A DNA stretch of 64,000 nt from an uncultured Anaerolineae bacterium (lineage in GTDB: Bacteria > Chloroflexota > Anaerolineae > J036 > Brachytrichaceae): assembly GCA_937959265.1 (NCBI GenBank), contig CALGMA010000004.1, positions 1 to 64,000 of the forward strand, read 5' to 3'. The notes below the pieces were generated by a model that was not told where the DNA came from, ran no database searches, and saw only the letters and a list, made by a program, of their open reading frames with translations. Position numbers and translations under genes: made by a program. This document shows, in pieces, positions 1 through 64,000 of this stretch (the first letter of the stretch is position 1; each line of letters starts with the position of its first letter).

Positions 1-1440
1 TCCCCACAGGCGGTGCGCGAAGCGGTCCGCAAACTGATGAACGAGTCGGACCGACAGCCGTGGAAGCGGGCCCATGTTATCGCCCTGATCGAAGCCGCTC
101 TGCGTCATGGGCAGGTGCAGCCGTGGATGTACGAGGCACTGGTGATTGCCATGCAGGCCGACGACCGGCCAGCCGAGGAGATCGAGCGGGCAGTGATGTC
201 GGCTGCCGAGTTCGCCCAGAACTCGATGGATTTGATGTATCTTGGGGTATACCTGACGCGGCTGGGGCTGGACGCGCGGGCGTTGAAGATGTTTCGTCAG
301 GTGTCGCTGTTGGAGCCGGGTCGTCCGGAGCCGTACATGCACGGGTTGCGAGCGGCGCAGCGGCTGAAGGACATCGAGGCAGTGAAGTGGGCCACGTTGG
401 GTATCCTCAGCCAGGAGTGGCCGCGGGAGCAGGCCGAGGTGGTGCGGACAGCCGTAGCGGCGGCGCGGGAAGTGATGGATCAGCTCCGTGCTGCTGGGCG
501 GACTGGGGAGTTGGAATCTTACCAGCAGGCCTTGATGGAGGCATTACGGCGGGACTGCGTGGTGGTGGTGAAGTGGACAGGTGACGCGGATGTGGACGTG
601 ATGGTGGAGGAGCCGTCGGGAACGGTATGTTCGTTGCGTAATCCGCGGACGACGGCCGGGGGCATGATGCACAGCGACCCGGCGGGCGAGTTTGGGGCCG
701 AAGAGAGCAACGTGCATGTAGTGCGGTATGTATGTCCGCAGGGATTCGATGGGACATATCGGGTGTTGGTGCGTCGGGTATTTGGGAAGGTGACGGCGGG
801 CAAGGTGTCGGTGGATGTGTACACGCAGACCGGGCCGAGCGGTGGCCGTCACGTGGGCAAGAAGCTGTCGCTAGAGCGGGACGAGGCGTTGGTGGTGTTC
901 GACCTGCAAGGCGGTCGGCGGAAGGAGAACCTCCAGGAGCATCAGGCGGCCAACGCAGCGATTGCGCAGGCGGCGGTTCGACAGGGCGTTGCCCGGCACA
1001 TCCTGGCCCAACAGCTTGCCGCGGCTGCGGACCCGGTGGCTCTGCAAAACTTCGCAGCCTCACGTTCCATGTCCGGCAGCATGTCGAATCTCTCTTTGAC
1101 ACCGTTTGTGGCTGGCTGGCGGCCTGTGGTGGGGCGTGGAGCGGTGGGTTACCAACCGGTGATCATCACTTTGCCTGAGGGGGCCAATCTGGCGGCCACG
1201 GCGGTGATCTCGGCCGATCGTCGTTATGTGCGGATTACCTGCGTGCCGCTGTTTTCCGGCATTGCCGAGGTACACACCTTCAACATGGCCAGTGGCGACG
1301 TGGGCCGGTACAACGCCGGCACCGGCGGGCAGGGCTACGGCGGCTTGTTCGGCCCAGGCCAGGGTGGCGGGATAGGTGGAGGCGGTGGGCAGCCGCAGCC
1401 CCAGCCGCAGCCGCTACCGCAACCAACCCCCACGGGCTGA
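1..1440 (+). CDS. DUF2135-like surface or periplasmic protein, C-terminal part (partial)
   Basis: The reading frame is open to the left edge, so the N-terminus is missing; a GTG at 13 is the first possible internal start. The first ~170 residues are helical and TPR-like (alternating Ala/Leu/Arg with PxxPxxY turns). Around codons 185-280 there is a beta-rich segment with DADVDVMVEEPSG and a later DGTYRVLV, which resembles the DUF2135/YfaP domain of large secreted bacterial proteins. The end is a Gly-rich stretch followed by a QPQPQPQP tail. The style is that of planctomycete surface proteins, in line with the neighbouring waaA. No enzymatic motif is visible. The domain name is from memory of the family and is moderately secure; the function is unknown. 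Confidence 0.6.
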   Translation, partial: SPQAVREAVRKLMNESDRQPWKRAHVIALIEAALRHGQVQPWMYEALVIAMQADDRPAEEIERAVMSAAEFAQNSMDLMYLGVYLTRLGLDARALKMFRQVSLLEPGRPEPYMHGLRAAQRLKDIEAVKWATLGILSQEWPREQAEVVRTAVAAAREVMDQLRAAGRTGELESYQQALMEALRRDCVVVVKWTGDADVDVMVEEPSGTVCSLRNPRTTAGGMMHSDPAGEFGAEESNVHVVRYVCPQGFDGTYRVLVRRVFGKVTAGKVSVDVYTQTGPSGGRHVGKKLSLERDEALVVFDLQGGRRKENLQEHQAANAAIAQAAVRQGVARHILAQQLAAAADPVALQNFAASRSMSGSMSNLSLTPFVAGWRPVVGRGAVGYQPVIITLPEGANLAATAVISADRRYVRITCVPLFSGIAEVHTFNMASGDVGRYNAGTGGQGYGGLFGPGQGGGIGGGGGQPQPQPQPLPQPTPTG

Positions 1441-1451
1441 CGCGCCGCAGC

Positions 1452-1542
1452 ATTACCATCAAGCATTACCATCAAGCATCACCATCAAGCATCACCATCA
1501 AGCGCCAGCATCAAACGTCAGCATAAAACACAAGCATCAAGC
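1452..1542. repeat. Seven tandem copies of a 13-bp repeat
   Basis: Read directly: two copies of attaccatcaagc, two of atcaccatcaagc, then three degenerate 13-mers (gccagcatcaaac, gtcagcataaaac, acaagcatcaagc). Seven units fill 91 bp exactly. The block starts 11 bp after the stop of the left gene and runs over the stop codon of waaA, which lies on the other strand. Copies near the left are identical and decay rightwards, as in a young minisatellite. Confidence 0.9.
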
Positions 1543-2859
1543 AGCGGCGTCTGAACACACACGATCGTGGCCGGTATTGGCCGCGCCGGTTAGTCTCTCG
1601 AGCAATTGTGTTGTGCGCTGGGTGGCCCCCATTTGGCTTTTCACCAGCGATTGCGCACGACGGCCCAGCTCGGCGGCGTAAGCCGGATGCTCCACACACC
1701 GGCGCACGAAGGCGGCAAGCTCATCGGCGTTGTGGACCACTGTTGCGGCTTGGGCCGCCAGCATCGCTTCGACCACGTCGCGGAAATTCCACGTGTTTGG
1801 ACCGAAGCATACCGCCGCGCCGTAGGCGGCCGGCTCGATCATGTTCTGCCCGCCGCGTTTGCCGAAGCTCCCTCCCACAAAAGCGACATGTGCTGCTGCC
1901 CACCACGCGCCCAGTTCTCCCACGGCATCGACCAGAAGTATTCTGGCGTCGCTGCTGGGGCCGTCGGCTTCCAACCGGCTGCGACGTTGCCAGCGGAGTC
2001 CAGTGCTATCGAGCCAGCGGGCGACGGCGTCGAACCGTTCGGGATGTCGCGGCACGATTATCAGTCGCAGCCGCGGATACGCGGCAGCTAGCCGGCGGAA
2101 GACCTCCACGGCCGCGATTTCCTCTTCCACCTGCGTGCTTCCGGCCAGCAGGACGATGTCGTCGTCTGCCAGCCCCGCTAATTTCTTTAGCCGCACGGCC
2201 AGCGGGTTGTTGCGGTCGGTTTGTGCCCCGTCGAACTTCATCGAGCCGGTCACGTGCACCGTCTCCGGCCGTGCGCCCAGTGCCAGGAACCGCTCGGCAT
2301 ACGTGTGATCCTGCACCGCCAGCAAGTCGATCTGCCGGAGCATCCGCCGTGTCAGCGGCCGAATCAACTTGTAGCCCGAAAAACTCCGCTGGCTTAGCCG
2401 CCCGTTGACCACCGCCACTTTGGCCCCATAGCGCCTGGCCGAGGCGATCAGGTTCGGCCACAGTTCCAGTTCGGCCAGTACCAGCAGTTGTGGGCCGATG
2501 CGCCGCATAGCCCTGTTTACAGACCAGGAGAAATCCAGTGGGCAATAGAATACCGTCAGATGTGGATATTTTTTCCGCGCCACCTCCATGCCTGCGGCGG
2601 TGGTGGTCGATAGCACGCATTGCCACCCGGGCCAATGCTGCCCGATGTGCTTTAGCAGCGGCCCCAGCAGATTGACTTCGCCCACGCTGACGGCGTGCAG
2701 CCACATGCAGGGGCCACCGGAATCGCGTTCCGGGGCAAGCCCCAAGAACTTCTGGCCGTATCCGGCGCGATATTTGCCGTTGCGCACCGCCTGCCACAGT
2801 AAATAAGGCGATCCGGCCAGCAGCAAAGCTACGTAAACACTGTCCAGTAGCAGACGCAT
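1537..2859 (-). CDS. waaA: 3-deoxy-D-manno-octulosonic acid (Kdo) transferase
   Basis: Transfers Kdo from CMP-Kdo to lipid A precursor at the inner membrane, an essential step of lipopolysaccharide core assembly. It is a GT30 family protein: an N-terminal membrane anchor (LLLDSVYVALLLAGSPYLLW), then WLHAVSVGEV, a central LAELELWPNLI and a C-terminal VGGSFGKRGGQNMIEPAAYG, the sugar-nucleotide binding loop. The ATG at 2859 has AAAGGA eight bases upstream and is preferred over a TTG at 2880; it gives 440 aa, close to the family's ~425. LPS is typical of planctomycetes and absent from ordinary Chloroflexota, so this gene does not fit the genome to the right. It lies downstream of the secA 3' end on the same strand, 74 bp away. 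Confidence 0.92.
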   Translation of the reverse strand: MRLLLDSVYVALLLAGSPYLLWQAVRNGKYRAGYGQKFLGLAPERDSGGPCMWLHAVSVGEVNLLGPLLKHIGQHWPGWQCVLSTTTAAGMEVARKKYPHLTVFYCPLDFSWSVNRAMRRIGPQLLVLAELELWPNLIASARRYGAKVAVVNGRLSQRSFSGYKLIRPLTRRMLRQIDLLAVQDHTYAERFLALGARPETVHVTGSMKFDGAQTDRNNPLAVRLKKLAGLADDDIVLLAGSTQVEEEIAAVEVFRRLAAAYPRLRLIIVPRHPERFDAVARWLDSTGLRWQRRSRLEADGPSSDARILLVDAVGELGAWWAAAHVAFVGGSFGKRGGQNMIEPAAYGAAVCFGPNTWNFRDVVEAMLAAQAATVVHNADELAAFVRRCVEHPAYAAELGRRAQSLVKSQMGATQRTTQLLERLTGAANTGHDRVCSDAAA

Positions 2860-2933
2860 GGGAGTCCTTTCCCGCAACAACTATGGCCGATCTATCCGGC
2901 GCAACGTTCCCGGGCTGCCCGGAGGCGAACTGT

Positions 2934-5900
2934 TCATCGCGCTTTGGGACTGCCCTTTTTCATGCAGCAGTGTTTGAACTTCTTGCCGCTGCCGCACGGA
3001 CAAGGATCGTTGCGGCCTATGCGCTGGCCGCGATGACGAATTGGTTCCGGTTTTTCGCTTACTTCGGTGCCTTTGATGGCCGCCTCTTGCTGTTGGGCGA
3101 TGTCGGTTCCCGACGGGGCTTGTTGCTTGATCTCTTGGGCGCCGCTCCAGGTGGAACTGATGAACGACTCGTCCAGCTCTTCCAAGCGGAACACCAAGTC
3201 GGTGACGCGCTGGTTGACCGAGTTCCACATCTGCTCGAACATTCGCATCCCTTCGCGCTTGTATTCCACCTTGGGGTCTACGTGTGCGTAGCCCCGCAAT
3301 CCCACGCTGCTCCGCAGGTGGTCCATCGCCAGCAGATGGTCTTTCCAGGCGCTATCGAGGATGTGCAGCAGCAAGGTGCGCTCCATGCGGCGCATTTCGG
3401 GCCGATAGTGTTCTTCCACTGCCGCGGCCACTTGGCATTTCAGTTCGTGCGGGCGCAGGCGGAGCATTTCCTCGGCTGTCAGTTCGTAGTCCAGCTCCTG
3501 CAACAGCCATTGCGAGAATTCCTGGAGTTTTCCGCTATTGTAGGCCGCGCGGATGTCGCTCTCTTGCGGCTCGTCGGACCCCAGCGCGGTGGCCAGGCGG
3601 GCTTGTGCTTCGGCGGCGGCATCGGGCATACGCAGGGCGAACTGGCGGCTATGCACCAGCAGCAATTGTCTGATTTCGTCGCGCTGCTTGTGTTTCAGGT
3701 CTTCTAGGTCCAGTTCCACGTGGAAACGCTGTTTGGCCCATTGAACCAGCCCTTCCCGGTCGTACCGCTTGTGCCCCATCCCGTCGCGGACCGTGAAGTG
3801 CAGCAGCCCGGCCATCACCGGCAACTCGACCTCTTTTTGCAGATATACTTCCTCGGCCTTCTGGCGTACCAGTTCTTTGAACTTTTCCGGCTCTAGCCCT
3901 TTGACTTCCTGGGGGTCAAAAACGATGCCGAACTTGTACTTCACCCAGCCGCAGGCGGCCTGCACGCCGAAGTCCGGGTTGAGCAGTCGTGCCCCTTCGC
4001 TAAGGTCCACTTTGTGCAGCGCTTCGCGGGCTTTTTCGATGAGGAACTCCGCCAGGTTTTCTCGCCCAACGTGCTTCAGGTCGCGCTCGCGCAGGTTGAG
4101 CTGCCAGCGCGAGTTGACCATCTTGGCCATCGCTTCCCAGTTCCATTCCGACTGCTCGACATCCTCGGGCAGGTTTTCTTCTAGGCCTTCGTGGATCTGG
4201 CTTTCCAGCAGGCGTTCGGCTTCGTCGAGGGCGAACTGGCTGGCCGCTTCGTAGTCCATGCCACGGAAGTCGCGGGCCTCGAACTCGATCATCAATTGCT
4301 TGGAGGCCCATTCGGCGAAGCGTTCCGTCCCGTAGTCCGGGTCCAGAAACTCGCCCAGGTGATGGTCGATCTGCTGATGGATCATTTGCAGTATCAACTG
4401 CTTGCAGCTTGCGCCGTTGAGGATGTTCTGCCGGTAGCCGTACACCCGCTTGCGCTGCTGGTCCATCACCTCGTCGTATTCCAGCAGGTTCTTGCGAATC
4501 TCGAAGTTGCGCTCTTCGACTTTCTTTTGCGCCCCTTCGATCCGCCGGGTGACCATGTGACTGACGATGGCTTCGCCTTCTTTCATCCCCAGCCGGGTGA
4601 GGGCGTTCTTGACCCATTCGCCGGCGAAGATGCGCATCAGGTCGTCTTCCAGCGACAGATAGAAGCGGCTGCTGCCCGGATCGCCCTGCCGACCGGCACG
4701 CCCCCGAAGCTGAAGGTCGATCCGCCGCGCTTCGTGCCGTTCGGTGCCGATGATGTGCAGCCCGCCCATCGCCGCCACTTCTCGCCCTTCGGCCTTCATC
4801 TGCTCGCGCTGCTCGATCTCTTGCACCAAGCGGTCCCACTCTTCTTGGGGGACTTCCAAGCGCGTGGGGTACTTGTCCTGGAGCATGGCCCAAGCCATGG
4901 CCTCCGGATTGCCGCCCAGGATGATGTCCGTCCCCCGACCTGCCATGTTGGTGGCGATGGTCACGGCGCCGCTGCGGCCGGCCTGCGCGATCACCGTCGC
5001 TTCCTTCTCGTGCTGCTTGGCGTTGAGCACCTGATGCGGGATGCCGCGACGGTCGAGCATGCGGCTGAGGTGTTCGCTGGTCTCGATGGCGATCGTGCCG
5101 ACCAGCACCGGCCGACCGGTCTTGTGCGTCTCGGCGATCTCGTTCACCACGGCCTTGAATTTGGCTTCGGCATTCTTGAAGACGAGATCAGGATAGTCCA
5201 GGCGTTTGTAGTACTTGCGGTCGGTCTTCGGATCAACGTAAACGATGACCGGCGAGCCGTCCACGAATTTGTCCTGCTTCTCGATCAGCTTCTTCTGCAT
5301 GGCCTGGTATTCGATGTGGGTGGGCAGCGGCACGACTTCGAGGTTGTAGATCTTGAAGAACTCTTCCGCCTCGGTCATGGCCGTGCCGGTCATACCGGCC
5401 AGCTTGTCGTACATCTTGAAGAAGTTTTGGAAGGTGATCGTGGCGTAAGTGAAGCTTTCGCGCTGAACCTTCACGCCTTCCTTCGCCTCGATGGCTTGAT
5501 GCAAGCCCTCGCTGAACCGTCGGCCGTACATCAAGCGGCCGGTGAACTCGTCCACGATGATGATCTCGCCTTTGTCGCTGACCACGTAGTCGCGGTCGCG
5601 TTCGTAGATCACGTGGGCGCGCAGGGCGTTGTCGAGATAGGGCGTCATCTCGGCATGCTCAGGGGAGTACAGGTTGTCTATGCCCAGCCACTTCTCGATC
5701 TTGCTGATGCCTTGCTCGGTGAGGGTGACGTTCTTGCTCTTGGCCTCGACGATGTAGTCGCCGTCAGGGTTCTTGAAGTCATTGTGCTTGCTCGGCTCCA
5801 GCCGGCGCACCAGCTCGGCGAAGCGCTTGTACAACCCGGATGGCTCGTCGGCCGGCCCGCTGATGATGAGCGGGGTGCGCGCTTCGTCAATGAGCAGGTT

Positions 5901-6632
5901 GTCTACCTCGTCAATTACGGCGAAGTAGAGCAACGGTTGGCCGTCTTCGTCCACGCGCTGGACGCACTCGGCCAGGTCAGTAGTCATGTTGTCGCGCAGG
6001 TAGTCGAAACCGAACTCGTTGTTAGTGCCGTAGGTGATGTCGCACTCGTAGGCTTGCTTGCGCTTGATCGGCCGCAGGTTGAGGAAGCGATCGTCAGTGG
6101 ACGGGTAGGTCGGGTCGAATTCATAGGTCGCGTCGTCGGGGCGGCCGTCGCCGGCGCTTTGGATGATGCCGGTGCGCAGGCCGAGGAAGTGATACACCTT
6201 GCCCATCCACTGGGCATCTCGCTTGGCCAGGTAGTCGTTTTGTGTGACCAGGTGCACGCCTTTGCCCAGCAAGGCGTTGAGGTAGAGCGGCAGCGTGGCG
6301 ACCAGCGTTTTGCCCTCGCCGGTGCGCATTTCGGCGATCTTGCCCTGATGCAACAACGCCCCGCCGACGAGCTGCACGTCGTAGTGGCGCATGTTGTTCA
6401 CCCGCCGGCTGGCCTCGCGCACCGCGGCGAACGCCTCCGGCATCAGGTCGTCGAGCGTCTCCCCGTCGGCCAGGCGGGCCTTGAATTCGTCGGTCTTGGC
6501 GCGCAGCTCGGCGTCGGTCAGCTTCATCATCTCCGGCTCCAGCGCATTGCAGCGCTCGACCATCGGGCCGAGGCGCGCCAAAGCCTTTTCACTGTCGCTG
6601 CCGACAAGTCTCGTCAGAAGGTTTTTGAACAT
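2934..6632 (-). CDS. secA: Preprotein translocase ATPase SecA, probable hybrid of two phyla
   Basis: SecA is the motor that pushes unfolded preproteins through SecYEG. All parts are present in 1232 aa: Walker A (MRTGEGKT), the TYGTNNEFGFDYLRDN block, the DEVD-type Walker B, MAGRGTDI, the GRAGRQGD motif, the helical wing and scaffold domains, and a C-terminal zinc SEC-C motif (CPCGSGKKFKHCC). The N-terminal ~515 residues, including an extra segment after IIQSAGDG, match my memory of Chloroflexota SecA. From about residue 560 onward, sequences such as TRLEVPQEEW and the long insert before DFWGVQ-like helices (NWEAMAKMVNSRW, SEGARLLNPDFGV) match planctomycete SecA. The change falls in the nearly invariant NAKQHEKEA...IILGG stretch. 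The frame is intact, so the join is either an assembly artefact at a conserved sequence or a real recombinant. Confidence 0.9.
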   Translation of the reverse strand: MFKNLLTRLVGSDSEKALARLGPMVERCNALEPEMMKLTDAELRAKTDEFKARLADGETLDDLMPEAFAAVREASRRVNNMRHYDVQLVGGALLHQGKIAEMRTGEGKTLVATLPLYLNALLGKGVHLVTQNDYLAKRDAQWMGKVYHFLGLRTGIIQSAGDGRPDDATYEFDPTYPSTDDRFLNLRPIKRKQAYECDITYGTNNEFGFDYLRDNMTTDLAECVQRVDEDGQPLLYFAVIDEVDNLLIDEARTPLIISGPADEPSGLYKRFAELVRRLEPSKHNDFKNPDGDYIVEAKSKNVTLTEQGISKIEKWLGIDNLYSPEHAEMTPYLDNALRAHVIYERDRDYVVSDKGEIIIVDEFTGRLMYGRRFSEGLHQAIEAKEGVKVQRESFTYATITFQNFFKMYDKLAGMTGTAMTEAEEFFKIYNLEVVPLPTHIEYQAMQKKLIEKQDKFVDGSPVIVYVDPKTDRKYYKRLDYPDLVFKNAEAKFKAVVNEIAETHKTGRPVLVGTIAIETSEHLSRMLDRRGIPHQVLNAKQHEKEATVIAQAGRSGAVTIATNMAGRGTDIILGGNPEAMAWAMLQDKYPTRLEVPQEEWDRLVQEIEQREQMKAEGREVAAMGGLHIIGTERHEARRIDLQLRGRAGRQGDPGSSRFYLSLEDDLMRIFAGEWVKNALTRLGMKEGEAIVSHMVTRRIEGAQKKVEERNFEIRKNLLEYDEVMDQQRKRVYGYRQNILNGASCKQLILQMIHQQIDHHLGEFLDPDYGTERFAEWASKQLMIEFEARDFRGMDYEAASQFALDEAERLLESQIHEGLEENLPEDVEQSEWNWEAMAKMVNSRWQLNLRERDLKHVGRENLAEFLIEKAREALHKVDLSEGARLLNPDFGVQAACGWVKYKFGIVFDPQEVKGLEPEKFKELVRQKAEEVYLQKEVELPVMAGLLHFTVRDGMGHKRYDREGLVQWAKQRFHVELDLEDLKHKQRDEIRQLLLVHSRQFALRMPDAAAEAQARLATALGSDEPQESDIRAAYNSGKLQEFSQWLLQELDYELTAEEMLRLRPHELKCQVAAAVEEHYRPEMRRMERTLLLHILDSAWKDHLLAMDHLRSSVGLRGYAHVDPKVEYKREGMRMFEQMWNSVNQRVTDLVFRLEELDESFISSTWSGAQEIKQQAPSGTDIAQQQEAAIKGTEVSEKPEPIRHRGQRIGRNDPCPCGSGKKFKHCCMKKGSPKAR
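4950..5090. other. Inferred junction between planctomycete-like and Chloroflexota-like DNA
   Basis: Left of here all genes (SecA C-terminal half, waaA, DUF2135-like protein) look planctomycete; right of here they look Chloroflexota. The interval encodes the most conserved part of the SecA motor, where two unrelated genomes would share long near-identical DNA. No direct sequence scar is visible; limits are set by where protein-family resemblance changes and could be off by 100 bp or more. Confidence 0.55.
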
Positions 6633-6700
6633 GGTTGAGCAATCAGAATCGGACTCGCCGAATTCTGGGAATGGGCGTATACAGATAGTAGCCGAACGCG

Positions 6701-6706
6701 ATTATA
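6701..6706 (-). promoter_or_regulatory. Putative -10 box of secA
   Basis: On the minus strand the sequence is a perfect TATAAT, 68 bp before the secA ATG. No good TTGACA is found 16-18 bp upstream of it, so this is a -10 match only. Confidence 0.4.
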
Positions 6707-6829
6707 AGAGGATAAGTTGTGCCCAGGGCTTACGCGTGACGTAATTTGAGGATAGGTGGCTTGCCAGAGAGGGACAAGCGCGGCGGCACTAAAACGAATG
6801 TGAAGATGGCGTGCTGTCTTGAAAATGAG

Positions 6830-6856
6830 CTGGGACAGCCTCGGCGGCTGTCCCAG
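6830..6856 (-). terminator. Hairpin terminator of the sugar ABC operon
   Basis: A perfect 11-bp stem (ctgggacagcc / ggctgtcccag) with a 5-nt loop lies 33 bp beyond the stop of the binding-protein gene. On the minus strand it is followed by a weak T-rich run (tcatttt). The rest of the 6633-6888 intergenic region holds the secA leader and nothing else I recognise. Confidence 0.7.
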
Positions 6857-6888
6857 TGATCGGAGTGGCGTGAGTTTGAACGCGCGGC

Positions 6889-8400
6889 TTACTTGGTTTT
6901 AGCCCACTCATTCAACTGCTTCTGCGTTTCTGCGATGATGGTCTGTAGACCGGCTTCATCGAGACGCTTCAGATACTCCGGCAGCGCCGTCGCCGGATCA
7001 ACCATCCCCGCGGTCAGCGGCTCCTGCAGTTCCTTGACCACAGCCGCGACATTGGCCAGCTCGGTCTTGACCGGGTCAGGGTTGAAGTTGAAGCCCAGCG
7101 CCACTGAGGGTGGCGACTCGTCGTTCAACTTGCGAGTGGCCTCCCAGACGTTTTGCTCGGCCTGTTCTGGATCAATGTAGTAGGCGTTGAACTGGTTGCC
7201 GAACTCCCAGTCAGTATTGGGGTTGTAATCTGCGTTATTGGGACCTGGTTTGATGAGCTTCTTCTCCTTGTCCACCCACTCCCAGTGTCGTCCCTCGATG
7301 CCTTTGCTGATCAGGTTGTAGAACTCGACGTCGGTGTTCAAAAGCTCCAGCACCATCATAGCCCGCTCGGGATTTTTCGAGGTGCGGCAGATGGCGTTCA
7401 TCGTGGCGCTGGCAGCAGCCGTGGTCAGGAAGGGTTGGGTGACCGACTTGGCGTAGACGTCCTGGCCAAGGCGCTGGCGGTATTCGATGTCGCCGCCCGG
7501 CTTGACCACGCCGGCCAGCGTCACCGCAAACTTGCCGGCGCGCCACATCGCGTCTGCGTCGGCTTGCTCGATCTTATCCTTGGGCGCGTAGCCGGCCAGG
7601 TACCACTTGCGCGCCAATTCCACCGACGCCTTGAATTCTGGTGTAGAAGCGGCGTTGAAGACCTGCAGCGCTTTGTCATCAAAACGGACGGCAACCGGCG
7701 TTTGCTGGCTGACGATGGGATCGAAGCCGGCGGTCTCGAACATCCAGTTGTATGCCGAAGTCAACGGGGTCACGTCCGGCTCACCCTCCTTCACCGCTTT
7801 GAGGAACGGTTCCAATTCCTCATACTTGTTGATGCTGTTGACGTCGAGCTTGTACTTGTCAGCCAGGTCTCTGCGCACGAAGAAGCCGAACGGTTTCACC
7901 CAAATTTGCTGGTTGAGAACGCCATAGATTTTGCCGTTCACGCGCGCGGCATCCCAGCTCGATTCGGGCATGCTCTTCCACAACCCCGGCGCATACTTGG
8001 TCAGCAGATCGTCCAGCGGGATGACGTTGCCGTTGGCCACGTTCTGGATGAAGTTGTTGATCCAGGGCGCGGTGAAGACAATGTCGCACTCTTCGCCGGC
8101 GGCAAAGGCCAGGCGCATCTTCTCGTCGAACGCACCCCAATCAACCGGCTTGAGCTTGATCGTGGCATTGATTTTCTTCTGAGCGATTTCGCTCAGGGCT
8201 TCGGAGACCGCATCTGCGTCTTTAAAGACGGTGCCGCCATACGTATAGGTAATGGTCACCGGCGGCAATTCCGTGGTGGTCTGCCCAGCTTCGCTCGGCT
8301 GGGGCGGTTGAGCCGCCGGGGAGGGCGCTACCGGCGCCGCGCATCCGGCCAGTAATCCGATGGTGACGCTCAGGGCAACCAGTTTGTTCATCTTGGACAT
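6889..8400 (-). CDS. Carbohydrate ABC transporter lipoprotein binding protein
   Basis: Extracellular solute-binding protein of family 1, the capture component of a sugar importer. The N-terminus is a lipoprotein signal (VALSVTIGLLAGC, lipobox LAGC, Cys20), followed by a Pro/Ala/Gln linker. The 503-aa length and the C-terminal region (NFNPDPVKTELANVAAVVKE) recall the large LplA/YtcQ-type binding proteins with a DUF3502-like end, which pair with LplB/YtcP-type permeases such as the two genes upstream. The ATG at 8400 has an excellent ribosome site (AAGGAGG, 9 nt upstream). It is the last gene of a three-gene operon and is separated by 168 bp from the permeases, which may allow separate expression. 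The substrate cannot be read from the sequence; an oligosaccharide is likely. No ATPase gene is nearby, as is usual for importers that share an MsmX-type ATPase. Confidence 0.88.
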   Translation of the reverse strand: MSKMNKLVALSVTIGLLAGCAAPVAPSPAAQPPQPSEAGQTTTELPPVTITYTYGGTVFKDADAVSEALSEIAQKKINATIKLKPVDWGAFDEKMRLAFAAGEECDIVFTAPWINNFIQNVANGNVIPLDDLLTKYAPGLWKSMPESSWDAARVNGKIYGVLNQQIWVKPFGFFVRRDLADKYKLDVNSINKYEELEPFLKAVKEGEPDVTPLTSAYNWMFETAGFDPIVSQQTPVAVRFDDKALQVFNAASTPEFKASVELARKWYLAGYAPKDKIEQADADAMWRAGKFAVTLAGVVKPGGDIEYRQRLGQDVYAKSVTQPFLTTAAASATMNAICRTSKNPERAMMVLELLNTDVEFYNLISKGIEGRHWEWVDKEKKLIKPGPNNADYNPNTDWEFGNQFNAYYIDPEQAEQNVWEATRKLNDESPPSVALGFNFNPDPVKTELANVAAVVKELQEPLTAGMVDPATALPEYLKRLDEAGLQTIIAETQKQLNEWAKTK

Positions 8401-8568
8401 AGCAATTCATCCTCCTTAGGACTTGTGGTTCATGAGTTCCTGCTCAAAGTTGTGAATGACGCATCGAATCAGCGTAGCTTGTTGGGCTTGTTAATATGAA
8501 AACTTTCTCACCTCCCTTGACCGGATCGCAGTCGAAACAACTTGGGTTATGCGGAAGGCCTAGTTGCC

Positions 8569-9492
8569 TTATTCCCCCTTGATGCCGCCCAGGGTGATGC
8601 CGCGGATGAAGTAACGTTGCAGTGCCAAGAAGGCGATCGCCACCGGTCCCATTGCGACGACGGCCATGGCCATGCGCGTAGTTTGTAAGGGCACCTGTAC
8701 TGATGTCAGCACAGAAGAGGCTGCGCTTTGCGTGCTAAGGAACTCGGCGTTGCGCAAAATGGCGAACAAAAGATATTGCAGCGGATACAGCCTCGGTTCG
8801 TCAACGTAGAGGAGCGCCAGCCACCAGTCGTTCCAGAACATCAGTATGCAGAATAGACCGATCGTGGCCAATGCCGGCGTAGAAAGCGGCATGACGATGT
8901 GCGCGTAGATTTGCCAGTCGTTCGCGCCATCCAGCTTGGCCGACTCGATGAATTCCTTGGGCAGCGTCAAGAAGTAGGTGCGTAGTAAGAACACGAACCA
9001 CGGCACAACCAGATAGGGCAAGATCAGCACGGCGAGGGAGTTGCGCAGCTTGAGGTACTGCGTGACCAGAATATAGGTCGGCACCAGGCCGCCGTTGAAC
9101 AACATCGTGAAGAACACAAAGAACGCCAGCGGCCTGCGCCAGGTGAAGTCATGTCGGGCCAGGACATAGGCTAGGAGCGACATGATCAGCAGCCCAAGCA
9201 CCGTACCGATGATTGTGACGATGACGGTGACGCCGTACGAACGCAGGATTTGAGTCGGGTTAAGGAAGATGTAGTTATAGGCGTCGAGGCTGAAGTCGGA
9301 CGGCCACAGGCCATAGCCATTGCGATTGAGCGCTCGCTCACTGGTGAAGGATGCCGAGATGACCACGAGCATCGGGATAAGAAAGAGTGTTGTGATCATC
9401 AGCATCACCCCGTGCAGAGCAAGCTGAGGTGAATTGCGCGATAGCCAATTTCGCGTGTAGCGCGTTCGCACAGAAGAAGTCGCCAAAGCCAT
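8569..9492 (-). CDS. Sugar ABC transporter permease, MalG/YtcP type
   Basis: Inner-membrane permease with about six transmembrane helices. The cytoplasmic EAA loop that docks on the ATPase is EFIESAKLDGANDWQIYAHI (residues about 195-215), the standard CUT1 form. The C-terminal IRGITLGGIKGE is typical of YtcP/LplC proteins. The ATG at 9492 is preceded by GGAG seven bases upstream and gives 307 aa; an open frame continues further upstream but overlaps the preceding permease gene. It partners with the second permease 32 bp upstream and the binding protein downstream. Confidence 0.9.
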   Translation of the reverse strand: MALATSSVRTRYTRNWLSRNSPQLALHGVMLMITTLFLIPMLVVISASFTSERALNRNGYGLWPSDFSLDAYNYIFLNPTQILRSYGVTVIVTIIGTVLGLLIMSLLAYVLARHDFTWRRPLAFFVFFTMLFNGGLVPTYILVTQYLKLRNSLAVLILPYLVVPWFVFLLRTYFLTLPKEFIESAKLDGANDWQIYAHIVMPLSTPALATIGLFCILMFWNDWWLALLYVDEPRLYPLQYLLFAILRNAEFLSTQSAASSVLTSVQVPLQTTRMAMAVVAMGPVAIAFLALQRYFIRGITLGGIKGE

Positions 9493-9524
9493 AGTATGCT
9501 CCACTGCAGTAAGCCGAACAGGCG

Positions 9525-10505
9525 CTAGAACAGCGCTCGATCGGGATCTATCTTCTTGACCATCCAATTTGAGGCGAGGATGAGCACGAAGCCGACGACC
9601 GATTGATAGAGGCCGGCTGCGGCTGCCATGCCAATATCGGCATTCACACGCAGCGCGCGATAAACATAGGTGTCAATGACATCGGTAGTCGGGTAAAGCA
9701 GGCTGTTATCGCGTGTGACATAGTAGAACAAGCCAAAGTCGGCGAAGAAGATGCGTCCAATGGCCAGGAGTGTGAGGATCGTTATCACCGGCGCAAGGTG
9801 CGGCAGCGTGATGTAGCGAATTTGCTGGAGCTTGTTCGCGCCGTCGAGCATCGCGGCCTCGTAGTATTCCTGGTTGATGCCCAGCATGGCAGCCAAATAG
9901 ATGATGCTGCTGTAACCAACGCTTTTCCATAAATAGACAAGCGTCAAGATCCACGGCCAGGGCTGCGGAGAGCTATACCAGGCCACCGGCTGTAGACCGA
10001 CCAACTGCAGAAATTGATTGACCAGTCCGCCGTCTGAATTGAGCAGGGCGAACGAGAAGTAACCGACGATCACCCAGGAGACGAAATAAGGGAAGAAAAC
10101 CACGGTCTGGTATGCGCGCGCAGCGATTTTGAGACGTACCTCGTTGAGCAGCAGCGCCAGCCCGACAGACGCGATCAGGCTAGTGATGATGAACAGACTG
10201 TTCAGCACCAGCGTGTTGATCGTGATGCGCGCCAGGACCGGAGACCGAAACAAGAATTCGAAGTTTTTGAGCCCGACCCACGGGCTGTCGAAGATGCCCA
10301 GATTGGCTCGAAAATCCTTAAAAGCAATAATGATGCCGATCATCGGCAGGTAGCTAAATATCAGGAGCAATAGCACTCCAGGTGATGCCATTAACAGAAA
10401 TAATCGGTTATGGTACAACGACCGCAGAAACCCACGTTGTCCGGCGGCCTGCTTTGGACGGTCTATGCCCTGGCGGGTGCGAGGTACATCCGTCAAATGA
10501 ATCAT
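9525..10505 (-). CDS. Sugar ABC transporter permease, LplB/MalF type
   Basis: First gene of the importer operon. The protein starts with a short basic cytoplasmic tail, then six or so membrane spans beginning LFLLMASPGVLLLLIFSYLP. The EAA loop is EYYEAAMLDGANKLQQIRYI, as in LplB-type permeases. The frame is open far upstream of 10505, but that part would run into the divergent kinase gene and reads as non-coding, so the ATG at 10505 (MIHLTD) is chosen; its ribosome site is weak. The final residues (MVKKIDPDRALF) are typical of the family. The 105-bp divergent intergenic region upstream probably contains promoters for both directions. Confidence 0.88.
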   Translation of the reverse strand: MIHLTDVPRTRQGIDRPKQAAGQRGFLRSLYHNRLFLLMASPGVLLLLIFSYLPMIGIIIAFKDFRANLGIFDSPWVGLKNFEFLFRSPVLARITINTLVLNSLFIITSLIASVGLALLLNEVRLKIAARAYQTVVFFPYFVSWVIVGYFSFALLNSDGGLVNQFLQLVGLQPVAWYSSPQPWPWILTLVYLWKSVGYSSIIYLAAMLGINQEYYEAAMLDGANKLQQIRYITLPHLAPVITILTLLAIGRIFFADFGLFYYVTRDNSLLYPTTDVIDTYVYRALRVNADIGMAAAAGLYQSVVGFVLILASNWMVKKIDPDRALF

Positions 10506-10551
10506 ACCTAAGCTATATACTCGGCATAGCGCAATGTTTGAAGCCCAAACT

Positions 10552-10571
10552 GGCCAAAAATAGGCCAAAAA
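10552..10571. repeat. Pair of ggccaaaaa direct repeats in a divergent promoter region
   Basis: Two exact 9-bp copies (10552-10560 and 10563-10571) are spaced 11 bp apart, one helical turn, between the sugar permease gene and the sensor kinase gene. Such spacing suits cooperative regulator binding, but no regulator is identified. Confidence 0.35.
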
Positions 10572-10610
10572 CAAGACACATCCTCGTCTGATTTGCAAAG
10601 ATTGTGCATT

Positions 10611-12926
10611 ATGTCTAAATCCTGTGCACACACTCCTGACGCCATGTCGGCCTGGTCTTCCGAACTGCGCGACGTCCTCTCTCAGTTGCAGCAGGACGTG
10701 CTGCGCTGGGTTCTGTTCGGCTTGTTTGTCTTCGGCGCAATCATCGCGTTGATGTCCGTCCAAATCGCCAGCATCGACAGAGGGCTGACCCTAGCGATTG
10801 CGGCCTTTGCCTTAGGCGCTAGCGTCGAGGTGTTGCGCAGGCGTCGCTATCGCGTTGCTGTGTTTGCGCTTATCGCAGGCGCGTCGGCGCTCATGGCGCT
10901 TGCAGTCGCTTGGGGCGAGATGACCTGGATGTTGACTTTGCTCTTTCTGCCGGTTGGGCTGGCCACCTTGATGTTGGGCGGTCAAGCGGGCGCGATCATC
11001 AGCAGCATGTTCACGTTAGCCCTGGTTGTGCTGCCAGAGGCGCTGCTGCCGGCTAAGGCCGAGATGCGCATCGCCTCGGCGGTCGGTATGTGGGCGACGA
11101 CGGGCATGCTCTGGATCGCGCTGCAACCCCTGCTGACCACGGTGGGGTGGGTGTGGGAAGGCTACGCACGCGAACAGGCGCTGCTCGAGCGCATGCGGGA
11201 CGCTCAGGTGCAACTCGCACAAACACTCGAGGACCTCAAGAGTGCCAATTCACAACTGGCGCGCTTGAATCAGCTCACCAATGGTCTGCGGCGAATGGCC
11301 GAGGATGCCCTCCACACCAAAGAGCAATTCGTCGTGAACGTCAGCCATGAACTGCGCACCCCACTCAACATGATCATCGGCTTCAGCGAGATGATTCTCA
11401 ACGCGCCGCATGTTTACGGGGGAACAATTCCCAGCGCGCTCTTGGCCGATCTAGCGGTGATCCTTCGCAACAGTCGTCATTTGTCCGATCTGATAGATGA
11501 TGTGCTTGACTTGAGCCAGATCGAGGCCGGACGCATGGCGTTGGTGAGGGAGCGCGTAGATATGCGCGAGATCGTCGAGGCGGCAATGATTGCTGTGCGG
11601 CCTTTGTTCGCATCTAAAGGGCTATCGTTGGAGGCGATCGTGCCGGAGAATCTGCCAACCATATCCTGTGATCGGACGCGCATCTGTGAGGTGCTGCTCA
11701 ATCTGCTTAGCAATGCCGGCCGCTTTACCGAACGCGGCGGCGTGACCGTTTGCGTGCGACACAACTGCGACGCAGGCGAGATCGTGGTGAGTGTGGCGGA
11801 CACCGGCCCCGGGATCGCCGACGCCAACAAAACCAAAGTCTTTCAACCCTTTCAGCAGTTAGACGGCTCGATCCGACGACGGTACGGCGGCAGTGGGCTA
11901 GGCCTGACGATCAGTAAGGGTTTCGTTGAATTGCACGGTGGACGGATGTGGTTCGAGAGTGAGGTGGGGCGCGGCACAACTTTCTATTTCACCCTGCCGA
12001 CTGACCTGCCGCCGCCGACGACTGACAGTGCGGCGCGCTGGCTGAATCCCGATTGGCCGAACCTGGAGCGCACCCGCCCATCGCTTGCCCCTTCGCCCGT
12101 CGTCAAGCTGCGCCTGGTTGTCATAGATACGGATGGTGGATTGCAGCGATTGCTGACCCGCTATTTAGACCACGCCGAGGTGGTTTCTGTGTCGGACCTC
12201 CACGCAGCAATTGAGGAGTTAACCCGCACGCCGGCGCAGGCGCTGGTTGTCAACAGCATGCAGATGGATGAGTGGCTGTTTCGCCTGGCTGCGGAAGCCC
12301 AGTTGCCTTACAGCACGCCGGTTATCGTTTGTTCACTTCCCGGCTCGGCTGACTCGGCTCACGCGCTCGGCGCATCGGAGTATTTAGTCAAGCCCGTAGA
12401 CCCGCGCAGGCTGATTGAGGCTATCGAGCGCGCTCTGCGCAGACGTGAACCCCTGACTTCCGCAGAGCATCGGTGCAAAGCTGATTCGGCAGAGCCGACA
12501 GTTTTGATCGTGGACGACGAAACCGATGCGCAACGGTTGTTCTGGCGCATCCTATCGAGTTCGCCGCGTGGCTATCGCGTGTTGACTGCGTCTGATGCGC
12601 AACAAGCCCTCGCGATCATGCGTTCTCAGCAGCCGGATGTTGTGCTGCTCGATCTGGTGATGCCGGATGTCAGCGGTTTTCAACTGTTGGCGATGAAGCA
12701 TGCTGACCCGGCGCTGCGCACGATCCCAGTGCTGGTGGTCTCTGCCCGCGACCCTGCCGGCCAGGCAATCCTGAGCAGTGCAATCGGCGTCACTCGTCCA
12801 GGCGGATTATCCCTGCACCAACTGCTGGTATGTGTAGAGCGTTTGAGCCAGATCTTGTCGCCTCTGCGCCCATCTGCCTATCCAACTCCAGAAGCAGGCC
12901 ATCGCGCGTCACAGGCTTGCGAATAA
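10611..12926 (+). CDS. Membrane hybrid histidine kinase with pseudo-receiver and receiver domains
   Basis: Domain order: about six hydrophobic segments (residues 20-175), a short coiled coil (185-235), HisKA with the phospho-acceptor His246 in VNVSHELRTPLN, HATPase with the N box (~364), DTGPGI and GGSGLGL (~427), then two receiver-like domains. The first (about 500-615) carries Asn548 where the phosphorylated Asp should be, so it is probably not phosphorylated. The second (629-745) has VDDE and Asp681 in LLDLVMPD, but its conserved Lys region reads VTRPGG. ATG 10611 is chosen over a TTG at 10593; no clear ribosome site is seen. The 3' end overlaps the convergent kinase gene by 137 bp. Divergent from the sugar importer, which it might control; that is inference. 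Confidence 0.88.
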   Translation: MSKSCAHTPDAMSAWSSELRDVLSQLQQDVLRWVLFGLFVFGAIIALMSVQIASIDRGLTLAIAAFALGASVEVLRRRRYRVAVFALIAGASALMALAVAWGEMTWMLTLLFLPVGLATLMLGGQAGAIISSMFTLALVVLPEALLPAKAEMRIASAVGMWATTGMLWIALQPLLTTVGWVWEGYAREQALLERMRDAQVQLAQTLEDLKSANSQLARLNQLTNGLRRMAEDALHTKEQFVVNVSHELRTPLNMIIGFSEMILNAPHVYGGTIPSALLADLAVILRNSRHLSDLIDDVLDLSQIEAGRMALVRERVDMREIVEAAMIAVRPLFASKGLSLEAIVPENLPTISCDRTRICEVLLNLLSNAGRFTERGGVTVCVRHNCDAGEIVVSVADTGPGIADANKTKVFQPFQQLDGSIRRRYGGSGLGLTISKGFVELHGGRMWFESEVGRGTTFYFTLPTDLPPPTTDSAARWLNPDWPNLERTRPSLAPSPVVKLRLVVIDTDGGLQRLLTRYLDHAEVVSVSDLHAAIEELTRTPAQALVVNSMQMDEWLFRLAAEAQLPYSTPVIVCSLPGSADSAHALGASEYLVKPVDPRRLIEAIERALRRREPLTSAEHRCKADSAEPTVLIVDDETDAQRLFWRILSSSPRGYRVLTASDAQQALAIMRSQQPDVVLLDLVMPDVSGFQLLAMKHADPALRTIPVLVVSARDPAGQAILSSAIGVTRPGGLSLHQLLVCVERLSQILSPLRPSAYPTPEAGHRASQACE

Positions 12927-14151
12927 ACCCTGCCGCGCCCAGTGTTGCAGCCAGCTCTTCCTGCGGCAGAATCGTGCAGATGACGACCGGAATGCAGCGC
13001 GTCGAAGGATGTTCATGCAATCGTCCCAACATCTCCCAGCCGTCCACTCCTGGCAGCATGACATCCAGCAGGATGACTCTTGGATGAACCTGCTCAGCCA
13101 GGGGAAGCGTCTGCTCCGGGTCACAGGTGCCAAAGAATCGGTATGGGCTGTTAATCAGGCACCGCTCGAAAAGCTGCAGCGAGTCGGCGTTGTCATCAAC
13201 CACCAGTATCGGGATCTGCCCCGCTAATGGCAATGCGAAGCAGGCGGTTTGTGCCTGGCCGCCAATATCCCGATATTCCACACGCCCGCCCGATATGGCG
13301 GCCAGCTTTTCTGCGATCGCCAGCCGCTCTGAATCTTGCTCCGTGCGACGCCGAATCGGGCCGATTTCGATCTGAATTCGAGCGGAGTGTTGGCTGCACC
13401 CGATGCGCACCGCGTCGTTGGAATGAATGGCCGTCAGCAATAGGTTGAGCAGCGCCTGCCGAATAGATACCGTCTGAGCTAGTGCAAGCGGCGCATCGGC
13501 AGGCACATCGCTATGAATCGAGACGCCGAGGGCATCGGCAATTGGCTGCACCGTTTGTATGGCCAGCCTGACTACCTCTGCCATGTTAACCGCTTGGCTG
13601 GGGAAGGATTGCTGGGCCCATCTGAGTTCTTGGGCGACGCCGGCAGGCGCGACGGCGTAGTCATGCGCTGCATCATCCCGCTTGTTCAGACTCGCAGCCT
13701 CTTCTAAGTGCGCCTGGCTGAAGTGAGACGTTAAGTCAAGGCGGTAGCGCTGGACGAGCCAATCCGCCAGGGTTTGCAGAGCAAGTTGCTCTTGTCGCCG
13801 CATTTGGCGAATGCTCAGGCCGAGGTTGACGGCTACGCTGGCTTGGTCGAACTGCTCCACGTAGCGATGGTAGAGCACGCGGTAGGTGCGCCAAGCGTCG
13901 GACGTAGGAGATAGCCCCGGAGCCGGCTTGAGCGTGTTGATGCCCTCTTCTAGGATCTGGCGTAAGGCTGCGACATCATTTGCGCTGCCACAGTTAAAGA
14001 GGGCGCATAGCGGATTCCTACGCAACTCGACGATGTCGTAGAGGTGATGTAGCGCGCGGCGCAGCGCAACGATGAAAGCGCGTCGAGCAGCTTCTCCGGC
14101 GGACGTATCGCCAGACGCGCGAAACTCCTGCGACGACGTTGGCGTAGGCAT
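12790..14151 (-). CDS. HATPase-like and receiver domain signalling protein
   Basis: A 453-aa cytoplasmic protein. The N-terminal ~175 residues form a helical region of unknown family, with MRRQEQLALQTLADWLVQRY in its middle. Residues ~200-300 resemble a histidine-kinase ATPase fold (SIRQALLNLLLTAIHS as N box) but the glycine-rich lid is poor, so ATP binding is uncertain and no HisKA His is seen. Residues ~312-425 are a clear receiver domain (ILVVDDNADS, phospho-acceptor Asp in LLDVMLPGVDG, Lys in FIRKP). It resembles the proteins that pair with hybrid kinases. Upstream, TATAAT sits at 14165-14170 on the minus strand, 13 nt from the ATG. The last 45 codons are antisense to the end of the neighbouring kinase gene. 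Confidence 0.78.
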   Translation of the reverse strand: MPTPTSSQEFRASGDTSAGEAARRAFIVALRRALHHLYDIVELRRNPLCALFNCGSANDVAALRQILEEGINTLKPAPGLSPTSDAWRTYRVLYHRYVEQFDQASVAVNLGLSIRQMRRQEQLALQTLADWLVQRYRLDLTSHFSQAHLEEAASLNKRDDAAHDYAVAPAGVAQELRWAQQSFPSQAVNMAEVVRLAIQTVQPIADALGVSIHSDVPADAPLALAQTVSIRQALLNLLLTAIHSNDAVRIGCSQHSARIQIEIGPIRRRTEQDSERLAIAEKLAAISGGRVEYRDIGGQAQTACFALPLAGQIPILVVDDNADSLQLFERCLINSPYRFFGTCDPEQTLPLAEQVHPRVILLDVMLPGVDGWEMLGRLHEHPSTRCIPVVICTILPQEELAATLGAAGFIRKPVTRDGLLLELDRQMGAEATRSGSNALHIPAVGAGIIRLDE

Positions 14152-14204
14152 TAGCTAGAGGAGCATTATAGGTCGCTCGATGTCCTGCTCAGCCTTCATG
14201 CGGC

Positions 14205-14210
14205 TAAAAT
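14205..14210 (+). promoter_or_regulatory. Putative -10 box giving a leaderless transcript
   Basis: TAAAAT ends 7 nt before the GTG start of the AAA+/RF2-like gene. A transcript starting 6-8 nt after the box would begin at the start codon. There is no Shine-Dalgarno sequence. Confidence 0.5.
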
Positions 14211-14217
14211 CTGATGT

Positions 14218-17200
14218 GTGGCTGCGTCTCAGGAACAGTCGTTTATTGCGGCACCCGAAATCACTCGCCTATTTCAAGAGCTTGAGCGGAACGCGATGGC
14301 AGCTTTGCCGTCATCGTCATCGTCCGCCGGTTCGGCTGGTAATGAGCAGCCGTCTCCGCAAGACCTTCTTACTCGGCTGAATGACTTCTGCACCGACCTG
14401 ACCCAGCTCGCGCTGGAAGGCAAGCTCAGCGTGGCCTACGGGCGCGATACTGAGGTGGAGGAAGCCCTGCGCGCGCTGGCCTCACCGGGGACGCTCTTCC
14501 CCCTACTGGTCGGCAAGCCGCGCAGTGGCAAGACCACAGTGGCTCATCACGTCGCCAACCGCATTGCCCGTGCTGAATGCCCTGAGTCGCTCAAAGGGTT
14601 GCGCGTATATGAGACCACGCCCAGTCGCCTGCTGAACGGTCTAGGCGGGGCAACCCTGTGGATGAACGGGATCAACGGCCTGCTCGCGGCGCTCGTCCGA
14701 TCGAATGTGGTGCTCTTCCTGCGCGACTTCCACAGTGCGCTTGGGCTAGGTGCGCAGCCCGACGAGTCCGTCCCTGATTTGGCTTCGGCGCTGGGCGATC
14801 TGTTGCAAGGCATGCATCCACGCATGCTGTTCGAGGCGCGCAGCCGTGGGTTGGAGCGCGTATTTACCGAAGCGCCGGTCCTGCGCAGCCTGTTTGCTCC
14901 GATCAAGGTGGAAGCGATGACGCGCGAGGCAGCCGCATCTGTCATTCAGCGGGCGGCGGAGGACCTGGAGATCGTGCACGAGATCGAAATCGGCGCTGAT
15001 GCCTGCGACGAGGCGCTCGAGCTGGCGGCGCGCTTCCTACTCAACGAGGTGCTACCGGGATCGGCGCTAGATATGCTGAAGGATACGCTGGCGACGGCCG
15101 GTGTGGGGAACGACGGCGCCGGGGCGCTTGCGCGCGCCGACGTGCGCAACCGCTTCATCCAACGCAGCGGCTTGCCGGAGTTTCTGGTCAACGACGACGT
15201 GCCCTACGACGAAGAAGCGGCCCGCAAGTTCCTCAGCCAGCGCGTATTCGGGCAGGAGATGGCAGTCGAAGCCGTGTTGCGCATGATTGCCCTCGTCCGC
15301 ACGCGCCTGAACAACCCGCAGCGTCCTATGGGCGTGTTCCTCTTCCTTGGCCCAACCGGTGTGGGCAAAACCGAGCTGGTCAAAGCGCTGGCGCGCTTCC
15401 TGTTTGGCGGCGAGGAACGGATCGTGCGCTTCAACATGGCCGACTTCAACGACCCGTGGACTTCGGTGGATCGCATGTTCGGCAATCCCCACGGCAGCAC
15501 CGAGCTGTCGCGCCTGGGTATGCTGAGCGCACGCATGGCGCAACAGACGTTTGCGGTGCTGCTGCTGGATGAATTCGAGAAGGCCATCCCGGACATGTAT
15601 CAGCGCTTCTTGCAGTTGTTCGATGAAGGCATTCTGATCAACGGTCAGGGCGAGGAGCTGAATCTGCGCAACACCGTCATCGTGCTCACATCCAACTTGG
15701 GCGCGCAACTGCTCAACCCACAGCTCGGCTTTCGCGTGGGCGACCCGGTCGAGGAAGCCGAGCGCGCCATTGTGCGCGAGAGCGAGACCTACTTCCGCCC
15801 CGAATTCATCAATCGTATGGATGCGGTGTGTTTCTTCAAGCCGCTCTCGCGCAATGTCGTTCGCCAGATCGCCCAGCGCGAGGTCGCCGACGTGGTCGCC
15901 CGCGAGGGCATCGCCCGGCGCAGCTTGCGCATCAGCGTGGATGACTCGGTGATTGATCTGCTGGTCGAGCGGGGTTATGACCTGCGCTTTGGCGCGCGCT
16001 ATTTGAAACGACAGATCGAGCGCAGCATTACCTACCCGCTGGCGCGCCACATCGCCCGCAAGCGTCTGTCCGATGGCGCAACCGTTCGGCTGATCGCTCG
16101 CGGCGGCGAGATCGCCGTGTGGGTGATGGATGAGGACGATGGCGGAGGTGACTCGGGCGCAGTGGTGCGCGATTCGTCTTCGCAGGGGCATTTGGCTGTC
16201 GTGGGCCATCCGTTCTCGGCCAAGGAGCTGCGTTCCCGGCTTGAGGCGCTGGGGGAACGCATCGCGCGCATGCTGGAACAGCATCACATCGCCGACCTGA
16301 AGGCGCGCGTCTCGGCCTTGATCGAACACGTAGGCCAGCCTGATTTTTGGCAGCATCCTCAGGAAGCCACGGCGCAGATTGAGGCGATGAACCTGCTCTC
16401 GCAGCGCGTGGATCAGGCCGAGAATGTGCATCGGTTGTTCGAGCAGTGCGACGACGCATTGAAGCGCGCAGTTGCGACGCGCGGCAAGGCTGCGGCAGGT
16501 GAGCTAGCCGAAGCCAATCGCCTGTACGCCGCGCTGGCGCGCGAGCTGCCGCTGGCCGAGACCATGTTGTGTCTGCGCAGCGAGGAAGATCAGGCCGGCG
16601 CGTTCCTCACCGTGCGCGCCATCGTTGCAGCCAACGAGGACGCAGCGCTGCCGGCGGAATGGGCGCGCGACCTGGCGCTGATGTATGTCGGATGGGCGAA
16701 GTCGCGCGGCTTCCCCGTTGCGCTGGTCAACGAGGTAACCGACGGCGAAGGTGTGCGCGAAGCGACGATCAACATCGCCGGCTTCGGCGCCTACGCCTTG
16801 CTCAGGGGTGAGACCGGGTCGCACCGACTGGTGCGGCAATCGCCGAAGCGCGACGGCGAGCGCATCACCGTGTGGGCGCGCGTGGAGGTGCTGCCCGATT
16901 CACCCCTGGTCGGCAACCCCACAAACGATATCAGCATTGAGCATCGCCCTCTGCGCGAAGCAGGCGCATTGACCGCCCGGCTGTTGCGTCAGACGACGAT
17001 CGCGCTGGGCAAGCCCGGCGCAGCAGGAAGCCGCCGCGCGATTGTCTGGCGGCATGCCCTGTCCGCCGATGAGGTCGAAGCACATGTGCGGCGCTATGCG
17101 CCCCGCTGGCTACACGCGCAGCAGCAGCTGACGCGCGCTGCGCAGGCGGATGACGATGGGCCACTGAAGCTTGCCGACCAGGTGCGCACCTACACGCTGT

Positions 17201-17319
17201 TCAAACAGTCGAGCGTGAAGGATGCGCGCACCGGCCTGACCAGCACGCAGTCGAAGAAGGTGCTGGCCGGCGCGCTCGACGACTTCCTGATCGCCTATCT
17301 CACGGCCAGTTTGGGCTAA
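14218..17319 (+). CDS. ClpA/ClpB-like double AAA+ ATPase fused to a GGQ-less release factor 2-like protein
   Basis: One uninterrupted 1033-aa frame. Residues ~97-104 hold a first Walker A (GKPRSGKT), but the Walker B region reads VLFLRDFH instead of the usual DE form, so the first ATPase looks impaired. The second ATPase is complete: GPTGVGKTEL (~378), VLLLDEFEKA (~447), sensor IVLTSNLG, and the arginine finger in YFRPEFINRMD (~524), followed by a ClpB-type small domain to ~640. An acidic linker leads to a PCRF domain (PDFWQHPQEA, ~708), then an RF2 core (ALMYVGWAKSRGF, ETGSHRLVRQSP, VEVLPDSP) and an RF2 C-terminus (DQVRTYTLF, VKDARTGL, LDDFLIAYL). The place of the GGQ peptide-release loop reads REAGALTARLLR, and the SPF stop-codon tripeptide reads SPK. 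So it may bind ribosomes but should not release peptides. GTG start; likely leaderless. Its stop overlaps the convergent XPB operon by 4 bp. Confidence 0.85.
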   Translation: MAASQEQSFIAAPEITRLFQELERNAMAALPSSSSSAGSAGNEQPSPQDLLTRLNDFCTDLTQLALEGKLSVAYGRDTEVEEALRALASPGTLFPLLVGKPRSGKTTVAHHVANRIARAECPESLKGLRVYETTPSRLLNGLGGATLWMNGINGLLAALVRSNVVLFLRDFHSALGLGAQPDESVPDLASALGDLLQGMHPRMLFEARSRGLERVFTEAPVLRSLFAPIKVEAMTREAAASVIQRAAEDLEIVHEIEIGADACDEALELAARFLLNEVLPGSALDMLKDTLATAGVGNDGAGALARADVRNRFIQRSGLPEFLVNDDVPYDEEAARKFLSQRVFGQEMAVEAVLRMIALVRTRLNNPQRPMGVFLFLGPTGVGKTELVKALARFLFGGEERIVRFNMADFNDPWTSVDRMFGNPHGSTELSRLGMLSARMAQQTFAVLLLDEFEKAIPDMYQRFLQLFDEGILINGQGEELNLRNTVIVLTSNLGAQLLNPQLGFRVGDPVEEAERAIVRESETYFRPEFINRMDAVCFFKPLSRNVVRQIAQREVADVVAREGIARRSLRISVDDSVIDLLVERGYDLRFGARYLKRQIERSITYPLARHIARKRLSDGATVRLIARGGEIAVWVMDEDDGGGDSGAVVRDSSSQGHLAVVGHPFSAKELRSRLEALGERIARMLEQHHIADLKARVSALIEHVGQPDFWQHPQEATAQIEAMNLLSQRVDQAENVHRLFEQCDDALKRAVATRGKAAAGELAEANRLYAALARELPLAETMLCLRSEEDQAGAFLTVRAIVAANEDAALPAEWARDLALMYVGWAKSRGFPVALVNEVTDGEGVREATINIAGFGAYALLRGETGSHRLVRQSPKRDGERITVWARVEVLPDSPLVGNPTNDISIEHRPLREAGALTARLLRQTTIALGKPGAAGSRRAIVWRHALSADEVEAHVRRYAPRWLHAQQQLTRAAQADDDGPLKLADQVRTYTLFKQSSVKDARTGLTSTQSKKVLAGALDDFLIAYLTASLG

Positions 17320-19169
17320 ATGTTGATCCCGCGTTCGCGCAGCATCGCCCGTACGACCTCGCCATGTGTCGGCTGCACGAGCGCCAGCGGCTTTGTGCTG
17401 CCCTCGATGGGGGTCAAATACGGACCTACTACGCTATCGTCGAGCAAGTTATCCAGCACGGTGTGGTTGGATACCTCGAGCAACATCACCGGTTGCAAAT
17501 CGGCCTTGCCGAAGAAGCTGGCCCATGCGCGAATCTTCTCCTCCAACTCGACTGGGATCGGCCCGGCGTGTAATTCGGCGAGCATGGCCAGCAATTGATC
17601 GAGCGCGGCGCCGGCGCTCATCGCGGCGCGCACGCTGCCGGCCGTGATGCGCGCGGCATGATCTCCCTCGCCGGTTGGCGAAAGTTCGGCGAATTGGGCC
17701 AACCGGCCCAGGGCATATACGCTCGGCGCAGCCTGGGTGAACGTGACCTCGCCTTCGTTACTCACGCGCAGCGCGTTCTCGGTCGCCGGATCGCCGGCCG
17801 GCTGTAGCAGCGGCGTCCAGCCCGCCTCGCGCAGCACCGCCGTAACTTCGGCGACGTCGCGCCCTTCGATCAACCGGAAGCGCGGGCCGATGGCCTGTGG
17901 CTCGAACGGCGTCAATGCGTCTGTCAGCTCTTGTTCTGCTTCGGCGTCTGCGAACTGCACCACACAGACGTTGCGGTGAAAGGTGATGCGCCGGTGCGCT
18001 GCTTCCCATTCCTCCAGCGAGCGGCGCACGTTGGCCGGGATCGGCCCACCCTGGTGCGCTTCGAGGAAGGCGATGACGCGCGCGGCGTTCCATCCGCTTT
18101 GCTGGCCGCGATACAGCGATTCGCGCGTGAGCTGATAGGTGATGACGCGCTCGCCGCCCTGCGACTCGGCGAAGTGATCGAGGTCGCTCAGCACTGCGTC
18201 GCTGATCGGTTCGAGCGCCAGCACGGCGAAGTTCGGCTGCACGATGAGCTTGCCGCCGCTCTCGACGAATGTCGGCTGATCGCCGCCGCCGATCAGCCAT
18301 GCGCCGGTCGGTGTGAGGCGGAACGCCGCCGGCGCGACGTTTTCACCGCCGGCCTGCCGAGCATCGCTCGGGTATCCCAGTTCGACTAGACCCATCCACC
18401 ACAGTGGGCCGGTCAACACGTTCACGATGAATCCGCCCTCGACCAGATCCCAACCGTTTGCCTCGTTCTTGACCGCGCCGAAAGTAAGCCCATAGGGATT
18501 GTTTGCCCCATAGTAAGGGGAGGCATACAAACTGCTCTGGCTGCTGCCGCGATGCCAGCGCTCGAACAAGAAGGCGTAGTCGTTGCGCTTGACGTAGGCG
18601 ATCAGTTCGGCCAGCGTAATCCAGTCGCCGGATTGCCGATTGACTTGCGCCAAACGGCCGATCGCCCGCAATAGCGTGAGGCGGGCTTTGCCAAGCGCTG
18701 CTGGTGCTTCTCGGCCTGCATATCCGCCGCTGACTTGCAGCGGCAATCGCAGCAGCTCGTTCCACGCGTCGCTATCGCGCCAGGTTTCAAACGTCCACTT
18801 TACCCGCTGGGCCATCGGCATGCCGAGCAGCCGACCGTTCGGATTGGCGTTGATGAGGCGGCCCTGATTGGCCTCGCTCAGCTCGTTCATCGCCCGCAGC
18901 AGTCGGCGCATGAACCACATTCGCCCGTTGTCGCGTTCGTCGGCCGGCGCCTCTGCCACATTCAGCGCTGCGGCCAGTGCCTTGAGGTGACTCTTATAGA
19001 CCCAGCCCTGTTGCGTCAACGCGACGCCGCTGGCCTTGCGCACATGGCGCCAATAGCGGCCCAGGTCGCGTTGGAAGTCGCCGGCGCTGGCGCTGAGCAC
19101 TGTGAATTGGGAGCTGCGCATTGCCCTTCCCGAATGCTCATGCTCGATTCTGGACTCCTCCCGATTCAT
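17316..19169 (-). CDS. Helicase-associated (XPB/Ssl2-type, Helicase_C_3) domain protein
   Basis: Large 617-aa protein without helicase motifs. The middle part (residues ~295-345) contains GGDQPTFVESGGKLIVQPNF followed by VLALEPISDAVLSDLDHFAE, the hallmark of the Helicase_C_3/XPB_Ssl2 domain that accompanies bacterial XPB helicases. The N-terminal half is helical with many Trp residues and may contain winged-helix folds; the C-terminus (VSNHTVLDNLLDD...IRAML-like) may be a WYL-like small-ligand or nucleic-acid module. It is the third gene of a minus-strand operon, 2 bp after the preceding gene, which it resembles in general build. Role: presumably a partner of the helicase. The specific function is unknown. 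Confidence 0.7.
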   Translation of the reverse strand: MNREESRIEHEHSGRAMRSSQFTVLSASAGDFQRDLGRYWRHVRKASGVALTQQGWVYKSHLKALAAALNVAEAPADERDNGRMWFMRRLLRAMNELSEANQGRLINANPNGRLLGMPMAQRVKWTFETWRDSDAWNELLRLPLQVSGGYAGREAPAALGKARLTLLRAIGRLAQVNRQSGDWITLAELIAYVKRNDYAFLFERWHRGSSQSSLYASPYYGANNPYGLTFGAVKNEANGWDLVEGGFIVNVLTGPLWWMGLVELGYPSDARQAGGENVAPAAFRLTPTGAWLIGGGDQPTFVESGGKLIVQPNFAVLALEPISDAVLSDLDHFAESQGGERVITYQLTRESLYRGQQSGWNAARVIAFLEAHQGGPIPANVRRSLEEWEAAHRRITFHRNVCVVQFADAEAEQELTDALTPFEPQAIGPRFRLIEGRDVAEVTAVLREAGWTPLLQPAGDPATENALRVSNEGEVTFTQAAPSVYALGRLAQFAELSPTGEGDHAARITAGSVRAAMSAGAALDQLLAMLAELHAGPIPVELEEKIRAWASFFGKADLQPVMLLEVSNHTVLDNLLDDSVVGPYLTPIEGSTKPLALVQPTHGEVVRAMLRERGINI

Positions 19170-19171
19170 GC

Positions 19172-21184
19172 TTACTTCACCCTCGGCGTGTAGCCCTTTT
19201 CTTGAAGTTCCTCGATCAACGCGTCCAGGCCATCCTCGTACAGGACGAAGGCACGCGGCGATAGTTGGTAAACCACGTGCTGCATCAGGCTGGTGCTGGC
19301 GGCCAGCTCTCTGGCGGCGAAGTCATCGGTCAGCTCCAGCACGGTGAGCGATTGATACACGCGTACGCGCCCATGCCGCCGCGCGATCAGCTTGAATTGG
19401 TTGCTGACCGTACGGCTGAGTGGCACCCTGGCGCGCTTGAACTGCGCTGCGACATCCGCGAACGACAAACCTTCTGACAGCGCACGCTCGATGCTGGCTG
19501 CGGTGAATGTGTAAGTGAACGGCGCATTGCCGCGTTCGGTGCAGCGGCGCACCACACCCACCAGCGCGGCGCGATCCGGCGCTGGCGGCGCTCGCAACGT
19601 GCGCTCGTCCAGCCATTCGATTGGCTCGACCGTGCGCGACTTGCGGGCGGCGCCGACCGGCAGCGCATCCTCTCGCCCTTCGATCAACCATTCGCCCACC
19701 GGTGTGATCTTGAAAGCGTCCAGCCGGCCGGCCGGCGTCAAGCGTACCTCGACTGCACCGAACCAGGCGAGTGAATCTCGTATGATGTGTTCAAGGACGG
19801 CGCCAGCGGTGGCGCGCCATTCCTCCGGGCGTTTCAAATTTATGCGGGCGCCCGTGTCAGCGAGCGCAAACCACCAGTCCGCCTTCGTAGCAAACGTCCA
19901 AACGCATTCCGGGTAAAACTCGAAAAGCTGTGTCTGCAGCGCGTCCCAGCGGATCCACCGGTCGAGCGGCAGGCCGCGCAGCACGCGCACTATGTAGCGC
20001 CGTAGCGCGCACCACTCGGCGGCCAGCAGGCCGGGTGTCAGGTAGCGCGCGCCGATCGCGCGCATCACGCGGAAGTTCTGCTCGGGCTTCAGGTCACTCA
20101 TGGCGCTGCGCACTTCCAGGCCGGTCATGATTTGCTCGCTCCAGGCCGTCCAGGCGCGCCGGAGTTTGTGCTGATCGGCCAGCACCAGCCACTCTTCGAC
20201 CGCGCTGTTGCGTGTGCGCACGCGCAGCGCGCCATCCGCCGCTTGTGTCGCGCGTGCACCAGGATTGGGCGCCTCGATCAGTTGCAGGGCACATGCGATG
20301 GCGAACAGGAATTCGATGTGCGGCGTGGGCAGACCGGTTTGGTTCTCCAACGTTGCCGATGATTCGGCCGTCAGCGGGCTGAGCATCGGCACACTGATGC
20401 CGGTGTGTGGGTCCGGCGCCCAGTTCGGCCGGGATCGCAGCACGCGCTCTGTTTCGTCGGCGCTGTGCTCCCAGTCGCGCAGCCAGATCAAGCGTGCGGC
20501 TTGCTTATGCGGTGGCAGCGTCGCGCGCAAGGCGGCACCGCTGCGCGCGACGGCGTCCAGGAATCCCTCGAAGTGTTCGAGGAAATTGGTGATAGGTGAC
20601 GAAAGTCCCTCGACCTCATGCGTCGTCGCCTCCGCCGGGATGGGCCAGCGCATCACTGGTGTGCGCACGCGGTGCAGCGGCAGCCACTGATAGTACACAT
20701 CACGCGAGCCGACGGGGAAGGGCGCACGCGTCGGGAAGAGCAGGGCGTGCCGGCGCAGTGACTCGATCAGCTCCGTCAACCGACGGTCGGCATCGAGCCG
20801 GTAGTCGCCCGAGCGCTCGGCCAGCCGCGCCCACAGGTCGGCGATCGTGCTGCGCGCGATAGGCACCTCGTGGTCGCGCGCGGTGAGCAGCCGACGGGCG
20901 AAGTTTTTTTGTTCGTCGCTCAGGCCCTCCAACAACGCATCAGGCGATTCGGCGACGCGGGAGATGCGCTCATTTAGCGCTGTGACCACTTGTTCGACCA
21001 ACCCTACGCGCGAGTTACCCTTCGGCGTCGCACCTAGCCAGCGTGCCAATTCGCGCAACTGGGCGCCGCTGAACTCGGCTTCGATCACCGGCGCGAGTGA
21101 AACTGCGCTGGTGCGAAAGGGCATGGCGACGGGCCACGTCATTGCCGATGTTACAAAGTCGGTCGCAGGTTGAGCCTTTCCCAT
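19172..21184 (-). CDS. Large helicase-associated protein, second of the XPB operon
   Basis: A 670-aa protein lacking ATPase motifs. The N-terminal part (residues ~35-160) has SAP/winged-helix-like helices (LRELARWLGATPKGNSRVGL). The C-terminal ~150 residues (VRVYQSLTVLELTDDFAARE and QLSPRAFVLYEDGLDALIEE) resemble the Helicase_C_3 region that follows XPB-like enzymes in other bacteria. It lies 26 bp after the helicase gene and 2 bp before the next gene, so the three are almost surely co-transcribed and probably form one complex. The recognition rests on general resemblance and context; no known name applies. ATG 21184 is the outermost start; Met15 or Met21 are alternatives. Confidence 0.65.
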   Translation of the reverse strand: MGKAQPATDFVTSAMTWPVAMPFRTSAVSLAPVIEAEFSGAQLRELARWLGATPKGNSRVGLVEQVVTALNERISRVAESPDALLEGLSDEQKNFARRLLTARDHEVPIARSTIADLWARLAERSGDYRLDADRRLTELIESLRRHALLFPTRAPFPVGSRDVYYQWLPLHRVRTPVMRWPIPAEATTHEVEGLSSPITNFLEHFEGFLDAVARSGAALRATLPPHKQAARLIWLRDWEHSADETERVLRSRPNWAPDPHTGISVPMLSPLTAESSATLENQTGLPTPHIEFLFAIACALQLIEAPNPGARATQAADGALRVRTRNSAVEEWLVLADQHKLRRAWTAWSEQIMTGLEVRSAMSDLKPEQNFRVMRAIGARYLTPGLLAAEWCALRRYIVRVLRGLPLDRWIRWDALQTQLFEFYPECVWTFATKADWWFALADTGARINLKRPEEWRATAGAVLEHIIRDSLAWFGAVEVRLTPAGRLDAFKITPVGEWLIEGREDALPVGAARKSRTVEPIEWLDERTLRAPPAPDRAALVGVVRRCTERGNAPFTYTFTAASIERALSEGLSFADVAAQFKRARVPLSRTVSNQFKLIARRHGRVRVYQSLTVLELTDDFAARELAASTSLMQHVVYQLSPRAFVLYEDGLDALIEELQEKGYTPRVK

Positions 21185-21210
21185 CGCGGCAAACCCAGAG
21201 TCTCCCTGCG

Positions 21211-23064
21211 CTATTCGAGCGCACCACCGGTGCGCCGGGTGGGCACTGCGTTCACGGCCAGCAGCGCCGGCGTGAAGCCGGATACCTCTTCTTCGTAGAG
21301 GATGTCGTAGTGGTAGCCTTGCTCGGTGAGGAAGAGCTGGCGCTTGGCAGCGTATTCCTGGTCGAGCGTATCGCGCGTGACGATGGTGTAGAAGTGCGCC
21401 AGCAGGCCGTTCTGCTTTGGCCGTAGCACGCGCCCCAGGCGTTGTGCCTCTTCCTGCCGGCTGCCGAACATGCCGCTCACCTGGATCAGCACGTTCGCGT
21501 CGGGCAGGTCGATCGAGAAGTTGCCGACCTTCGACAGCACCAGCCGGCGGATCTGTCCCTCGCGGAACTGCTGAAAAAGCTTCTCGCGCTGGCGCACCGG
21601 CGTCTCTCCGGTGATCAGCGGCGCATCGAGCCGCTGGGCGATTTGCTCCAACTGCGGGATGTACTGGCCGATGATCAGCACGTCGTCATCTTTGTGTTTG
21701 GCCATCAGCATCGAGACGATCTGTAGCTTGCGCGGGTTGGCTGCGGCGAAGTGATATTTCTGATCGTGTCCGGTGACGGCGTATTCCATGCGATCTTCAT
21801 CGGCCAGTGAGACGCGGATTTCGTGGCATTCGGCGGTGGCGATCCAGCCCTGGCGCTCCAGGTCCTTCCACGGCACGTCGTACTTCTTTGGCCCAACCAG
21901 CGAGAACACATCGCCTTCCATACCGTCTTCACGCACCAGCGTAGCGGTCAGGCCTAGCCGGCGGCGCGCCTGAATCTCCGCGGTCATGCGGAAGACCGGC
22001 GCCGGCAGCAAGTGCACCTCATCGTAGATGATCAGCCCCCAGTCCATGCTGTTGAACAGCGCCATGTGCGGATATTCGCTGATCCTGGGCAGCCTGCGCT
22101 TTTTGGGAGCCGTAGATTCGAAATAAAGGGTCGGCGCAGCGCTGCCGTCTTCATCTGTTCCCAATCCCCGGTCTCTAAGTTCTGACCCCTTTCGCGGGTG
22201 GTAGGTCAACACCTGATAAGTGCAGATCGTCACCGGCCGTATATCCTTCTTCAGGCCGCTGTACTCGCCGATTTGATCTTCGGTGAGTGTGGTCTTATCG
22301 AGGATCTCGCGCATCCACTGGCGGACGGCGACGGTGTTGGGTGTGAGGATGAGGGTGGCGCACTGCGCCTTGTGCATGGCAGCGATGCCGACGATGGTCT
22401 TCCCAGCGCCGCAGGGCAGCACTACCACGCCGCTACCGCCGGCCGCGCTGCCCTGCGCCCAATACACCTCAGCGGCGTCAGCCTGGTAGTGTCGCAGCGC
22501 GAATGGCTGGCCGGCAAGCGTCACCTGACGCAGGTCGAAGTGCAGCGGCGCGCCGCTCACGTAGCCGGCCAGGTCTTCGGCCGGATAGCCGATCTGCAAC
22601 AAGACGCGTTTGACGTGGCCGCGCTGCGCCGGGTCTATCTCGAAGATTGACTGGCTCAAGCGACCTTTCACCAGCGGCGCGAACGATCGGTGACGCGCCA
22701 GTTCTTCGCCCAGCACGGCGTCGTCGGCAATGACCAGCATGCGCCCATCTTCGAGCGTGAGCTTGATCCGCCCGTAACGGCCGACGGCATCGCGGATGTC
22801 TACCTTGATGTTCTCTGGAAGGGGGTATTTCGAGTATCGCTCCAGATCGGCCAGGATCACATCAGCAGTCAGGCCGGCGGCAGCAGCGTTCCAGAGCGAC
22901 AGCGACGAGATGCGGTAGGTGTGCACGTATTCCGGGCTTTTCTCGAGCTCGGCGAAGCGCGCCAACGCGTCGCGCGCCTCGGTGTAATATGGGTTGTCTA
23001 CCTCCAGCAGCACCGAGCGGTCGCTTTGTACGATGAGCGGATTCTCCGGCTTATAGCTGTGCAT
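21211..23064 (-). CDS. XPB/ERCC3-type superfamily 2 DNA helicase
   Basis: DNA translocase related to eukaryotic XPB and mycobacterial homologues, expected to open damaged or paused DNA. Motifs in order: N-terminal damage-recognition-like domain, Q-like LRHYQADA (~195), Walker A GAGKT (~222), DEVH box in IIYDEVHLLPA (~326), the XPB-specific RED motif in LVREDGMEGD (~358), GLTAT, and motif VI in EEAQRLGRVLRPK (~565). About 40 extra residues (near 275-315) between LTYH and PHMALF are low-complexity and unlike other XPB proteins. First gene of a three-gene operon with two accessory proteins. TCTAAT lies 10 nt before the ATG on the minus strand, so its leader is very short. Confidence 0.92.
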   Translation of the reverse strand: MHSYKPENPLIVQSDRSVLLEVDNPYYTEARDALARFAELEKSPEYVHTYRISSLSLWNAAAAGLTADVILADLERYSKYPLPENIKVDIRDAVGRYGRIKLTLEDGRMLVIADDAVLGEELARHRSFAPLVKGRLSQSIFEIDPAQRGHVKRVLLQIGYPAEDLAGYVSGAPLHFDLRQVTLAGQPFALRHYQADAAEVYWAQGSAAGGSGVVVLPCGAGKTIVGIAAMHKAQCATLILTPNTVAVRQWMREILDKTTLTEDQIGEYSGLKKDIRPVTICTYQVLTYHPRKGSELRDRGLGTDEDGSAAPTLYFESTAPKKRRLPRISEYPHMALFNSMDWGLIIYDEVHLLPAPVFRMTAEIQARRRLGLTATLVREDGMEGDVFSLVGPKKYDVPWKDLERQGWIATAECHEIRVSLADEDRMEYAVTGHDQKYHFAAANPRKLQIVSMLMAKHKDDDVLIIGQYIPQLEQIAQRLDAPLITGETPVRQREKLFQQFREGQIRRLVLSKVGNFSIDLPDANVLIQVSGMFGSRQEEAQRLGRVLRPKQNGLLAHFYTIVTRDTLDQEYAAKRQLFLTEQGYHYDILYEEEVSGFTPALLAVNAVPTRRTGGALE

Positions 23065-23144
23065 CGAATGACCGATTAGAACACAGTCAGCGGCGGAAAT
23101 CCAGCGCCAATCTGGTGGACAAACCGGCGCATCGCTTTCAAACT

Positions 23145-25343
23145 ATGCCTACGATGAAGCACACATTGACCTGGATCGTCGGCCCGACCGACGATCCGCA
23201 TCGCATCCCGTCAAAGTTCGTTCCTGCGACTGTGCCCGGTGCCGTCCAGCTCGACTGGGCGCGTGCGTATGGCTGGCCGCAGACCGAATATGACCCTGAC
23301 TTGAGCAAGTATGCCTGGATGGAAGACGCCTTCTGGCTGTATCGCGCCACGCTCGACTGGTTGCCGCCGGCCGGCCAACGCGTGTTCTTCGTGTGCCAGG
23401 GCGTGGATTACCGCTGCGAGGTTCGGCTGGAGGGGCGCGCACTGCATGCGCAAGAGGGGATGTTCACGCCGATCGAGCTTGATATTACCGACCTTGCACC
23501 TATCGGCGCAACGCTGGAGGTGCTGGTCTTTCCTGCGCCGAAGAGTCACGATGCTCCGGCCGACCGCACGCAGGCCAATCAAAGCTGTAAGCCGGCCGTC
23601 GCCTATGGCTGGGACTTTCATCCCCGCTTGATCCCTTTGGGCATCTGGGACGACGCCTATCTGGAAGCGCGGCCAGCAACGCACATCCGCGCTGCCGAGC
23701 TGACGTACGCGCTGAGCGACGACTTCAGCCGCGCTGACCTTGCGCTCGACGTTGCGCTCAGCCAGATGCCCGATGCCGGCATGCGCCTGCGCTGGCAGAT
23801 TGTCGCGCCGAACGGTGAGGTCGTGCACGAGCAACTGGTGACGCCCGACGCGGCGATGATTCGGCTCCGGCATGAAGCGCATCAGCCGGCGCTGTGGTGG
23901 CCGCATGATCACGGCGATCAGCCGCTTTACACTTCGTTGATCGAACTCTGGGCTGCCGATGGCGAGGCGATTGATCGCCGGCAGGCGCGCTTTGGCTTTC
24001 GGCGCGTTCGCCTAGTGACGCATCCGACGCAGTGGCAGGAGATCGCGCCCTACGACTTTCCGAAGGGCCGTCATACCTCACCGATTACCCTGGAAGTCAA
24101 CGGATGGCGCATCTTTGCGCGCGGCACGAACTGGGTGACTCCCTCACTCTTCCCCGGCGCACTGGCCGAGGCGCACTACCGTGAGCAGTTGGCGCTGGTG
24201 AAAGCCGCGCACATGAACATTGTGCGTTGCTGGGGCGGCGCAAATGTCCAGAAAGAAGCCTTCTTCGACCTGTGCGACGAACTCGGCATCATGGTCTGGC
24301 AAGAATTCCCGCTGGCGTGCAACCGCTATGAGGGCACGCCGGCTTATCTGCGCGTGCTCGACCAAGAGTCGCGCGCGATCATCCGGCGCGTCCGGCGGCA
24401 TCCATCGCTGGCGCTGTGGTGCGGCGGCAACGAGCTGTTCAACGATTGGTCGCGTATGACCGACCAGGACCTGGCGCTGCGCTTGCTCGACCGCAACTGC
24501 TACGACCTCGATCCCCACACGCCGTTTTTGATGACCTCGCCCGCGATGGGCATGGTGCATGGCGGCTACTTCTTTCGCAATCCCAAGAGCGTCGAGGTGT
24601 ATCAGTATTTTGCCGAGTCGCGCGCGACGGCCTATACCGAGTTCGGCGTGCCGGCGCTAGCCGACGTCGAGGTGCTGCGGCAAATCATCCCTGCGGAGGA
24701 GCTTTGGCCGCCGCGCCCAGGCACACAGTGGGAGACGCGCCATGCCTTTCGCGCCTGGATGCCGGACTCGTGGCTTGACCTGCCTACGCTCGAAGACTAC
24801 TTCGGCCCAATTGCCGACCTCGAATCGCTCGTCGCCTGCGCGCAATGGTTGCAGAGCGAAGGACTGAAGACGATCTACGAGGAGGCGCGCCGGCAGAAAC
24901 CCACCTGCGCTATGGCGCTGTGTTGGGTGCTGAACGAGCCGTGGCCGACCGCTGCCAACAATAGCTTGATCTCCTGGCCGACGCGCCCGAAGCCCGCGCT
25001 GCACGCCGTGGCCCAGGCGTGTCGGCCGGTGCTGGCCAGCGCGCGCATCCCCAAGTTCAGTTGGCGCGCCGGCGAAAACCTGAGCGTTCAGCTCTTCATG
25101 CTCAACGACTCGCCCGATCCGCTGGTGCCGGGGTATGTGGATGTATGGTTGGAGACAGAAGCGGGGAGACTGACGATTGGAGACTGGCGGTTCGAGGGTG
25201 GGGCGGCGAATGAGAACATCGCCGGGCCGACGCTGGACGTCATCCTGCCGGCGATGCAGGCGGCGCGTTTCACGCTGGGATTGGATGTGGTCGGTAAGCC
25301 GGAGTGGAGTTCGCGCTACGAGTTGCTCTTTCGCCGGGCATGA
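23145..25343 (+). CDS. Glycoside hydrolase family 2 enzyme, beta-mannosidase-like
   Basis: Hydrolyses beta-linked sugars, most likely mannosides. The N-terminal jelly roll contains GYGWDFHPRL-like VAYGWDFHPRLIPLGIWDD, the standard GH2 mannosidase signature. The acid/base Glu is in LWCGGNELFNDW and the probable nucleophile Glu in AYTEFGVPAL. At 732 aa it is somewhat shorter than typical mannosidases (800+). No signal peptide is seen, so it should act in the cytoplasm. ATG 23145 (or 23154, MKHTLTW) is chosen; a GTG at 23115 adds residues with no family support. Near the C-terminus a word-like segment (ETEAGRLTIGDWRFEGGAA) appears inserted. It is divergent from the XPB operon and followed 56 bp later by a sugar-acid dehydratase-like gene. 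Confidence 0.85.
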   Translation: MPTMKHTLTWIVGPTDDPHRIPSKFVPATVPGAVQLDWARAYGWPQTEYDPDLSKYAWMEDAFWLYRATLDWLPPAGQRVFFVCQGVDYRCEVRLEGRALHAQEGMFTPIELDITDLAPIGATLEVLVFPAPKSHDAPADRTQANQSCKPAVAYGWDFHPRLIPLGIWDDAYLEARPATHIRAAELTYALSDDFSRADLALDVALSQMPDAGMRLRWQIVAPNGEVVHEQLVTPDAAMIRLRHEAHQPALWWPHDHGDQPLYTSLIELWAADGEAIDRRQARFGFRRVRLVTHPTQWQEIAPYDFPKGRHTSPITLEVNGWRIFARGTNWVTPSLFPGALAEAHYREQLALVKAAHMNIVRCWGGANVQKEAFFDLCDELGIMVWQEFPLACNRYEGTPAYLRVLDQESRAIIRRVRRHPSLALWCGGNELFNDWSRMTDQDLALRLLDRNCYDLDPHTPFLMTSPAMGMVHGGYFFRNPKSVEVYQYFAESRATAYTEFGVPALADVEVLRQIIPAEELWPPRPGTQWETRHAFRAWMPDSWLDLPTLEDYFGPIADLESLVACAQWLQSEGLKTIYEEARRQKPTCAMALCWVLNEPWPTAANNSLISWPTRPKPALHAVAQACRPVLASARIPKFSWRAGENLSVQLFMLNDSPDPLVPGYVDVWLETEAGRLTIGDWRFEGGAANENIAGPTLDVILPAMQAARFTLGLDVVGKPEWSSRYELLFRRA

Positions 25344-25384
25344 TTCGTCCCTCGTGTGCTTCGCCCTGTGCGCAGGATCATGCC

Positions 25385-25390
25385 TAAAAT
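25385..25390 (+). promoter_or_regulatory. Putative -10 box giving a leaderless transcript
   Basis: TAAAAT ends 9 nt before the ATG of the enolase-superfamily gene; no Shine-Dalgarno sequence lies between. Confidence 0.45.
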
Positions 25391-25399
25391 GCCTGCACC

Positions 25400-26545
25400 A
25401 TGAATATCGTTGACATCCGCGCCATCCCGCTGGCCGGCAAGACACCCGACGGCGGTTGGACGCACGATTTCGACCCCGACAACAACCTGCACACACTCAT
25501 CGAGGTGGTGACCGACGAGGCCATCGGCGGTCGGCCACTCACCGGCATCGGCAGCGTCTACACCAGCGGCGCGCTGGTCGAAGGCGCGCTCAAACTGTTG
25601 CGACCATGGTGCGTCGGCCACAGCGCGATCGAGCCAGAGCGGGTGAGTGAGATGCTGCGCCAGATGGCCTTCTGGCAAGGGCGCGGCGGCGCAGTTGAAC
25701 ACGCCATCAGCGGCATAGACATTGCCCTGTGGGACATCCTGGGCAAGGTGACCGGCCAGCCCGTGGCGCGCTTGCTGGGCGGCTACTATCGCCACAAGAT
25801 CAAGCCCTATGGCTCCATCTTGTTTGATGAACCAGCCAAGCTGAGCGACAAGCTACAAGATGTCGTCGTGCGCGGCTTTAAAGCGATCAAGATGGGCTGG
25901 CGGCCGTTTGGGCGCGTCAGCCGGCAGCTCGATGAGCAACTGGTCAAGACGGCGCGTGAGACGGTTGGCCCGGATGTCGAGCTGATGGTAGATGCCGGCG
26001 GCAGCGAACAGTTTTGGCCACACGGCTATAAGTGGGCCATCGAAACCGCGCGCATGCTGAAGGCGTATGACGTAACTTGGTTTGAGGAAGCGCTGCCGCC
26101 GGACGACGTCGAGGGCTTCATCAAGCTGCGCGAGCATTCGCCGGTGCCCATCAGCAGCGGCGAAGTGCTGACGCGACGGCAGGCGTTTATGCCGTGGATC
26201 GCGCGCGGGGCGGTGGACATCATCCAGCCGGATTGCACCAAGTGCGGCGGGCTGAGCGAAGCGCGGCGGATCGCCTGGATGGCCTATGACCACAATGTGC
26301 TGTGGGTGCCGCATGGCTGGAACACGGCGGTCGGCTTGGCTGCCGACTTGGCGCTGTCGGCGGCGATGCCGGTGGCGCGCTGGGTGGAGTACATCACGCC
26401 CTCCCCCTACATCGAGGAAATCGTCGTTACGCCGTTCAAGCTCGACGCGGGTGGACTGCTCGATATCCCAACTATGCCTGGCCTCGGCATCGAACTCGAT
26501 CCCGACGGATTGGCAAAGTATTCGAACGTACGCCTGACGCGGTGA
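25400..26545 (+). CDS. Enolase superfamily protein, mandelate racemase/sugar-acid dehydratase type
   Basis: A 381-aa barrel enzyme that would abstract a proton alpha to a carboxylate with a Mg2+ ion. Visible active-site elements: a KxK pair in FKAIKMGW (~156), metal ligands Asp in MVDAGG (~194), Glu in WFEEALPP (~221) and Glu in ISSGEVLT (~247), and the His base in VPHGWN (~297). This set is that of the mandelate racemase subgroup, which mostly contains acid-sugar dehydratases. The GH2 gene upstream fits a role in sugar breakdown, but the substrate cannot be told. The stop overlaps the GTG start of the biotin ligase gene (GTGA). Confidence 0.85.
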   Translation: MNIVDIRAIPLAGKTPDGGWTHDFDPDNNLHTLIEVVTDEAIGGRPLTGIGSVYTSGALVEGALKLLRPWCVGHSAIEPERVSEMLRQMAFWQGRGGAVEHAISGIDIALWDILGKVTGQPVARLLGGYYRHKIKPYGSILFDEPAKLSDKLQDVVVRGFKAIKMGWRPFGRVSRQLDEQLVKTARETVGPDVELMVDAGGSEQFWPHGYKWAIETARMLKAYDVTWFEEALPPDDVEGFIKLREHSPVPISSGEVLTRRQAFMPWIARGAVDIIQPDCTKCGGLSEARRIAWMAYDHNVLWVPHGWNTAVGLAADLALSAAMPVARWVEYITPSPYIEEIVVTPFKLDAGGLLDIPTMPGLGIELDPDGLAKYSNVRLTR

Positions 26546-27345
26546 AGTTCGACATTCGACGCTTCCAGACCGTCCCATCCACGATGGACCTCTGCCGCGC
26601 TTATGCAGAGCAGGGCGCGGGTGAAGGGCTTGTCGTCCTGGCCGACGAGCAGACCGCCGGCCGAGGGCGAGCTGGTCGCGCATGGTATTCGCCTCCCGGC
26701 CAGTCGCTCTACCTCTCCATCCTGTTGAGGCCTGATCTATGCCCGCGCCAGATCGGTTGGCTGACCATGATCGGCGCGCTCGCCGTCTGTGAGATCGCCA
26801 AAGAGACAGCGAACGCGCAGCCGGCCGATTCTCGTTCGCGTGCGTCCGCGCTTCCCGCGCCGCTTCTACCGAGCCAAGCGCAGGGCGGGAACGCGCTTCA
26901 ATTCAGACTGAAGTGGCCCAATGACGTGCTGCTGAACGGCAGAAAGGTGGCCGGTGTATTAGTGGAATCGTCTCTAATCGGTGATCGCCTCGACTACGCC
27001 GTGCTGGGCATTGGGTTGAACGTGAACACCCTTTTCGATGACGCGCCGGAGGAGATCAGGCTACGTGCGACCAGCCTGCGCGAGGCGCTGGGGTATGAGG
27101 TGGATCGCGATGTCATCCTCGAGCGATTGTTGGCTGCGTTCAGCGCGCGCTACGCCATGCTGCCTGCCTCGCCGCTGGCCGACTATGTGCGCCGCCTCGA
27201 TGCGCTCGGTTGGCGCGTCCGGCTGCAAGTCGGCGATGAGATCGTGGAAGGCGACGCCGTGCGCGTGGAAGACGACGGCGCCCTGGTGATGATGACGAAC
27301 AGCGGCGAACGCGTCGTCACCTTCGGCGACATCGTGAGCTCGTAA
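26542..27345 (+). CDS. birA: Biotin-[acetyl-CoA-carboxylase] ligase
   Basis: Attaches biotin to the carrier protein of biotin-dependent carboxylases. It has the TMD / ADEQTAGRGRAGRAW adenylate loop (~35), KWPNDVLLNGRKVAGVLVE (~131) and the small C-terminal beta domain. There is no N-terminal helix-turn-helix, so it is an enzyme only and not a repressor. The GTG at 26542 overlaps the previous stop by 4 bp and gives 267 aa. About 35 residues (positions ~90-125), rich in Ala, Pro, Ser and Arg, interrupt the fold between EIAKE and FRLKWPND; they are absent from ordinary BirA and look like an in-frame low-complexity insertion. Confidence 0.92.
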   Translation: MKFDIRRFQTVPSTMDLCRAYAEQGAGEGLVVLADEQTAGRGRAGRAWYSPPGQSLYLSILLRPDLCPRQIGWLTMIGALAVCEIAKETANAQPADSRSRASALPAPLLPSQAQGGNALQFRLKWPNDVLLNGRKVAGVLVESSLIGDRLDYAVLGIGLNVNTLFDDAPEEIRLRATSLREALGYEVDRDVILERLLAAFSARYAMLPASPLADYVRRLDALGWRVRLQVGDEIVEGDAVRVEDDGALVMMTNSGERVVTFGDIVSS

Positions 27346-27393
27346 GCGCGCCGCTTCATAGCCGGGTGCATTTATCTGCAGGGCGAGACATGG

Positions 27394-27420
27394 GTAGGCG
27401 CAGGCATTGCCTGCGCCTAC
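27394..27420. terminator. 27-bp perfect palindrome after birA
   Basis: gtaggcgcaggca, one base, then its exact reverse complement. It forms a strong hairpin 48 bp beyond the birA stop and could end transcription, although no T-run follows. Similar GTAGG...CCTAC palindromes are, to my memory, scattered in Chloroflexota genomes, so it may equally be a dispersed repeat. Confidence 0.6.
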
Positions 27421-27491
27421 CTTCGATATGTTGCGCATGCCCCTCGCCAGAATTGCACCCTCATAGCCTCCGCCGCCTGGCCTGCTCACGG

Positions 27492-27497
27492 TATACT
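27492..27497 (+). promoter_or_regulatory. Possible -10 box for atpA
   Basis: TATACT, 60 bp before the atpA ATG; no convincing -35. Between here and the gene is the ribosome site GGAGG (27542-27546). Confidence 0.35.
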
Positions 27498-27557
27498 TGC
27501 GCCCATTCGAGTGACTGTTCGCCGATTGGCAGAATCAACCCCGGAGGATTAACGTAG

Positions 27558-29270
27558 ATGACTCGGTCGGATTCGACTTCGACTTTCAACCTAGAAGACA
27601 TCGCTGCGTCGCTCAAAGCGCAGATCGAAAAGTTCACCCCTACGCTCCAAGCCGTGGACGTTGGCACTGTGCAGGAGGTCGGCGACGGCATCGCCCGCTG
27701 CACCGGCCTCACGAACGTGCAGGCGCAAGAGCTGGTGGAATTCACCAAGAACGGCACACTGGGACTCGCTTTCAACCTGGAGCCTGATGAGGTCGGCGTC
27801 ATCATCCTGGGCGATTACACCGCCATTGAAGAGGGCGACACCGTGCGCTCCACCGGCCGCGTCATCTCGGTGCCGGTCGGCGATGCGCTGATCGGCCGTG
27901 TGGTGGACCCGCTGGGTCGCCCCCTGGACGGCAAAGGCCCGATCAACACCAACAAGTTCCGCCCACTGGAGCGCATCGCGCCCGGCGTAATCAAGCGCGC
28001 CAACGTGGATACGCCGCTGCAAACCGGTGTCAAGGCGATTGATGCGCTCATCCCGATCGGCCGTGGCCAGCGCGAGCTGATCATCGGCGATCGCAGCACC
28101 GGCAAGACGGCCGTCTGTATTGACACGATCATCAACCAGAAGGGCAAAGGCGTCGTCTGCATCTACGTCGCCATTGGCCAAAAGCTGGCGCAGGTGGCGC
28201 GCGTGGTCAGCACGCTGGAGCAATACGGCGCGATGGACTACACCATCGTCGTCGTCGCCTCGGCGGCCGATTCGGCCACGCTGCAGTACATTGCGCCTTA
28301 CGCCGGCTGCGCCATGGGCGAAGAGATCATGGAAAACGGCGTGACCATTGGCGGCCAGTTCATCAACGACGCGCTGTGCGTGTACGATGACCTGACCAAG
28401 CACGCCTACGCTTATCGCCAGGTGTCGCTGCTGTTGCGCCGCCCGCCGGCCCGCGAGGCTTATCCCGGCGACATTTTCTATCTGCACTCGCGCCTGCTTG
28501 AGCGCGCCGCTCGCCTGGCTTATCAATGGGTGATCCGCGAGGCCGACGACAGCGATGACTGGGGTGATGGCCACAGCGCCAACGGCAAGATTTACGATGG
28601 CGCCATCGGCGAGGAGACGGCTAAGCATGACATGAAAGCGCTGGCCGCCGAGACCGGCAAGAAATACAAGCTGGTCAAGAACCCGCGCACCGGCGGCTCG
28701 CTCACCGCGCTGCCCATCATCGAAACGCAACTCGGCGACGTATCGGCTTACATCCCCACCAACGTGATCTCGATCACTGACGGCCAGCTCTTCCTGGAGA
28801 CTGACCTGTTCAACGCCGGCATTCGTCCGGCGATCAACGTTGGCATCAGCGTCAGCCGGGTAGGGGGCGATGCGCAGACCCGCGCCATGAAGCAAGTGGC
28901 CAGCCGCCTCAAGCTCGACCTGGCGCAGTTCCGTGAGCTGCAAGCGTTCGCCACGTTCGGCAGTGATGTGGACAAGACCACCCTGCAACTGCTGGAGCGC
29001 GGCCGGCGCATGACGGAACTGCTCAAGCAGAAGCAGTACGAGCCGCGTCCACTGTGGGCGCAGGTGGTGGCGATCTTCGCCGGCACCAACGGCTACCTCG
29101 ACAAGATCCCGGTCAACCGCATCCAGGATTGGGAACAACAGTTCATCAAGTACATCGAGATGAGCTATCCGGACCTGGTGAATGGCATCATGACGGAGAA
29201 GCGCATCAACGACGAGAATATCGCCAAGCTGCGCAGCGCGATTGAGGCGTTCAACCGCACCTTCAATTAA
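27558..29270 (+). CDS. atpA: F1 ATP synthase alpha subunit
   Basis: Non-catalytic nucleotide-binding subunit of the F1 hexamer. Walker A is [10 protein letters not shown] (~175), and the family signature [17 protein letters not shown] (~415) is intact. The ATG has GGAGG eleven bases upstream. At 570 aa it is ~60 longer than usual: extra residues around 325-385 ([20 protein letters not shown] and following) interrupt the loop before [13 protein letters not shown]. Such an insertion is rare in alpha subunits I know but may be general in this lineage. The F0 genes and atpH do not precede it; the upstream neighbour is birA. Confidence 0.96.
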
Positions 29271-29345
29271 GGAGCAGGATGCAAGAGCCAGGAAGCCAGA
29301 TGACTTCGGTGCTTGACTCTTGATTCTGAACTCTTGGCGCTTATA
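29271..29345. repeat. Word-like low-complexity spacer between atpA and atpG
   Basis: The spacer contains near-repeats of a 6-8 base word (gagccagga, gccagatga, gacttcgg, gacttcttga-like gactcttgattctgaactcttgg). Similar text occurs at 33697-33760, 40863-40937 and 43571-43635. No gene or standard signal is seen in it. Confidence 0.5.
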
Positions 29346-29353
29346 CATCAACG

Positions 29354-30253
29354 ATGGCTACAGCACGAGAAATCAAGCGACGCATTCGCAGCGTCAAGAA
29401 CGTCCGGCAGATCACCAAAGCGCTGGAGAGCGTGGCGGCCGGCCGCGTGCGGCGCGCGCAGCAGATGGTCGAAGCGACGCGCCCGTATTCGCAGCGTGCG
29501 CGCGATTTGCTCGCCAGCGTCGCATCGCTGGCCGGCGGCGAGACGAAGCATCCGCTGCTCACCAATCGCGAACAGGTCAACAGCGCCGCTATCATTTTGA
29601 TCTCCGGCGACCGTGGCCTGGCCGGCGCATTCAACAGCAACGTCTCCCGCGCGGCGTTCAACTTCGCGCGCGACTATGGCAAGCCGGTGCGCTACATCAC
29701 CATCGGCAAGAAAGGGCGCGACTTCATCTACCGGCGCGGCGGCAAGATCGCTGCGGACTTCTCCGGCATGCCGGCGCGCCCGACTCTGCTGGATACGACG
29801 CCCGCGACGCGTGCTGCGATTGACGACTTCCTCAGCGGTGCCGTGGACGAGGTGTACCTGATCTACACTGAGTTCATCAGCGCCACCCAGCAGAAGCCGG
29901 TCATCAAACGGCTGTTGCCCCTCGCGCCCGAAGCGATCGCGCCGGATCAAGCACACACCGGGCCGCGCCCGGCCTATGAATTCGAGCCCGGGCCGGCGGA
30001 GATCCTGAATACACTCCTCCCGCGCCTGACCGAGATGCAGGTGTATCAGGCGGTGCTCGAATCACTGGCCAGCTTTTACACCGCCCAACGCATTGCAATG
30101 CGCAACGCTACCGACAATGCGTCGGACCTGATCGTGGCCTATACGCTGAGTTACAACAAGGCGCGCCAAGCCGGCATCACCAACGAATTGCTCGACATCG
30201 CTGGCGGCGCCGAGGCGCTGCGCCAGGCCATGCAGGACGCGGCCAAAGCCTAG
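29354..30253 (+). CDS. atpG: F1 ATP synthase gamma subunit
   Basis: Central rotor stalk of the ATP synthase. The N-terminal helix ATAREIKRRIRSVKNVRQIT and the C-terminal helix ending NELLDIAGGAEAL are typical. Middle motif ISGDRGLAGAFNSNV is intact. 299 aa is normal. It is separated from atpA by a short low-complexity spacer and from atpD by an unrelated glycosyltransferase gene. Confidence 0.95.
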   Translation: MATAREIKRRIRSVKNVRQITKALESVAAGRVRRAQQMVEATRPYSQRARDLLASVASLAGGETKHPLLTNREQVNSAAIILISGDRGLAGAFNSNVSRAAFNFARDYGKPVRYITIGKKGRDFIYRRGGKIAADFSGMPARPTLLDTTPATRAAIDDFLSGAVDEVYLIYTEFISATQQKPVIKRLLPLAPEAIAPDQAHTGPRPAYEFEPGPAEILNTLLPRLTEMQVYQAVLESLASFYTAQRIAMRNATDNASDLIVAYTLSYNKARQAGITNELLDIAGGAEALRQAMQDAAKA

Positions 30254-30386
30254 GGATGCCTGCCGGCGGTGCTCTGTTAGCAGACCTGAGCTGATCGTTC
30301 GGCTCGTGATCAATTTGTTTGAAAGCCGTCATGCTGGCATAGGCCGCCGGCTTGCTCGATTACGCTATGCTTGCAGCCTGGGCATT

Positions 30387-32228
30387 ATGGATCTTGTGCA
30401 AGCTGCGCCTACACCGGCAAAGTCAACGAAAGTAGTCGACATCGCGGCGCGAGTCGCACGCTATATTCCGCTCGTCGCCGCAATAGCCCTCTTCCTGGCC
30501 TTCTCGCTGCGCCAGCTGCATCTGCCCGGCTTCTATTACGACGAGGCGCTCGACCTGGCTCCGATGCTGGACGTGATGCAGGGCCGACAGCCGGAATTGC
30601 TGCGCGGCATCGGCATCGGCCGTTTCCCGGTCATGTTGCTCGACTACATGGGGAGCCTGGGCGGATACCTGACCTTGCCCTTCATGGGGTTGTTTGGGCC
30701 GGGCTATGTGGCGGCGCGCGCGCAGCCCATCTTCTTCTCCTGCGTCACCATTGTGCTGGCCTGGTTATTGGCGCGCCGGTGGTTCGGCTATGGCGTCGCT
30801 GGCATTGCCGTGCTACTGCTGGCAGTCAACCCCTCCTTCATTTGGTTCAGCCGGCAGGGCATCAGCGTGACGAGTGTGATGACGGTGTTCTCGATCGGCT
30901 CGCTGCTGTTGCTCGATGAGGTGATTCGGAGAGAGAGCTGGGAGTCGAGCATCGAGGACCGAGGGCCAAGTGCCGCGCGTCGGGGTCTGTCTCCGGGTTC
31001 CTGGCTTCTGGCGCTGATCGCCGGCCTGCTGATCGGCCTGGGATTGTGGGCTAAGTTGTTATTCCTGCGCTGGGTGATCGTGCTGATGGTCATCGGCGCG
31101 GTGTTCCTGGTCACGCGCAGCCGCGAGGCGCGTCGCATCCAAAGCCAGCGGGAACACCTGGCTGCGCTTGCGCCGGTGATGAGGTGGACGCTGGCTGGCA
31201 TGCTGCTCGGCGCGTCCCCGCTGATCTACTACAACCTGGCCGGCCTGATCCGCGATGGCCAGCCGTGGACGGTCACGCTCTTGCTCGATGCGCTCATGCG
31301 GCCGACGCAGCAGTTCGGCGTGAACAATCTGGATTTCTTCCACAACATTCGAAAGGCCTATGACGACGTGCGCGTGTTCGTGGACGGTAGCTACTTCTGG
31401 TACAACGGTGTGCCGTTCGGCAACGTCTACGCCGTGCCGGCGTTGATACTCGGCGCGATCCTCGGCGCCATTTTGGCCATCGTCCGCGGGCACGGCTTGA
31501 GCGACTTGCCGCTGGCGGAGCAGGGCAAGCGCGATGCGTCGCGGCGATTCTTCGCGGCTCTGGCGAGCATCGCCACCCTGGTCGTGTTGGGCGCGTTCAC
31601 CGTCTCCGGCTTGTGGTCCACTCACCAGTTCATCATGCTGCCCCTGCCGCAGTTGGTGGTAGCTTGCGCGGCCGTGTGGCTGGCAGAGGGTGCCGCTCAT
31701 CTTGTGCCACGTGTCATGTGGGATGCGTCACGCCACGCGACGCGCAATTTGCAATCCATGCTTCTGGCCACCGTGTTTACCTGCGTGCTTGTTGCGCTGC
31801 CCTTCAGCCGAGATGTATGGGTCAACGAGCAGCACCACGCGACCCTGGCGCGCACCGGCGGGACGGGACGCTTCTCCGACGCGATCTACAAACTGGCCGA
31901 CTGGTTGGACGCCAACGAGGTGCATCAGCCGGTCGCGCTGGACTGGGGTATCGAGAAGAATTTGCGTGTGCTGACGGCGGATCGTGTACGGCCAGTAGAG
32001 ATCTTCGGCTTCTCCGAGCAGGCCGACGAGGGTTTCCGGCAGCGCGCCGTTGAGATGCTGCAGGATCCCAACCGACGCTACATCGTGCTTTGGGAGCGAT
32101 TTGCCGTTTATAATCGCCGTCAAGACTTCACCGAAATCGCGAATCGGATGGGCCGGCAGGTCGTCGAAACCTTCATTGCGCATGAGAAGAGCGGCCTGCC
32201 CGTGTACGTTGTGCTAGAGGCCAGATAA
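30387..32228 (+). CDS. Polytopic membrane glycosyltransferase (GT-C, PMT/ArnT-like)
   Basis: 613 aa with about ten membrane helices. The first periplasmic loop has LPGFYYDEALDL, matching the acidic motif of lipid-linked sugar transferases (ArnT, PMT, GT83). It would transfer a sugar from a polyprenyl carrier to an acceptor outside the membrane; donor and acceptor are unknown. ATG 30387 (MDLVQ) is preferred; an upstream GTG (30306) adds an unsupported tail. A hydrophilic word-like segment (around 30925-31005; RESWESSIEDRGPSAARRGL) sits between two helices. It splits the F1 genes between atpG and atpD. Confidence 0.75.
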   Translation: MDLVQAAPTPAKSTKVVDIAARVARYIPLVAAIALFLAFSLRQLHLPGFYYDEALDLAPMLDVMQGRQPELLRGIGIGRFPVMLLDYMGSLGGYLTLPFMGLFGPGYVAARAQPIFFSCVTIVLAWLLARRWFGYGVAGIAVLLLAVNPSFIWFSRQGISVTSVMTVFSIGSLLLLDEVIRRESWESSIEDRGPSAARRGLSPGSWLLALIAGLLIGLGLWAKLLFLRWVIVLMVIGAVFLVTRSREARRIQSQREHLAALAPVMRWTLAGMLLGASPLIYYNLAGLIRDGQPWTVTLLLDALMRPTQQFGVNNLDFFHNIRKAYDDVRVFVDGSYFWYNGVPFGNVYAVPALILGAILGAILAIVRGHGLSDLPLAEQGKRDASRRFFAALASIATLVVLGAFTVSGLWSTHQFIMLPLPQLVVACAAVWLAEGAAHLVPRVMWDASRHATRNLQSMLLATVFTCVLVALPFSRDVWVNEQHHATLARTGGTGRFSDAIYKLADWLDANEVHQPVALDWGIEKNLRVLTADRVRPVEIFGFSEQADEGFRQRAVEMLQDPNRRYIVLWERFAVYNRRQDFTEIANRMGRQVVETFIAHEKSGLPVYVVLEAR

Positions 32229-33692
<1,464 letters not shown>

Positions 33693-33696
33693 GCAA

Positions 33697-33760
33697 GCAG
33701 CATTGAGGATTGCGACGGGCTAGCGCCAGCCTTGCGGCCTTCTCAATTCTCAATGCTTAA
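33697..33760. repeat. Word-like low-complexity spacer between atpD and atpC
   Basis: The ends carry attgaggattgcg and tctcaattctcaatgct, an imperfect inverted pair, with ggctagcgccagcc (a palindrome) in the middle. It resembles the other word-like spacers in this window. Confidence 0.5.
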
Positions 33761-33767
33761 TTTGCCT

Positions 33768-34196
33768 ATGCCGTTGCATCTAGAAATCGTCACAAGCGAG
33801 CGCACCGTATTCAGCGGCGATGTGGATATGGTGACCGTGCCTGGCGCCGGCGGCGTAATGGGCGTATTGCCGCATCACGCGCCGGTGCTCTCTACGCTGA
33901 AGCCGGGCGAGCTGCGCGTCAAGATCGGCGACGAAGTGCAGGAGTTCGCCATCGGCGGCGGTTTCGTGGATATCCACGACAACCGTGTGATCATCTTGGC
34001 CGATAGCGCCGAACGCGCTGATGAGATTGACATCGCCCGTGCCGAAGCCGCCCGCGCGCGCGCCGAAGAGTTACTGAAGAGCCCGCCGCCGAACAAAGAA
34101 GACCTGTTCAAGCTCGAGGCGGCGCTACGCCGGAGCACGGTGCGCTTGAACGTGGCCATGCGTCGGCGCACCCATCGCGGCGAGTCGCACAACTGA
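33768..34196 (+). CDS. atpC: F1 ATP synthase epsilon subunit
   Basis: 142 aa. N-terminal beta sandwich (LEIVTSERTVFSGDVDMVTVPG, GVMGVLPHHAPVLSTLKPGEL) and a C-terminal helical hairpin rich in Ala and Arg, which regulates the rotor. The ATG at 33768 (MPLHLE) matches the usual start; upstream in-frame codons come from the low-complexity spacer. Followed by mreB. Confidence 0.94.
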   Translation: MPLHLEIVTSERTVFSGDVDMVTVPGAGGVMGVLPHHAPVLSTLKPGELRVKIGDEVQEFAIGGGFVDIHDNRVIILADSAERADEIDIARAEAARARAEELLKSPPPNKEDLFKLEAALRRSTVRLNVAMRRRTHRGESHN

Positions 34197-34280
34197 CGCC
34201 AGGCGCATCGCTGCGCGTCCTGTGTGAGGTGCCGGTAGGATCGCCGGCAAGCCGCAAGATTCACGAATCGTTAGAACGAC

Positions 34281-35285
34281 ATGGGCATCCTTCGGGCAGA
34301 GATCGGCATAGACCTCGGCACCGTCAACGTTGTGGTGTATGTGCGGGGCAAGGGCATTGTGATCCAGGAGCCCTCCGTCGTTGCTATTCTCTCGCGCGAG
34401 GAGACGGTCGTGGAAGTCGGTGAAGAGGCGCGCCAAATGTACGGCCGCACTCCCGACGAGATCGAGGTTGCCCGGCCGCTGCGCGATGGCGTGATCGCCG
34501 ACTACCAGGTGACTCAGAGGATGCTCCAGCACTTCGTCAATAAAGCGAAGGGCTTCAGCCTGTTGCCGCCGCGCGTGGTTATCGGCGTGCCCTATGGCGT
34601 GACCAGCGTCGAACGTCGCGCAGTGCGCGAGGCGGCCATCGAAGCCGGCGCCGGTGAGGTCTTTCCGATCCGCGAGCCGCTGGCCGCCGCATACGGCGCG
34701 GGCTTGCCGGTGGATACCGCCACAGGAAACCTGGTTGTAGATATCGGCGGCGGCACTGCCGAGGCCGCAGTGGTCTCCATGAACGGCATCGTCGTCGCCA
34801 ACTCTGTGCGCGTCGGTGGCCTCAAGCTCGACGCTGCCATTCAGAACTTCATTCGCCGCAAGTACAACCTGGCCATTGGCGAACCGACTGCGGAAGAAAT
34901 CAAGATCAACATTGGCAGCGCGCTCCCGCTGGAAGAAGAGATGTACATGCAAGTTCAGGGGCGTGACCAGGTCACCGGCCTGCCGCGCATGATCGAGGTC
35001 TCGACCAACGAAATTGTTGAGGCCCTGCAGGAACCGCTGGCGCAGATTTCTGCGTGTGTGAAGTCGGTGCTGGAGCGCACGCCGCCCGAGCTGGCGTCCG
35101 ACATCATTGACCGTGGCATGGCGCTGACTGGCGGCACAGCCTTGTTGCACAAGCTCGACGAATACCTCACCCGAGAGACCGGCATCCCGGCCTACGTGGC
35201 CGACGCACCGATCGCTTGCGTCGCCCTCGGTACAGGTCGCGCACTCGAGAACATCGAGGTGCTCAAGCGCACCGAATTCATCTGA
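34281..35285 (+). CDS. mreB: Rod-shape determining actin homologue MreB
   Basis: Forms membrane-bound filaments that guide cell wall or shape synthesis. Actin motifs: phosphate 1 [19 protein letters not shown], phosphate 2 [17 protein letters not shown] (~153), adenosine loop [18 protein letters not shown] (~285). 334 aa, slightly short but complete. The N-terminal membrane-binding residues are MGILRAE. No mreC or mreD follows; a maf gene does. The position after atpC suggests joint transcription with the ATP synthase genes. Confidence 0.94.
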
Positions 35286-35335
35286 CCAACTACAGGGGTA
35301 GGCAGCGGCTTGAGATTAGCGACGAGAGACTGCCC

Positions 35336-36130
35336 ATGGACGACTCATCTCGACCGCTCATTCCTGATCCTCGCGCTCCCATCGTCCTGGCATCGGCCTC
35401 GCTTCGTCGGCGGGAGCTGCTCCGCATGCTCGGCTTGACCTTTCAGGTGTGCCCAGCAGATGTGGACGAGACTCCGCTACCGGATGAGACGCCGCTCGAG
35501 ACCCAATACCGCATCACCCGCGAGAAGGCCCGTACGGCGCAGAAGCGATTGGCGCTCGGCACTTGCGCAGCCCAGATTGATCCGCCATCCGCCGAGCGTA
35601 TGATGACCGATCCGCCATCGCCGGTTCTCCATCTCCAATCCCCAATCGCTGACTCGATCATCATCGCCTGCGACACAACGGTGGTGCTGGACGGCGAGAT
35701 GTTGAACAAACCAGCCGACGCCGACGAAGCGCGCATGATGCTGCGCCGCCTGCGCGGGCGCATCCATCAGGTGCAGTCGGCCATTGTGATATGTTGGAAT
35801 GGACACGAACGCCTTGACACCGTTTCGTCGCAAGTGACGATGCGCGATTACAGCGATGACGAAATCGAGGCCTACATTGCCACCGGCGATCCGTTCGACA
35901 AGGCTGGCGGTTATGCTGCGCAGCATCCATCCTTCCAGCCCATTGCGCACATTCGCGGTTGCCCACTCAACGTCGTCGGCCTGGCTCTGTGTCATGTACG
36001 CGCTTTGTTGCCGCACTTGCCCGACCCGGCGCCGGTGTGTACGGCGTTCACCGGCGTGCCGTGCCCACGCGTGTTAGACGATCCCCACCATGTCGTTGCA
36101 CGCTTGACGTCGCCGTGCGGCTCAGCATAG
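35336..36130 (+). CDS. maf: Maf/YhdE-type nucleoside triphosphate pyrophosphatase
   Basis: House-cleaning enzyme that hydrolyses non-canonical or m5U/dTTP-type nucleotides. It has LASASLRRRELLRMLGL (substrate loop), DETPLPDE, the catalytic Asp in IIACDTTVV and the signature GDPFDKAGGYAAQ (~182). ATG 35336 gives 264 aa, longer than the usual ~195. Part of the excess is an insertion of ~35 residues (codons ~73-105) with two copies of a DPPS word; it precedes the catalytic strand. The C-terminal ~30 residues after PHLPDPAPV are also extra. Confidence 0.9.
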   Translation: MDDSSRPLIPDPRAPIVLASASLRRRELLRMLGLTFQVCPADVDETPLPDETPLETQYRITREKARTAQKRLALGTCAAQIDPPSAERMMTDPPSPVLHLQSPIADSIIIACDTTVVLDGEMLNKPADADEARMMLRRLRGRIHQVQSAIVICWNGHERLDTVSSQVTMRDYSDDEIEAYIATGDPFDKAGGYAAQHPSFQPIAHIRGCPLNVVGLALCHVRALLPHLPDPAPVCTAFTGVPCPRVLDDPHHVVARLTSPCGSA

Positions 36131-36245
36131 CGCTCCTCAACTTCGGTATAATCCGTGGGCTTCATTTCTGGACTTCTGCCAAGGGTGGGCATCTGCTGCA
36201 CGCCTTCGGTGAGTTTTAATGACTGGATAAGAGGAGTAGTACGAG

Positions 36246-36467
36246 ATGCCAAAGCGAACGTATCAACCGAAGAAGCGCCGCCGCGTGCGCGTACACGGCT
36301 TCCGGGCGCGCATGTCAACCAAGAGCGGACGCAAGGTGCTTGCCGCGCGTCGTGCAAAAGGGCGCAAAGTGTTGACCGTGTCGGCGAACAACCACGTCAA
36401 GAAAGTGGACTGGAACGCGGTGTATTCCCCCGCCAAGAGCAAACGCGGCACAGAGGGCAGCAAGTAA
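36246..36467 (+). CDS. rpmH: 50S ribosomal protein L34
   Basis: Starts [22 protein letters not shown], the L34 signature. 73 aa instead of the usual 44-50: after the core ([12 protein letters not shown]) there is a 25-residue extension ([20 protein letters not shown]). Ribosome site GAGGAG lies 12 bp upstream. Precedes rnpA by 4 bp, the conserved arrangement. Confidence 0.95.
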
Positions 36468-36471
36468 CCAA

Positions 36472-36843
36472 TTGGAGAGGCTGGCGAGGAAGGAGGACTT
36501 CGAGCGGGTGCGCCGAGAGGGCGCGCGGTGGCGCGGCAAGTACTGTGTGTTGAGCGCCGCTCGCATGCCGGCGCAAGCGGATGAACCGTATGTGTTACGA
36601 ACGCGGGTTGGTTACATTACTACGCGATCGATCGGCAACGCTGTGAAACGTAACCGCGCGCGCCGGTTGTTGCGAGAGGTGATGCGTCATCTGTCCGATT
36701 CAATTGTCCCTGGCTGGGATATCGTGCTGGTCGCGCAACCATCCATCATCGCCGAGTCGGCGCGTATGCAGCAGGTGCAAGAAGATCTACTGTGGCTGCT
36801 GAACAAAGCTCATCTGATACGAACGGCGCCTATCGCGAAGTGA
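36472..36843 (+). CDS. rnpA: Ribonuclease P protein component
   Basis: Protein subunit that helps RNase P RNA trim tRNA 5' ends. The RNR motif is [15 protein letters not shown] (~60), and the start [14 protein letters not shown] is typical. TTG start at 36472, four bases after the rpmH stop; 123 aa. Confidence 0.93.
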
Positions 36844-36872
36844 CGCTCGAAACCTACCCGCGGCGCGCGCGC

Positions 36873-37097
36873 ATGAGGCAGGCCCTGCTCGACCGGCTGA
36901 TGATCGGTGCGATTCGTTTTTACCAGCTTGCGATCTCTCCGGCGCTCCCGCCGTCGTGTCGCTTTTATCCCACATGCAGCGAATATACGCTACAGGCCAT
37001 CGCCAAGTACGGCGCTGTGAAAGGGCTGTGGCTCGGCGTCAGGCGCATTGCGCGCTGTCATCCCTTCCATCCTGGTGGATACGATCCGGTCCCCTGA
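36873..37097 (+). CDS. yidD: Membrane protein insertion efficiency factor
   Basis: 74-aa amphipathic protein that helps YidC. Signature [17 protein letters not shown] and [13 protein letters not shown]. The ATG at 36873 matches the family length; an upstream GTG would overlap rnpA by 52 bp and lacks homology. yidC itself, which commonly follows, is not here; a lipoprotein gene takes its place. Confidence 0.9.
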
Positions 37098-37112
37098 GCG
37101 TCTGAACCGAAC

Positions 37113-38264
<1,152 letters not shown>

Positions 38265-38291
38265 CGCCGCAGCTGAGCCTCACCGGTCATT

Positions 38292-38819
38292 ATGCCCTAC
38301 ACCCCGATCATCGGCACACTGGGTTACATCCTTTCACCGGATCGCCGATTCGTGCTGATGATTCATCGAAACGCGCGCTCTGAGGATCAAGCCTTCGGCA
38401 AATACAACGGCCTGGGCGGCAAGATGGAACGTGATGAAGATGTCGCGGCATGCATGAAGCGCGAGATCCGCGAAGAAGCCGGCATCGAGGTGACTGCAAT
38501 GCGGTTGCGTGGCACCATCAGTTGGCCCGGCTTTGGCCCAAACGGCGAAGACTGGCTCGGCTTCGTCTTCTTGATCAATGAGTTTGTCGGTGAGCCGGTT
38601 ATGCGCAATCACGAAGGCGTGCTGGAGTGGACGCCGCTCCAGCGCCTGCTGAACGCATGTTCGACCGATCCACAGACGCGCGACCGCGCCGCGCTCCCTA
38701 TGTGGCCGGGCGACCGGTACTTCCTGCCGCTCGTCTTCGATGACGATCCCCGTCCGTTCTATGGCGTGATGCCCTACGAGAACGGTCAGCCCGTGAGCTG
38801 GCGTTATACCCGTCTCTGA
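38292..38819 (+). CDS. Nudix hydrolase, MutT/8-oxo-dGTP diphosphatase-like
   Basis: 175 aa with a complete Nudix box (GGKMERDEDVAACMKREIREE followed by AGIEV, residues ~38-63). The start TLGYILSPDRRFVLMIHRN and the YNGLGGK stretch resemble MTH1/MutT proteins that remove oxidised purine nucleotides. Substrate not provable from sequence. Confidence 0.85.
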   Translation: MPYTPIIGTLGYILSPDRRFVLMIHRNARSEDQAFGKYNGLGGKMERDEDVAACMKREIREEAGIEVTAMRLRGTISWPGFGPNGEDWLGFVFLINEFVGEPVMRNHEGVLEWTPLQRLLNACSTDPQTRDRAALPMWPGDRYFLPLVFDDDPRPFYGVMPYENGQPVSWRYTRL

Positions 38820-38859
38820 AGTTAGGGCAAGCGGACATTCCCTCTCGCCACAATTGGTG

Positions 38860-38865
38860 TATAGT
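38860..38865 (+). promoter_or_regulatory. Putative -10 box giving a leaderless nadC transcript
   Basis: TATAGT ends 9 nt before the nadC ATG and no Shine-Dalgarno lies between. Confidence 0.5.
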
Positions 38866-38874
38866 TAACACTAA

Positions 38875-39753
38875 ATGGCCCAATCGAGCTCCTCTCCCGA
38901 GATCGAGTCCATCGTGCGGCGCGCCCTTGCAGAAGACGTCGGCGGCGGCGATGTAACGACGAACTGTACCGTGCCTGCGCACTTGTGGCTGACCGGCCGC
39001 TTCGTCGCAAAGGCGCATGGCGTGATCGCCGGCCTGGACATCGCGGCGCTCACTTTTACGCTGCTTGACGAACGCGTGAGGGTGGATTGCCTCGTCGGAG
39101 ATGGGGCAACTGTGGTGCCGAAGCAGACCATCGCCGCGGTTGCCGGTCCGGCGCGGGCGTTGCTCACCGGCGAGCGCACGGCATTGAACATTTTGCAGCG
39201 CATGTCCGGCATTGCCACGGCTACACACCGGCTCGTCGAAGCGGTTGCCGGCACGCGCGCCCGTATCTTGGATACGCGCAAGACCGCGCCTGGCCTGCGT
39301 GTGCTGGATAAGCTGGCCGTGCGCATTGGCGGCGGGGTCAATCATCGCATCGGGTTGTTCGACATGGTGATGATCAAGAACAACCATATCGCTGCATGTG
39401 ATGGAAGCGTCACCGAAGCCGTACGGCGCGTGCAGTCATGCAATGCAGCAAACCCTCAGACGGGCGAAAGATTGAAGATCGAGGTCGAGGTGCGCAATCT
39501 GCGCGAGTTAGAGGAGGCGCTGACACTCGACGTGGACATCATCATGCTGGACAACATGACTGTGGAAGACATGCGCCGCGCAGTAGATATCGTAGATGGA
39601 CGGGTCAAGCTGGAAGCAAGCGGCAACGTCACGCTCGACAACGTGCGCGCGATCGCTGAAACCGGCGTGGACTACATTAGCTCCGGCGCGCTTACCCATT
39701 CGGCAAGGGCGCTGGATATCAGTTTGTGGCTGGATGAGCCGGATGCGCAGTAG
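38875..39753 (+). CDS. nadC: Nicotinate-nucleotide pyrophosphorylase (carboxylating)
   Basis: Converts quinolinate and PRPP to nicotinate mononucleotide, the last step of the de novo NAD branch encoded here. Motifs: ERTALNILQRMSGIAT, DTRKTAPGLR, GGGVNHRIGLFDMVMIKNNH and EVEVRNLRELEEAL. 292 aa is normal. First gene of nadC-nadA-nadB. Confidence 0.96.
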   Translation: MAQSSSSPEIESIVRRALAEDVGGGDVTTNCTVPAHLWLTGRFVAKAHGVIAGLDIAALTFTLLDERVRVDCLVGDGATVVPKQTIAAVAGPARALLTGERTALNILQRMSGIATATHRLVEAVAGTRARILDTRKTAPGLRVLDKLAVRIGGGVNHRIGLFDMVMIKNNHIAACDGSVTEAVRRVQSCNAANPQTGERLKIEVEVRNLRELEEALTLDVDIIMLDNMTVEDMRRAVDIVDGRVKLEASGNVTLDNVRAIAETGVDYISSGALTHSARALDISLWLDEPDAQ

Positions 39754-39788
39754 CGCGCCCATCCAACCATCAACCTGGAGACAGACCG

Positions 39789-40862
39789 ATGGCAACCTCT
39801 AATTCTCGAATCACCGATCCCGATGAGATGTATGCCGCGCTCAAAGCGAAGCTGGGCAATATCGTACCGGATGTCGAGTTGTTCTACAAGTCCCGGTTGG
39901 CGGCGCAGATCAATTGGCTCAAGCAAGAGCGCAACGCCGTCATCCTCGGCCACAACTACATGGAGCCGGCGCTGTTCCACTCGATCCCCGACTTCGTCGG
40001 CGACTCGCTGGAGTTGAGCCGGAAGGCTGCACAGACCGACAGAGACATCATCGTGTTTTGCGGTGTGCGCTTCATGGCCGAGACGGCCAAGATTTTGAAT
40101 CCGACTAAGACGGTGTTGATCCCTTCCGCGCGCGCTGGCTGTTCGCTTGCTGCCAGCATCACTGCCGAGGACGTGCGGTGGCTGAAAGCGCGGTACCCCG
40201 GCGTGCCGGTTGTGACCTACGTCAACACCTACGCCGATGTGAAAGCTGAATCCGACATCTGCTGTACCTCGTCGAATGCAGTGATGGTGGTGAACTCGCT
40301 CGATAGCGATAAGGTGATCTTCCTGCCCGACGAGTATCTAGCGCGCAACGTGGCGAACGAGACTGGCAAGCACATCATCTTTCCCACACGCGAGCCGCGC
40401 CAGAGCGACGCACAGATCGAGTTCGATATGATCGGTTGGCATGGCCGCTGCGAAGTGCATGAGAAGTTCACCGTCGAAGACGTTCGAGCTATCCGCAAGG
40501 ATTTTCCCGACGTCGTCATCCTCGCCCATCCCGAGTGCAGCCCTGATGTGGTTGCCGCCGCCGACTTTTCGGGTAGCACCACGGCGATGATGCGATACGT
40601 GGAGCAGACGCAATCGCCGCGTTACCTGTTGCTGACCGAATGTTCGATGGCCGACAACATCGCCGGTGCGAACCCCGATAAGGAGATGTTGCGGCTATGC
40701 AGCGTGCGCTGCCCACACATGAACGAGATCACGCTCGAAGACACGCTGCTCGCGCTGCAAAAGACGCAGTATGTGGTGGATGTGCCGCCCGACATCCGCA
40801 CGCGCGCGCGCCGGGCAGTGGAGCGCATGATTGCCATTGGCCCCACCGGTCAGAAAGATTAG
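39789..40862 (+). CDS. nadA: Quinolinate synthase
   Basis: Condenses iminoaspartate with dihydroxyacetone phosphate using a [4Fe-4S] cluster. 357 aa; cluster-type Cys are seen in AGCSLA (~116), ECS (~238, HPECSPD) and VRCPHM (~295); other motifs are LGHNYMEP and FCGVRFMAETAKIL. A GGAG ribosome site stands 8-9 nt before the ATG. Confidence 0.96.
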   Translation: MATSNSRITDPDEMYAALKAKLGNIVPDVELFYKSRLAAQINWLKQERNAVILGHNYMEPALFHSIPDFVGDSLELSRKAAQTDRDIIVFCGVRFMAETAKILNPTKTVLIPSARAGCSLAASITAEDVRWLKARYPGVPVVTYVNTYADVKAESDICCTSSNAVMVVNSLDSDKVIFLPDEYLARNVANETGKHIIFPTREPRQSDAQIEFDMIGWHGRCEVHEKFTVEDVRAIRKDFPDVVILAHPECSPDVVAAADFSGSTTAMMRYVEQTQSPRYLLLTECSMADNIAGANPDKEMLRLCSVRCPHMNEITLEDTLLALQKTQYVVDVPPDIRTRARRAVERMIAIGPTGQKD

Positions 40863-40937
40863 GAGAACCGAGAGCCAAGACCCACGATTCACCGGTCACT
40901 TGCTTTCTGGATCTTGGCTCCTGCTGCCTAGCTCTGT
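40863..40937. repeat. Word-like low-complexity spacer between nadA and nadB
   Basis: Near-repeats of gagccaaga / gattcacc / tcttggctcctgctgcctagctc, with an imperfect inverted pair (gagccaagac ... gatcttggctc). Same style as 29271-29345. Confidence 0.5.
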
Positions 40938-42506
40938 ATGTCTGATTTGATCGAAACCGACGCGCTGGTCATCGGCTGCGGCATTGGCGGCGGCGTCGCT
41001 GCACTCCGACTGGCGCAGCGCGGCGTGCACGTCACGTTGATCACGCGCGCGCATGACCCGCAGGATTCGAGCACGGCCTGGGCTCAGGGCGGCATCATCT
41101 ATCGCGGCCATGACGACAGCCCGCAACTGTTGGCCGAAGATATTGAGCGCGCTGGCGCCGGCTTTTGTAACCCCAAAGCGGTGCACATCCTGGCCGAACA
41201 AGGGCCGGCGCTCGTGCGCGAGATCCTGATCGAACAGCTCAATGTGCCGTTCGATCACCAGGGCGATGGTGTAGCGTTGGCGTTGGAAGGCGGTCATCGC
41301 TTACCGCGCATTGCCCATGCCGCCGATGCGACCGGCGCGGCAATTGAGCGTGCGCTGTTGGCTGCGCTGCGCCGTGAACCCAATGTGACACTGCTCGCCG
41401 GTCACACGGCGATTGACCTTATCACACCAGCGCACCATGCGATCAACCGACTGGCGATTTATGAGCCGCAATCGTGCGTAGGGGCGTATGTGCTCGACCG
41501 CAATACTGGCCAGGTGAAGCGTGTGTTGGCCAAGCGCACGGTGCTGGCAACAGGTGGCTTAGGGCAGATTTACCTCTACACCACCAACCCAAGCGGTGCG
41601 CGCGGTGATGGGTTGGCGATGGCCTATCGCGCCGGCGCGCGCGTGATCAACGCCGAGTTCGTGCAGTTCCATCCCACGGTGTTTGCCAAGCCGGGCGCGC
41701 CGCGCTTCTTGATCACCGAGGCGGTGCGCGGCGATGGCGCGCGGCTGGTGCATATGGATGGCGAGCCGTTCATGCAGAAGTACGATCCCGAGTGGAAAGA
41801 CCTCGCCCCGCGCGATGTGGTCTCGCGCAGCATCTACTTCGAGATGCTGGAACGCGGCGTGTCGCACGTGTATCTGAACCTGCGCGATTGCATCAAGCCG
41901 GAGCGCATTCGCGAGCACTTCCCGAATATCTACCAACAATGCTTGGAATACGGCGTGGACATGGTGAAGGATTTGGTGCCGGTCGCGCCGGCGGCGCATT
42001 ATTTCTGTGGTGGCGTGTGGGTAGATGAACACGGTCGCACTACCGTTGAGCGGCTCTATGCGGTAGGCGAGGTGAGCTGCACTGGTCTGCATGGTGCGAA
42101 CCGGCTGGCCAGCACGTCACTGCTCGAAGGGTTGGTGTGGGGCGTGCGCGCTGCCGATCACATCGTCGCGCGCATCGTCACCGACCGGTTGCACGATCCG
42201 AGCGACATCCCCGAATGGCACGAGAACGGCGCCGAGCCACCTGACCCCGCGCTGATCGCGCAAGATATGGGCGTGATTCGTGGGTTGATGTGGAACTATG
42301 TTGGGTTGGTGCGCACCAAGCCGCGCCTCGACCGCGCGCTCAGCGAGCTACGTCACCTCGAAACCGAGATCGAGCGTTTCTACCGCAAGAGCAAGGTGAC
42401 CGACGAGCTGATCGGCCTGCGTAACGCAGTACGCTCAGCAGTGATCGTAGCGCAAGCTGCTTGGTCGAACAAGCAGAGCATCGGCGTGCATTACCGCGAA
42501 AGCTGA
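40938..42506 (+). CDS. nadB: L-aspartate oxidase
   Basis: FAD enzyme that oxidises aspartate to iminoaspartate for NadA. FAD site VIGCGIGGGVAALRLAQRG, SSTAWAQGGI, VQFHPTVF, RGDGARLV and the C-terminal HGANRLASTSLLEGLVWG. 522 aa. Completes the de novo NAD set; NadB uses oxygen or fumarate, so it works under both conditions. Confidence 0.96.
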   Translation: MSDLIETDALVIGCGIGGGVAALRLAQRGVHVTLITRAHDPQDSSTAWAQGGIIYRGHDDSPQLLAEDIERAGAGFCNPKAVHILAEQGPALVREILIEQLNVPFDHQGDGVALALEGGHRLPRIAHAADATGAAIERALLAALRREPNVTLLAGHTAIDLITPAHHAINRLAIYEPQSCVGAYVLDRNTGQVKRVLAKRTVLATGGLGQIYLYTTNPSGARGDGLAMAYRAGARVINAEFVQFHPTVFAKPGAPRFLITEAVRGDGARLVHMDGEPFMQKYDPEWKDLAPRDVVSRSIYFEMLERGVSHVYLNLRDCIKPERIREHFPNIYQQCLEYGVDMVKDLVPVAPAAHYFCGGVWVDEHGRTTVERLYAVGEVSCTGLHGANRLASTSLLEGLVWGVRAADHIVARIVTDRLHDPSDIPEWHENGAEPPDPALIAQDMGVIRGLMWNYVGLVRTKPRLDRALSELRHLETEIERFYRKSKVTDELIGLRNAVRSAVIVAQAAWSNKQSIGVHYRES

Positions 42507-42510
42507 TGCG

Positions 42511-43551
42511 CTATGCTCGCCGCAACACGCCGACAATGTGCGCCGCGAATTCATCCACGTCCTCCTCCGTCGTGTCCCACGCGCACATCCAGCGCACGAT
42601 CGCGCGTTCTTCATCCAGATCGGCCCATTCGTAGAAGAAGCTGTGCTCGCGCAAGGCGGCCACCTGGCGCTTGGGTACTATGGCGAACACAGCGTTAGCT
42701 TGCACCGGATAGGTGATCTCGACCACATAGCGCACGCTCTCGGCCAGCCGGCGCGCCATGGCGTTGGCGTTGCACGCGTTGCGCCGCCACAAGTCGCCTG
42801 CCAGCAGCGCCTCGAACTGCGCGCTGATGAAGCGCATCTTGGAGGCCAGTTGCATGGATTGTTTGCGGATGAATTTGAAGTCGGCGATCGAGGCCTGCGA
42901 CGGGAAGAAGACGACCGCCTCACCTCCCAGCAGGCCATTCTTCGTGCCGCCGAACGACAACACGTCCACGCCCACATCGCGCGTGAAGGCACGGAAAGGC
43001 AAATCGAGCGCGACGGCTGCGTTGCAGATGCGCGCGCCGTCCATGTGCAGCAGCAAGCCGTGCGCATGAGCGTAGTCAGCCAGTGCCTTGATCTCATCCG
43101 GCGTGTACACCGTGCCCAACTCGGAGCTTTGCGTGATCGAGATCACCTTCGGTTGGATGTGGTGCTCGTCGCCGAAGCCATGCATGTGCTGCCGCACATG
43201 TTCGACGGTGAGTTTGCCATCCGGCGTGTCGCAGGTGAGCAGCTTGACGCCGGCGATCTTCTCGGGTGCGCCGCACTCGTCCCAGTGGATGTGCGCGGTG
43301 GCCGAGCAGATGACCGCGTTGTAACTCCGCGTGACGGCGGCCAGGCCGAGCGTGTTGGCCGCCGTGCCATTGAACACGAAATAGACGGCGATGTCTTCGC
43401 CAAAATGACGCTTGAACGTATCAACCGCGCGCTGAGTGTAGGGGTCGCCTCCGTAGGCCAGGACGTGGCCGTCATTGGCAGCGATGATCGCCTGAAGAAT
43501 ATTGGGGTGGACGCCGGCGTTGTTGTCGCTGGCAAAGCTGCGATGGATCAT
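42511..43551 (-). CDS. ltaE: Low-specificity L-threonine aldolase
   Basis: PLP enzyme cleaving threonine to glycine and acetaldehyde. Schiff-base Lys is in LSFGGTKNGLLGGEAV (~205), with SDNNAGVHP at the start and HMDGARICNA for the cofactor. 346 aa. Convergent with nadB, 4 bp apart. The ATG is preceded by TAGAAT with 6 nt between, so probably leaderless. Confidence 0.93.
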   Translation of the reverse strand: MIHRSFASDNNAGVHPNILQAIIAANDGHVLAYGGDPYTQRAVDTFKRHFGEDIAVYFVFNGTAANTLGLAAVTRSYNAVICSATAHIHWDECGAPEKIAGVKLLTCDTPDGKLTVEHVRQHMHGFGDEHHIQPKVISITQSSELGTVYTPDEIKALADYAHAHGLLLHMDGARICNAAVALDLPFRAFTRDVGVDVLSFGGTKNGLLGGEAVVFFPSQASIADFKFIRKQSMQLASKMRFISAQFEALLAGDLWRRNACNANAMARRLAESVRYVVEITYPVQANAVFAIVPKRQVAALREHSFFYEWADLDEERAIVRWMCAWDTTEEDVDEFAAHIVGVLRRA

Positions 43552-43557
43552 GGGGTG

Positions 43558-43563
43558 ATTCTA
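43558..43563 (-). promoter_or_regulatory. Putative -10 box giving a leaderless ltaE transcript
   Basis: TAGAAT on the minus strand, 6 nt before the ltaE ATG. Confidence 0.45.
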
Positions 43564-43570
43564 CGCAACC

Positions 43571-43635
43571 CGCGAGACGCGACACGCGATACGCAGCATA
43601 TCCGTATCGCGCATCGCATATCGCATATCGTGCAT
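43571..43635. repeat. Heptamer-like low-complexity tract
   Basis: Successive variants of cgcgatacg, cgtatcgcg, catcgcata, tcgcatatcg, tgcatcgcg fill the space between ltaE and the DM13 gene. It is the clearest of the word-like tracts in this window. Confidence 0.65.
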
Positions 43636-43657
43636 CGCGTTGGCTCTACCCCACCAG

Positions 43658-44362
43658 TCATCCTCGCGCTGCAACCAGCGTCGCCGTGCTGAACACAACG
43701 CTGAACTGCTTGCAATAGATCACCACCGACTTGAACTTGGATAGGTCGAGGTCGGTGGGCAGTTCATAGTTTTGGCTACCGACGTTGCCCTTCAGCCGGC
43801 CCAGATCGAAGTCGCCCTGTCCATGAAGCTCGCCCGCGTTGCGCGGTTGGGCGTGGCCAGAGAGATACACGAACAGATCGGGGCCGTTGGTGACGTTGAA
43901 GTCCTCGAAGCGGAGTACCCGCTTGCCATCAGGCAAGGTGAAGATCGTCGCCGTACCGGTTCCTTTGTGAAAGGAATCGGCGTCGGTGAAGTTGCCGCTG
44001 CTGACTACAACCGGCGCGTCGCTCTTTGGCGCTGTGTCCGTCTTCGCCATCGCGTCATCGGCGGCGGCTGTCTCCGACTCCTTCATTGCGCTGCTGGCGG
44101 TCTTGGCTGTCGCATCTTCTTTGACCATCGCCCCGTCTTTCGCCATCGCAGCACTCTTTTGCATGGCATCAGCATCCGCCTCGGCTTCGGCGGGCTTCAG
44201 CATAGCCGGTGCGGTGACCGGGAACGATTCGTTCACTGTGCGGTTGATGAACAGCGGCGAACCGAGCCACCACGCCACGGCCAGAGCAATCACCACGCTC
44301 ATCGCGATGACCGCCAGGCCGATGTAACGGACGCGCGGATCGAGGGATTTCCACAGATTCAT
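43658..44362 (-). CDS. Membrane-anchored DM13-domain protein
   Basis: 234 aa. One N-terminal membrane span (YIGLAVIAMSVVIALAVAWWL), then an Ala/Lys/Asp-rich linker (residues ~55-115) with repeated AMAKDGAM-like words, then a DM13 domain: GNFTDADSFHKGTGTATIF, LRFEDFNVTNGPDLFVYLSG, and a final VIYCKQFSVVFSTATL with the conserved Cys. DM13 domains are thought to serve extracytoplasmic redox reactions; the electron partner is unknown. Strong ribosome site AGGAGG. Confidence 0.85.
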   Translation of the reverse strand: MNLWKSLDPRVRYIGLAVIAMSVVIALAVAWWLGSPLFINRTVNESFPVTAPAMLKPAEAEADADAMQKSAAMAKDGAMVKEDATAKTASSAMKESETAAADDAMAKTDTAPKSDAPVVVSSGNFTDADSFHKGTGTATIFTLPDGKRVLRFEDFNVTNGPDLFVYLSGHAQPRNAGELHGQGDFDLGRLKGNVGSQNYELPTDLDLSKFKSVVIYCKQFSVVFSTATLVAARG

Positions 44363-44579
44363 GTTCTTTCCTCCTTCCTTTATTCAGACAGGATTGATAG
44401 GTTGCTTTCTGGAGACAGTTCGTTATACCAGCTCATCCTGTCAAATCAGATCAGTCCACTTTTCTCACGATCGGATTACGAATTCCTGTCTCGAATATTG
44501 CGCATTCATTACGCCGCGTCGGTCAGGTCGGAGGTTCATGCGCGAACCGCACCAAGGACGTCTGCGCTCAACCGATGAT

Positions 44580-45000
44580 TCATCGTCGGATGATGCTGGG
44601 CAGATAGTGCTTGTGTTTCAGCAACGGATCGGGCGTCACAGTTGGTGCAGGTGTAGGCTGCGGCGTGGCGGTCGGTTCCGCAGGAACCTGCGGGGCAACG
44701 CGGCTCCAACTGGCGCGCCGGCCATTCGCTGTCAACAGGAGATCGTTGCTGCCATCCACGTTCATGATGCGCAATTGGATGGCGGATGCGCTGCCTGCAA
44801 TGTCCTCGGTGAAGGCGTACACGATCTGGCTGCCATCGGGCGAGACGCTGGGCAGGATCGCTCCCCGCTGTTCGCCGACCTGCGTCAACTGCACGATATT
44901 GTCGTCGGCGAAGGTCATGCGATACAGATCTACGCGGGTCTGCAGGAAGTCGCTGAAGTCGGCCACCACCACGCCCGACCCATCAGTGATCCAGGCAATG
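44580..45000 (-). pseudogene. Remnant of a secreted WD40-like (TolB-type) propeller protein, 3' part only
   Basis: The final ~140 codons are clearly protein-like: VSPDGSQIVYAFTED and IMNVDGSNDLLLTANG are TolB-type blade repeats, then a PTATPQPTPAPTVTP linker and a C-terminal HKHYLPSIIRR. Upstream of about 45000 the frame runs on but turns into antisense of the TPR gene on the plus strand, so the N-terminal part has been lost. The YLPxIxR ending recalls a frequent terminus of secreted Chloroflexota proteins. Confidence 0.65.
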
Positions 45001-45002
45001 CC

Positions 45003-46531
45003 ACGTTTGCAGGCTGCGTTCGAGCACTCGTGGGCGTTGCTCAGCAGCGATGAGCGCCGCGCCTTCGCTCGGCTGGCTGTGTTTCGCGATGGAGGTGAAC
45101 GCGATGCGATGCTGTCGGTTGCGCAATGTGCGTTGCCGGTCCTCAGGGCGTTGTGCGATAAGTCTCTGCTGAACCACACACCGTCCGGGCGATACACCGT
45201 CCACGAGCTGCTCCGGCAATTCGCCGAAGGCAAACTTCGAGCCATGGCACACGAATTCGAAGACGTGCAGGCACTGCATTGCGCCTACTACGTCGAGTTC
45301 GTGTATGCCCGAGAAGATGCGCTCAACGATGCGCGACAAAACGAGGCGCGCCGTGAGATCGCCGCCGAGATGGGCAATATCCGCGCGGCATGGAGTTGGG
45401 CGGTAGCCCGAAAACAGACCCGCACGCTTAGGCCAGCGTTGGAAGGCCTACGCTTGTTTCTCGATCACACCGGCTGGTATACCGAAGCCATCGCAATGTT
45501 CGAGGCTGCCGCCGGAACCGTGCGCTCAGAGGCTGGCGATGACCAATTGCTCCATGGGCAATTGCTGGCGCGACAGGCCTGGTTCCATCATAGGCGCGAT
45601 CAGTTTGACGAGGCGCAGCTGCTGATCCAGCACGGTCTGAAGATTCTCCGAGCCGCACAGCCGCCCCTCCGGGCGGAAGAGGCGCTTTGTCTGCAGTGCC
45701 TCGCCAACATGGCCCGCGCTGTGGGCGATTTCGATTTGTCAATCGAGTATGCGGGGCAAGCTTTGGCGCTGTATCGCGTCGTTGGCAATCCCCGTCCCAT
45801 CGCAGCGTCGCTCAACAGCCTGGCGGTGGCGTATGCCGAGCGGGGCCGGCTTGAGGACGCCCGCCGGTTGCACGAAGAATGCCTTGAGATCAGGCGGGCG
45901 ATGGGAGATCGAAGAGGGGTGGCCACTGTGCTGGTCAATCTGGCGTTTGCTGCGCTGGCGAGAGAAAACTATGCACAAGTCAAGCCGCTCGTGCGCGAGG
46001 CGCTGACCATCTTCCGGGAGATCGGCTACCCTATGGGCGAGGCCGTCGCGCTCAACAATCTGGGCGTGGCCTACCACATGCTCGGCGAATATGATGACGC
46101 CCGGGAATTGCTGAACCAGTGCCTGACGCTCAGCCAGGAATTGGGACACCGGCACATCACGGCGCATGCCCTGAGCAGTTTGGCTGGCGTGGCTGTGTGG
46201 CGATTACGCCTCGGCGTGGCAACTGATGCACGAGGCGCTGCTGACGGCGCGCAAGATCGGCTCGGTGTCAGCGACGCTGTTCGGGCTGGTCAGTGCAGCC
46301 AGGCTGCTGTCTGACCAGGGGCAACGGGAGCGGGCGGCAGAAATCGCTTCGTTTGTCTTCAATCATGCCGCAGCCAACCACGAAACGAAGAATCGCGCCG
46401 GGCATCTTCTCGATGAGCTGCAGGCGCAATTGCCCGCAGCCACCCAGGCGGTTGTGACGGCGCGGGGTCAGGCAATGAGTTTGGACGATGCGGCAGCCGG
46501 CGTATTGGCGTGGGCAACTGCGCTGGCCTGA
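45003..46531 (+). pseudogene. Remnant of an AfsR/LuxR-type TPR regulator, 5' truncated and frameshifted
   Basis: From LQAAFEHSWALLSSDERRAFARL on, the protein matches the region after the NB-ARC ATPase in large transcription regulators, followed by about eight TPR units (e.g. AYAERGRLEDARRLHEECLEI). The ATPase and DNA-binding parts are absent because the frame joins the TolB-like remnant at ~45.0 kb. Near 46185-46201 the reading frame shifts by +1: the protein continues as CGDYASAWQLMHEALLTARK in another frame, to the TGA at 46531. Two independent lesions argue against a live gene, though a single-base sequencing error could explain the second. Confidence 0.75.
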
Positions 46532-46538
46532 GGAGTTT

Positions 46539-46579
46539 CGACCTGCGCCTGGCCGCAGGTCGGGATCGCAGGAGATCCC
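46539..46579. terminator. Tandem hairpins between convergent genes
   Basis: A 9-bp perfect stem (cgacctgcg / cgcaggtcg) followed by a 6-bp stem (gggatc / gatccc), between the TPR remnant and DUF2277. Placement suits a two-way terminator; no strong T-run. Confidence 0.5.
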
Positions 46580-46584
46580 GAGAC

Positions 46585-46896
46585 TTACCTGCGCGGGGCA
46601 GACGTGTTGCGCACGCCATCATCACGATGACGCGCGAACCGCCTCGCGGCGCGCGCCTTCGCCTTCGTCGCTTCAGCCTCGCGGCTCCTCGGCCGGGCGC
46701 CGGTCTCAAGCGAATGCAACAGGCGACGCGAGACCGCGGCGATGTCGTCCACGGCTGCATAGAACGCCGCCTCGTTCGCCTGCGACGGTTTGTTGAACCC
46801 ACTCAGCTTGCGCACGAACTGTAAGGCTGCGGCGTGAATTTCGGCTTCTGTCGCCGGCGGGTCGAAGTTGTAGAGCGTCTTGATATTTCTACACAC
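46585..46896 (-). CDS. DUF2277 family protein
   Basis: 103 aa beginning MCRNIKTLYNFDPPATEAEI, with ALQFVRKLSGFNKPSQANEA, the DUF2277 pattern. GTG start at 46896 with GAGGT six bases upstream. Cys2 is conserved in the family. Function unknown; lies 10 bp after the glycosyltransferase gene, same strand. Confidence 0.87.
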   Translation of the reverse strand: MCRNIKTLYNFDPPATEAEIHAAALQFVRKLSGFNKPSQANEAAFYAAVDDIAAVSRRLLHSLETGARPRSREAEATKAKARAARRFARHRDDGVRNTSAPRR

Positions 46897-46906
46897 GTGT
46901 GCACCT

Positions 46907-48145
46907 CTAACCGAATCTCTTCGTCTCGATGACCTCGATCGCCCTGCCCACGCCGTCCTCGGCGCAGATTTTCGCGCTCAGCGCCTCCGCCCGTCGTGCC
47001 ATGCCGGCGTCCGTCGTGGCAACTTGGATCGCATGCGCAAGCGCGTCAGTCGTCAGCTTCTTCTGCGGGATCGGCGCAGGCCCGACACCGAGCGCCTCGA
47101 CGCGCCGGCCCCAAAACGGCTGGTCGCCGAAGAATGGCACGATCACCGATGGCTTGCCTGCGCGCAGGCCGGCAGCCGTCGTGCCCGAGCCGCCATGATG
47201 CACCACCGCGGCGCATTGTGGGAAGAGCCAATCGTGCGGCGCGGCGTCTAGCATGAACACGTTCCTAGGCACAGCAGCCGTAGTCAATCCACCCCAGCCC
47301 GTGGCCAGGATCGCGCGTAGGCCTGTGCGCTTCACCGCTTCCAATACGATGGCCGACTTGGCCTCGCCATCTCGCGCAACCATGCTCCCAAAGCCGACGT
47401 AGACCGGCGGTGCGCCGGCGCTCAAGAACGCCAGCAGTTCGCGCGAAGGCTGCCAGCTGCGCGGTGCGGGCAGGAACCAATAACCGGTGACGTGCACCTC
47501 GTCGCCCCAGTCACTAGGACGTGGCAAAACGTGCTCGCTGTAGGCATACAGCTTGGGCACAGGCCGGCCTCGCAGCGTGGCGTCGTCCTTGGCAGGCGGC
47601 AATCCCAGCGTGTTGCGCCGGAAGGAATTCACCATCCTGCGATAGGGCAGCGTGGCGCCCACGGTGAACAAGCTATAGCTGAGTTTGTTGAACAGCGGGC
47701 CGTAGTCCGCGCCGCCAAAGGCTGGGTTGGCGAAGGCTGTAGTCGGCGAATAGGCCGGCAGCGCCATGGCCAGAAAGCCCGGGATGTTCAGCTTCTCCGC
47801 AATGTGCACGCCTGCCATCGCCTTGGGATGGAACACGATGGCGTCCGAATCCTGCGACGCAGCCCAACAGTCTTCTACCATCTGGCGCAGCGTGGGCATC
47901 ATGCGTTTCAGCAGGCTCATCAGCCCCTTGCCCGCCAGCGCCGCCTTGCCCTCGGGCGATTGGATCAGTTGGATCAGACCTGTCTCCAGCGGCGCAAAGT
48001 CCAGGCCATAGTCCATGACGAATTTGGCAAAGCCGGAATCGGTGACCAGCCGCACAGCGTGGCCGGCGCGCTGCAGGCCCAGTCCAAGCGCGACATACGG
48101 TTGCACATCGCCGCGCGTCCCCAGCGTCAGGATCGTGATGTTCAT
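46907..48145 (-). CDS. UDP-glycosyltransferase-like protein (GT1/sterol or macrolide type)
   Basis: 412 aa GT-B enzyme. N-terminal ITILTLGTRGDVQPYVALGL is typical of GT28/GT1 sterol glucosyltransferases; the donor site is VHHGGSGTTAAGLRAGKPSV with FFGDQPFWGRRV. It would glycosylate a lipid or small hydrophobic compound. ATG 48145 overlaps a very short upstream frame (ATGA). Confidence 0.88.
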   Translation of the reverse strand: MNITILTLGTRGDVQPYVALGLGLQRAGHAVRLVTDSGFAKFVMDYGLDFAPLETGLIQLIQSPEGKAALAGKGLMSLLKRMMPTLRQMVEDCWAASQDSDAIVFHPKAMAGVHIAEKLNIPGFLAMALPAYSPTTAFANPAFGGADYGPLFNKLSYSLFTVGATLPYRRMVNSFRRNTLGLPPAKDDATLRGRPVPKLYAYSEHVLPRPSDWGDEVHVTGYWFLPAPRSWQPSRELLAFLSAGAPPVYVGFGSMVARDGEAKSAIVLEAVKRTGLRAILATGWGGLTTAAVPRNVFMLDAAPHDWLFPQCAAVVHHGGSGTTAAGLRAGKPSVIVPFFGDQPFWGRRVEALGVGPAPIPQKKLTTDALAHAIQVATTDAGMARRAEALSAKICAEDGVGRAIEVIETKRFG

Positions 48146-48342
48146 CGCCTCTTCCTCTCCCGTTCAGGTCGCGTTAGCGCAACGGCCATCCCACGTTTCA
48201 CCAGCGTCATGATTTGATCGAAGGCGCGCATGATCTTCTTCGTCCGAGTGATTCGCCCCGAGCCGCGGGCCAACGCGACGGCGCCGAGACCGCATGTTGG
48301 GAAAGAAAGTCAGCTTCCTAAAGAAATTTAAGGTCGTCCATC

Positions 48343-48371
48343 TTGACGCCGCACACGCGTAACACTATAAA
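48343..48371 (+). promoter_or_regulatory. Sigma-70-type promoter of the M-box transcript
   Basis: TTGACG (48343-48348), 17 bp, TATAAA (48366-48371). Transcription would start near 48378, just before the aptamer. Upstream, 48146-48340 holds nothing I recognise apart from a 29-codon frame overlapping the glycosyltransferase start. Confidence 0.75.
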
Positions 48372-48390
48372 CCCGATTCGCCAATTGAAA

Positions 48391-48570
48391 AGCTCGTTAG
48401 GTGAGGCTCCTGGTTGAACACAAGCTGCCGCCCGGAAACGTCGAGAGACGCCAATGGGTAAAACGGGCAAGGCCGGATTAAGGCTTTGCATGGAGCAGCT
48501 GATTCTGATCCCGCGGCGCGTTTCTAACGCGCGGAATCTACGTCCACCAGTGCCAAAACTTTCACGAGGG
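48391..48570 (+). promoter_or_regulatory. M-box (ykoK) Mg2+ riboswitch aptamer
   Basis: Conserved blocks of the M-box occur in order: GTTAGGTGAGGCTCCT (48396-48411), GCTGCCGCCC (48424-48433), ACGTC..AGACGCCAATGGGT (48438-48459), a TAAGG (48479-48483) and GCATGGAGCAGCTGAT (48487-48502). The ends pair as ctcgt (48393-48397) with acgag (48564-48568). M-box RNAs bind Mg2+ and normally switch off Mg2+ uptake genes. It is followed by an intrinsic terminator and an ABC transporter operon. Confidence 0.9.
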
Positions 48571-48628
48571 GCGCAGAAACCCGTCTGGGCCTTCTGGCGA
48601 CGGGCGACTTTCCAAAGCGTATGTGCGA

Positions 48629-48660
48629 CAGCCCCTCGAGATCGAGGGGCTGTTTTGTTG
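48629..48660 (+). terminator. Riboswitch expression-platform terminator
   Basis: Perfect 11-bp stem (cagcccctcga / tcgaggggctg), 2-nt gap in the loop, then tgttttgttg-type U-rich run. It lies between the M-box and the first transporter gene; Mg2+ binding would be expected to favour termination. Confidence 0.85.
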
Positions 48661-48713
48661 TGCTTGGTGCTTGGTGCTCGTCGAGCCGTTGTAATTCCAA
48701 ATGGGTTGCTATC

Positions 48714-50456
48714 ATGATCAGATTGACCTTCCCCACGCGCGAGACGTTGCGCCGCCTGCCGTTTACATCGGCGGACGTTGCAGTCGTGCTCGGCGCACTT
48801 GCGCTCATCGTCGTCACAGCCTACGTGGGCAGCACGGCGCTGGTGCCCTTCCAGCCACCGGAGGTGCTGCCCGAGCCGATCAGCCTGGACGTCGTGCATC
48901 TGCCTTATTACCTTGCGCGCAGCACGCTGCGTATGTTCATCGCGCTATTCTTCTCGTTGCTGTTCACGTTCACCTATGGCTATGTGGCAGCGCACAGTCC
49001 GCGCGCTGAGCGCGTGCTCATCCCGCTGTTGGATATTCTGCAGAGCGTACCGGTGCTGGGCTTCTTGTCGGTCACAATAACCCTTTTCATCGCCTTGTTT
49101 CGTGGCAGCCTGCTGGGGTTGGAGGCGGCTTCGATCTTCGCCATCTTCACCAGCCAGGTGTGGAATATGACATTTTCGTTCTACCAGTCTTTGCGCACCA
49201 TCCCGCGCGAGCAGCAGGAGATGGCCCGCATGTTTCGGCTGCCGCGCTGGCAATACTTCACCAAAGTCGAGGTGCCGAACTCGATGATCGGCCTGACGTG
49301 GAACACGATGATGAGCTTCGGCGGCGGCTGGTTCTTCGTCGCGGCAAGCGAAGCGATCAGTGTGCTCAACCAGAACTACTGCTTGCCCGGCATCGGCGCC
49401 TACGTGACCGAAGCGGTTGATCAGCAGAATGTCGGCGCACTGATCGCCGCCATCGTTGCCATGGCGATCATGATCGTGCTGGTGGATCAATTGGTGTGGC
49501 GCCCACTCATCGCCTGGTCGCAGAAGTTCCGCAACGAGCAAAGTGAAGCCAGTGAGATGCCGACATCGTGGGTGTTGAACCTCTGGCGCGCAGCGCGGTT
49601 GCCATCGCTCATCAGCGAAGCGTTGCGTCCGGCGAGTGAGTTCGTCAACCGCGCGCTCAGCGGCACGCTCTTGCTCAAGCCGGCGCAGCGGACACCGCCT
49701 CGCGTGGGGATGCAATTGTGGGTGGACTGGGTCTATAACTTCCTGATCGTGGCGCTCGTCGCCGGCAGCGCGGTCGTGCTGATCCGGTTCATCCTCAGCG
49801 AGGTTGGCCTCGTCGAAGTGGGCAATACCTTCGTACTTGGGTTGATCACCATGGCGCGCGTCGCCGTGCTCACGGTGGTGGGTACGTTGATTTGGGCGCC
49901 GATCGGTGTGGCCGTTGGCTTCACCCCACGTTTGGCGCGGTTGATCCAGCCTGTCGCACAGTTCCTGTCGGCTTTCCCGGCCAACTTCCTCTTCCCGTTC
50001 GTCACGGTTGCCCTGATCGCGACAGGCGTCAGCTTGAACGTGGGTAGCATCTTGCTGATGTCGCTGGGCGCGCAATGGTATATCCTGTTCAATGTCATCG
50101 CCGGCGCGCAGACCATCCCCAGCGACCTGCGCGAGATGGCGGCCAACATGGGGTTACGCGGCTGGAAGCTGTGGCGTCGGTTGATCATTCCCGGCATCTT
50201 CTCGGCCTGGGTGACGGGCGGCGTCACTGCCTCGGGCGGGGCGTGGAACGCCAGCATCGTGGCCGAGGTGGTGTCGTGGGGCGATACTCAGCTCGTGGCG
50301 ACCGGACTGGGCGTGTATATCGCGCGCGCAACCGAAGTCGGCGATTGGCCGCGCATTGCGCTTGGTGTCGCCATGATGTCGTTGTTCGTCGTTGCGCTCA
50401 ACCGCCTGTTCTGGCGGCGGCTGTACGTCCTGGCTGAAAGCAAATATGTCTTGTGA
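48714..50456 (+). CDS. Duplicated ABC transporter permease (NitT/TauT-like fold), M-box-controlled
   Basis: 580 aa made of two BPD-type permease halves. Each has an EAA loop: REQQEMARMFRLPRWQYFTK (~165) in the first, SDLREMAANMGLRGWKLWRR (~470) in the second. About twelve membrane spans. Proteins of this build are usually labelled anion transporters because of resemblance to nitrate/taurine permeases. Here the M-box upstream argues for Mg2+ or another divalent cation, or for a solute needed under low Mg2+. ATG 48714 follows the terminator by 54 bp. The ATPase gene is 16 bp downstream; no binding protein is present. Confidence 0.85.
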   Translation: MIRLTFPTRETLRRLPFTSADVAVVLGALALIVVTAYVGSTALVPFQPPEVLPEPISLDVVHLPYYLARSTLRMFIALFFSLLFTFTYGYVAAHSPRAERVLIPLLDILQSVPVLGFLSVTITLFIALFRGSLLGLEAASIFAIFTSQVWNMTFSFYQSLRTIPREQQEMARMFRLPRWQYFTKVEVPNSMIGLTWNTMMSFGGGWFFVAASEAISVLNQNYCLPGIGAYVTEAVDQQNVGALIAAIVAMAIMIVLVDQLVWRPLIAWSQKFRNEQSEASEMPTSWVLNLWRAARLPSLISEALRPASEFVNRALSGTLLLKPAQRTPPRVGMQLWVDWVYNFLIVALVAGSAVVLIRFILSEVGLVEVGNTFVLGLITMARVAVLTVVGTLIWAPIGVAVGFTPRLARLIQPVAQFLSAFPANFLFPFVTVALIATGVSLNVGSILLMSLGAQWYILFNVIAGAQTIPSDLREMAANMGLRGWKLWRRLIIPGIFSAWVTGGVTASGGAWNASIVAEVVSWGDTQLVATGLGVYIARATEVGDWPRIALGVAMMSLFVVALNRLFWRRLYVLAESKYVL

Positions 50457-50471
50457 AAAGGGGGTATCGAA

Positions 50472-51833
50472 ATGACGACACTGCCCATCAACGTTGCGGC
50501 AGGGCGCGCGCGTGACAATCGCGACGACGCGCTGATTCGCGCTGTCAAAGTCTGCAAACACTTCGAGCTGCCGGGCAGCCATAGCATCTTCACCGTGCTT
50601 GAAGACATCAACCTCGCCGTCAAGTCGGGCGAGATCGTGGCGCTGCTCGGCCGCAGTGGGAGCGGCAAAAGCACGCTGCTGCGCATCCTGGCCGGACTCA
50701 TCCCCGCATCGAGCGGCGACATATTCTCATCGGGTCGGCGCTTGACCGGTCCTAACCCCGATGTCGCGATGGTGTTCCAGTCGTTCGCATTGCTGCCATG
50801 GTTGACGGTGCAGCAAAACGTCGAGCTGGGCCTGGAAGCCGTCGGCGTGCCGATGAAGGAGCGGCAGACGCGCGCGCTCAAAGCGATTGACATGGTCGGT
50901 CTGGACGGCTTCGAGAGCGCTTATCCCAAAGAGCTGTCGGGCGGCATGCGCCAGCGGGTCGGCTTTGCGCGGGCGTTTGTTAAGCAGCCGAAGGTGTTGT
51001 TCATGGATGAGCCGTTTAGCGCGTTGGACGTGCTGACTGCCGAGAACTTGCGCAGCGAGATCAGCGACTTGTGGGAGCGGGGCGACTTTCCGGCGCAGAG
51101 CATGTTGATCGTCACGCACAACATTGAGGAGGCGGTGTATTTGGCCGACCGGGTAATCATCCTTGGCGCGAACCCAGGCCGCGTGCGCGGCGAGGTGATG
51201 ATTGACCTGCTGCGCCCCCGCGACCGAGGCGCGCGCCGGTTCAAGGATCTGGTGGACGGCATCTACATCGTCATGACGAACCCCGACCGCGATCTAACCA
51301 CGGCAATGACCGGCATCCCGCCGCGCCGCGAGACGCCATATCCACCCCTGCCGCACGCTACCGCCGGCGGCATTAGCGGCCTGCTTGAGCTGCTTTATGA
51401 GCGGCCCGAACTGCGCGACTTACCCGAAGTGTCCAGCTCTTTGCAACTGCCGACGGATGATCTGCTGCCGATCGTTGACGCAGCGGTCATGTTGGGTCTG
51501 GCGGAGGTGAGACAGGGCGACATCACGCTCACCGAAGCCGGCAGGGCGTTTGCCATAGCCGACATCCAGACCAGTAAGGACATCTTCCGCGCGCAGGTGC
51601 TGGAGCGCGTGCCGACGGTGAAGATGATCTACACTGCGCTGAAAGAGAAGCCGAACGGCTCGATGCGCGCCGGGTTCTTCCTCGACATTCTGGACGAGCA
51701 CTTCCCGCGTGAGGAGGCGCAACATCAATTCGAGACAGCGGTGGATTGGGGGCGCTATGCCGAGCTGTTTGAATACGACCGCAGCGAGGACCGGCTGTTC
51801 CTGCCGGTTGAGGTGAGCGAGTTAACGGACTAA
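50472..51833 (+). CDS. ABC transporter ATPase with AAA-associated C-terminal domain
   Basis: 453 aa. Residues ~18-270 are an ABC ATPase: Walker A GRSGSGKSTLL (~61), Q-loop VFQSFALLPW, signature LSGGMRQRVGFARAF (~157), Walker B VLFMDEPFSALD (~177). Residues ~290-450 form an extra domain (GGISGLLELLYERPELRDLP, LTEAGRAFAIADIQTSKDIF, FFLDILDEHFPREEA) that matches the AAA_assoc_C type found only with duplicated permeases as upstream. This domain may sense the substrate or gate the pump. Same transcript as the permease, so under M-box control. Confidence 0.88.
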   Translation: MTTLPINVAAGRARDNRDDALIRAVKVCKHFELPGSHSIFTVLEDINLAVKSGEIVALLGRSGSGKSTLLRILAGLIPASSGDIFSSGRRLTGPNPDVAMVFQSFALLPWLTVQQNVELGLEAVGVPMKERQTRALKAIDMVGLDGFESAYPKELSGGMRQRVGFARAFVKQPKVLFMDEPFSALDVLTAENLRSEISDLWERGDFPAQSMLIVTHNIEEAVYLADRVIILGANPGRVRGEVMIDLLRPRDRGARRFKDLVDGIYIVMTNPDRDLTTAMTGIPPRRETPYPPLPHATAGGISGLLELLYERPELRDLPEVSSSLQLPTDDLLPIVDAAVMLGLAEVRQGDITLTEAGRAFAIADIQTSKDIFRAQVLERVPTVKMIYTALKEKPNGSMRAGFFLDILDEHFPREEAQHQFETAVDWGRYAELFEYDRSEDRLFLPVEVSELTD

Positions 51834-51882
51834 GTCCAAGTGCAGCGCGTCGCCGTGTCGTCGGCGGGTCAATCTTTCGCTC

Positions 51883-52785
51883 TCATGCCGCCAGATGCCA
51901 GCCCACGCACGCAGCGAGCATGAGCGCGGCCATGGCGACGGAGCTTGAGCCGTCTCGCTCGCGGCGGGTGAATGCGGCCGTAGCCCACAGGCTGATCGGC
52001 AGCGTCAGCGTGATCGCAACGGCGACGCTCGGCGGCAGCAGCGCTGCGCCGGCCAGCGCCCACGTCGACGCGTAGGTCAGCGCGGTCAGGAGGCGATGCA
52101 GGTGCAATGCGCGCTTGCCCAGCATGACGACCAGCGTGCGCTTGCCGACGGCCGCATCTGCGCGCCGATCGGCCCAGTGAACCCCGAGCAAATTCGCCAT
52201 GGTAATGGTGAACACAGGCAGCAGGCCCAGCACGGCATCCGGCGTGATCGCGCCGCGCTGCGTCGCAAAACCGAGCAGCGGGATCAGGATCGCGCCAAGC
52301 GCGGCGTTGGCGAGTTCCCCCAACCCGCGCCGCTCAAGCGCCAGCGGCGGCATGGAGTAGCACCAGCCGCCGAGGAGGCCGAGCAGGAGGATGGCGAATG
52401 CAGCGGGCGATAGCCAGCCGAGTGCCGTAGCCATGGCACCTGCGAGGAGCGCGCAAGCAGCGGCGATCAAGGCAGCGCGCAAGGCAAACGCTGGCGCAAC
52501 CAAACCGGAAGGCAGCACGCCACTCCCGCCGGAGAACCATGTGCGCTGACTCAAAGCGTCGGTATCGCGGTCGGTATACTCATCGGCGAAATGTGCGCAA
52601 AGGTTGGCCGCCAGCAACGCGACCAAGCCGGCGGCTGCTGATGACCATCGCACATCTCCGGTAGCATGTGCGCCCATGAGCACGCCCAGCGCGCAGACCA
52701 GCACGCCCACAGCCAGCATCTGCGGGCGCGACATTCTGAACAGAGCAACGATACGCGTTTGCGTGTTGACGCGGATAAGATCCAT
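51883..52785 (-). CDS. UbiA-family polyprenyltransferase
   Basis: 300 aa, about nine membrane helices. First Asp-rich site is ADEYTDRDTDAL (~70) and the second HWADRRADAAVGKRTL (~205), as in MenA-like enzymes that prenylate aromatic rings. The first motif resembles the NxxxDxxxD site in loose form. Could serve menaquinone or another isoprenoid lipid; neighbours give no clue. Confidence 0.82.
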   Translation of the reverse strand: MDLIRVNTQTRIVALFRMSRPQMLAVGVLVCALGVLMGAHATGDVRWSSAAAGLVALLAANLCAHFADEYTDRDTDALSQRTWFSGGSGVLPSGLVAPAFALRAALIAAACALLAGAMATALGWLSPAAFAILLLGLLGGWCYSMPPLALERRGLGELANAALGAILIPLLGFATQRGAITPDAVLGLLPVFTITMANLLGVHWADRRADAAVGKRTLVVMLGKRALHLHRLLTALTYASTWALAGAALLPPSVAVAITLTLPISLWATAAFTRRERDGSSSVAMAALMLAACVGWHLAA

Positions 52786-52890
52786 GGTCGTGGCAGGCTA
52801 CAAGCCTCTATATCTTTGTCTACGACAAGTGGACGCATCGCCCGCTCGGTCAACACAGTCGCATCCTCCCCCCACTTGCTTGTATCTGGC

Positions 52891-54180
52891 TTAAGGCGCT
52901 GTGCCATCGCGCAGGCGCGTATTGGGATGAAAGGCTGCCCAAGAGAACCAGAAATGGTTCGTGCCCACCACTTCCTCAAGCTGCTTGCCCTTCAACGGGC
53001 CGTCAATCGCGCGCCCGAATCCATCCCAACGGCTGCCCGTCTGCAGGTCCACGATGTCGTCGCCCGATCGCGTGAAATCGAGCACCTCGCCGTCCAGCCG
53101 ACGCGAGAACGAAACGGCTGCGCCGACGCTGCGGCCATCCGCCACCGCCGGCGCATCCAACGCCGAAGCGGCGCCCGGCGTCCACAGTATGACCACCGGC
53201 TCGCCGCCGACAACGTCGGTCAGCACACCCTGCGCGGCTAGCGCGTCGTATGCGAATGCGACCGGATCATCGTTCAGGTTCAGCGCGAACACGCGCGCCA
53301 GTGCAGGCAGCAAGTTTGGCGTCTGCGGCCCTTGATATAAGAAGGGCCGGGTATCAGGATTGTCATAGCCGATGTAGGGATTTCGACCATACGGTCTGAA
53401 GAAGCCCGTGTCACGATCGAGCACTCTGCCGGTTGGATGGGCAGCCTTGAAGTCGGTCCAGGCGATCAAGGTCATCGGGCGTTGGGTCAGCCATCGGCCG
53501 GCGTATTCACCGACGATGGCCTGACCCGTGCCCTGTTGCCACCACGTCTCGGTCTGGCGGTCGTACATGATCAGGTTGCTGTAGCGCAATCGGCCGGTGG
53601 TGCCGAAGTCGAGCACTCGGCCATCGAACGTGCGCTCGAACGCAATGGCAGTATTGCACAGCGGGCAGTAGGTCACGGCCAACGGTACGCCGCCCACGAT
53701 GTCGTTGACGATCTCGTGCCAGGTGAGGATTTGCACGGGATAGGCGCGCGCATCGCCGTTCACGTTGATCAGCGCGACGGCTTCATTCGGCTTGAGCCAG
53801 GCATCTGCTTCGGCCACTGAGATGAACTTCGGTGTGTCTATGGCCGGGATGCCATCCTTCGGCGGCCCACCGGATAAGATCTCGTCGAAAGACACGACGC
53901 TCTTGCTGAAGTCGGTCTTGAACTCGGCGCCGGCGCCATCAGGTGGTAGCTGGGGTGGCAGGAAGGCAGGTGTCGCGGGGGGTGGTGTCACTGGTGTCAT
54001 TGGCGTCGTCAGCGTCGAGGTAGCGGCGGTCGTTGGCTGCGCATCGGTAGTGGGACCGGCGTTGCGCAGCGAAGGGGTGGGTGCCGTTGTGAGCGGTGTG
54101 GGAGTTGGGGGAGACGTAGCCATCGCACAACCGGCCATAACCAGGCAGGACAGTAGGATCAGGTGCATAAGCAGTTTCAT
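52891..54180 (-). CDS. DUF3179 domain lipoprotein
   Basis: 429 aa. Lipoprotein signal with VMAGC (Cys18), a long Thr/Pro linker to about residue 75, then a DUF3179 domain containing YCPLCNTAIAFERT, the pair of Cys in a CPLC motif, and TWWQQGTGQAIVGEY. Found on the outside of the membrane in many bacteria; biochemical function unknown. Its start overlaps the stop of the Crp/Fnr gene by 4 bp, so they are co-transcribed. Confidence 0.87.
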   Translation of the reverse strand: MKLLMHLILLSCLVMAGCAMATSPPTPTPLTTAPTPSLRNAGPTTDAQPTTAATSTLTTPMTPVTPPPATPAFLPPQLPPDGAGAEFKTDFSKSVVSFDEILSGGPPKDGIPAIDTPKFISVAEADAWLKPNEAVALINVNGDARAYPVQILTWHEIVNDIVGGVPLAVTYCPLCNTAIAFERTFDGRVLDFGTTGRLRYSNLIMYDRQTETWWQQGTGQAIVGEYAGRWLTQRPMTLIAWTDFKAAHPTGRVLDRDTGFFRPYGRNPYIGYDNPDTRPFLYQGPQTPNLLPALARVFALNLNDDPVAFAYDALAAQGVLTDVVGGEPVVILWTPGAASALDAPAVADGRSVGAAVSFSRRLDGEVLDFTRSGDDIVDLQTGSRWDGFGRAIDGPLKGKQLEEVVGTNHFWFSWAAFHPNTRLRDGTAP

Positions 54181-54944
54181 GTCGGCATCTCCGAAGGTGA
54201 ATCGGTCACGGGCGACTCTATAGTTAGGCCACCCGTCTCACCCGACGCAATTCGCTGCAGGCCGTTCATATCGAGCAACGTCACCCGTCCGCGCTGAAGT
54301 TCGACCAACCTGCGCCCGCGCATTTCGTTGAGCAGTTTAGTGACCGTCTCGCGCGTTGCACCGATCATGTCGGCCAGTTCCTCGTGCGTGTAGCGCACTT
54401 CCATGCGCTGCGTGAACGACAGCAACGCGCGATGTGGCTGCGCCAGTTGTAAGAGCAAGCGCGCCAGTCGCTCCGGCGCGCGCCGATAAGCGAAGTCGAG
54501 CAGCCGATTTTCGAGGCTGGTCAGCCGTTGTCCCAACGCCTCAGCAATGCGCATGGCGATGCGCGGGTCGCCGAACAACAGCCGCTGCACGTGGTCGCGC
54601 GACATCAGGCACAGCACGCACGGCGTCAACGCCTGAGCGAAGGCGCCGTGCATGCCCTGGCCAAGCAACGACATCTCGCCGAAGATCGAGCCGGCTTCGT
54701 AGATGTGTATGGTCAGTGCGCGACCGTCTGGCGTGAGCTGATACAACTTGACGCGCCCTTTCTTCAGGATGAATAACACTTCGGCCGGATCTTCGGGCGA
54801 ATGAAAGACCGTGCCTGCAGCCACTTCTTTCATCGGCGCAGCGCGCGCCAGCGCAGCCATCTCGTCGGATGAGAGGTCCTGAAAGATGGCGACCTCAGAG
54901 AGGTGACTTTGCTTGCGCAGGGACAGCGCGTCATCCAGGTTCAT
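54177..54944 (-). CDS. Crp/Fnr family transcription regulator
   Basis: 255 aa. cNMP-binding barrel (residues ~15-135, GSIFGEMSLLGQGMHGAFAQ) and a winged helix-turn-helix YTHEELADMIGATRETVTKLLNEM (~188-212). No N-terminal Fe-S cysteines of the Fnr type. The phosphate-binding loop GEMSLL lacks the clear RxxS of cAMP-binding Crp, so the ligand is uncertain. TACGAT lies 6 nt before the ATG (leaderless). Likely controls the DUF3179 gene downstream. Confidence 0.9.
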   Translation of the reverse strand: MNLDDALSLRKQSHLSEVAIFQDLSSDEMAALARAAPMKEVAAGTVFHSPEDPAEVLFILKKGRVKLYQLTPDGRALTIHIYEAGSIFGEMSLLGQGMHGAFAQALTPCVLCLMSRDHVQRLLFGDPRIAMRIAEALGQRLTSLENRLLDFAYRRAPERLARLLLQLAQPHRALLSFTQRMEVRYTHEELADMIGATRETVTKLLNEMRGRRLVELQRGRVTLLDMNGLQRIASGETGGLTIESPVTDSPSEMPT

Positions 54945-54950
54945 GATCGC

Positions 54951-54956
54951 ATCGTA
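54951..54956 (-). promoter_or_regulatory. Putative -10 box giving a leaderless Crp/Fnr transcript
   Basis: TACGAT on the minus strand, 6 nt before the ATG. Confidence 0.4.
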
Positions 54957-55000
54957 CAGGATGCAGGAGTTTTACGGATGGTGCATCGCGTCTGGCGCTT

Positions 55001-55429
55001 TCACCGATTGATGAACCAGGCAAAGGCCAGGCCGGCTACACCGCCGTAGATCAGGTGACCGAGCAGGCTGGTGAGCGTCATCTCGTTAAACATGAACAGC
55101 GGCATGCCCATCATGGCCGGCATGATAACGAGCGGCCCGAGCACCCACCACACTGCGCCCCACACCAGTCCCCAGATTAGCCCCTGGGCATAGGTGCGCG
55201 CGCGGCTGCCGAAGATCAGCCCGAACGTCACGCCGATGAAGATGCTGATGAGCATGTGGATGAGAACCCCGACGACGGCCGAGTTGCTGCCGGCCAGACC
55301 GGCGATCATCGGTATCATGCCCATCACCGCCATCATGGCGCCGAACACGATACCGCCGGCCATGCCGCCGACGACGCCCGCCAGTGCGAACTTGGAAAGA
55401 ACCGATGATTGTTGAGTAGTCGCTTGCAT
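55001..55429 (-). CDS. Small polytopic membrane protein, unknown
   Basis: 142 aa with four hydrophobic helices rich in Gly and Met (GGMAGGIVFGAMMAVMGMIP, LIHMLISIFIGVTFGLIFG, GLVWGAVWWVLGPLVI, GGVAGLAFAWFINR). It resembles putative membrane proteins of Chloroflexota but I do not recognise a named family. The ribosome site AGGAGG is 13 nt upstream of the ATG. Confidence 0.7.
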   Translation of the reverse strand: MQATTQQSSVLSKFALAGVVGGMAGGIVFGAMMAVMGMIPMIAGLAGSNSAVVGVLIHMLISIFIGVTFGLIFGSRARTYAQGLIWGLVWGAVWWVLGPLVIMPAMMGMPLFMFNEMTLTSLLGHLIYGGVAGLAFAWFINR

Positions 55430-55535
55430 TTGGTTTGCCTCCTATTTGGACTAAACTGCGTTCAGGTTATCCAAATGCGCTTCCGCTGAATGTGTGCGCG
55501 CTCACATTCAGCGCGAATTCGTTGGTCGCTTGGCG

Positions 55536-55541
55536 GATAAT
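55536..55541 (+). promoter_or_regulatory. Putative -10 box giving a leaderless selenoprotein transcript
   Basis: GATAAT ends 6 nt before the ATG of the peroxiredoxin-like gene. Confidence 0.5.
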
Positions 55542-55547
55542 CGGTGT

Positions 55548-56138
55548 ATGTCGAGCAGAAGCGTCAGTTTGCGCATCCCTCAGGTGGGCGAGGCGGCGCC
55601 GGATTTCGAGGCGACGGATGTCGAAGGCCGCACCATCGCGCTGAGTCAGCATCCAAAGCCCGTCGCGCTGGTGTTCTTGCGCCACCTGGCCTGACACTAT
55701 TGCATGATGCATCTGGTGCAGTTGCACCAGGCCCTCTACGAGCAGCGCATGGATGCGCCGGTGTTGGCGTTTTCGTTTGCGCCGGCCGAGCGCTTCATGC
55801 GCTGGATTGACCTTGCGCTTGAGGCCGAGATGCCGCGTGAGTGGCGGGCAAATACGCGCTTTATCGCCGACTCGTCCCTGCGCATCTATCGCGCCTATGG
55901 GCTAGGCCGTAACTCGCCATTGCGGGTTTATGGCCCGCGCATCCTGCTGCACTATGCGCTCCGCTGGTTGCGTGGGCATGGCATCCCGAAGGTCGTCGAG
56001 GACCCGTTGCAGCGCGGTGGCGACTTCGTAGTGGATGCACAAGGGCGCGTCGCGCTTAGCCACGTCGGCGTGGATCAGGCCGACCGGCCGCCGGTGGAGC
56101 GCATCATCGCTGCGCTATCCGGCAGCAGCAGCCTCTGA
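55548..56138 (+). CDS. Peroxiredoxin-like (AhpC/TSA) protein, probable selenoprotein
   Basis: One gene of 196 codons with an in-frame TGA at 55692-55694 (codon 49). Before it: GEAAPDFEATDVEG and ALVFLRHLA, the thioredoxin-fold strand that leads to the active site. After it: HYCMMHLVQLHQAL and, further on, FIADSSLRIYRAYGLGR and VDAQGRVALSHVG, both typical AhpC/TSA elements. The family has a CxxC (FLRHFGCxFC) at this spot; here the first Cys is replaced by TGA, giving UxxC (U49-H-Y-C52). A hairpin of the bacterial SECIS type begins 18 nt after the TGA. The reading continues with no other lesion to 56138. Sec insertion is thus more likely than a pseudogene. It needs selA, selB, selC and selD elsewhere in the genome. 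Confidence 0.78.
55713..55730 (+). promoter_or_regulatory. bSECIS-like hairpin
   Basis: ctggtgca, gt, tgcaccag: 8-bp perfect stem with the apex 26-29 nt after the UGA, and a G at the apex. Known bacterial SECIS loops lie 16-37 nt from the UGA with a G in the first two loop bases. The two-base loop is tight; opening the last A-U pair gives a four-base loop agtt. Confidence 0.65.
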
Positions 56139-56322
56139 TGCGTCGTGCGCCGACTGGGGAAGGTGGGGGAGAGGGACGCGCGGCGGAACACAAGTCGGCA
56201 GGCTGCCTAGTCCCTCAATGTCCGGTAGGCCATCGAGTAACGCCTCGCACAAAAGTGCGCGTTAGCTTCACTGCGCGCGTAACCTGTGCGCCGAATGCTT
56301 ATACTTAGTATGGCCGAATTGA

Positions 56323-56396
56323 TGAGCCGTGCAGGATTCGAACCTGCGACACGAGGATTAAAAGTCCCCTGCTCTGCCAGGCTGAGCTAACGGCCC
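56323..56396 (-). tRNA. tRNA-Lys (anticodon UUU)
   Basis: 74-nt cloverleaf on the minus strand: acceptor GGGCCGT pairs with ACGGCTC plus discriminator A; D-arm TAGCTCAGCCTGGCAGAGC; anticodon loop ACTTTTAAT; T-arm GCAGGTTCGAATCCTGC. CCA is not encoded. Confidence 0.95.
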
Positions 56397-56438
56397 TATG
56401 CCTAATCATACCGCTACTTTCCAGGCTCTGGAAGCGCG

Positions 56439-57068
56439 TCATCGCTCCTGCGTCGCTCGCGTGTGCCGCTCGGCCAGCCGGGCCAATACTTCGCGCAGCG
56501 CTACGCCGCGCTCGTTCAGCAGCACGAGCAGGTGGAAGAGCAGATCGGCGCTTTCTTCGATCAGCCGGTCTTCATCCTGTGCGACGCCGGCCAGCGCCGC
56601 TTCCAGCCCTTCCTCGCCCACTTTTTGGGCGATCTTCAGGCGACCTTGCGCAAACAGCCGCGCGGTGTAGCTTTCGTCTGGCGCAGCGACGCGGCGCGAC
56701 TGCACGATCTCGGCCAGTTCTTCGAGGAAACCGGCTGGGGGTGGTTGGAGCGCGTTGCCGTTCACGTCCTGCCAGAAGCAGCTCTCGCGGCCGGTGTGGC
56801 ATGTTGGGCCGGCCGGCTCGGCGCGGACGAGCAGACAATCGGCGTCACAATCGGCGCGCACTTCGCGCACGCGCAGCACGCTGCCGCTGGTTTCGCCCTT
56901 GTGCCACAGCGTCTGTCGACTGCGCGACCAGAACCACACCTCGCCGGTGTGCAGCGTGTGCTGAAGCGCCTCCTCATTCATCCAGCCCAGCATAAGCACG
57001 CGGCCGGTTAGGGCGTCCTGAACAATGGCGGGGAGCAAGCCGAGGGCGTCGAATTTAAGTTGAAGCAT
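56439..57068 (-). CDS. hisIE: Bifunctional phosphoribosyl-AMP cyclohydrolase / phosphoribosyl-ATP pyrophosphatase
   Basis: Steps 2 and 3 of histidine synthesis in one 209-aa protein. HisI part: [29 protein letters not shown], and the Zn site DCDADCLLV...CHTGRESCF. HisE part from ~115: [20 protein letters not shown] and [18 protein letters not shown] 57068 matches the usual start. 1.3 kb from hisF, with two other genes between. Confidence 0.94.
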
Positions 57069-57132
57069 GTCTCGCTGCGCTATGGGACAAGCCAGTCGCA
57101 TCGCAACCTCGCGCGTGATTATAGTGGCGCAG

Positions 57133-57597
57133 TCATATATCTTCAGTGGCATCGCGATCGTGTGAGCCATCTTTGTCCTCGCCTTTGGTATCACTTTCAT
57201 CGCTTGTGCCGAACTCGGGCAGGATGAGCCGCGTCGGTTCGTCGTTGTAGAGGCCGGGCATGATCAGCCAGAAGGCTTGACGACACTGGAACAGCCGCAA
57301 CGGCAATACCTCCTCCGGCAGGTGTAGCCGTTCATGTTCTTCCCAGTCGTCCAGCGCGCCGGCGTGCAGCACGGCGCAGGGCGGGCACAACTCGCCCGGC
57401 TTGCCTCGCGCTGGATCGTATTCCAGGTCTGCCGGGTCGAGTGGACGGGGCTTTGGCATGTGTTTGTCTTGTGCGAAGGGGCAGGGCTTGCCGCCAAGCT
57501 TGGCTGGCAACAGGCCGGAGCAGATCAACGAATCGGAATACAACATGCCATCGGCGGAGATGAAAAGCGCGCGCGGGTTGAAGTCGGAATTGGTCAT
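57133..57597 (-). CDS. Conserved hypothetical Cys-containing protein
   Basis: 154 aa with a good ribosome site (GGAGG, 4 nt before the ATG). Cysteines stand in LICSGLL, GKPCPFA, and [11 protein letters not shown] (CxxC), with several His nearby ([11 protein letters not shown]), suggesting a metal site. The last 25 residues are highly acidic. Not recognised; no function offered. Confidence 0.65.
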
Positions 57598-57752
57598 AGC
57601 GCCTCCGGTTTTTCGTTACCGTGTTTTCAACATTATACACGGTATCGGTGACGTGTCAACTGTCAGCGTATGACGAGGCGTGATCCAGCCAGGGCAGAAA
57701 CCTGGCGGATGGGGGAATGAGTCGCGCGGCGTGCAGATCCGCGCGGGGATTC

Positions 57753-58250
57753 CTACAGGTCGGCGCCGTAGCGGAAGCCGGCGCGTTCGGCCACGAGGGT
57801 GAGATGCTTGGATGTCGCGCGCGTGGGCGCATAGGCGCCGGTCTCCCACTCGCTGACCGTTTGTTGGCGCACGCCCAGCTCGCGCGCGAACTCGGCCTGG
57901 CTCATGTTCATGTGCTCGCGCAGCGCCTTGATCAGACCGGCGTTCCAGAGGATCGTGTCGCCGTCACGTTCGACGATGTAGCGGCTGGCCAGTTTGGCCG
58001 GGACGGCGAATACGACCTGTCTGCGCTGTAGATCCACCGCCGCCACTTTGTAACCGGCGTCCAGCCAGGCCTTCGCCTGGGGAGAGGCGCGCCGGCGGTT
58101 GCTCCACCACCCGCGCTCAATGCGTGCGCCCTCTGGCAGAGGCTTGCCCAGGATCTTCTCGATTTGCGCGAAGGTCAGGGTGATCTCATCCTGATCTCGC
58201 TCGTGCAAGTAAGTGAACAGGGGGTAATACTTGCTGCCGGGCTTGCTCAT
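57753..58250 (-). CDS. XRE-type HTH regulator with N-terminal DUF7662-like domain
   Basis: 165 aa. The N-terminal half (KYYPLFTYLHERDQDEITLT, FAQIEKILGKPLPEGA, GWWSNRRRASPQAKAW) resembles the DUF7662 domain; the C-terminal half is an antitoxin-like HTH: MSQAEFARELGVRQQTVSEW (~113-132). No toxin partner adjoins it. Target unknown. Confidence 0.78.
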   Translation of the reverse strand: MSKPGSKYYPLFTYLHERDQDEITLTFAQIEKILGKPLPEGARIERGWWSNRRRASPQAKAWLDAGYKVAAVDLQRRQVVFAVPAKLASRYIVERDGDTILWNAGLIKALREHMNMSQAEFARELGVRQQTVSEWETGAYAPTRATSKHLTLVAERAGFRYGADL

Positions 58251-58349
58251 GCTCCACTGACCGTCATCCGTTCTGCTGCGCTGCTGTGTCGCCGAACGCG
58301 CTCTGCATCTACAGCGTAGAGATTAGATCAACCTGCCTTAAAGTCAAAC

Positions 58350-59102
58350 TCACAGTCGCACGGGCACGCCCCGACCGGCGAGGTAGCGCTTCACCTCGCC
58401 TATGCTGAAGGTTTTATAGTGGAAGACCGAAGCCGCCAGCACAGCGCTGGCGCCGGCCTGGATCGCTTCGTAGAAGTGCTCGAGCTTGCCGGCGCCACCG
58501 GAGGCAATGACCGGGATGTTCACAGCGCTGCAGATCGCGCGCAACAACGGCAAGTCGTAGCCGTCCTGTGTGCCATCGGTGTCCATGCTGGTGAGCAGGA
58601 TTTCGCCGGCGCCGCGCCGTTCGGCCTCTTGTGCCCATGCGACAGCGTCCAGGTCAGTCGGTATGCGCCCACCGTTCAGATATACCTTCCAACCGTCGCC
58701 ATCGCGTCGGGCGTCTATCGCCACCACCACGCATTGCGACCCGAAGCGCCATGCCGCCTCGTTGATCAGATTGGGGTTGCGCACGGCAGCGCTGTTGATC
58801 GAGCATTTGTCGGCGCCGGCCAGCAGCAGCGTGCGAAAGTCGTCGGCCGAGCGGATGCCGCCGCCGATGGTGAAGGGAATGAACACCTCGTCCGCTACAC
58901 GGCGCGCCATCTCGACGGTCGTGCCGCGGCCTTCGTGCGAGGCCATGATGTCGAGGAAGACCAATTCGTCGGCGCGCTCGCCATTGTAGATGCCGGCTTG
59001 CTCCACCGGGTCGCCTGCGTCGCGCAAGTTGACAAAGTTCACCCCCTTGACCACCCGTCCGTTGGCGACGTCAAAGCATGGGATGATGCGCTTGGCGAGC
59101 AT
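58350..59102 (-). CDS. hisF: Imidazole glycerol phosphate synthase cyclase subunit
   Basis: 250-aa TIM barrel. Catalytic Asp pair in [15 protein letters not shown] (Asp11) and [11 protein letters not shown] (Asp130); phosphate loops [11 protein letters not shown]. Works with HisH. Follows hisA by 3 bp. Confidence 0.96.
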
Positions 59103-59105
59103 ACT

Positions 59106-59852
59106 TTACCCTTGCGTGACGATCGTTTGCAATGTTTCCCTGAGCGACAACGCGCCCTCATAGAGCGCGCGCCCGACGATCACACCTGCCACGCCGCGCG
59201 ACGCATACTGCATCAACTCGTGGATGTCGTCCAGATTGCGCACCCCGCCTGAGGCGATGACTTGGAGGCCGGTCAACTGTGCCAACGCTGCCGTCAGCTC
59301 GGCCGCAACGCCGGCCATCATGCCGTCGCGCCCGACTTCCGTATAGAGGGCGTGAATGCCCCCCATCTCTCGCATCAGCGAACCCAGCTCAATCGCCGTC
59401 ATATGCGTGGCATGCTGCCAGCCGCGCGTGACGATCATGCCATCGCGTGAGTCCAGGCCGACGACGATCCGCTCCGGCCCAAATTGGGCGAGCGCGTCGG
59501 CCACGAGCTTCGGGTTCTCCACAGCGGCGGTTCCCAGCACCACGCGGTCGGCGCCGGCGTCGAACGCGACCTTCACATCGTTGATATCCCGCAAGCCGCC
59601 GCCGAACTGGATCTTTGCCTTCACGTAGCAGCACAGATCCTGCAACGCGCGGCGATTGGCGCGCCCTGCGGCTTGATCGCCGAACGCGCCGTCCAGGTTG
59701 ACCACGTGCAGCCAGGTCGCCCCCTCGCTCACCCAGCGCTTGGCGACGGCCAACGGGTCATCCGAATAAGTGATCTGCTGTGACGGGTCGCCTCGTAGCA
59801 AGCGTACGACACGCCCGTTGCGCAGGTCAATGGCCGGATAAATCGTGAACAT
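59106..59852 (-). CDS. hisA: ProFAR isomerase
   Basis: TIM-barrel isomerase of histidine synthesis. FTIYPAIDLRNGRVVRLLRGD with the first catalytic Asp, QFGGGLRD, and VGLDSRDGMIVTRGW with the second. ATG 59852 (MFTIYP) chosen with AGGG eight bases upstream; another ATG at 59873 is possible. Overlaps the end of hisH. Confidence 0.95.
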   Translation of the reverse strand: MFTIYPAIDLRNGRVVRLLRGDPSQQITYSDDPLAVAKRWVSEGATWLHVVNLDGAFGDQAAGRANRRALQDLCCYVKAKIQFGGGLRDINDVKVAFDAGADRVVLGTAAVENPKLVADALAQFGPERIVVGLDSRDGMIVTRGWQHATHMTAIELGSLMREMGGIHALYTEVGRDGMMAGVAAELTAALAQLTGLQVIASGGVRNLDDIHELMQYASRGVAGVIVGRALYEGALSLRETLQTIVTQG

Positions 59853-60537
59853 GCTTGACCCTTGGGTTGACATCGCTGACCGTCGAGTTGCTCGCCGGCC
59901 ACGCCACGAAATTCCTCAACAGGCGCAGGCCAACGTCCTGGCTCTTCTCCGGATGGAACTGGATGCCCCACACGTTGCCCCGTGCGACCACCGATGGAAA
60001 CGGGTAGCCGTAGTCGGTGACCGCCAGCACATGCGCCGGATCGGCAATCTGCGGGTGATAAGAGTGGACGAAGTAAGCATAGTCGCCATCGCATATGCCG
60101 GCCAGCAGCGGATGATCCGCCCTTTTCAGCCACAATTGATTCCAGCCGATGTGCGGGATTTTGAGCTGGGATTCGCCTTCGGCGTTCGCGGTGTTGTTTC
60201 GAGTTGAGAAGTGGAAGCGGACAACTCGGCCGGGGATCAGGCTCAGTCCTTCCCACTCACCCATCTCCTCACCGACTTCGAACAGTAGTTGCATGCCGAC
60301 GCAGATGCCGAGCAGCGGCTTACCTTCCAGCGCCAGCGCACGCAACGGCTCGAACAGTTCACGCGCCTTTAGGCCGTGCTGGCAATCGGCAAATGCGCCC
60401 ACGCCGGGCAGCACCAACTTATCGGCGCGCTCCAGTTCGCGCCGGTCGTCGGTCAACGTGAGTTCAGCGCCGACGTGTTCCAGCGCTTTGCACACATTGC
60501 GCAGGTTGCCTGCGCCGTAGTCAATCACTGCAATCAT
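59827..60537 (-). CDS. hisH: Imidazole glycerol phosphate synthase glutaminase subunit
   Basis: Class I glutamine amidotransferase. Nucleophile Cys in LGICVGMQLL (~82), His-Glu in IQFHPEKSQ (~193). 236 aa: about 20 more than usual, because of a C-terminal tail (WPASNSTVSDVNPRVKH) that overlaps the hisA start, and a small insert RNNTANAEGESQ. Confidence 0.95.
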   Translation of the reverse strand: MIAVIDYGAGNLRNVCKALEHVGAELTLTDDRRELERADKLVLPGVGAFADCQHGLKARELFEPLRALALEGKPLLGICVGMQLLFEVGEEMGEWEGLSLIPGRVVRFHFSTRNNTANAEGESQLKIPHIGWNQLWLKRADHPLLAGICDGDYAYFVHSYHPQIADPAHVLAVTDYGYPFPSVVARGNVWGIQFHPEKSQDVGLRLLRNFVAWPASNSTVSDVNPRVKHVHDLSGH

Positions 60538-60568
60538 GGATGTCCTCGAATGCGCTGCGCCGCGCGCC

Positions 60569-61375
60569 CTATCGCGTCAGGCGGAAGGCCAGTTCGCCCG
60601 CAAACTCGATGCGCTCGACGCGCCAGGGCCGGTTGGCGATCATCGCCTCGAAGCGCGCCGCGTAGTTCTCGCGCATGCCAACGTTCCGGCCGCCCACCGT
60701 CCGCGTAGGGAACGAGACGACGATGCAGCGCGCATTGATTGTATCCAGAATGGCCGCGCCGGCGGCTTTGTCGAGCTGTTCCAGGCAGGGGAGCGCCTTG
60801 AGCAACAGAGCGACGTCGGCCGCATCGGTAGGGCAGTCGGTGACCACATCGCGGGCTTCGGCCTTGCCCGCTACGCCGAGCGCCGCCAGGGCTGCCCGCA
60901 GAAAGCCTGCTAGGTCCTCGTAGATGTCCACAGCATGGTATGTCGCGCCGGCGGCCAGCGGCATCCACGGCAGGCTCAGCGGGTTCAAGCCGCAGGCCAA
61001 GTCGAGCACCGAGCGCGTCGGGCCAACGTCGGCAAGCACGCGCGCATAGAACGCATCCAGGATGGGGAGTCGCTCGCGCGTCGAGGCGTGGTGGTTCATG
61101 ATGGATCGCAACACGGCGCGCCGCGCAGCGTCGTCGGGCGCTTGGATGATCTGACGCAGCCATGCGCCATAGTCTGGGCGTTTGTCGGCGAAATACAGGC
61201 CGGCAGCCTGATGCAGCGCCTTCTTGGTCGCTTTGACGGCGTCTTGGAGCGTCGCGCGCTTGCACAGCTCCGCAGCGCCGATGCGCCGCACGAGCGCTGC
61301 GCCGATCGCGCTGTATTTGCGGCTGGCGCGCACTTGCATGACCAGCTCATCCAGCCGGGGATCCTCGCGCATCAT
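60569..61375 (-). CDS. 16S rRNA (guanine-N7) methyltransferase, Rmt/FmrO aminoglycoside-resistance type
   Basis: 268 aa matching the family that methylates G1405 of 16S rRNA (ArmA, RmtB, Sgm, FmrO). Seen: N-terminal ASRKYSAIGAALVRRI (helical rRNA-binding part), HHASTRERLPILDAFY (~113), the SAM site VLDLACGLNPLSLPWM (~140), LLKALPCLEQ and the late VVSFPTRTVGGRNVGM (~238). In the known enzymes this modification blocks 4,6-linked aminoglycosides such as gentamicin and kanamycin. It overlaps the next-upstream gene by 4 bp and is in the middle of histidine genes, so it appears to be an old chromosomal member. Activity is unproven. Confidence 0.85.
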   Translation of the reverse strand: MMREDPRLDELVMQVRASRKYSAIGAALVRRIGAAELCKRATLQDAVKATKKALHQAAGLYFADKRPDYGAWLRQIIQAPDDAARRAVLRSIMNHHASTRERLPILDAFYARVLADVGPTRSVLDLACGLNPLSLPWMPLAAGATYHAVDIYEDLAGFLRAALAALGVAGKAEARDVVTDCPTDAADVALLLKALPCLEQLDKAAGAAILDTINARCIVVSFPTRTVGGRNVGMRENYAARFEAMIANRPWRVERIEFAGELAFRLTR

Positions 61376-62544
61376 GTCAGCTCGCGCAAACGCGCCATCA
61401 ACTGCGTCATGAAACGCAGGTTGTGCAGCGTAGCCAATCGCAAGTATGCCGCATCTTTGACCTTGAAGAGGTGATGCAGGTAGCCGCGCGAATAGCGCCG
61501 GCAGGTCGGGCAGTCGCAGTACTCGCAGACCGGCGCGCTCGACTTGATGTGCTTATCGTCACCGATGTAGAGGTAGGACCACCACTGACCATCGAAGCGC
61601 GTCTCATGAGGCGGCTGGTTGAAGATCATCAGCCGGCCCCGTCGGGCGTCGCGCGTGGGCAGGGTGCAGTCGAACAAGTCGTAGCCCATGCGCGCGCAGG
61701 CGATGACGCTATCGGGATGGCCGATGCCCAGGGCGTGCATGGGCAGCGCGCGCGGGACGAGCGCGCGCGTATAAGCGACGATGTCATGCAGGAGTGCGCC
61801 TTCGCTATCCAGCGGCCATCCGCCGTAGCCGAAGCCGTCGAAGCCGATCTCCAGCAACGCCTCGGCGCAAGCCTTGCGCAGCGCTTTGGACGCGCCGCCC
61901 TGAATCACGCCGAACAGCAGCGGCCGCTCGGCAGCAGGGTCTGCGGAAGGCAAATCGGCTGCTGCTCGCTGCGCGTCCATGTGTCTGCGCGAACCAGGGT
62001 CGCCGCGAGGCATGGCCAGCCACCGCTCGAACTCGGCTTTGCAGCGCCTGGCCCAGGCAATCGTCCGACGGACGCTCTCGCGCTGCTCGGCCTCGCCGTC
62101 ATCCGGGTGGGTGCAGTCGTCCAGGCAAATGACAACGTCCGCGCCAAAGCCGAGCTGGAGCTGCACGCTCTTCTCCGGCGTCAGCAGCACTTTGTCCTTG
62201 CCATCGGGCCGGAAGACCAGCCCCCGGTCGGTGAGCGAGCCGAACTTCGGGTTCTGTCGGATGAGTGAGTAGGCCTGGAAGCCGCCGCTATCGGCCACGA
62301 TCGGCCGCCGCCAACTGGTCATCGCGTGTAGGCCGCCGAGGGATTTCACGGTGGTGGCGCCGGGGCGCTGCATCAGATGGAAGATGCTCATCACGACCCC
62401 CTCAACGCCGACGGTTTCGAGATCGGCGCTGTCCGCAGCGCGCACAACGCCGCGCGTGGCATCAGGCAGGAAGGCCGGCAGGGCCAGCGCACCATGCGGC
62501 AGATGGAGGAAGGTGTCGGGAGGCATAGGGCGGGGATCAGACAT
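61372..62544 (-). CDS. tRNA-guanine transglycosylase family protein
   Basis: 390 aa from ATG 62544. Family landmarks: [10 protein letters not shown] with the first catalytic Asp, [20 protein letters not shown] with the nucleophile Asp, and the zinc site [18 protein letters not shown]. The stretch [11 protein letters not shown] is divergent from standard bacterial Tgt (GGLSVGE), so the substrate may not be preQ1 or its tRNA targets may differ. Start overlaps rsmI by 8 bp (ATGTCTGA). Confidence 0.85.
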
Positions 62545-63289
62545 CCGGCACGTCGCTTCCGGCTGCCGAAGCGCTACTGATAACCGGCGATGCCTCATCT
62601 TCTTCAGGCGACCGTCCTTCGGCAGATGTTGCGCCCTCGATCACCAACACGTATTCTCCCTTGAGCGCTTGGTCTTGCACCAGGGCGAGCAACTCCGATA
62701 GCCGGCCGCGGTCTACGCGTTCGAACATCTTGGTCAGGTCGTTCGCCAGCGCTGCGCACCGATCGCCATACACGGCAATCGCATCGGCGATCAGCGCGGC
62801 GACGCGGTGCGGGCTTTCGTAGAAGATCAGCGTGTGGGGCGACTGCGCATCCACTGCGAGGAAGCGCCGGCGCGCGGTCGGTTTGCGTGGCGGGAAGCCA
62901 CGGAAGATGAACGCATGGGTCGGCAGTCCGCTCAGCACCAAGGCCATGACGAAGGCGGCCGGCCCAGGGATCATGGTCAGCGGTAGTCCCTCTTCGATGC
63001 AGCGCCGCACTAACACGAATCCGGGGTCGCTGATGCCCGGAGTGCCGGCGTCGCTCACCAGCGCCACCGCGCGCCCCTCACGAAGCAGCGCGATGATTTT
63101 TTCGGCGGCTTGCCGCTCGTTGTGTTCGTGAAATGACATCTGCGGGCGGGTGATGCCGAAGTGCTTGAGCAGCCGGCCGGTGTAGCGCGTGTCCTCGCTG
63201 GCAACCACATCAGCGCTGCGCAGCACCTCTAAGGCGCGCTGGCTGATGTCGCCGAGGTTGCCGATGGGCGTCGCGACCAGGTAGAGCAT
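62537..63289 (-). CDS. rsmI: 16S rRNA (cytidine-1402-2'-O)-methyltransferase
   Basis: [20 protein letters not shown] and [18 protein letters not shown] at the N-terminus, [15 protein letters not shown] (~85), [14 protein letters not shown] (~135). ATG 63289 gives 250 aa; family is ~285, and the usual C-terminal extension is replaced by an acidic tail. RsmI modifies C1402, near G1405. Confidence 0.92.
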
Positions 63290-63299
63290 CGCAGCGAGC

Positions 63300-63887
63300 C
63301 TATAGCACGCCCTTCGTCGAGGGGATGCCGCTTCGGCGCGGGTCAATGCGCGTTGCGGCGTCCAGCGCGCGGCCCAGCGCCTTGAACAACGCCTCGGCTT
63401 TGTGATGGTCGTCGCGGCCATACAGCACGTGCGCGTGAAGGTTCAGCCGGCCGTGGGTCGCGATGGACTCGAAGACATGCGGGACGAGCGTTGCGCTCAG
63501 GTTGCCGATCTTCGGCCCATCGAACGCGCCGCGAAAGACGGCGTACGGCCGGCCGCTCAAATCCACGATCACGTGCGCCAGCGCTTCGTCCATCGTCACC
63601 CAGGCGTCGGCCATGCGCACGATGCCGGCGCGGTCGCCCAACGCCTCGTTCAGCGCATGGCCGAAGGCGATGGCCACATCTTCGACGGTGTGATGCTCGT
63701 CCACGTGCAGGTCGCCGGCAGCGCGCACAGTGAGATCGAACAAGCCATGGTGCGCGACATGGTGCAACATGTGGTCATAGAAGCCGACGCCGGTCTGAAT
63801 ATCGGCGCGGCCCGCGCCGTCCAAGTCCAGATACACCGAGACATCGGTCTCGTTCGTCTTGCGTTGAATTCTGCCGATTCTTGCCAT
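63300..63887 (-). CDS. hisB: Imidazoleglycerol-phosphate dehydratase
   Basis: 195 aa monofunctional enzyme. Two Mn-binding sites: [11 protein letters not shown] (~43) and [14 protein letters not shown] (~70), then [28 protein letters not shown] (split here) near the end. Follows hisC by 2 bp. Confidence 0.96.
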
Positions 63888-63889
63888 GG

Positions 63890-64000
63890 TTATTTGCTGA
63901 GCGCTTTGAGCGCGGCAATCAGCCGATCGGTCTGGTCGGGCCGGCCAACGCTGACGCGCACGCAGTCGCGCAGGCCCTCGCGGTCGAAGTAGCGCACGAG
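63890..64000 (-). CDS. hisC: Histidinol-phosphate aminotransferase, C-terminal end (partial)
   Basis: Last 36 codons, cut by the window edge: [20 protein letters not shown] then [11 protein letters not shown]. This is the standard HisC ending (RxxGxPEENxxxLxAL type). Position before hisB supports it. Confidence 0.88.

Follow-up and report, generated by a model that had tools for sequence, protein, structure and literature searches.

A conserved fusion of a Clp-type AAA+ ATPase with a release factor 2-like chain in Chloroflexota

Some Chloroflexota bacteria encode a conserved protein that, by its sequence, is a Clp-type ATPase joined to a release factor 2 (RF2) without the stop-codon reader or the peptide-releasing site. 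We tentatively propose that its RF2 part is a catalytically inactive mimic that brings a Clp-type ring, driven by ATP, to its target, most likely the ribosome, a reading to which we give a little less than an even chance.

A double AAA+ module precedes a whole RF2-like chain

The window, a 64,000-nucleotide stretch of Chloroflexota DNA, carries an open reading frame (14218..17319, + strand) with a GTG start that encodes one protein of 1033 amino acids. In this window protein, a double AAA+ module (residues ~54-630) is followed by a whole RF2-like chain (~669-1033). The first-pass annotation had recognized a Clp-type AAA+ ATPase fused to an RF2 scaffold. Pfam, NCBIfam and phmmer searches confirmed this architecture, and the scaffold motifs it had named are present. 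Its features are:

14218..17319, + strand: complete gene for the fusion, with a ClpA/ClpC-like AAA+ part and an RF2-like part (Pfam, NCBIfam, phmmer)
14218..14367, + strand: variable N-terminal extension, residues 1-50, without Clp N-domain (ClpA profile start, low identity)
14377..15222, + strand: AAA+ module D1, residues ~54-335 (domain and sequence searches)
14512..14538, + strand: D1 Walker A GKPRSGKTT, residues 99-107, intact (sequence, alignment)
14710..14730, + strand: D1 Walker B VLFLRDF, residues 165-171, degraded, RD instead of DE (alignment)
15229..16107, + strand: AAA+ module D2 and small domain, residues ~338-630 (Pfam AAA_2, ClpB_D2-small)
15349..15372, + strand: D2 Walker A GPTGVGKT, residues 378-385, intact (sequence, alignment)
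15481..15513, + strand: D2 pore-loop site GNPHGSTELSR, residues 422-432, without the PPGYVG grip motif (alignment)
15556..15573, + strand: D2 Walker B VLLLDE, residues 447-452, intact (sequence, alignment)
15724..15732, + strand: LGF tripeptide where ClpA/ClpC have the IGF/L loop for ClpP docking, residues 503-505 (alignment)
15793..15816, + strand: D2 arginine finger FRPEFINR, residues 526-533 (PEF.NR in 18/19 fusions)
15991..15999, + strand: D2 sensor 2 GAR, residues 592-594 (19/19 fusions)
16123..16221, + strand: linker, residues ~636-668, fast evolving (median dN/dS 0.336)
16222..16587, + strand: RF2-like domain 1, PCRF helical bundle, residues ~669-790 (Pfam PCRF, AF2 model)
16588..16908, + strand: RF2-like domain 2, codon recognition in RF2, residues ~791-897 (phmmer, alignment)
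16840..16848, + strand: SPK in place of SPF, residues 875-877 (F207 in 0/19 fusions)
16909..17166, + strand: remnant of RF2 domain 3, residues ~898-983 (dN/dS, alignment)
16960..16968, + strand: A-G-A at the GGQ position, residues 915-917 (alignment)
17167..17316, + strand: RF2-like domain 4, residues ~984-1033, DQVRTY...VKDARTG...VLAGALDDFL (alignment, dN/dS)

The NCBIfam ClpA profile matches residues 41-625 of the window protein and begins only at ClpA position 155, the Clp N-domain thus being missing; because the ClpA-like match is one contiguous stretch, the fusion has no ClpB-type middle domain. The N-terminal extension has a mean amino-acid identity of 0.34 among five close orthologues. 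We can exclude that the window fusion is a product of chance or an artefact, given 18 homologous fusions in other genomes, purifying selection, and RF2 as the best PDB match to the predicted fold. Among the literature matches listed, we found no description of an AAA+/RF2 fusion, nor is one described in the available text of PMC4530459, PMC3711429, PMC6514570, PMC5378476 and PMC8012679.

The second ATPase is intact but its pore loop has lost the grip motif

We aligned 19 fusions, the window protein included, from 19 genomes. In D2, where Pfam places AAA_2 (residues 369-536, 2.3e-36) and ClpB_D2-small (residues 543-624) in the window protein, all fusions but G011 have an intact ATPase (18/19), that of G011 being degraded. 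Walker A reads GKT in 18/19 (GKI in G011), and the Walker B DE is kept in 18/19. The D2 pore loop, by contrast with 17/17 comparison Clp ATPases, has PPGY in 0/19 fusions and is entirely missing in three. The first-pass annotation had overlooked this loss. A PPGY string in G318 falls within the N-terminal extension rather than the D2 pore loop. For the Clp comparison, 11 of 17 ordinary Clp loci among L016-L033 were used, leaving out L022, L028-L031 and L033.

D1, which carries Pfam AAA_lid_9 at residues 236-297 of the window protein, is non-canonical across the fusions in the alignment. Its Walker A keeps GKT in 19/19, while the Walker B DE is found in 0/19 fusions against 16/17 comparison Clp proteins; in the window protein the string reads on as LFLRDFH. 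The earlier description of one complete ATPase and one with a degraded Walker B therefore holds, D2 being the complete one. At the position of the D1 pore-loop Tyr, the window's own lineage has no aromatic residue; Phe stands there in the Herpetosiphon group, G309 and G011, and the G092/G196/G172 group keeps the pore loop KYLGEW.

The tripeptide [LIW]GF lies at the place of the IGF/L loop in 18/19 fusions, with GGF in the remaining one. We take this site to be the ClpP-docking loop of ClpA/ClpC, and it may or may not retain that meaning in the fusions. The GF is shared with the ClpC-like proteins of the window's own genome. Altogether, the fusion resembles ClpA, ClpC and ClpB (Hsp100) in its two tandem AAA+ modules, intact D2 ATPase and D2 small domain; it differs from them in lacking the Clp N-domain, in its degraded D1 Walker B and lost D2 pore motif, and in the RF2 arm at its C terminus.

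The RF2-like half has lost the hydrolytic glutamine and the stop-codon-reading elements

The NCBIfam prfB (RF2) model scores 141 bits on the window protein, against 60-62 for the RF1 models, and by phmmer residues 8-375 of the C-terminal 377 amino acids align with E. coli RF2 structures (5.9e-27). Pfam PCRF matches residues 695-883 (1.1e-23) and is above cut-off in all five fusions tested (the window protein and four further). The Pfam RF-1 domain, which holds GGQ, is missing among the matches listed for the window protein (25 of 32 families); of the four further fusions only L009 has it, under cut-off (E 0.14).

The loss of GGQ and the change of SPF to SPK, both noted at first pass, are borne out by A-G-A at residues 915-917 and SPK at residues 875-877. 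At the GGQ columns, G250 is retained in 0/19, G251 in 19/19 and Q252 in 0/19 fusions; at the SPF columns, S205 is retained in 5/19, P206 in 5/19 and F207 in 0/19. The GxGG loop (RF2 135-138, before helix alpha5) fares similarly, with G135 and G138 each in 0/19 and G137 in 2/19. Some RF2-invariant core residues other than the GGQ Gln and the SPF Phe are retained in 19/19 fusions. Sequence alignment thus shows that the hydrolytic Gln and the stop-codon-reading elements are lost. RF2-invariant positions are kept at 7/28 in domain 2, 2/13 in domain 3 and 9/12 in domain 4 of the fusion alignment, and a recognizable domain 3 is gone in the G092, G196 and G172 group.

We also considered a displaced GGQ and rejected it: the string occurs nowhere in the 1033-residue window protein, and none of the four stray strings, in 3/19 fusions (G409, two in G318, G172), falls on the GGQ column. 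G409 has its string within the domain-3 remnant, ~17 residues downstream of that column.

The switch-loop Trp of RF2 is described as stacking on A1492 in the available text of PMC5378476. Its context, WG[ST]V[VA]R, is kept in 9/19 fusions; the Trp is absent from the fusions of the window's own lineage and also from its own genome's RF2.

An AF2 model of the C-terminal 377 amino acids has a mean pLDDT of 61.9 (residues 11-120 at 68-94 by block), with a helical bundle at domain 1. In Foldseek, the best 50 of 863 PDB rows (E <= 10) are all class-I release factors, free or ribosome-bound, with E. coli RF2 at 2.8e-20 and T. thermophilus RF2 at TM 0.57/0.60. The prediction thus bears out, with modest confidence, that the C-terminal part keeps the RF2 fold, although one true RF2 row in the AF2 alignment may bias the model toward it. 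A full-length AF2 model (mean pLDDT 46.9, pTM 0.27) was discarded.

The fusion is maintained by selection in scattered lineages

The first-pass annotation had suggested a survey of how widespread the fusion is. We found it in 15 of 400 sampled Chloroflexota genomes and in 8/9 genomes of the Herpetosiphon family, the latter at a limit of E 1e-70 that would miss a copy as diverged as that of G318 (3.1e-57). The survey covered Chloroflexota genomes, and we do not claim that the fusion is restricted to them. One scan of genome contigs reached close relatives only and did not return Herpetosiphon, and scans of viral contigs yielded no further fusion sequences.

In trees, the AAA+ and the RF2-like halves each form one clade of fusions. 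Near-identical Herpetosiphon rows (G281, G078, G034, G043) and RF2 rows L070 and L090 were left out of the trees, the careful tree additionally omitted the long rows G318 and G011, and the D2 tree omitted own_L105. An RF1 row lies between the fusions and RF2 in the careful tree, which therefore does not root the fusion clade; descent from RF2 follows from the NCBIfam profile scores. On the sequence evidence, the RF2-like half descends from RF2 and the AAA+ half from a ClpA/ClpC/ClpB-type ATPase.

The tested domains are under purifying selection. Median dN/dS within the window's genus is 0.077 for D2, 0.103 for RF domain 4, 0.134 for domain 1, 0.154 for domain 2, 0.165 for D1 and 0.246 for domain 3, D2 being the most constrained part and domain 3 the most relaxed RF domain; for the linker, 3/10 pairs are saturated. 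Two genomes of the genus Herpetosiphon have zero amino-acid differences in D2 at 38% synonymous difference. Between two genera of the Herpetosiphon family, identity is 0.52-0.53 in domain 4 against 0.85 in D2. The gene has been lost in some close relatives, with remnants in G152, G413 and G325 and a frame-broken copy in G150.

Genome context and rejected identities

The window genome also encodes separate intact RF1, RF2 and ClpB, which means that routine termination could do without the fusion. At Herpetosiphon-family loci, a pyrR-like gene lies ahead in 7/7 and a pyrB-like gene after in 6/7. No neighbours shared across lineages were seen in ORF lists inspected by eye and named in part by Pfam, nor was a translation gene seen next to the fusion among the neighbours named.

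We rejected the idea of a substitute for a missing rescue system: the fusion has no association with SmpB, found in 32/32 genomes, or with RqcH, over cut-off in 14/32 (11/19 carriers, 3/13 others). An origin from a mobile element or plasmid was likewise set aside, as 2009 of 72,556 plasmid records match (E <= 1e-30) and none covers 80% of the protein; the RF part matches 62 of 50,697 phage records, every one below 60% identity. Among the best 10 of these 62, one carries an annotation, namely peptide chain release factor 2. A defence gene was rejected too, PADLOC matches being confined to the AAA parts.

A putative ATP-driven ring with a codon-blind RF2 arm

We envisage that the fusion would form a ring like its Clp relatives, with D1 binding nucleotide mainly for assembly and D2 burning ATP. 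The RF2-derived arm would have no more part in translation termination and would act as a targeting arm, most likely to the A-site/L11-stalk region where no stop codon is being read, on ribosomes that are stalled, on truncated mRNA, vacant or idle. Ring motion would then lever or remodel the target held by the arm, no polypeptide being threaded through the pore; factor removal, subunit separation or ribosome inactivation may result. The protein would be an accessory quality-control or stress device, its accessory role suggested by loss from some close relatives.

The first-pass annotation had imagined docking plus pulling, and its two parts fared differently. Docking in the A site is plausible given the kept domain 1 (PCRF) and domain 2/4 core, though domains 2 and 3 have lost the majority of their RF2-invariant residues. 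In ArfA-RF2 complexes the SPF is unbound and domain 1 touches the L11 stalk (available text of PMC5378476), a precedent for an RF2 that enters the A site but reads no codon. Threading is the part that is disfavoured. A ribosome-docked unfoldase, possibly with ClpP, acting on stalled nascent chains or ribosomal proteins by extraction or degradation, would fit the D2 ATPase and arginine finger (18/19), sensor 2 (19/19), the [LIW]GF at the ClpP-docking place (18/19) and the KYLGEW or Phe D1 pore loops of G092/G196/G172 and of the Herpetosiphon group, G309 and G011, respectively. However, we consider it unlikely, because PPGY is lost from D2 (0/19 against 17/17), the D1 Walker B is broken in every fusion and the own-lineage D1 pore lacks its aromatic; the missing Clp N-domain of the window protein also speaks against it.

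Several observations count against our main reading. In the Herpetosiphon family the gene is set among pyrimidine rather than translation genes, and neither SmpB nor RqcH is associated with it; outside the window's genus, D2 is much better conserved than domain 4; the own-lineage switch-loop Trp is missing (as in that genome's RF2), domain 3 is lost in G092/G196/G172 and D2 is degraded in G011; and the domain-2 residues retained may be the fold core alone. The RF2-derived part could instead work off the ribosome, as a domain retooled for protein interaction or for control of oligomer state, in a Clp-like ATPase whose client lies outside translation. We think this possible but doubtful. The loss of GGQ, SPF and most RF2-invariant domain 2/3 positions while core positions stay, the pyrR-like and pyrB-like neighbours without a translation gene in sight, and dispensability in close relatives would all agree with it, whereas PCRF above cut-off in every fusion tested, the decoding-centre Trp context in 9/19 and an own-genus domain 4 with a constraint close to that of D2 (a closeness not seen between Herpetosiphon-family genera) speak against it. 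A plug of the A site for hibernation or termination control, the ring setting only oligomeric state or turnover, would look like a GGQ-less, codon-blind RF2, and such roles are proposed for inactive archaeo-eukaryotic-type RF homologues in bacteria in the available text of PMC6514570; with the D2 ATPase rather than the RF arm most strongly constrained, we hold this competitive silencing to be distinctly improbable. Finally, the remnants and the frame-broken G150 copy might suggest a decaying gene or assembly artefact without function, which 19 open copies, purifying selection and matches in 8/9 Herpetosiphon-family genomes make scarcely credible.

Comparison with known systems

The fusion is homologous to RF2 (PrfB, TIGR00020, PCRF and RF-1 domains) over domains 1, 2, 3 (weakly) and 4, and its fold is predicted to be alike; it differs by lacking the GGQ Gln, the SPF Phe and the GxGG loop (135-138) and by sitting behind a double AAA+ module. 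In the ArfA-RF2 rescue complex, RF2 occupies the A site without codon reading (available text of PMC5378476) and, unlike the fusion, keeps GGQ and hydrolyses peptidyl-tRNA. ArfB/YaeJ and PrfH/RFH are bacterial RF paralogues acting outside normal termination, as we propose for the fusion, but the available text of PMC6514570 describes both as retaining the catalytic Gln and mentions no AAA+ part for them. The same text describes Vms1-Cdc48, an RF-related protein interacting with an AAA+ ATPase; these are two proteins linked by a VIM motif, with an archaeo-eukaryotic RF fold, unlike the one-chain fusion.

Pelota/Dom34 is alike by logic alone, as an RF paralogue without catalytic Gln beside a true factor (available text of PMC6514570), although its fold and ancestry are different and its energy-driven partners are separate proteins. 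By analogy, the fusion could be a one-chain bacterial Pelota with its motor, a codon-blind RF2 arm by which a Clp ring prises a ribosome complex apart without threading; this likeness we advance with some doubt.

If the RF2 arm still finds ribosomes, the fusion would represent a class of ATP-powered ribosome remodeller, a release factor turned targeting device, and a 2021 review lists stalled-ribosome splitting and nascent-chain extraction in bacteria as unknown steps (available text of PMC8012679). Even off the ribosome, a conserved Clp-type protein without the D2 pore motif but with a tightly constrained ATPase would be a test case for non-threading AAA+ rings; what is new here is that 19/19 fusions lack the D2 PPGY and have a broken D1 Walker B while the D2 ATPase is intact in 18/19. 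Herpetosiphon aurantiacus DSM 785, a cultured species, carries the fusion, which makes the question directly testable.

Architecture and setting of the fusion gene

The open reading frame at 14218-17319 (+) encodes 1,033 aa from a GTG start, and domain searches bear out its first-pass annotation as a Clp-like AAA+/RF2 fusion: a ClpA profile covers residues 41-625 as a single stretch, and RF2/PrfB is the best release-factor profile (residues 676-895, 141 bits versus 60-62 for RF1 models). The AAA part also aligns with E. coli ClpA without a break; ClpB and ClpC match best over the second AAA domain (D2). Within the last 377 aa, residues 8-375 align to E. coli RF2 structures (phmmer), C-terminal motif included. 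The fusion is a single gene, with an opposite-strand response regulator on one flank and a convergent XPB-helicase set on the other:

17316-23064, minus strand: XPB/ERCC3-type helicase and two Helicase_C_3-domain proteins (617 and 670 aa)

ORFs resembling this set also occur at loci L034, L035 and L098, and at L099, there without the fusion.

The same genome encodes a separate intact RF2 (GGQ and SPF), an intact RF1, a third GGQ protein, and ClpB with other Clp proteins. This RF2 (L002) carries Phe (DAEFGNQIRNY) at the position of the E. coli RF2 switch-loop Trp. A further Clp-like ATPase (L107, G000:C26) has a degraded first AAA domain (D1; GSGRR Walker A, no DE) and an intact D2 with its pore loop.

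The RF2-like part keeps a scaffold without its active sites

We compared 19 fusions from 19 genomes, window included, with 25 RF2 references (23 phylum members, E. coli RF2 and that of the MAG of locus L037) sharing 55 invariant columns. A column was scored as kept when conserved in at least 90% of the fusions, and E. coli numbering was fixed by GGQ at 250-252. By domain, from 1 to 4, the fusions keep 1 of 2, 7 of 28, 2 of 13 and 9 of 12 invariant columns. Q252 and the F of SPF are absent from all 19, and the middle G of GGQ is present in all. Thirteen residues (W144, W155, G185, E195, G197, H199, R324, Y326, D335, R337, G351, F356 and L361) are invariably present and can be read as the fold core. 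Together, the universal core and the missing Q252 and SPF F argue, as first proposed, that the RF2 scaffold is retained and that the stop-codon reader and the catalyst are lost.

The proposed RF2 fold was also recovered in an AF2 model of the C-terminal part (mean pLDDT 61.9, pTM 0.43; block values of 68-94 over residues 11-120 and mostly below 50 in the last third), which may be biased since one row of its five-row alignment is a true RF2. Foldseek against the PDB gave 863 matches at E <= 10, 55 of them at E <= 0.001; the best 50 are class-I release factors, free or ribosome-bound. E. coli RF2 (1gqe) matched at E 2.8e-20, and among these best 50 of 863 the top query-normalised TM was to free T. 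thermophilus RF2 (0.57/0.60).

The D2 ATPase is usually intact and its grip motif is gone

The comparison set for the AAA part comprised 17 ordinary Clp proteins (two from E. coli, four from the window's genome, 11 from the phylum). All 19 fusions keep the D1 Walker A and none has the D1 Walker B DE, which reads R-D or E-D in 18 and D-Q in one. The D2 Walker A, Walker B and Arg finger are each kept by 18, and sensor 2 by all. The annotated combination of one complete ATPase with one degraded Walker B thus holds in 18 of 19 fusions; in that of genome G011 (L012/L048), the Walker A Thr, Walker B Glu and Arg finger of D2 are all lost. The G011 fusion gene adjoins genes for an FlK-like thioesterase and a HEAT-repeat protein.

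Clp proteins grip substrate by pore-loop tyrosines. The D2 pore loop PPGY is found in 17/17 Clp proteins versus 0/19 fusions, three of which lack the loop itself. The D1 pore loop KY.GE occurs only in the fusions of G092, G196 and G172, and Phe takes the Tyr place in the Herpetosiphon group, G309 and G011. ClpA and ClpC dock ClpP by a GF-type loop; at its place, 18 of the 19 fusions have an [LIW]GF tripeptide.

Distribution and loss

The survey proposed in the first-pass annotation finds at least 15 carriers among 400 genomes of the phylum (E-values give 14, and the sequence of G318 confirms one more), a lower bound because the matches reach down to ~2e-53 and weaker copies are possible; the count leaves out RF matches in G097, G176, G331 and G225 (open frames of 455-626 aa). 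Carriers make up 6/28 genomes of the window's family, 2/26 of the family of G309 (the G426 copy read in part) and 8/9 of the Herpetosiphon family, whose sole non-carrier is 75% complete and where G421 is known as a search row only. The last includes Herpetosiphon aurantiacus DSM 785 (G110), identified by its plasmid.

In four non-carriers of the window's genus, we compared the spot beside the neighbour gene. G152 retains a 57-codon C-terminal remnant, and G413 and G325 N-terminal remnants of about 40 codons; G414 has no remnant at this spot, where the neighbour gene is only 57% identical and synteny uncertain.

Where fusion-gene remnants lie in relatives without the gene
L099, 915-1085
L122, 2824-2946
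L123, 2761-2874

Since the remnants come from opposite gene ends, the losses in this genus were probably independent. G150, whose genome belongs to another family and is almost complete, has a copy (L025) split over several frames. We infer an old gene that belongs to the core of the Herpetosiphon family and is dispensable elsewhere.

In that family a phosphoribosyltransferase gene lies directly upstream of the fusion at 7/7 loci, overlapping by 1-4 bases, and a carbamoyltransferase gene downstream at 6/7 (Pfam assignment for H. aurantiacus only). We take these to be PyrR and PyrB:

L046 (H. aurantiacus), 7016-11736, and loci L005-L011: pyrR-like gene, fusion gene and, in 6 of 7, pyrB-like gene

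Selection and phylogeny

Across five orthologues from the window's genus (10 pairs; linker medians without saturated pairs), median dN/dS is 0.077 for D2, 0.165 for D1 and 0.336 for the linker, and 0.103, 0.134, 0.154 and 0.246 for RF domains 4, 1, 2 and 3. Within Herpetosiphon, D2 of G110 and G102 is identical at the amino-acid level, with 38% synonymous differences; G110 and G070, which are of different genera, share 0.85 identity in D2 but only 0.53 in RF domain 4. Judged from these sequences, the fusion gene is real and under selection. The RF parts form one group (support 99/97 with 13 rows, 99 with 15), as do the D2 domains (99, 15 rows); long branches leave the root placement uncertain.

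A possible ribosome-docking remodeler

According to PMC5378476, RF2 in ArfA complexes occupies the A site without codon reading, SPF unbound and domain 1 holding the L11 stalk, and in termination complexes its switch-loop Trp319 stacks on A1492. The context of this Trp is present in 9/19 fusions. Given such codon-independent binding, the retained domain 1 and domain 2/4 core and this Trp context, docking at ribosomes showing no stop codon would be the likeliest use of the RF2-like arm.

The annotation further proposed that ATP is used to pull or dismantle something. The D2 grip motif is lost, yet no part of the protein is better conserved than the D2 ATPase; together this speaks against pulling by threading a chain and favors remodeling, in which an ATP-driven ring would act on its target as a lever.

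Our literature searches found no Clp-AAA+/RF2 fusion of this kind. In a survey of how release factors evolved (PMC6514570), the factors named are RF1, RF2, ArfB and PrfH and, among eukaryotic bacterial-type factors, ICT1, C12orf65 and inactive MRPS35; its text lacks the term "Clp" and uses "AAA" five times, at least in part about CDC48. We rate the architecture of the fusion as new, since by sequence the protein lacks defining features of both parent families, themselves known. By tblastn, six unannotated Prevotella Lak phage records (H15-H20) align over 98% of the RF part with 27% identity.
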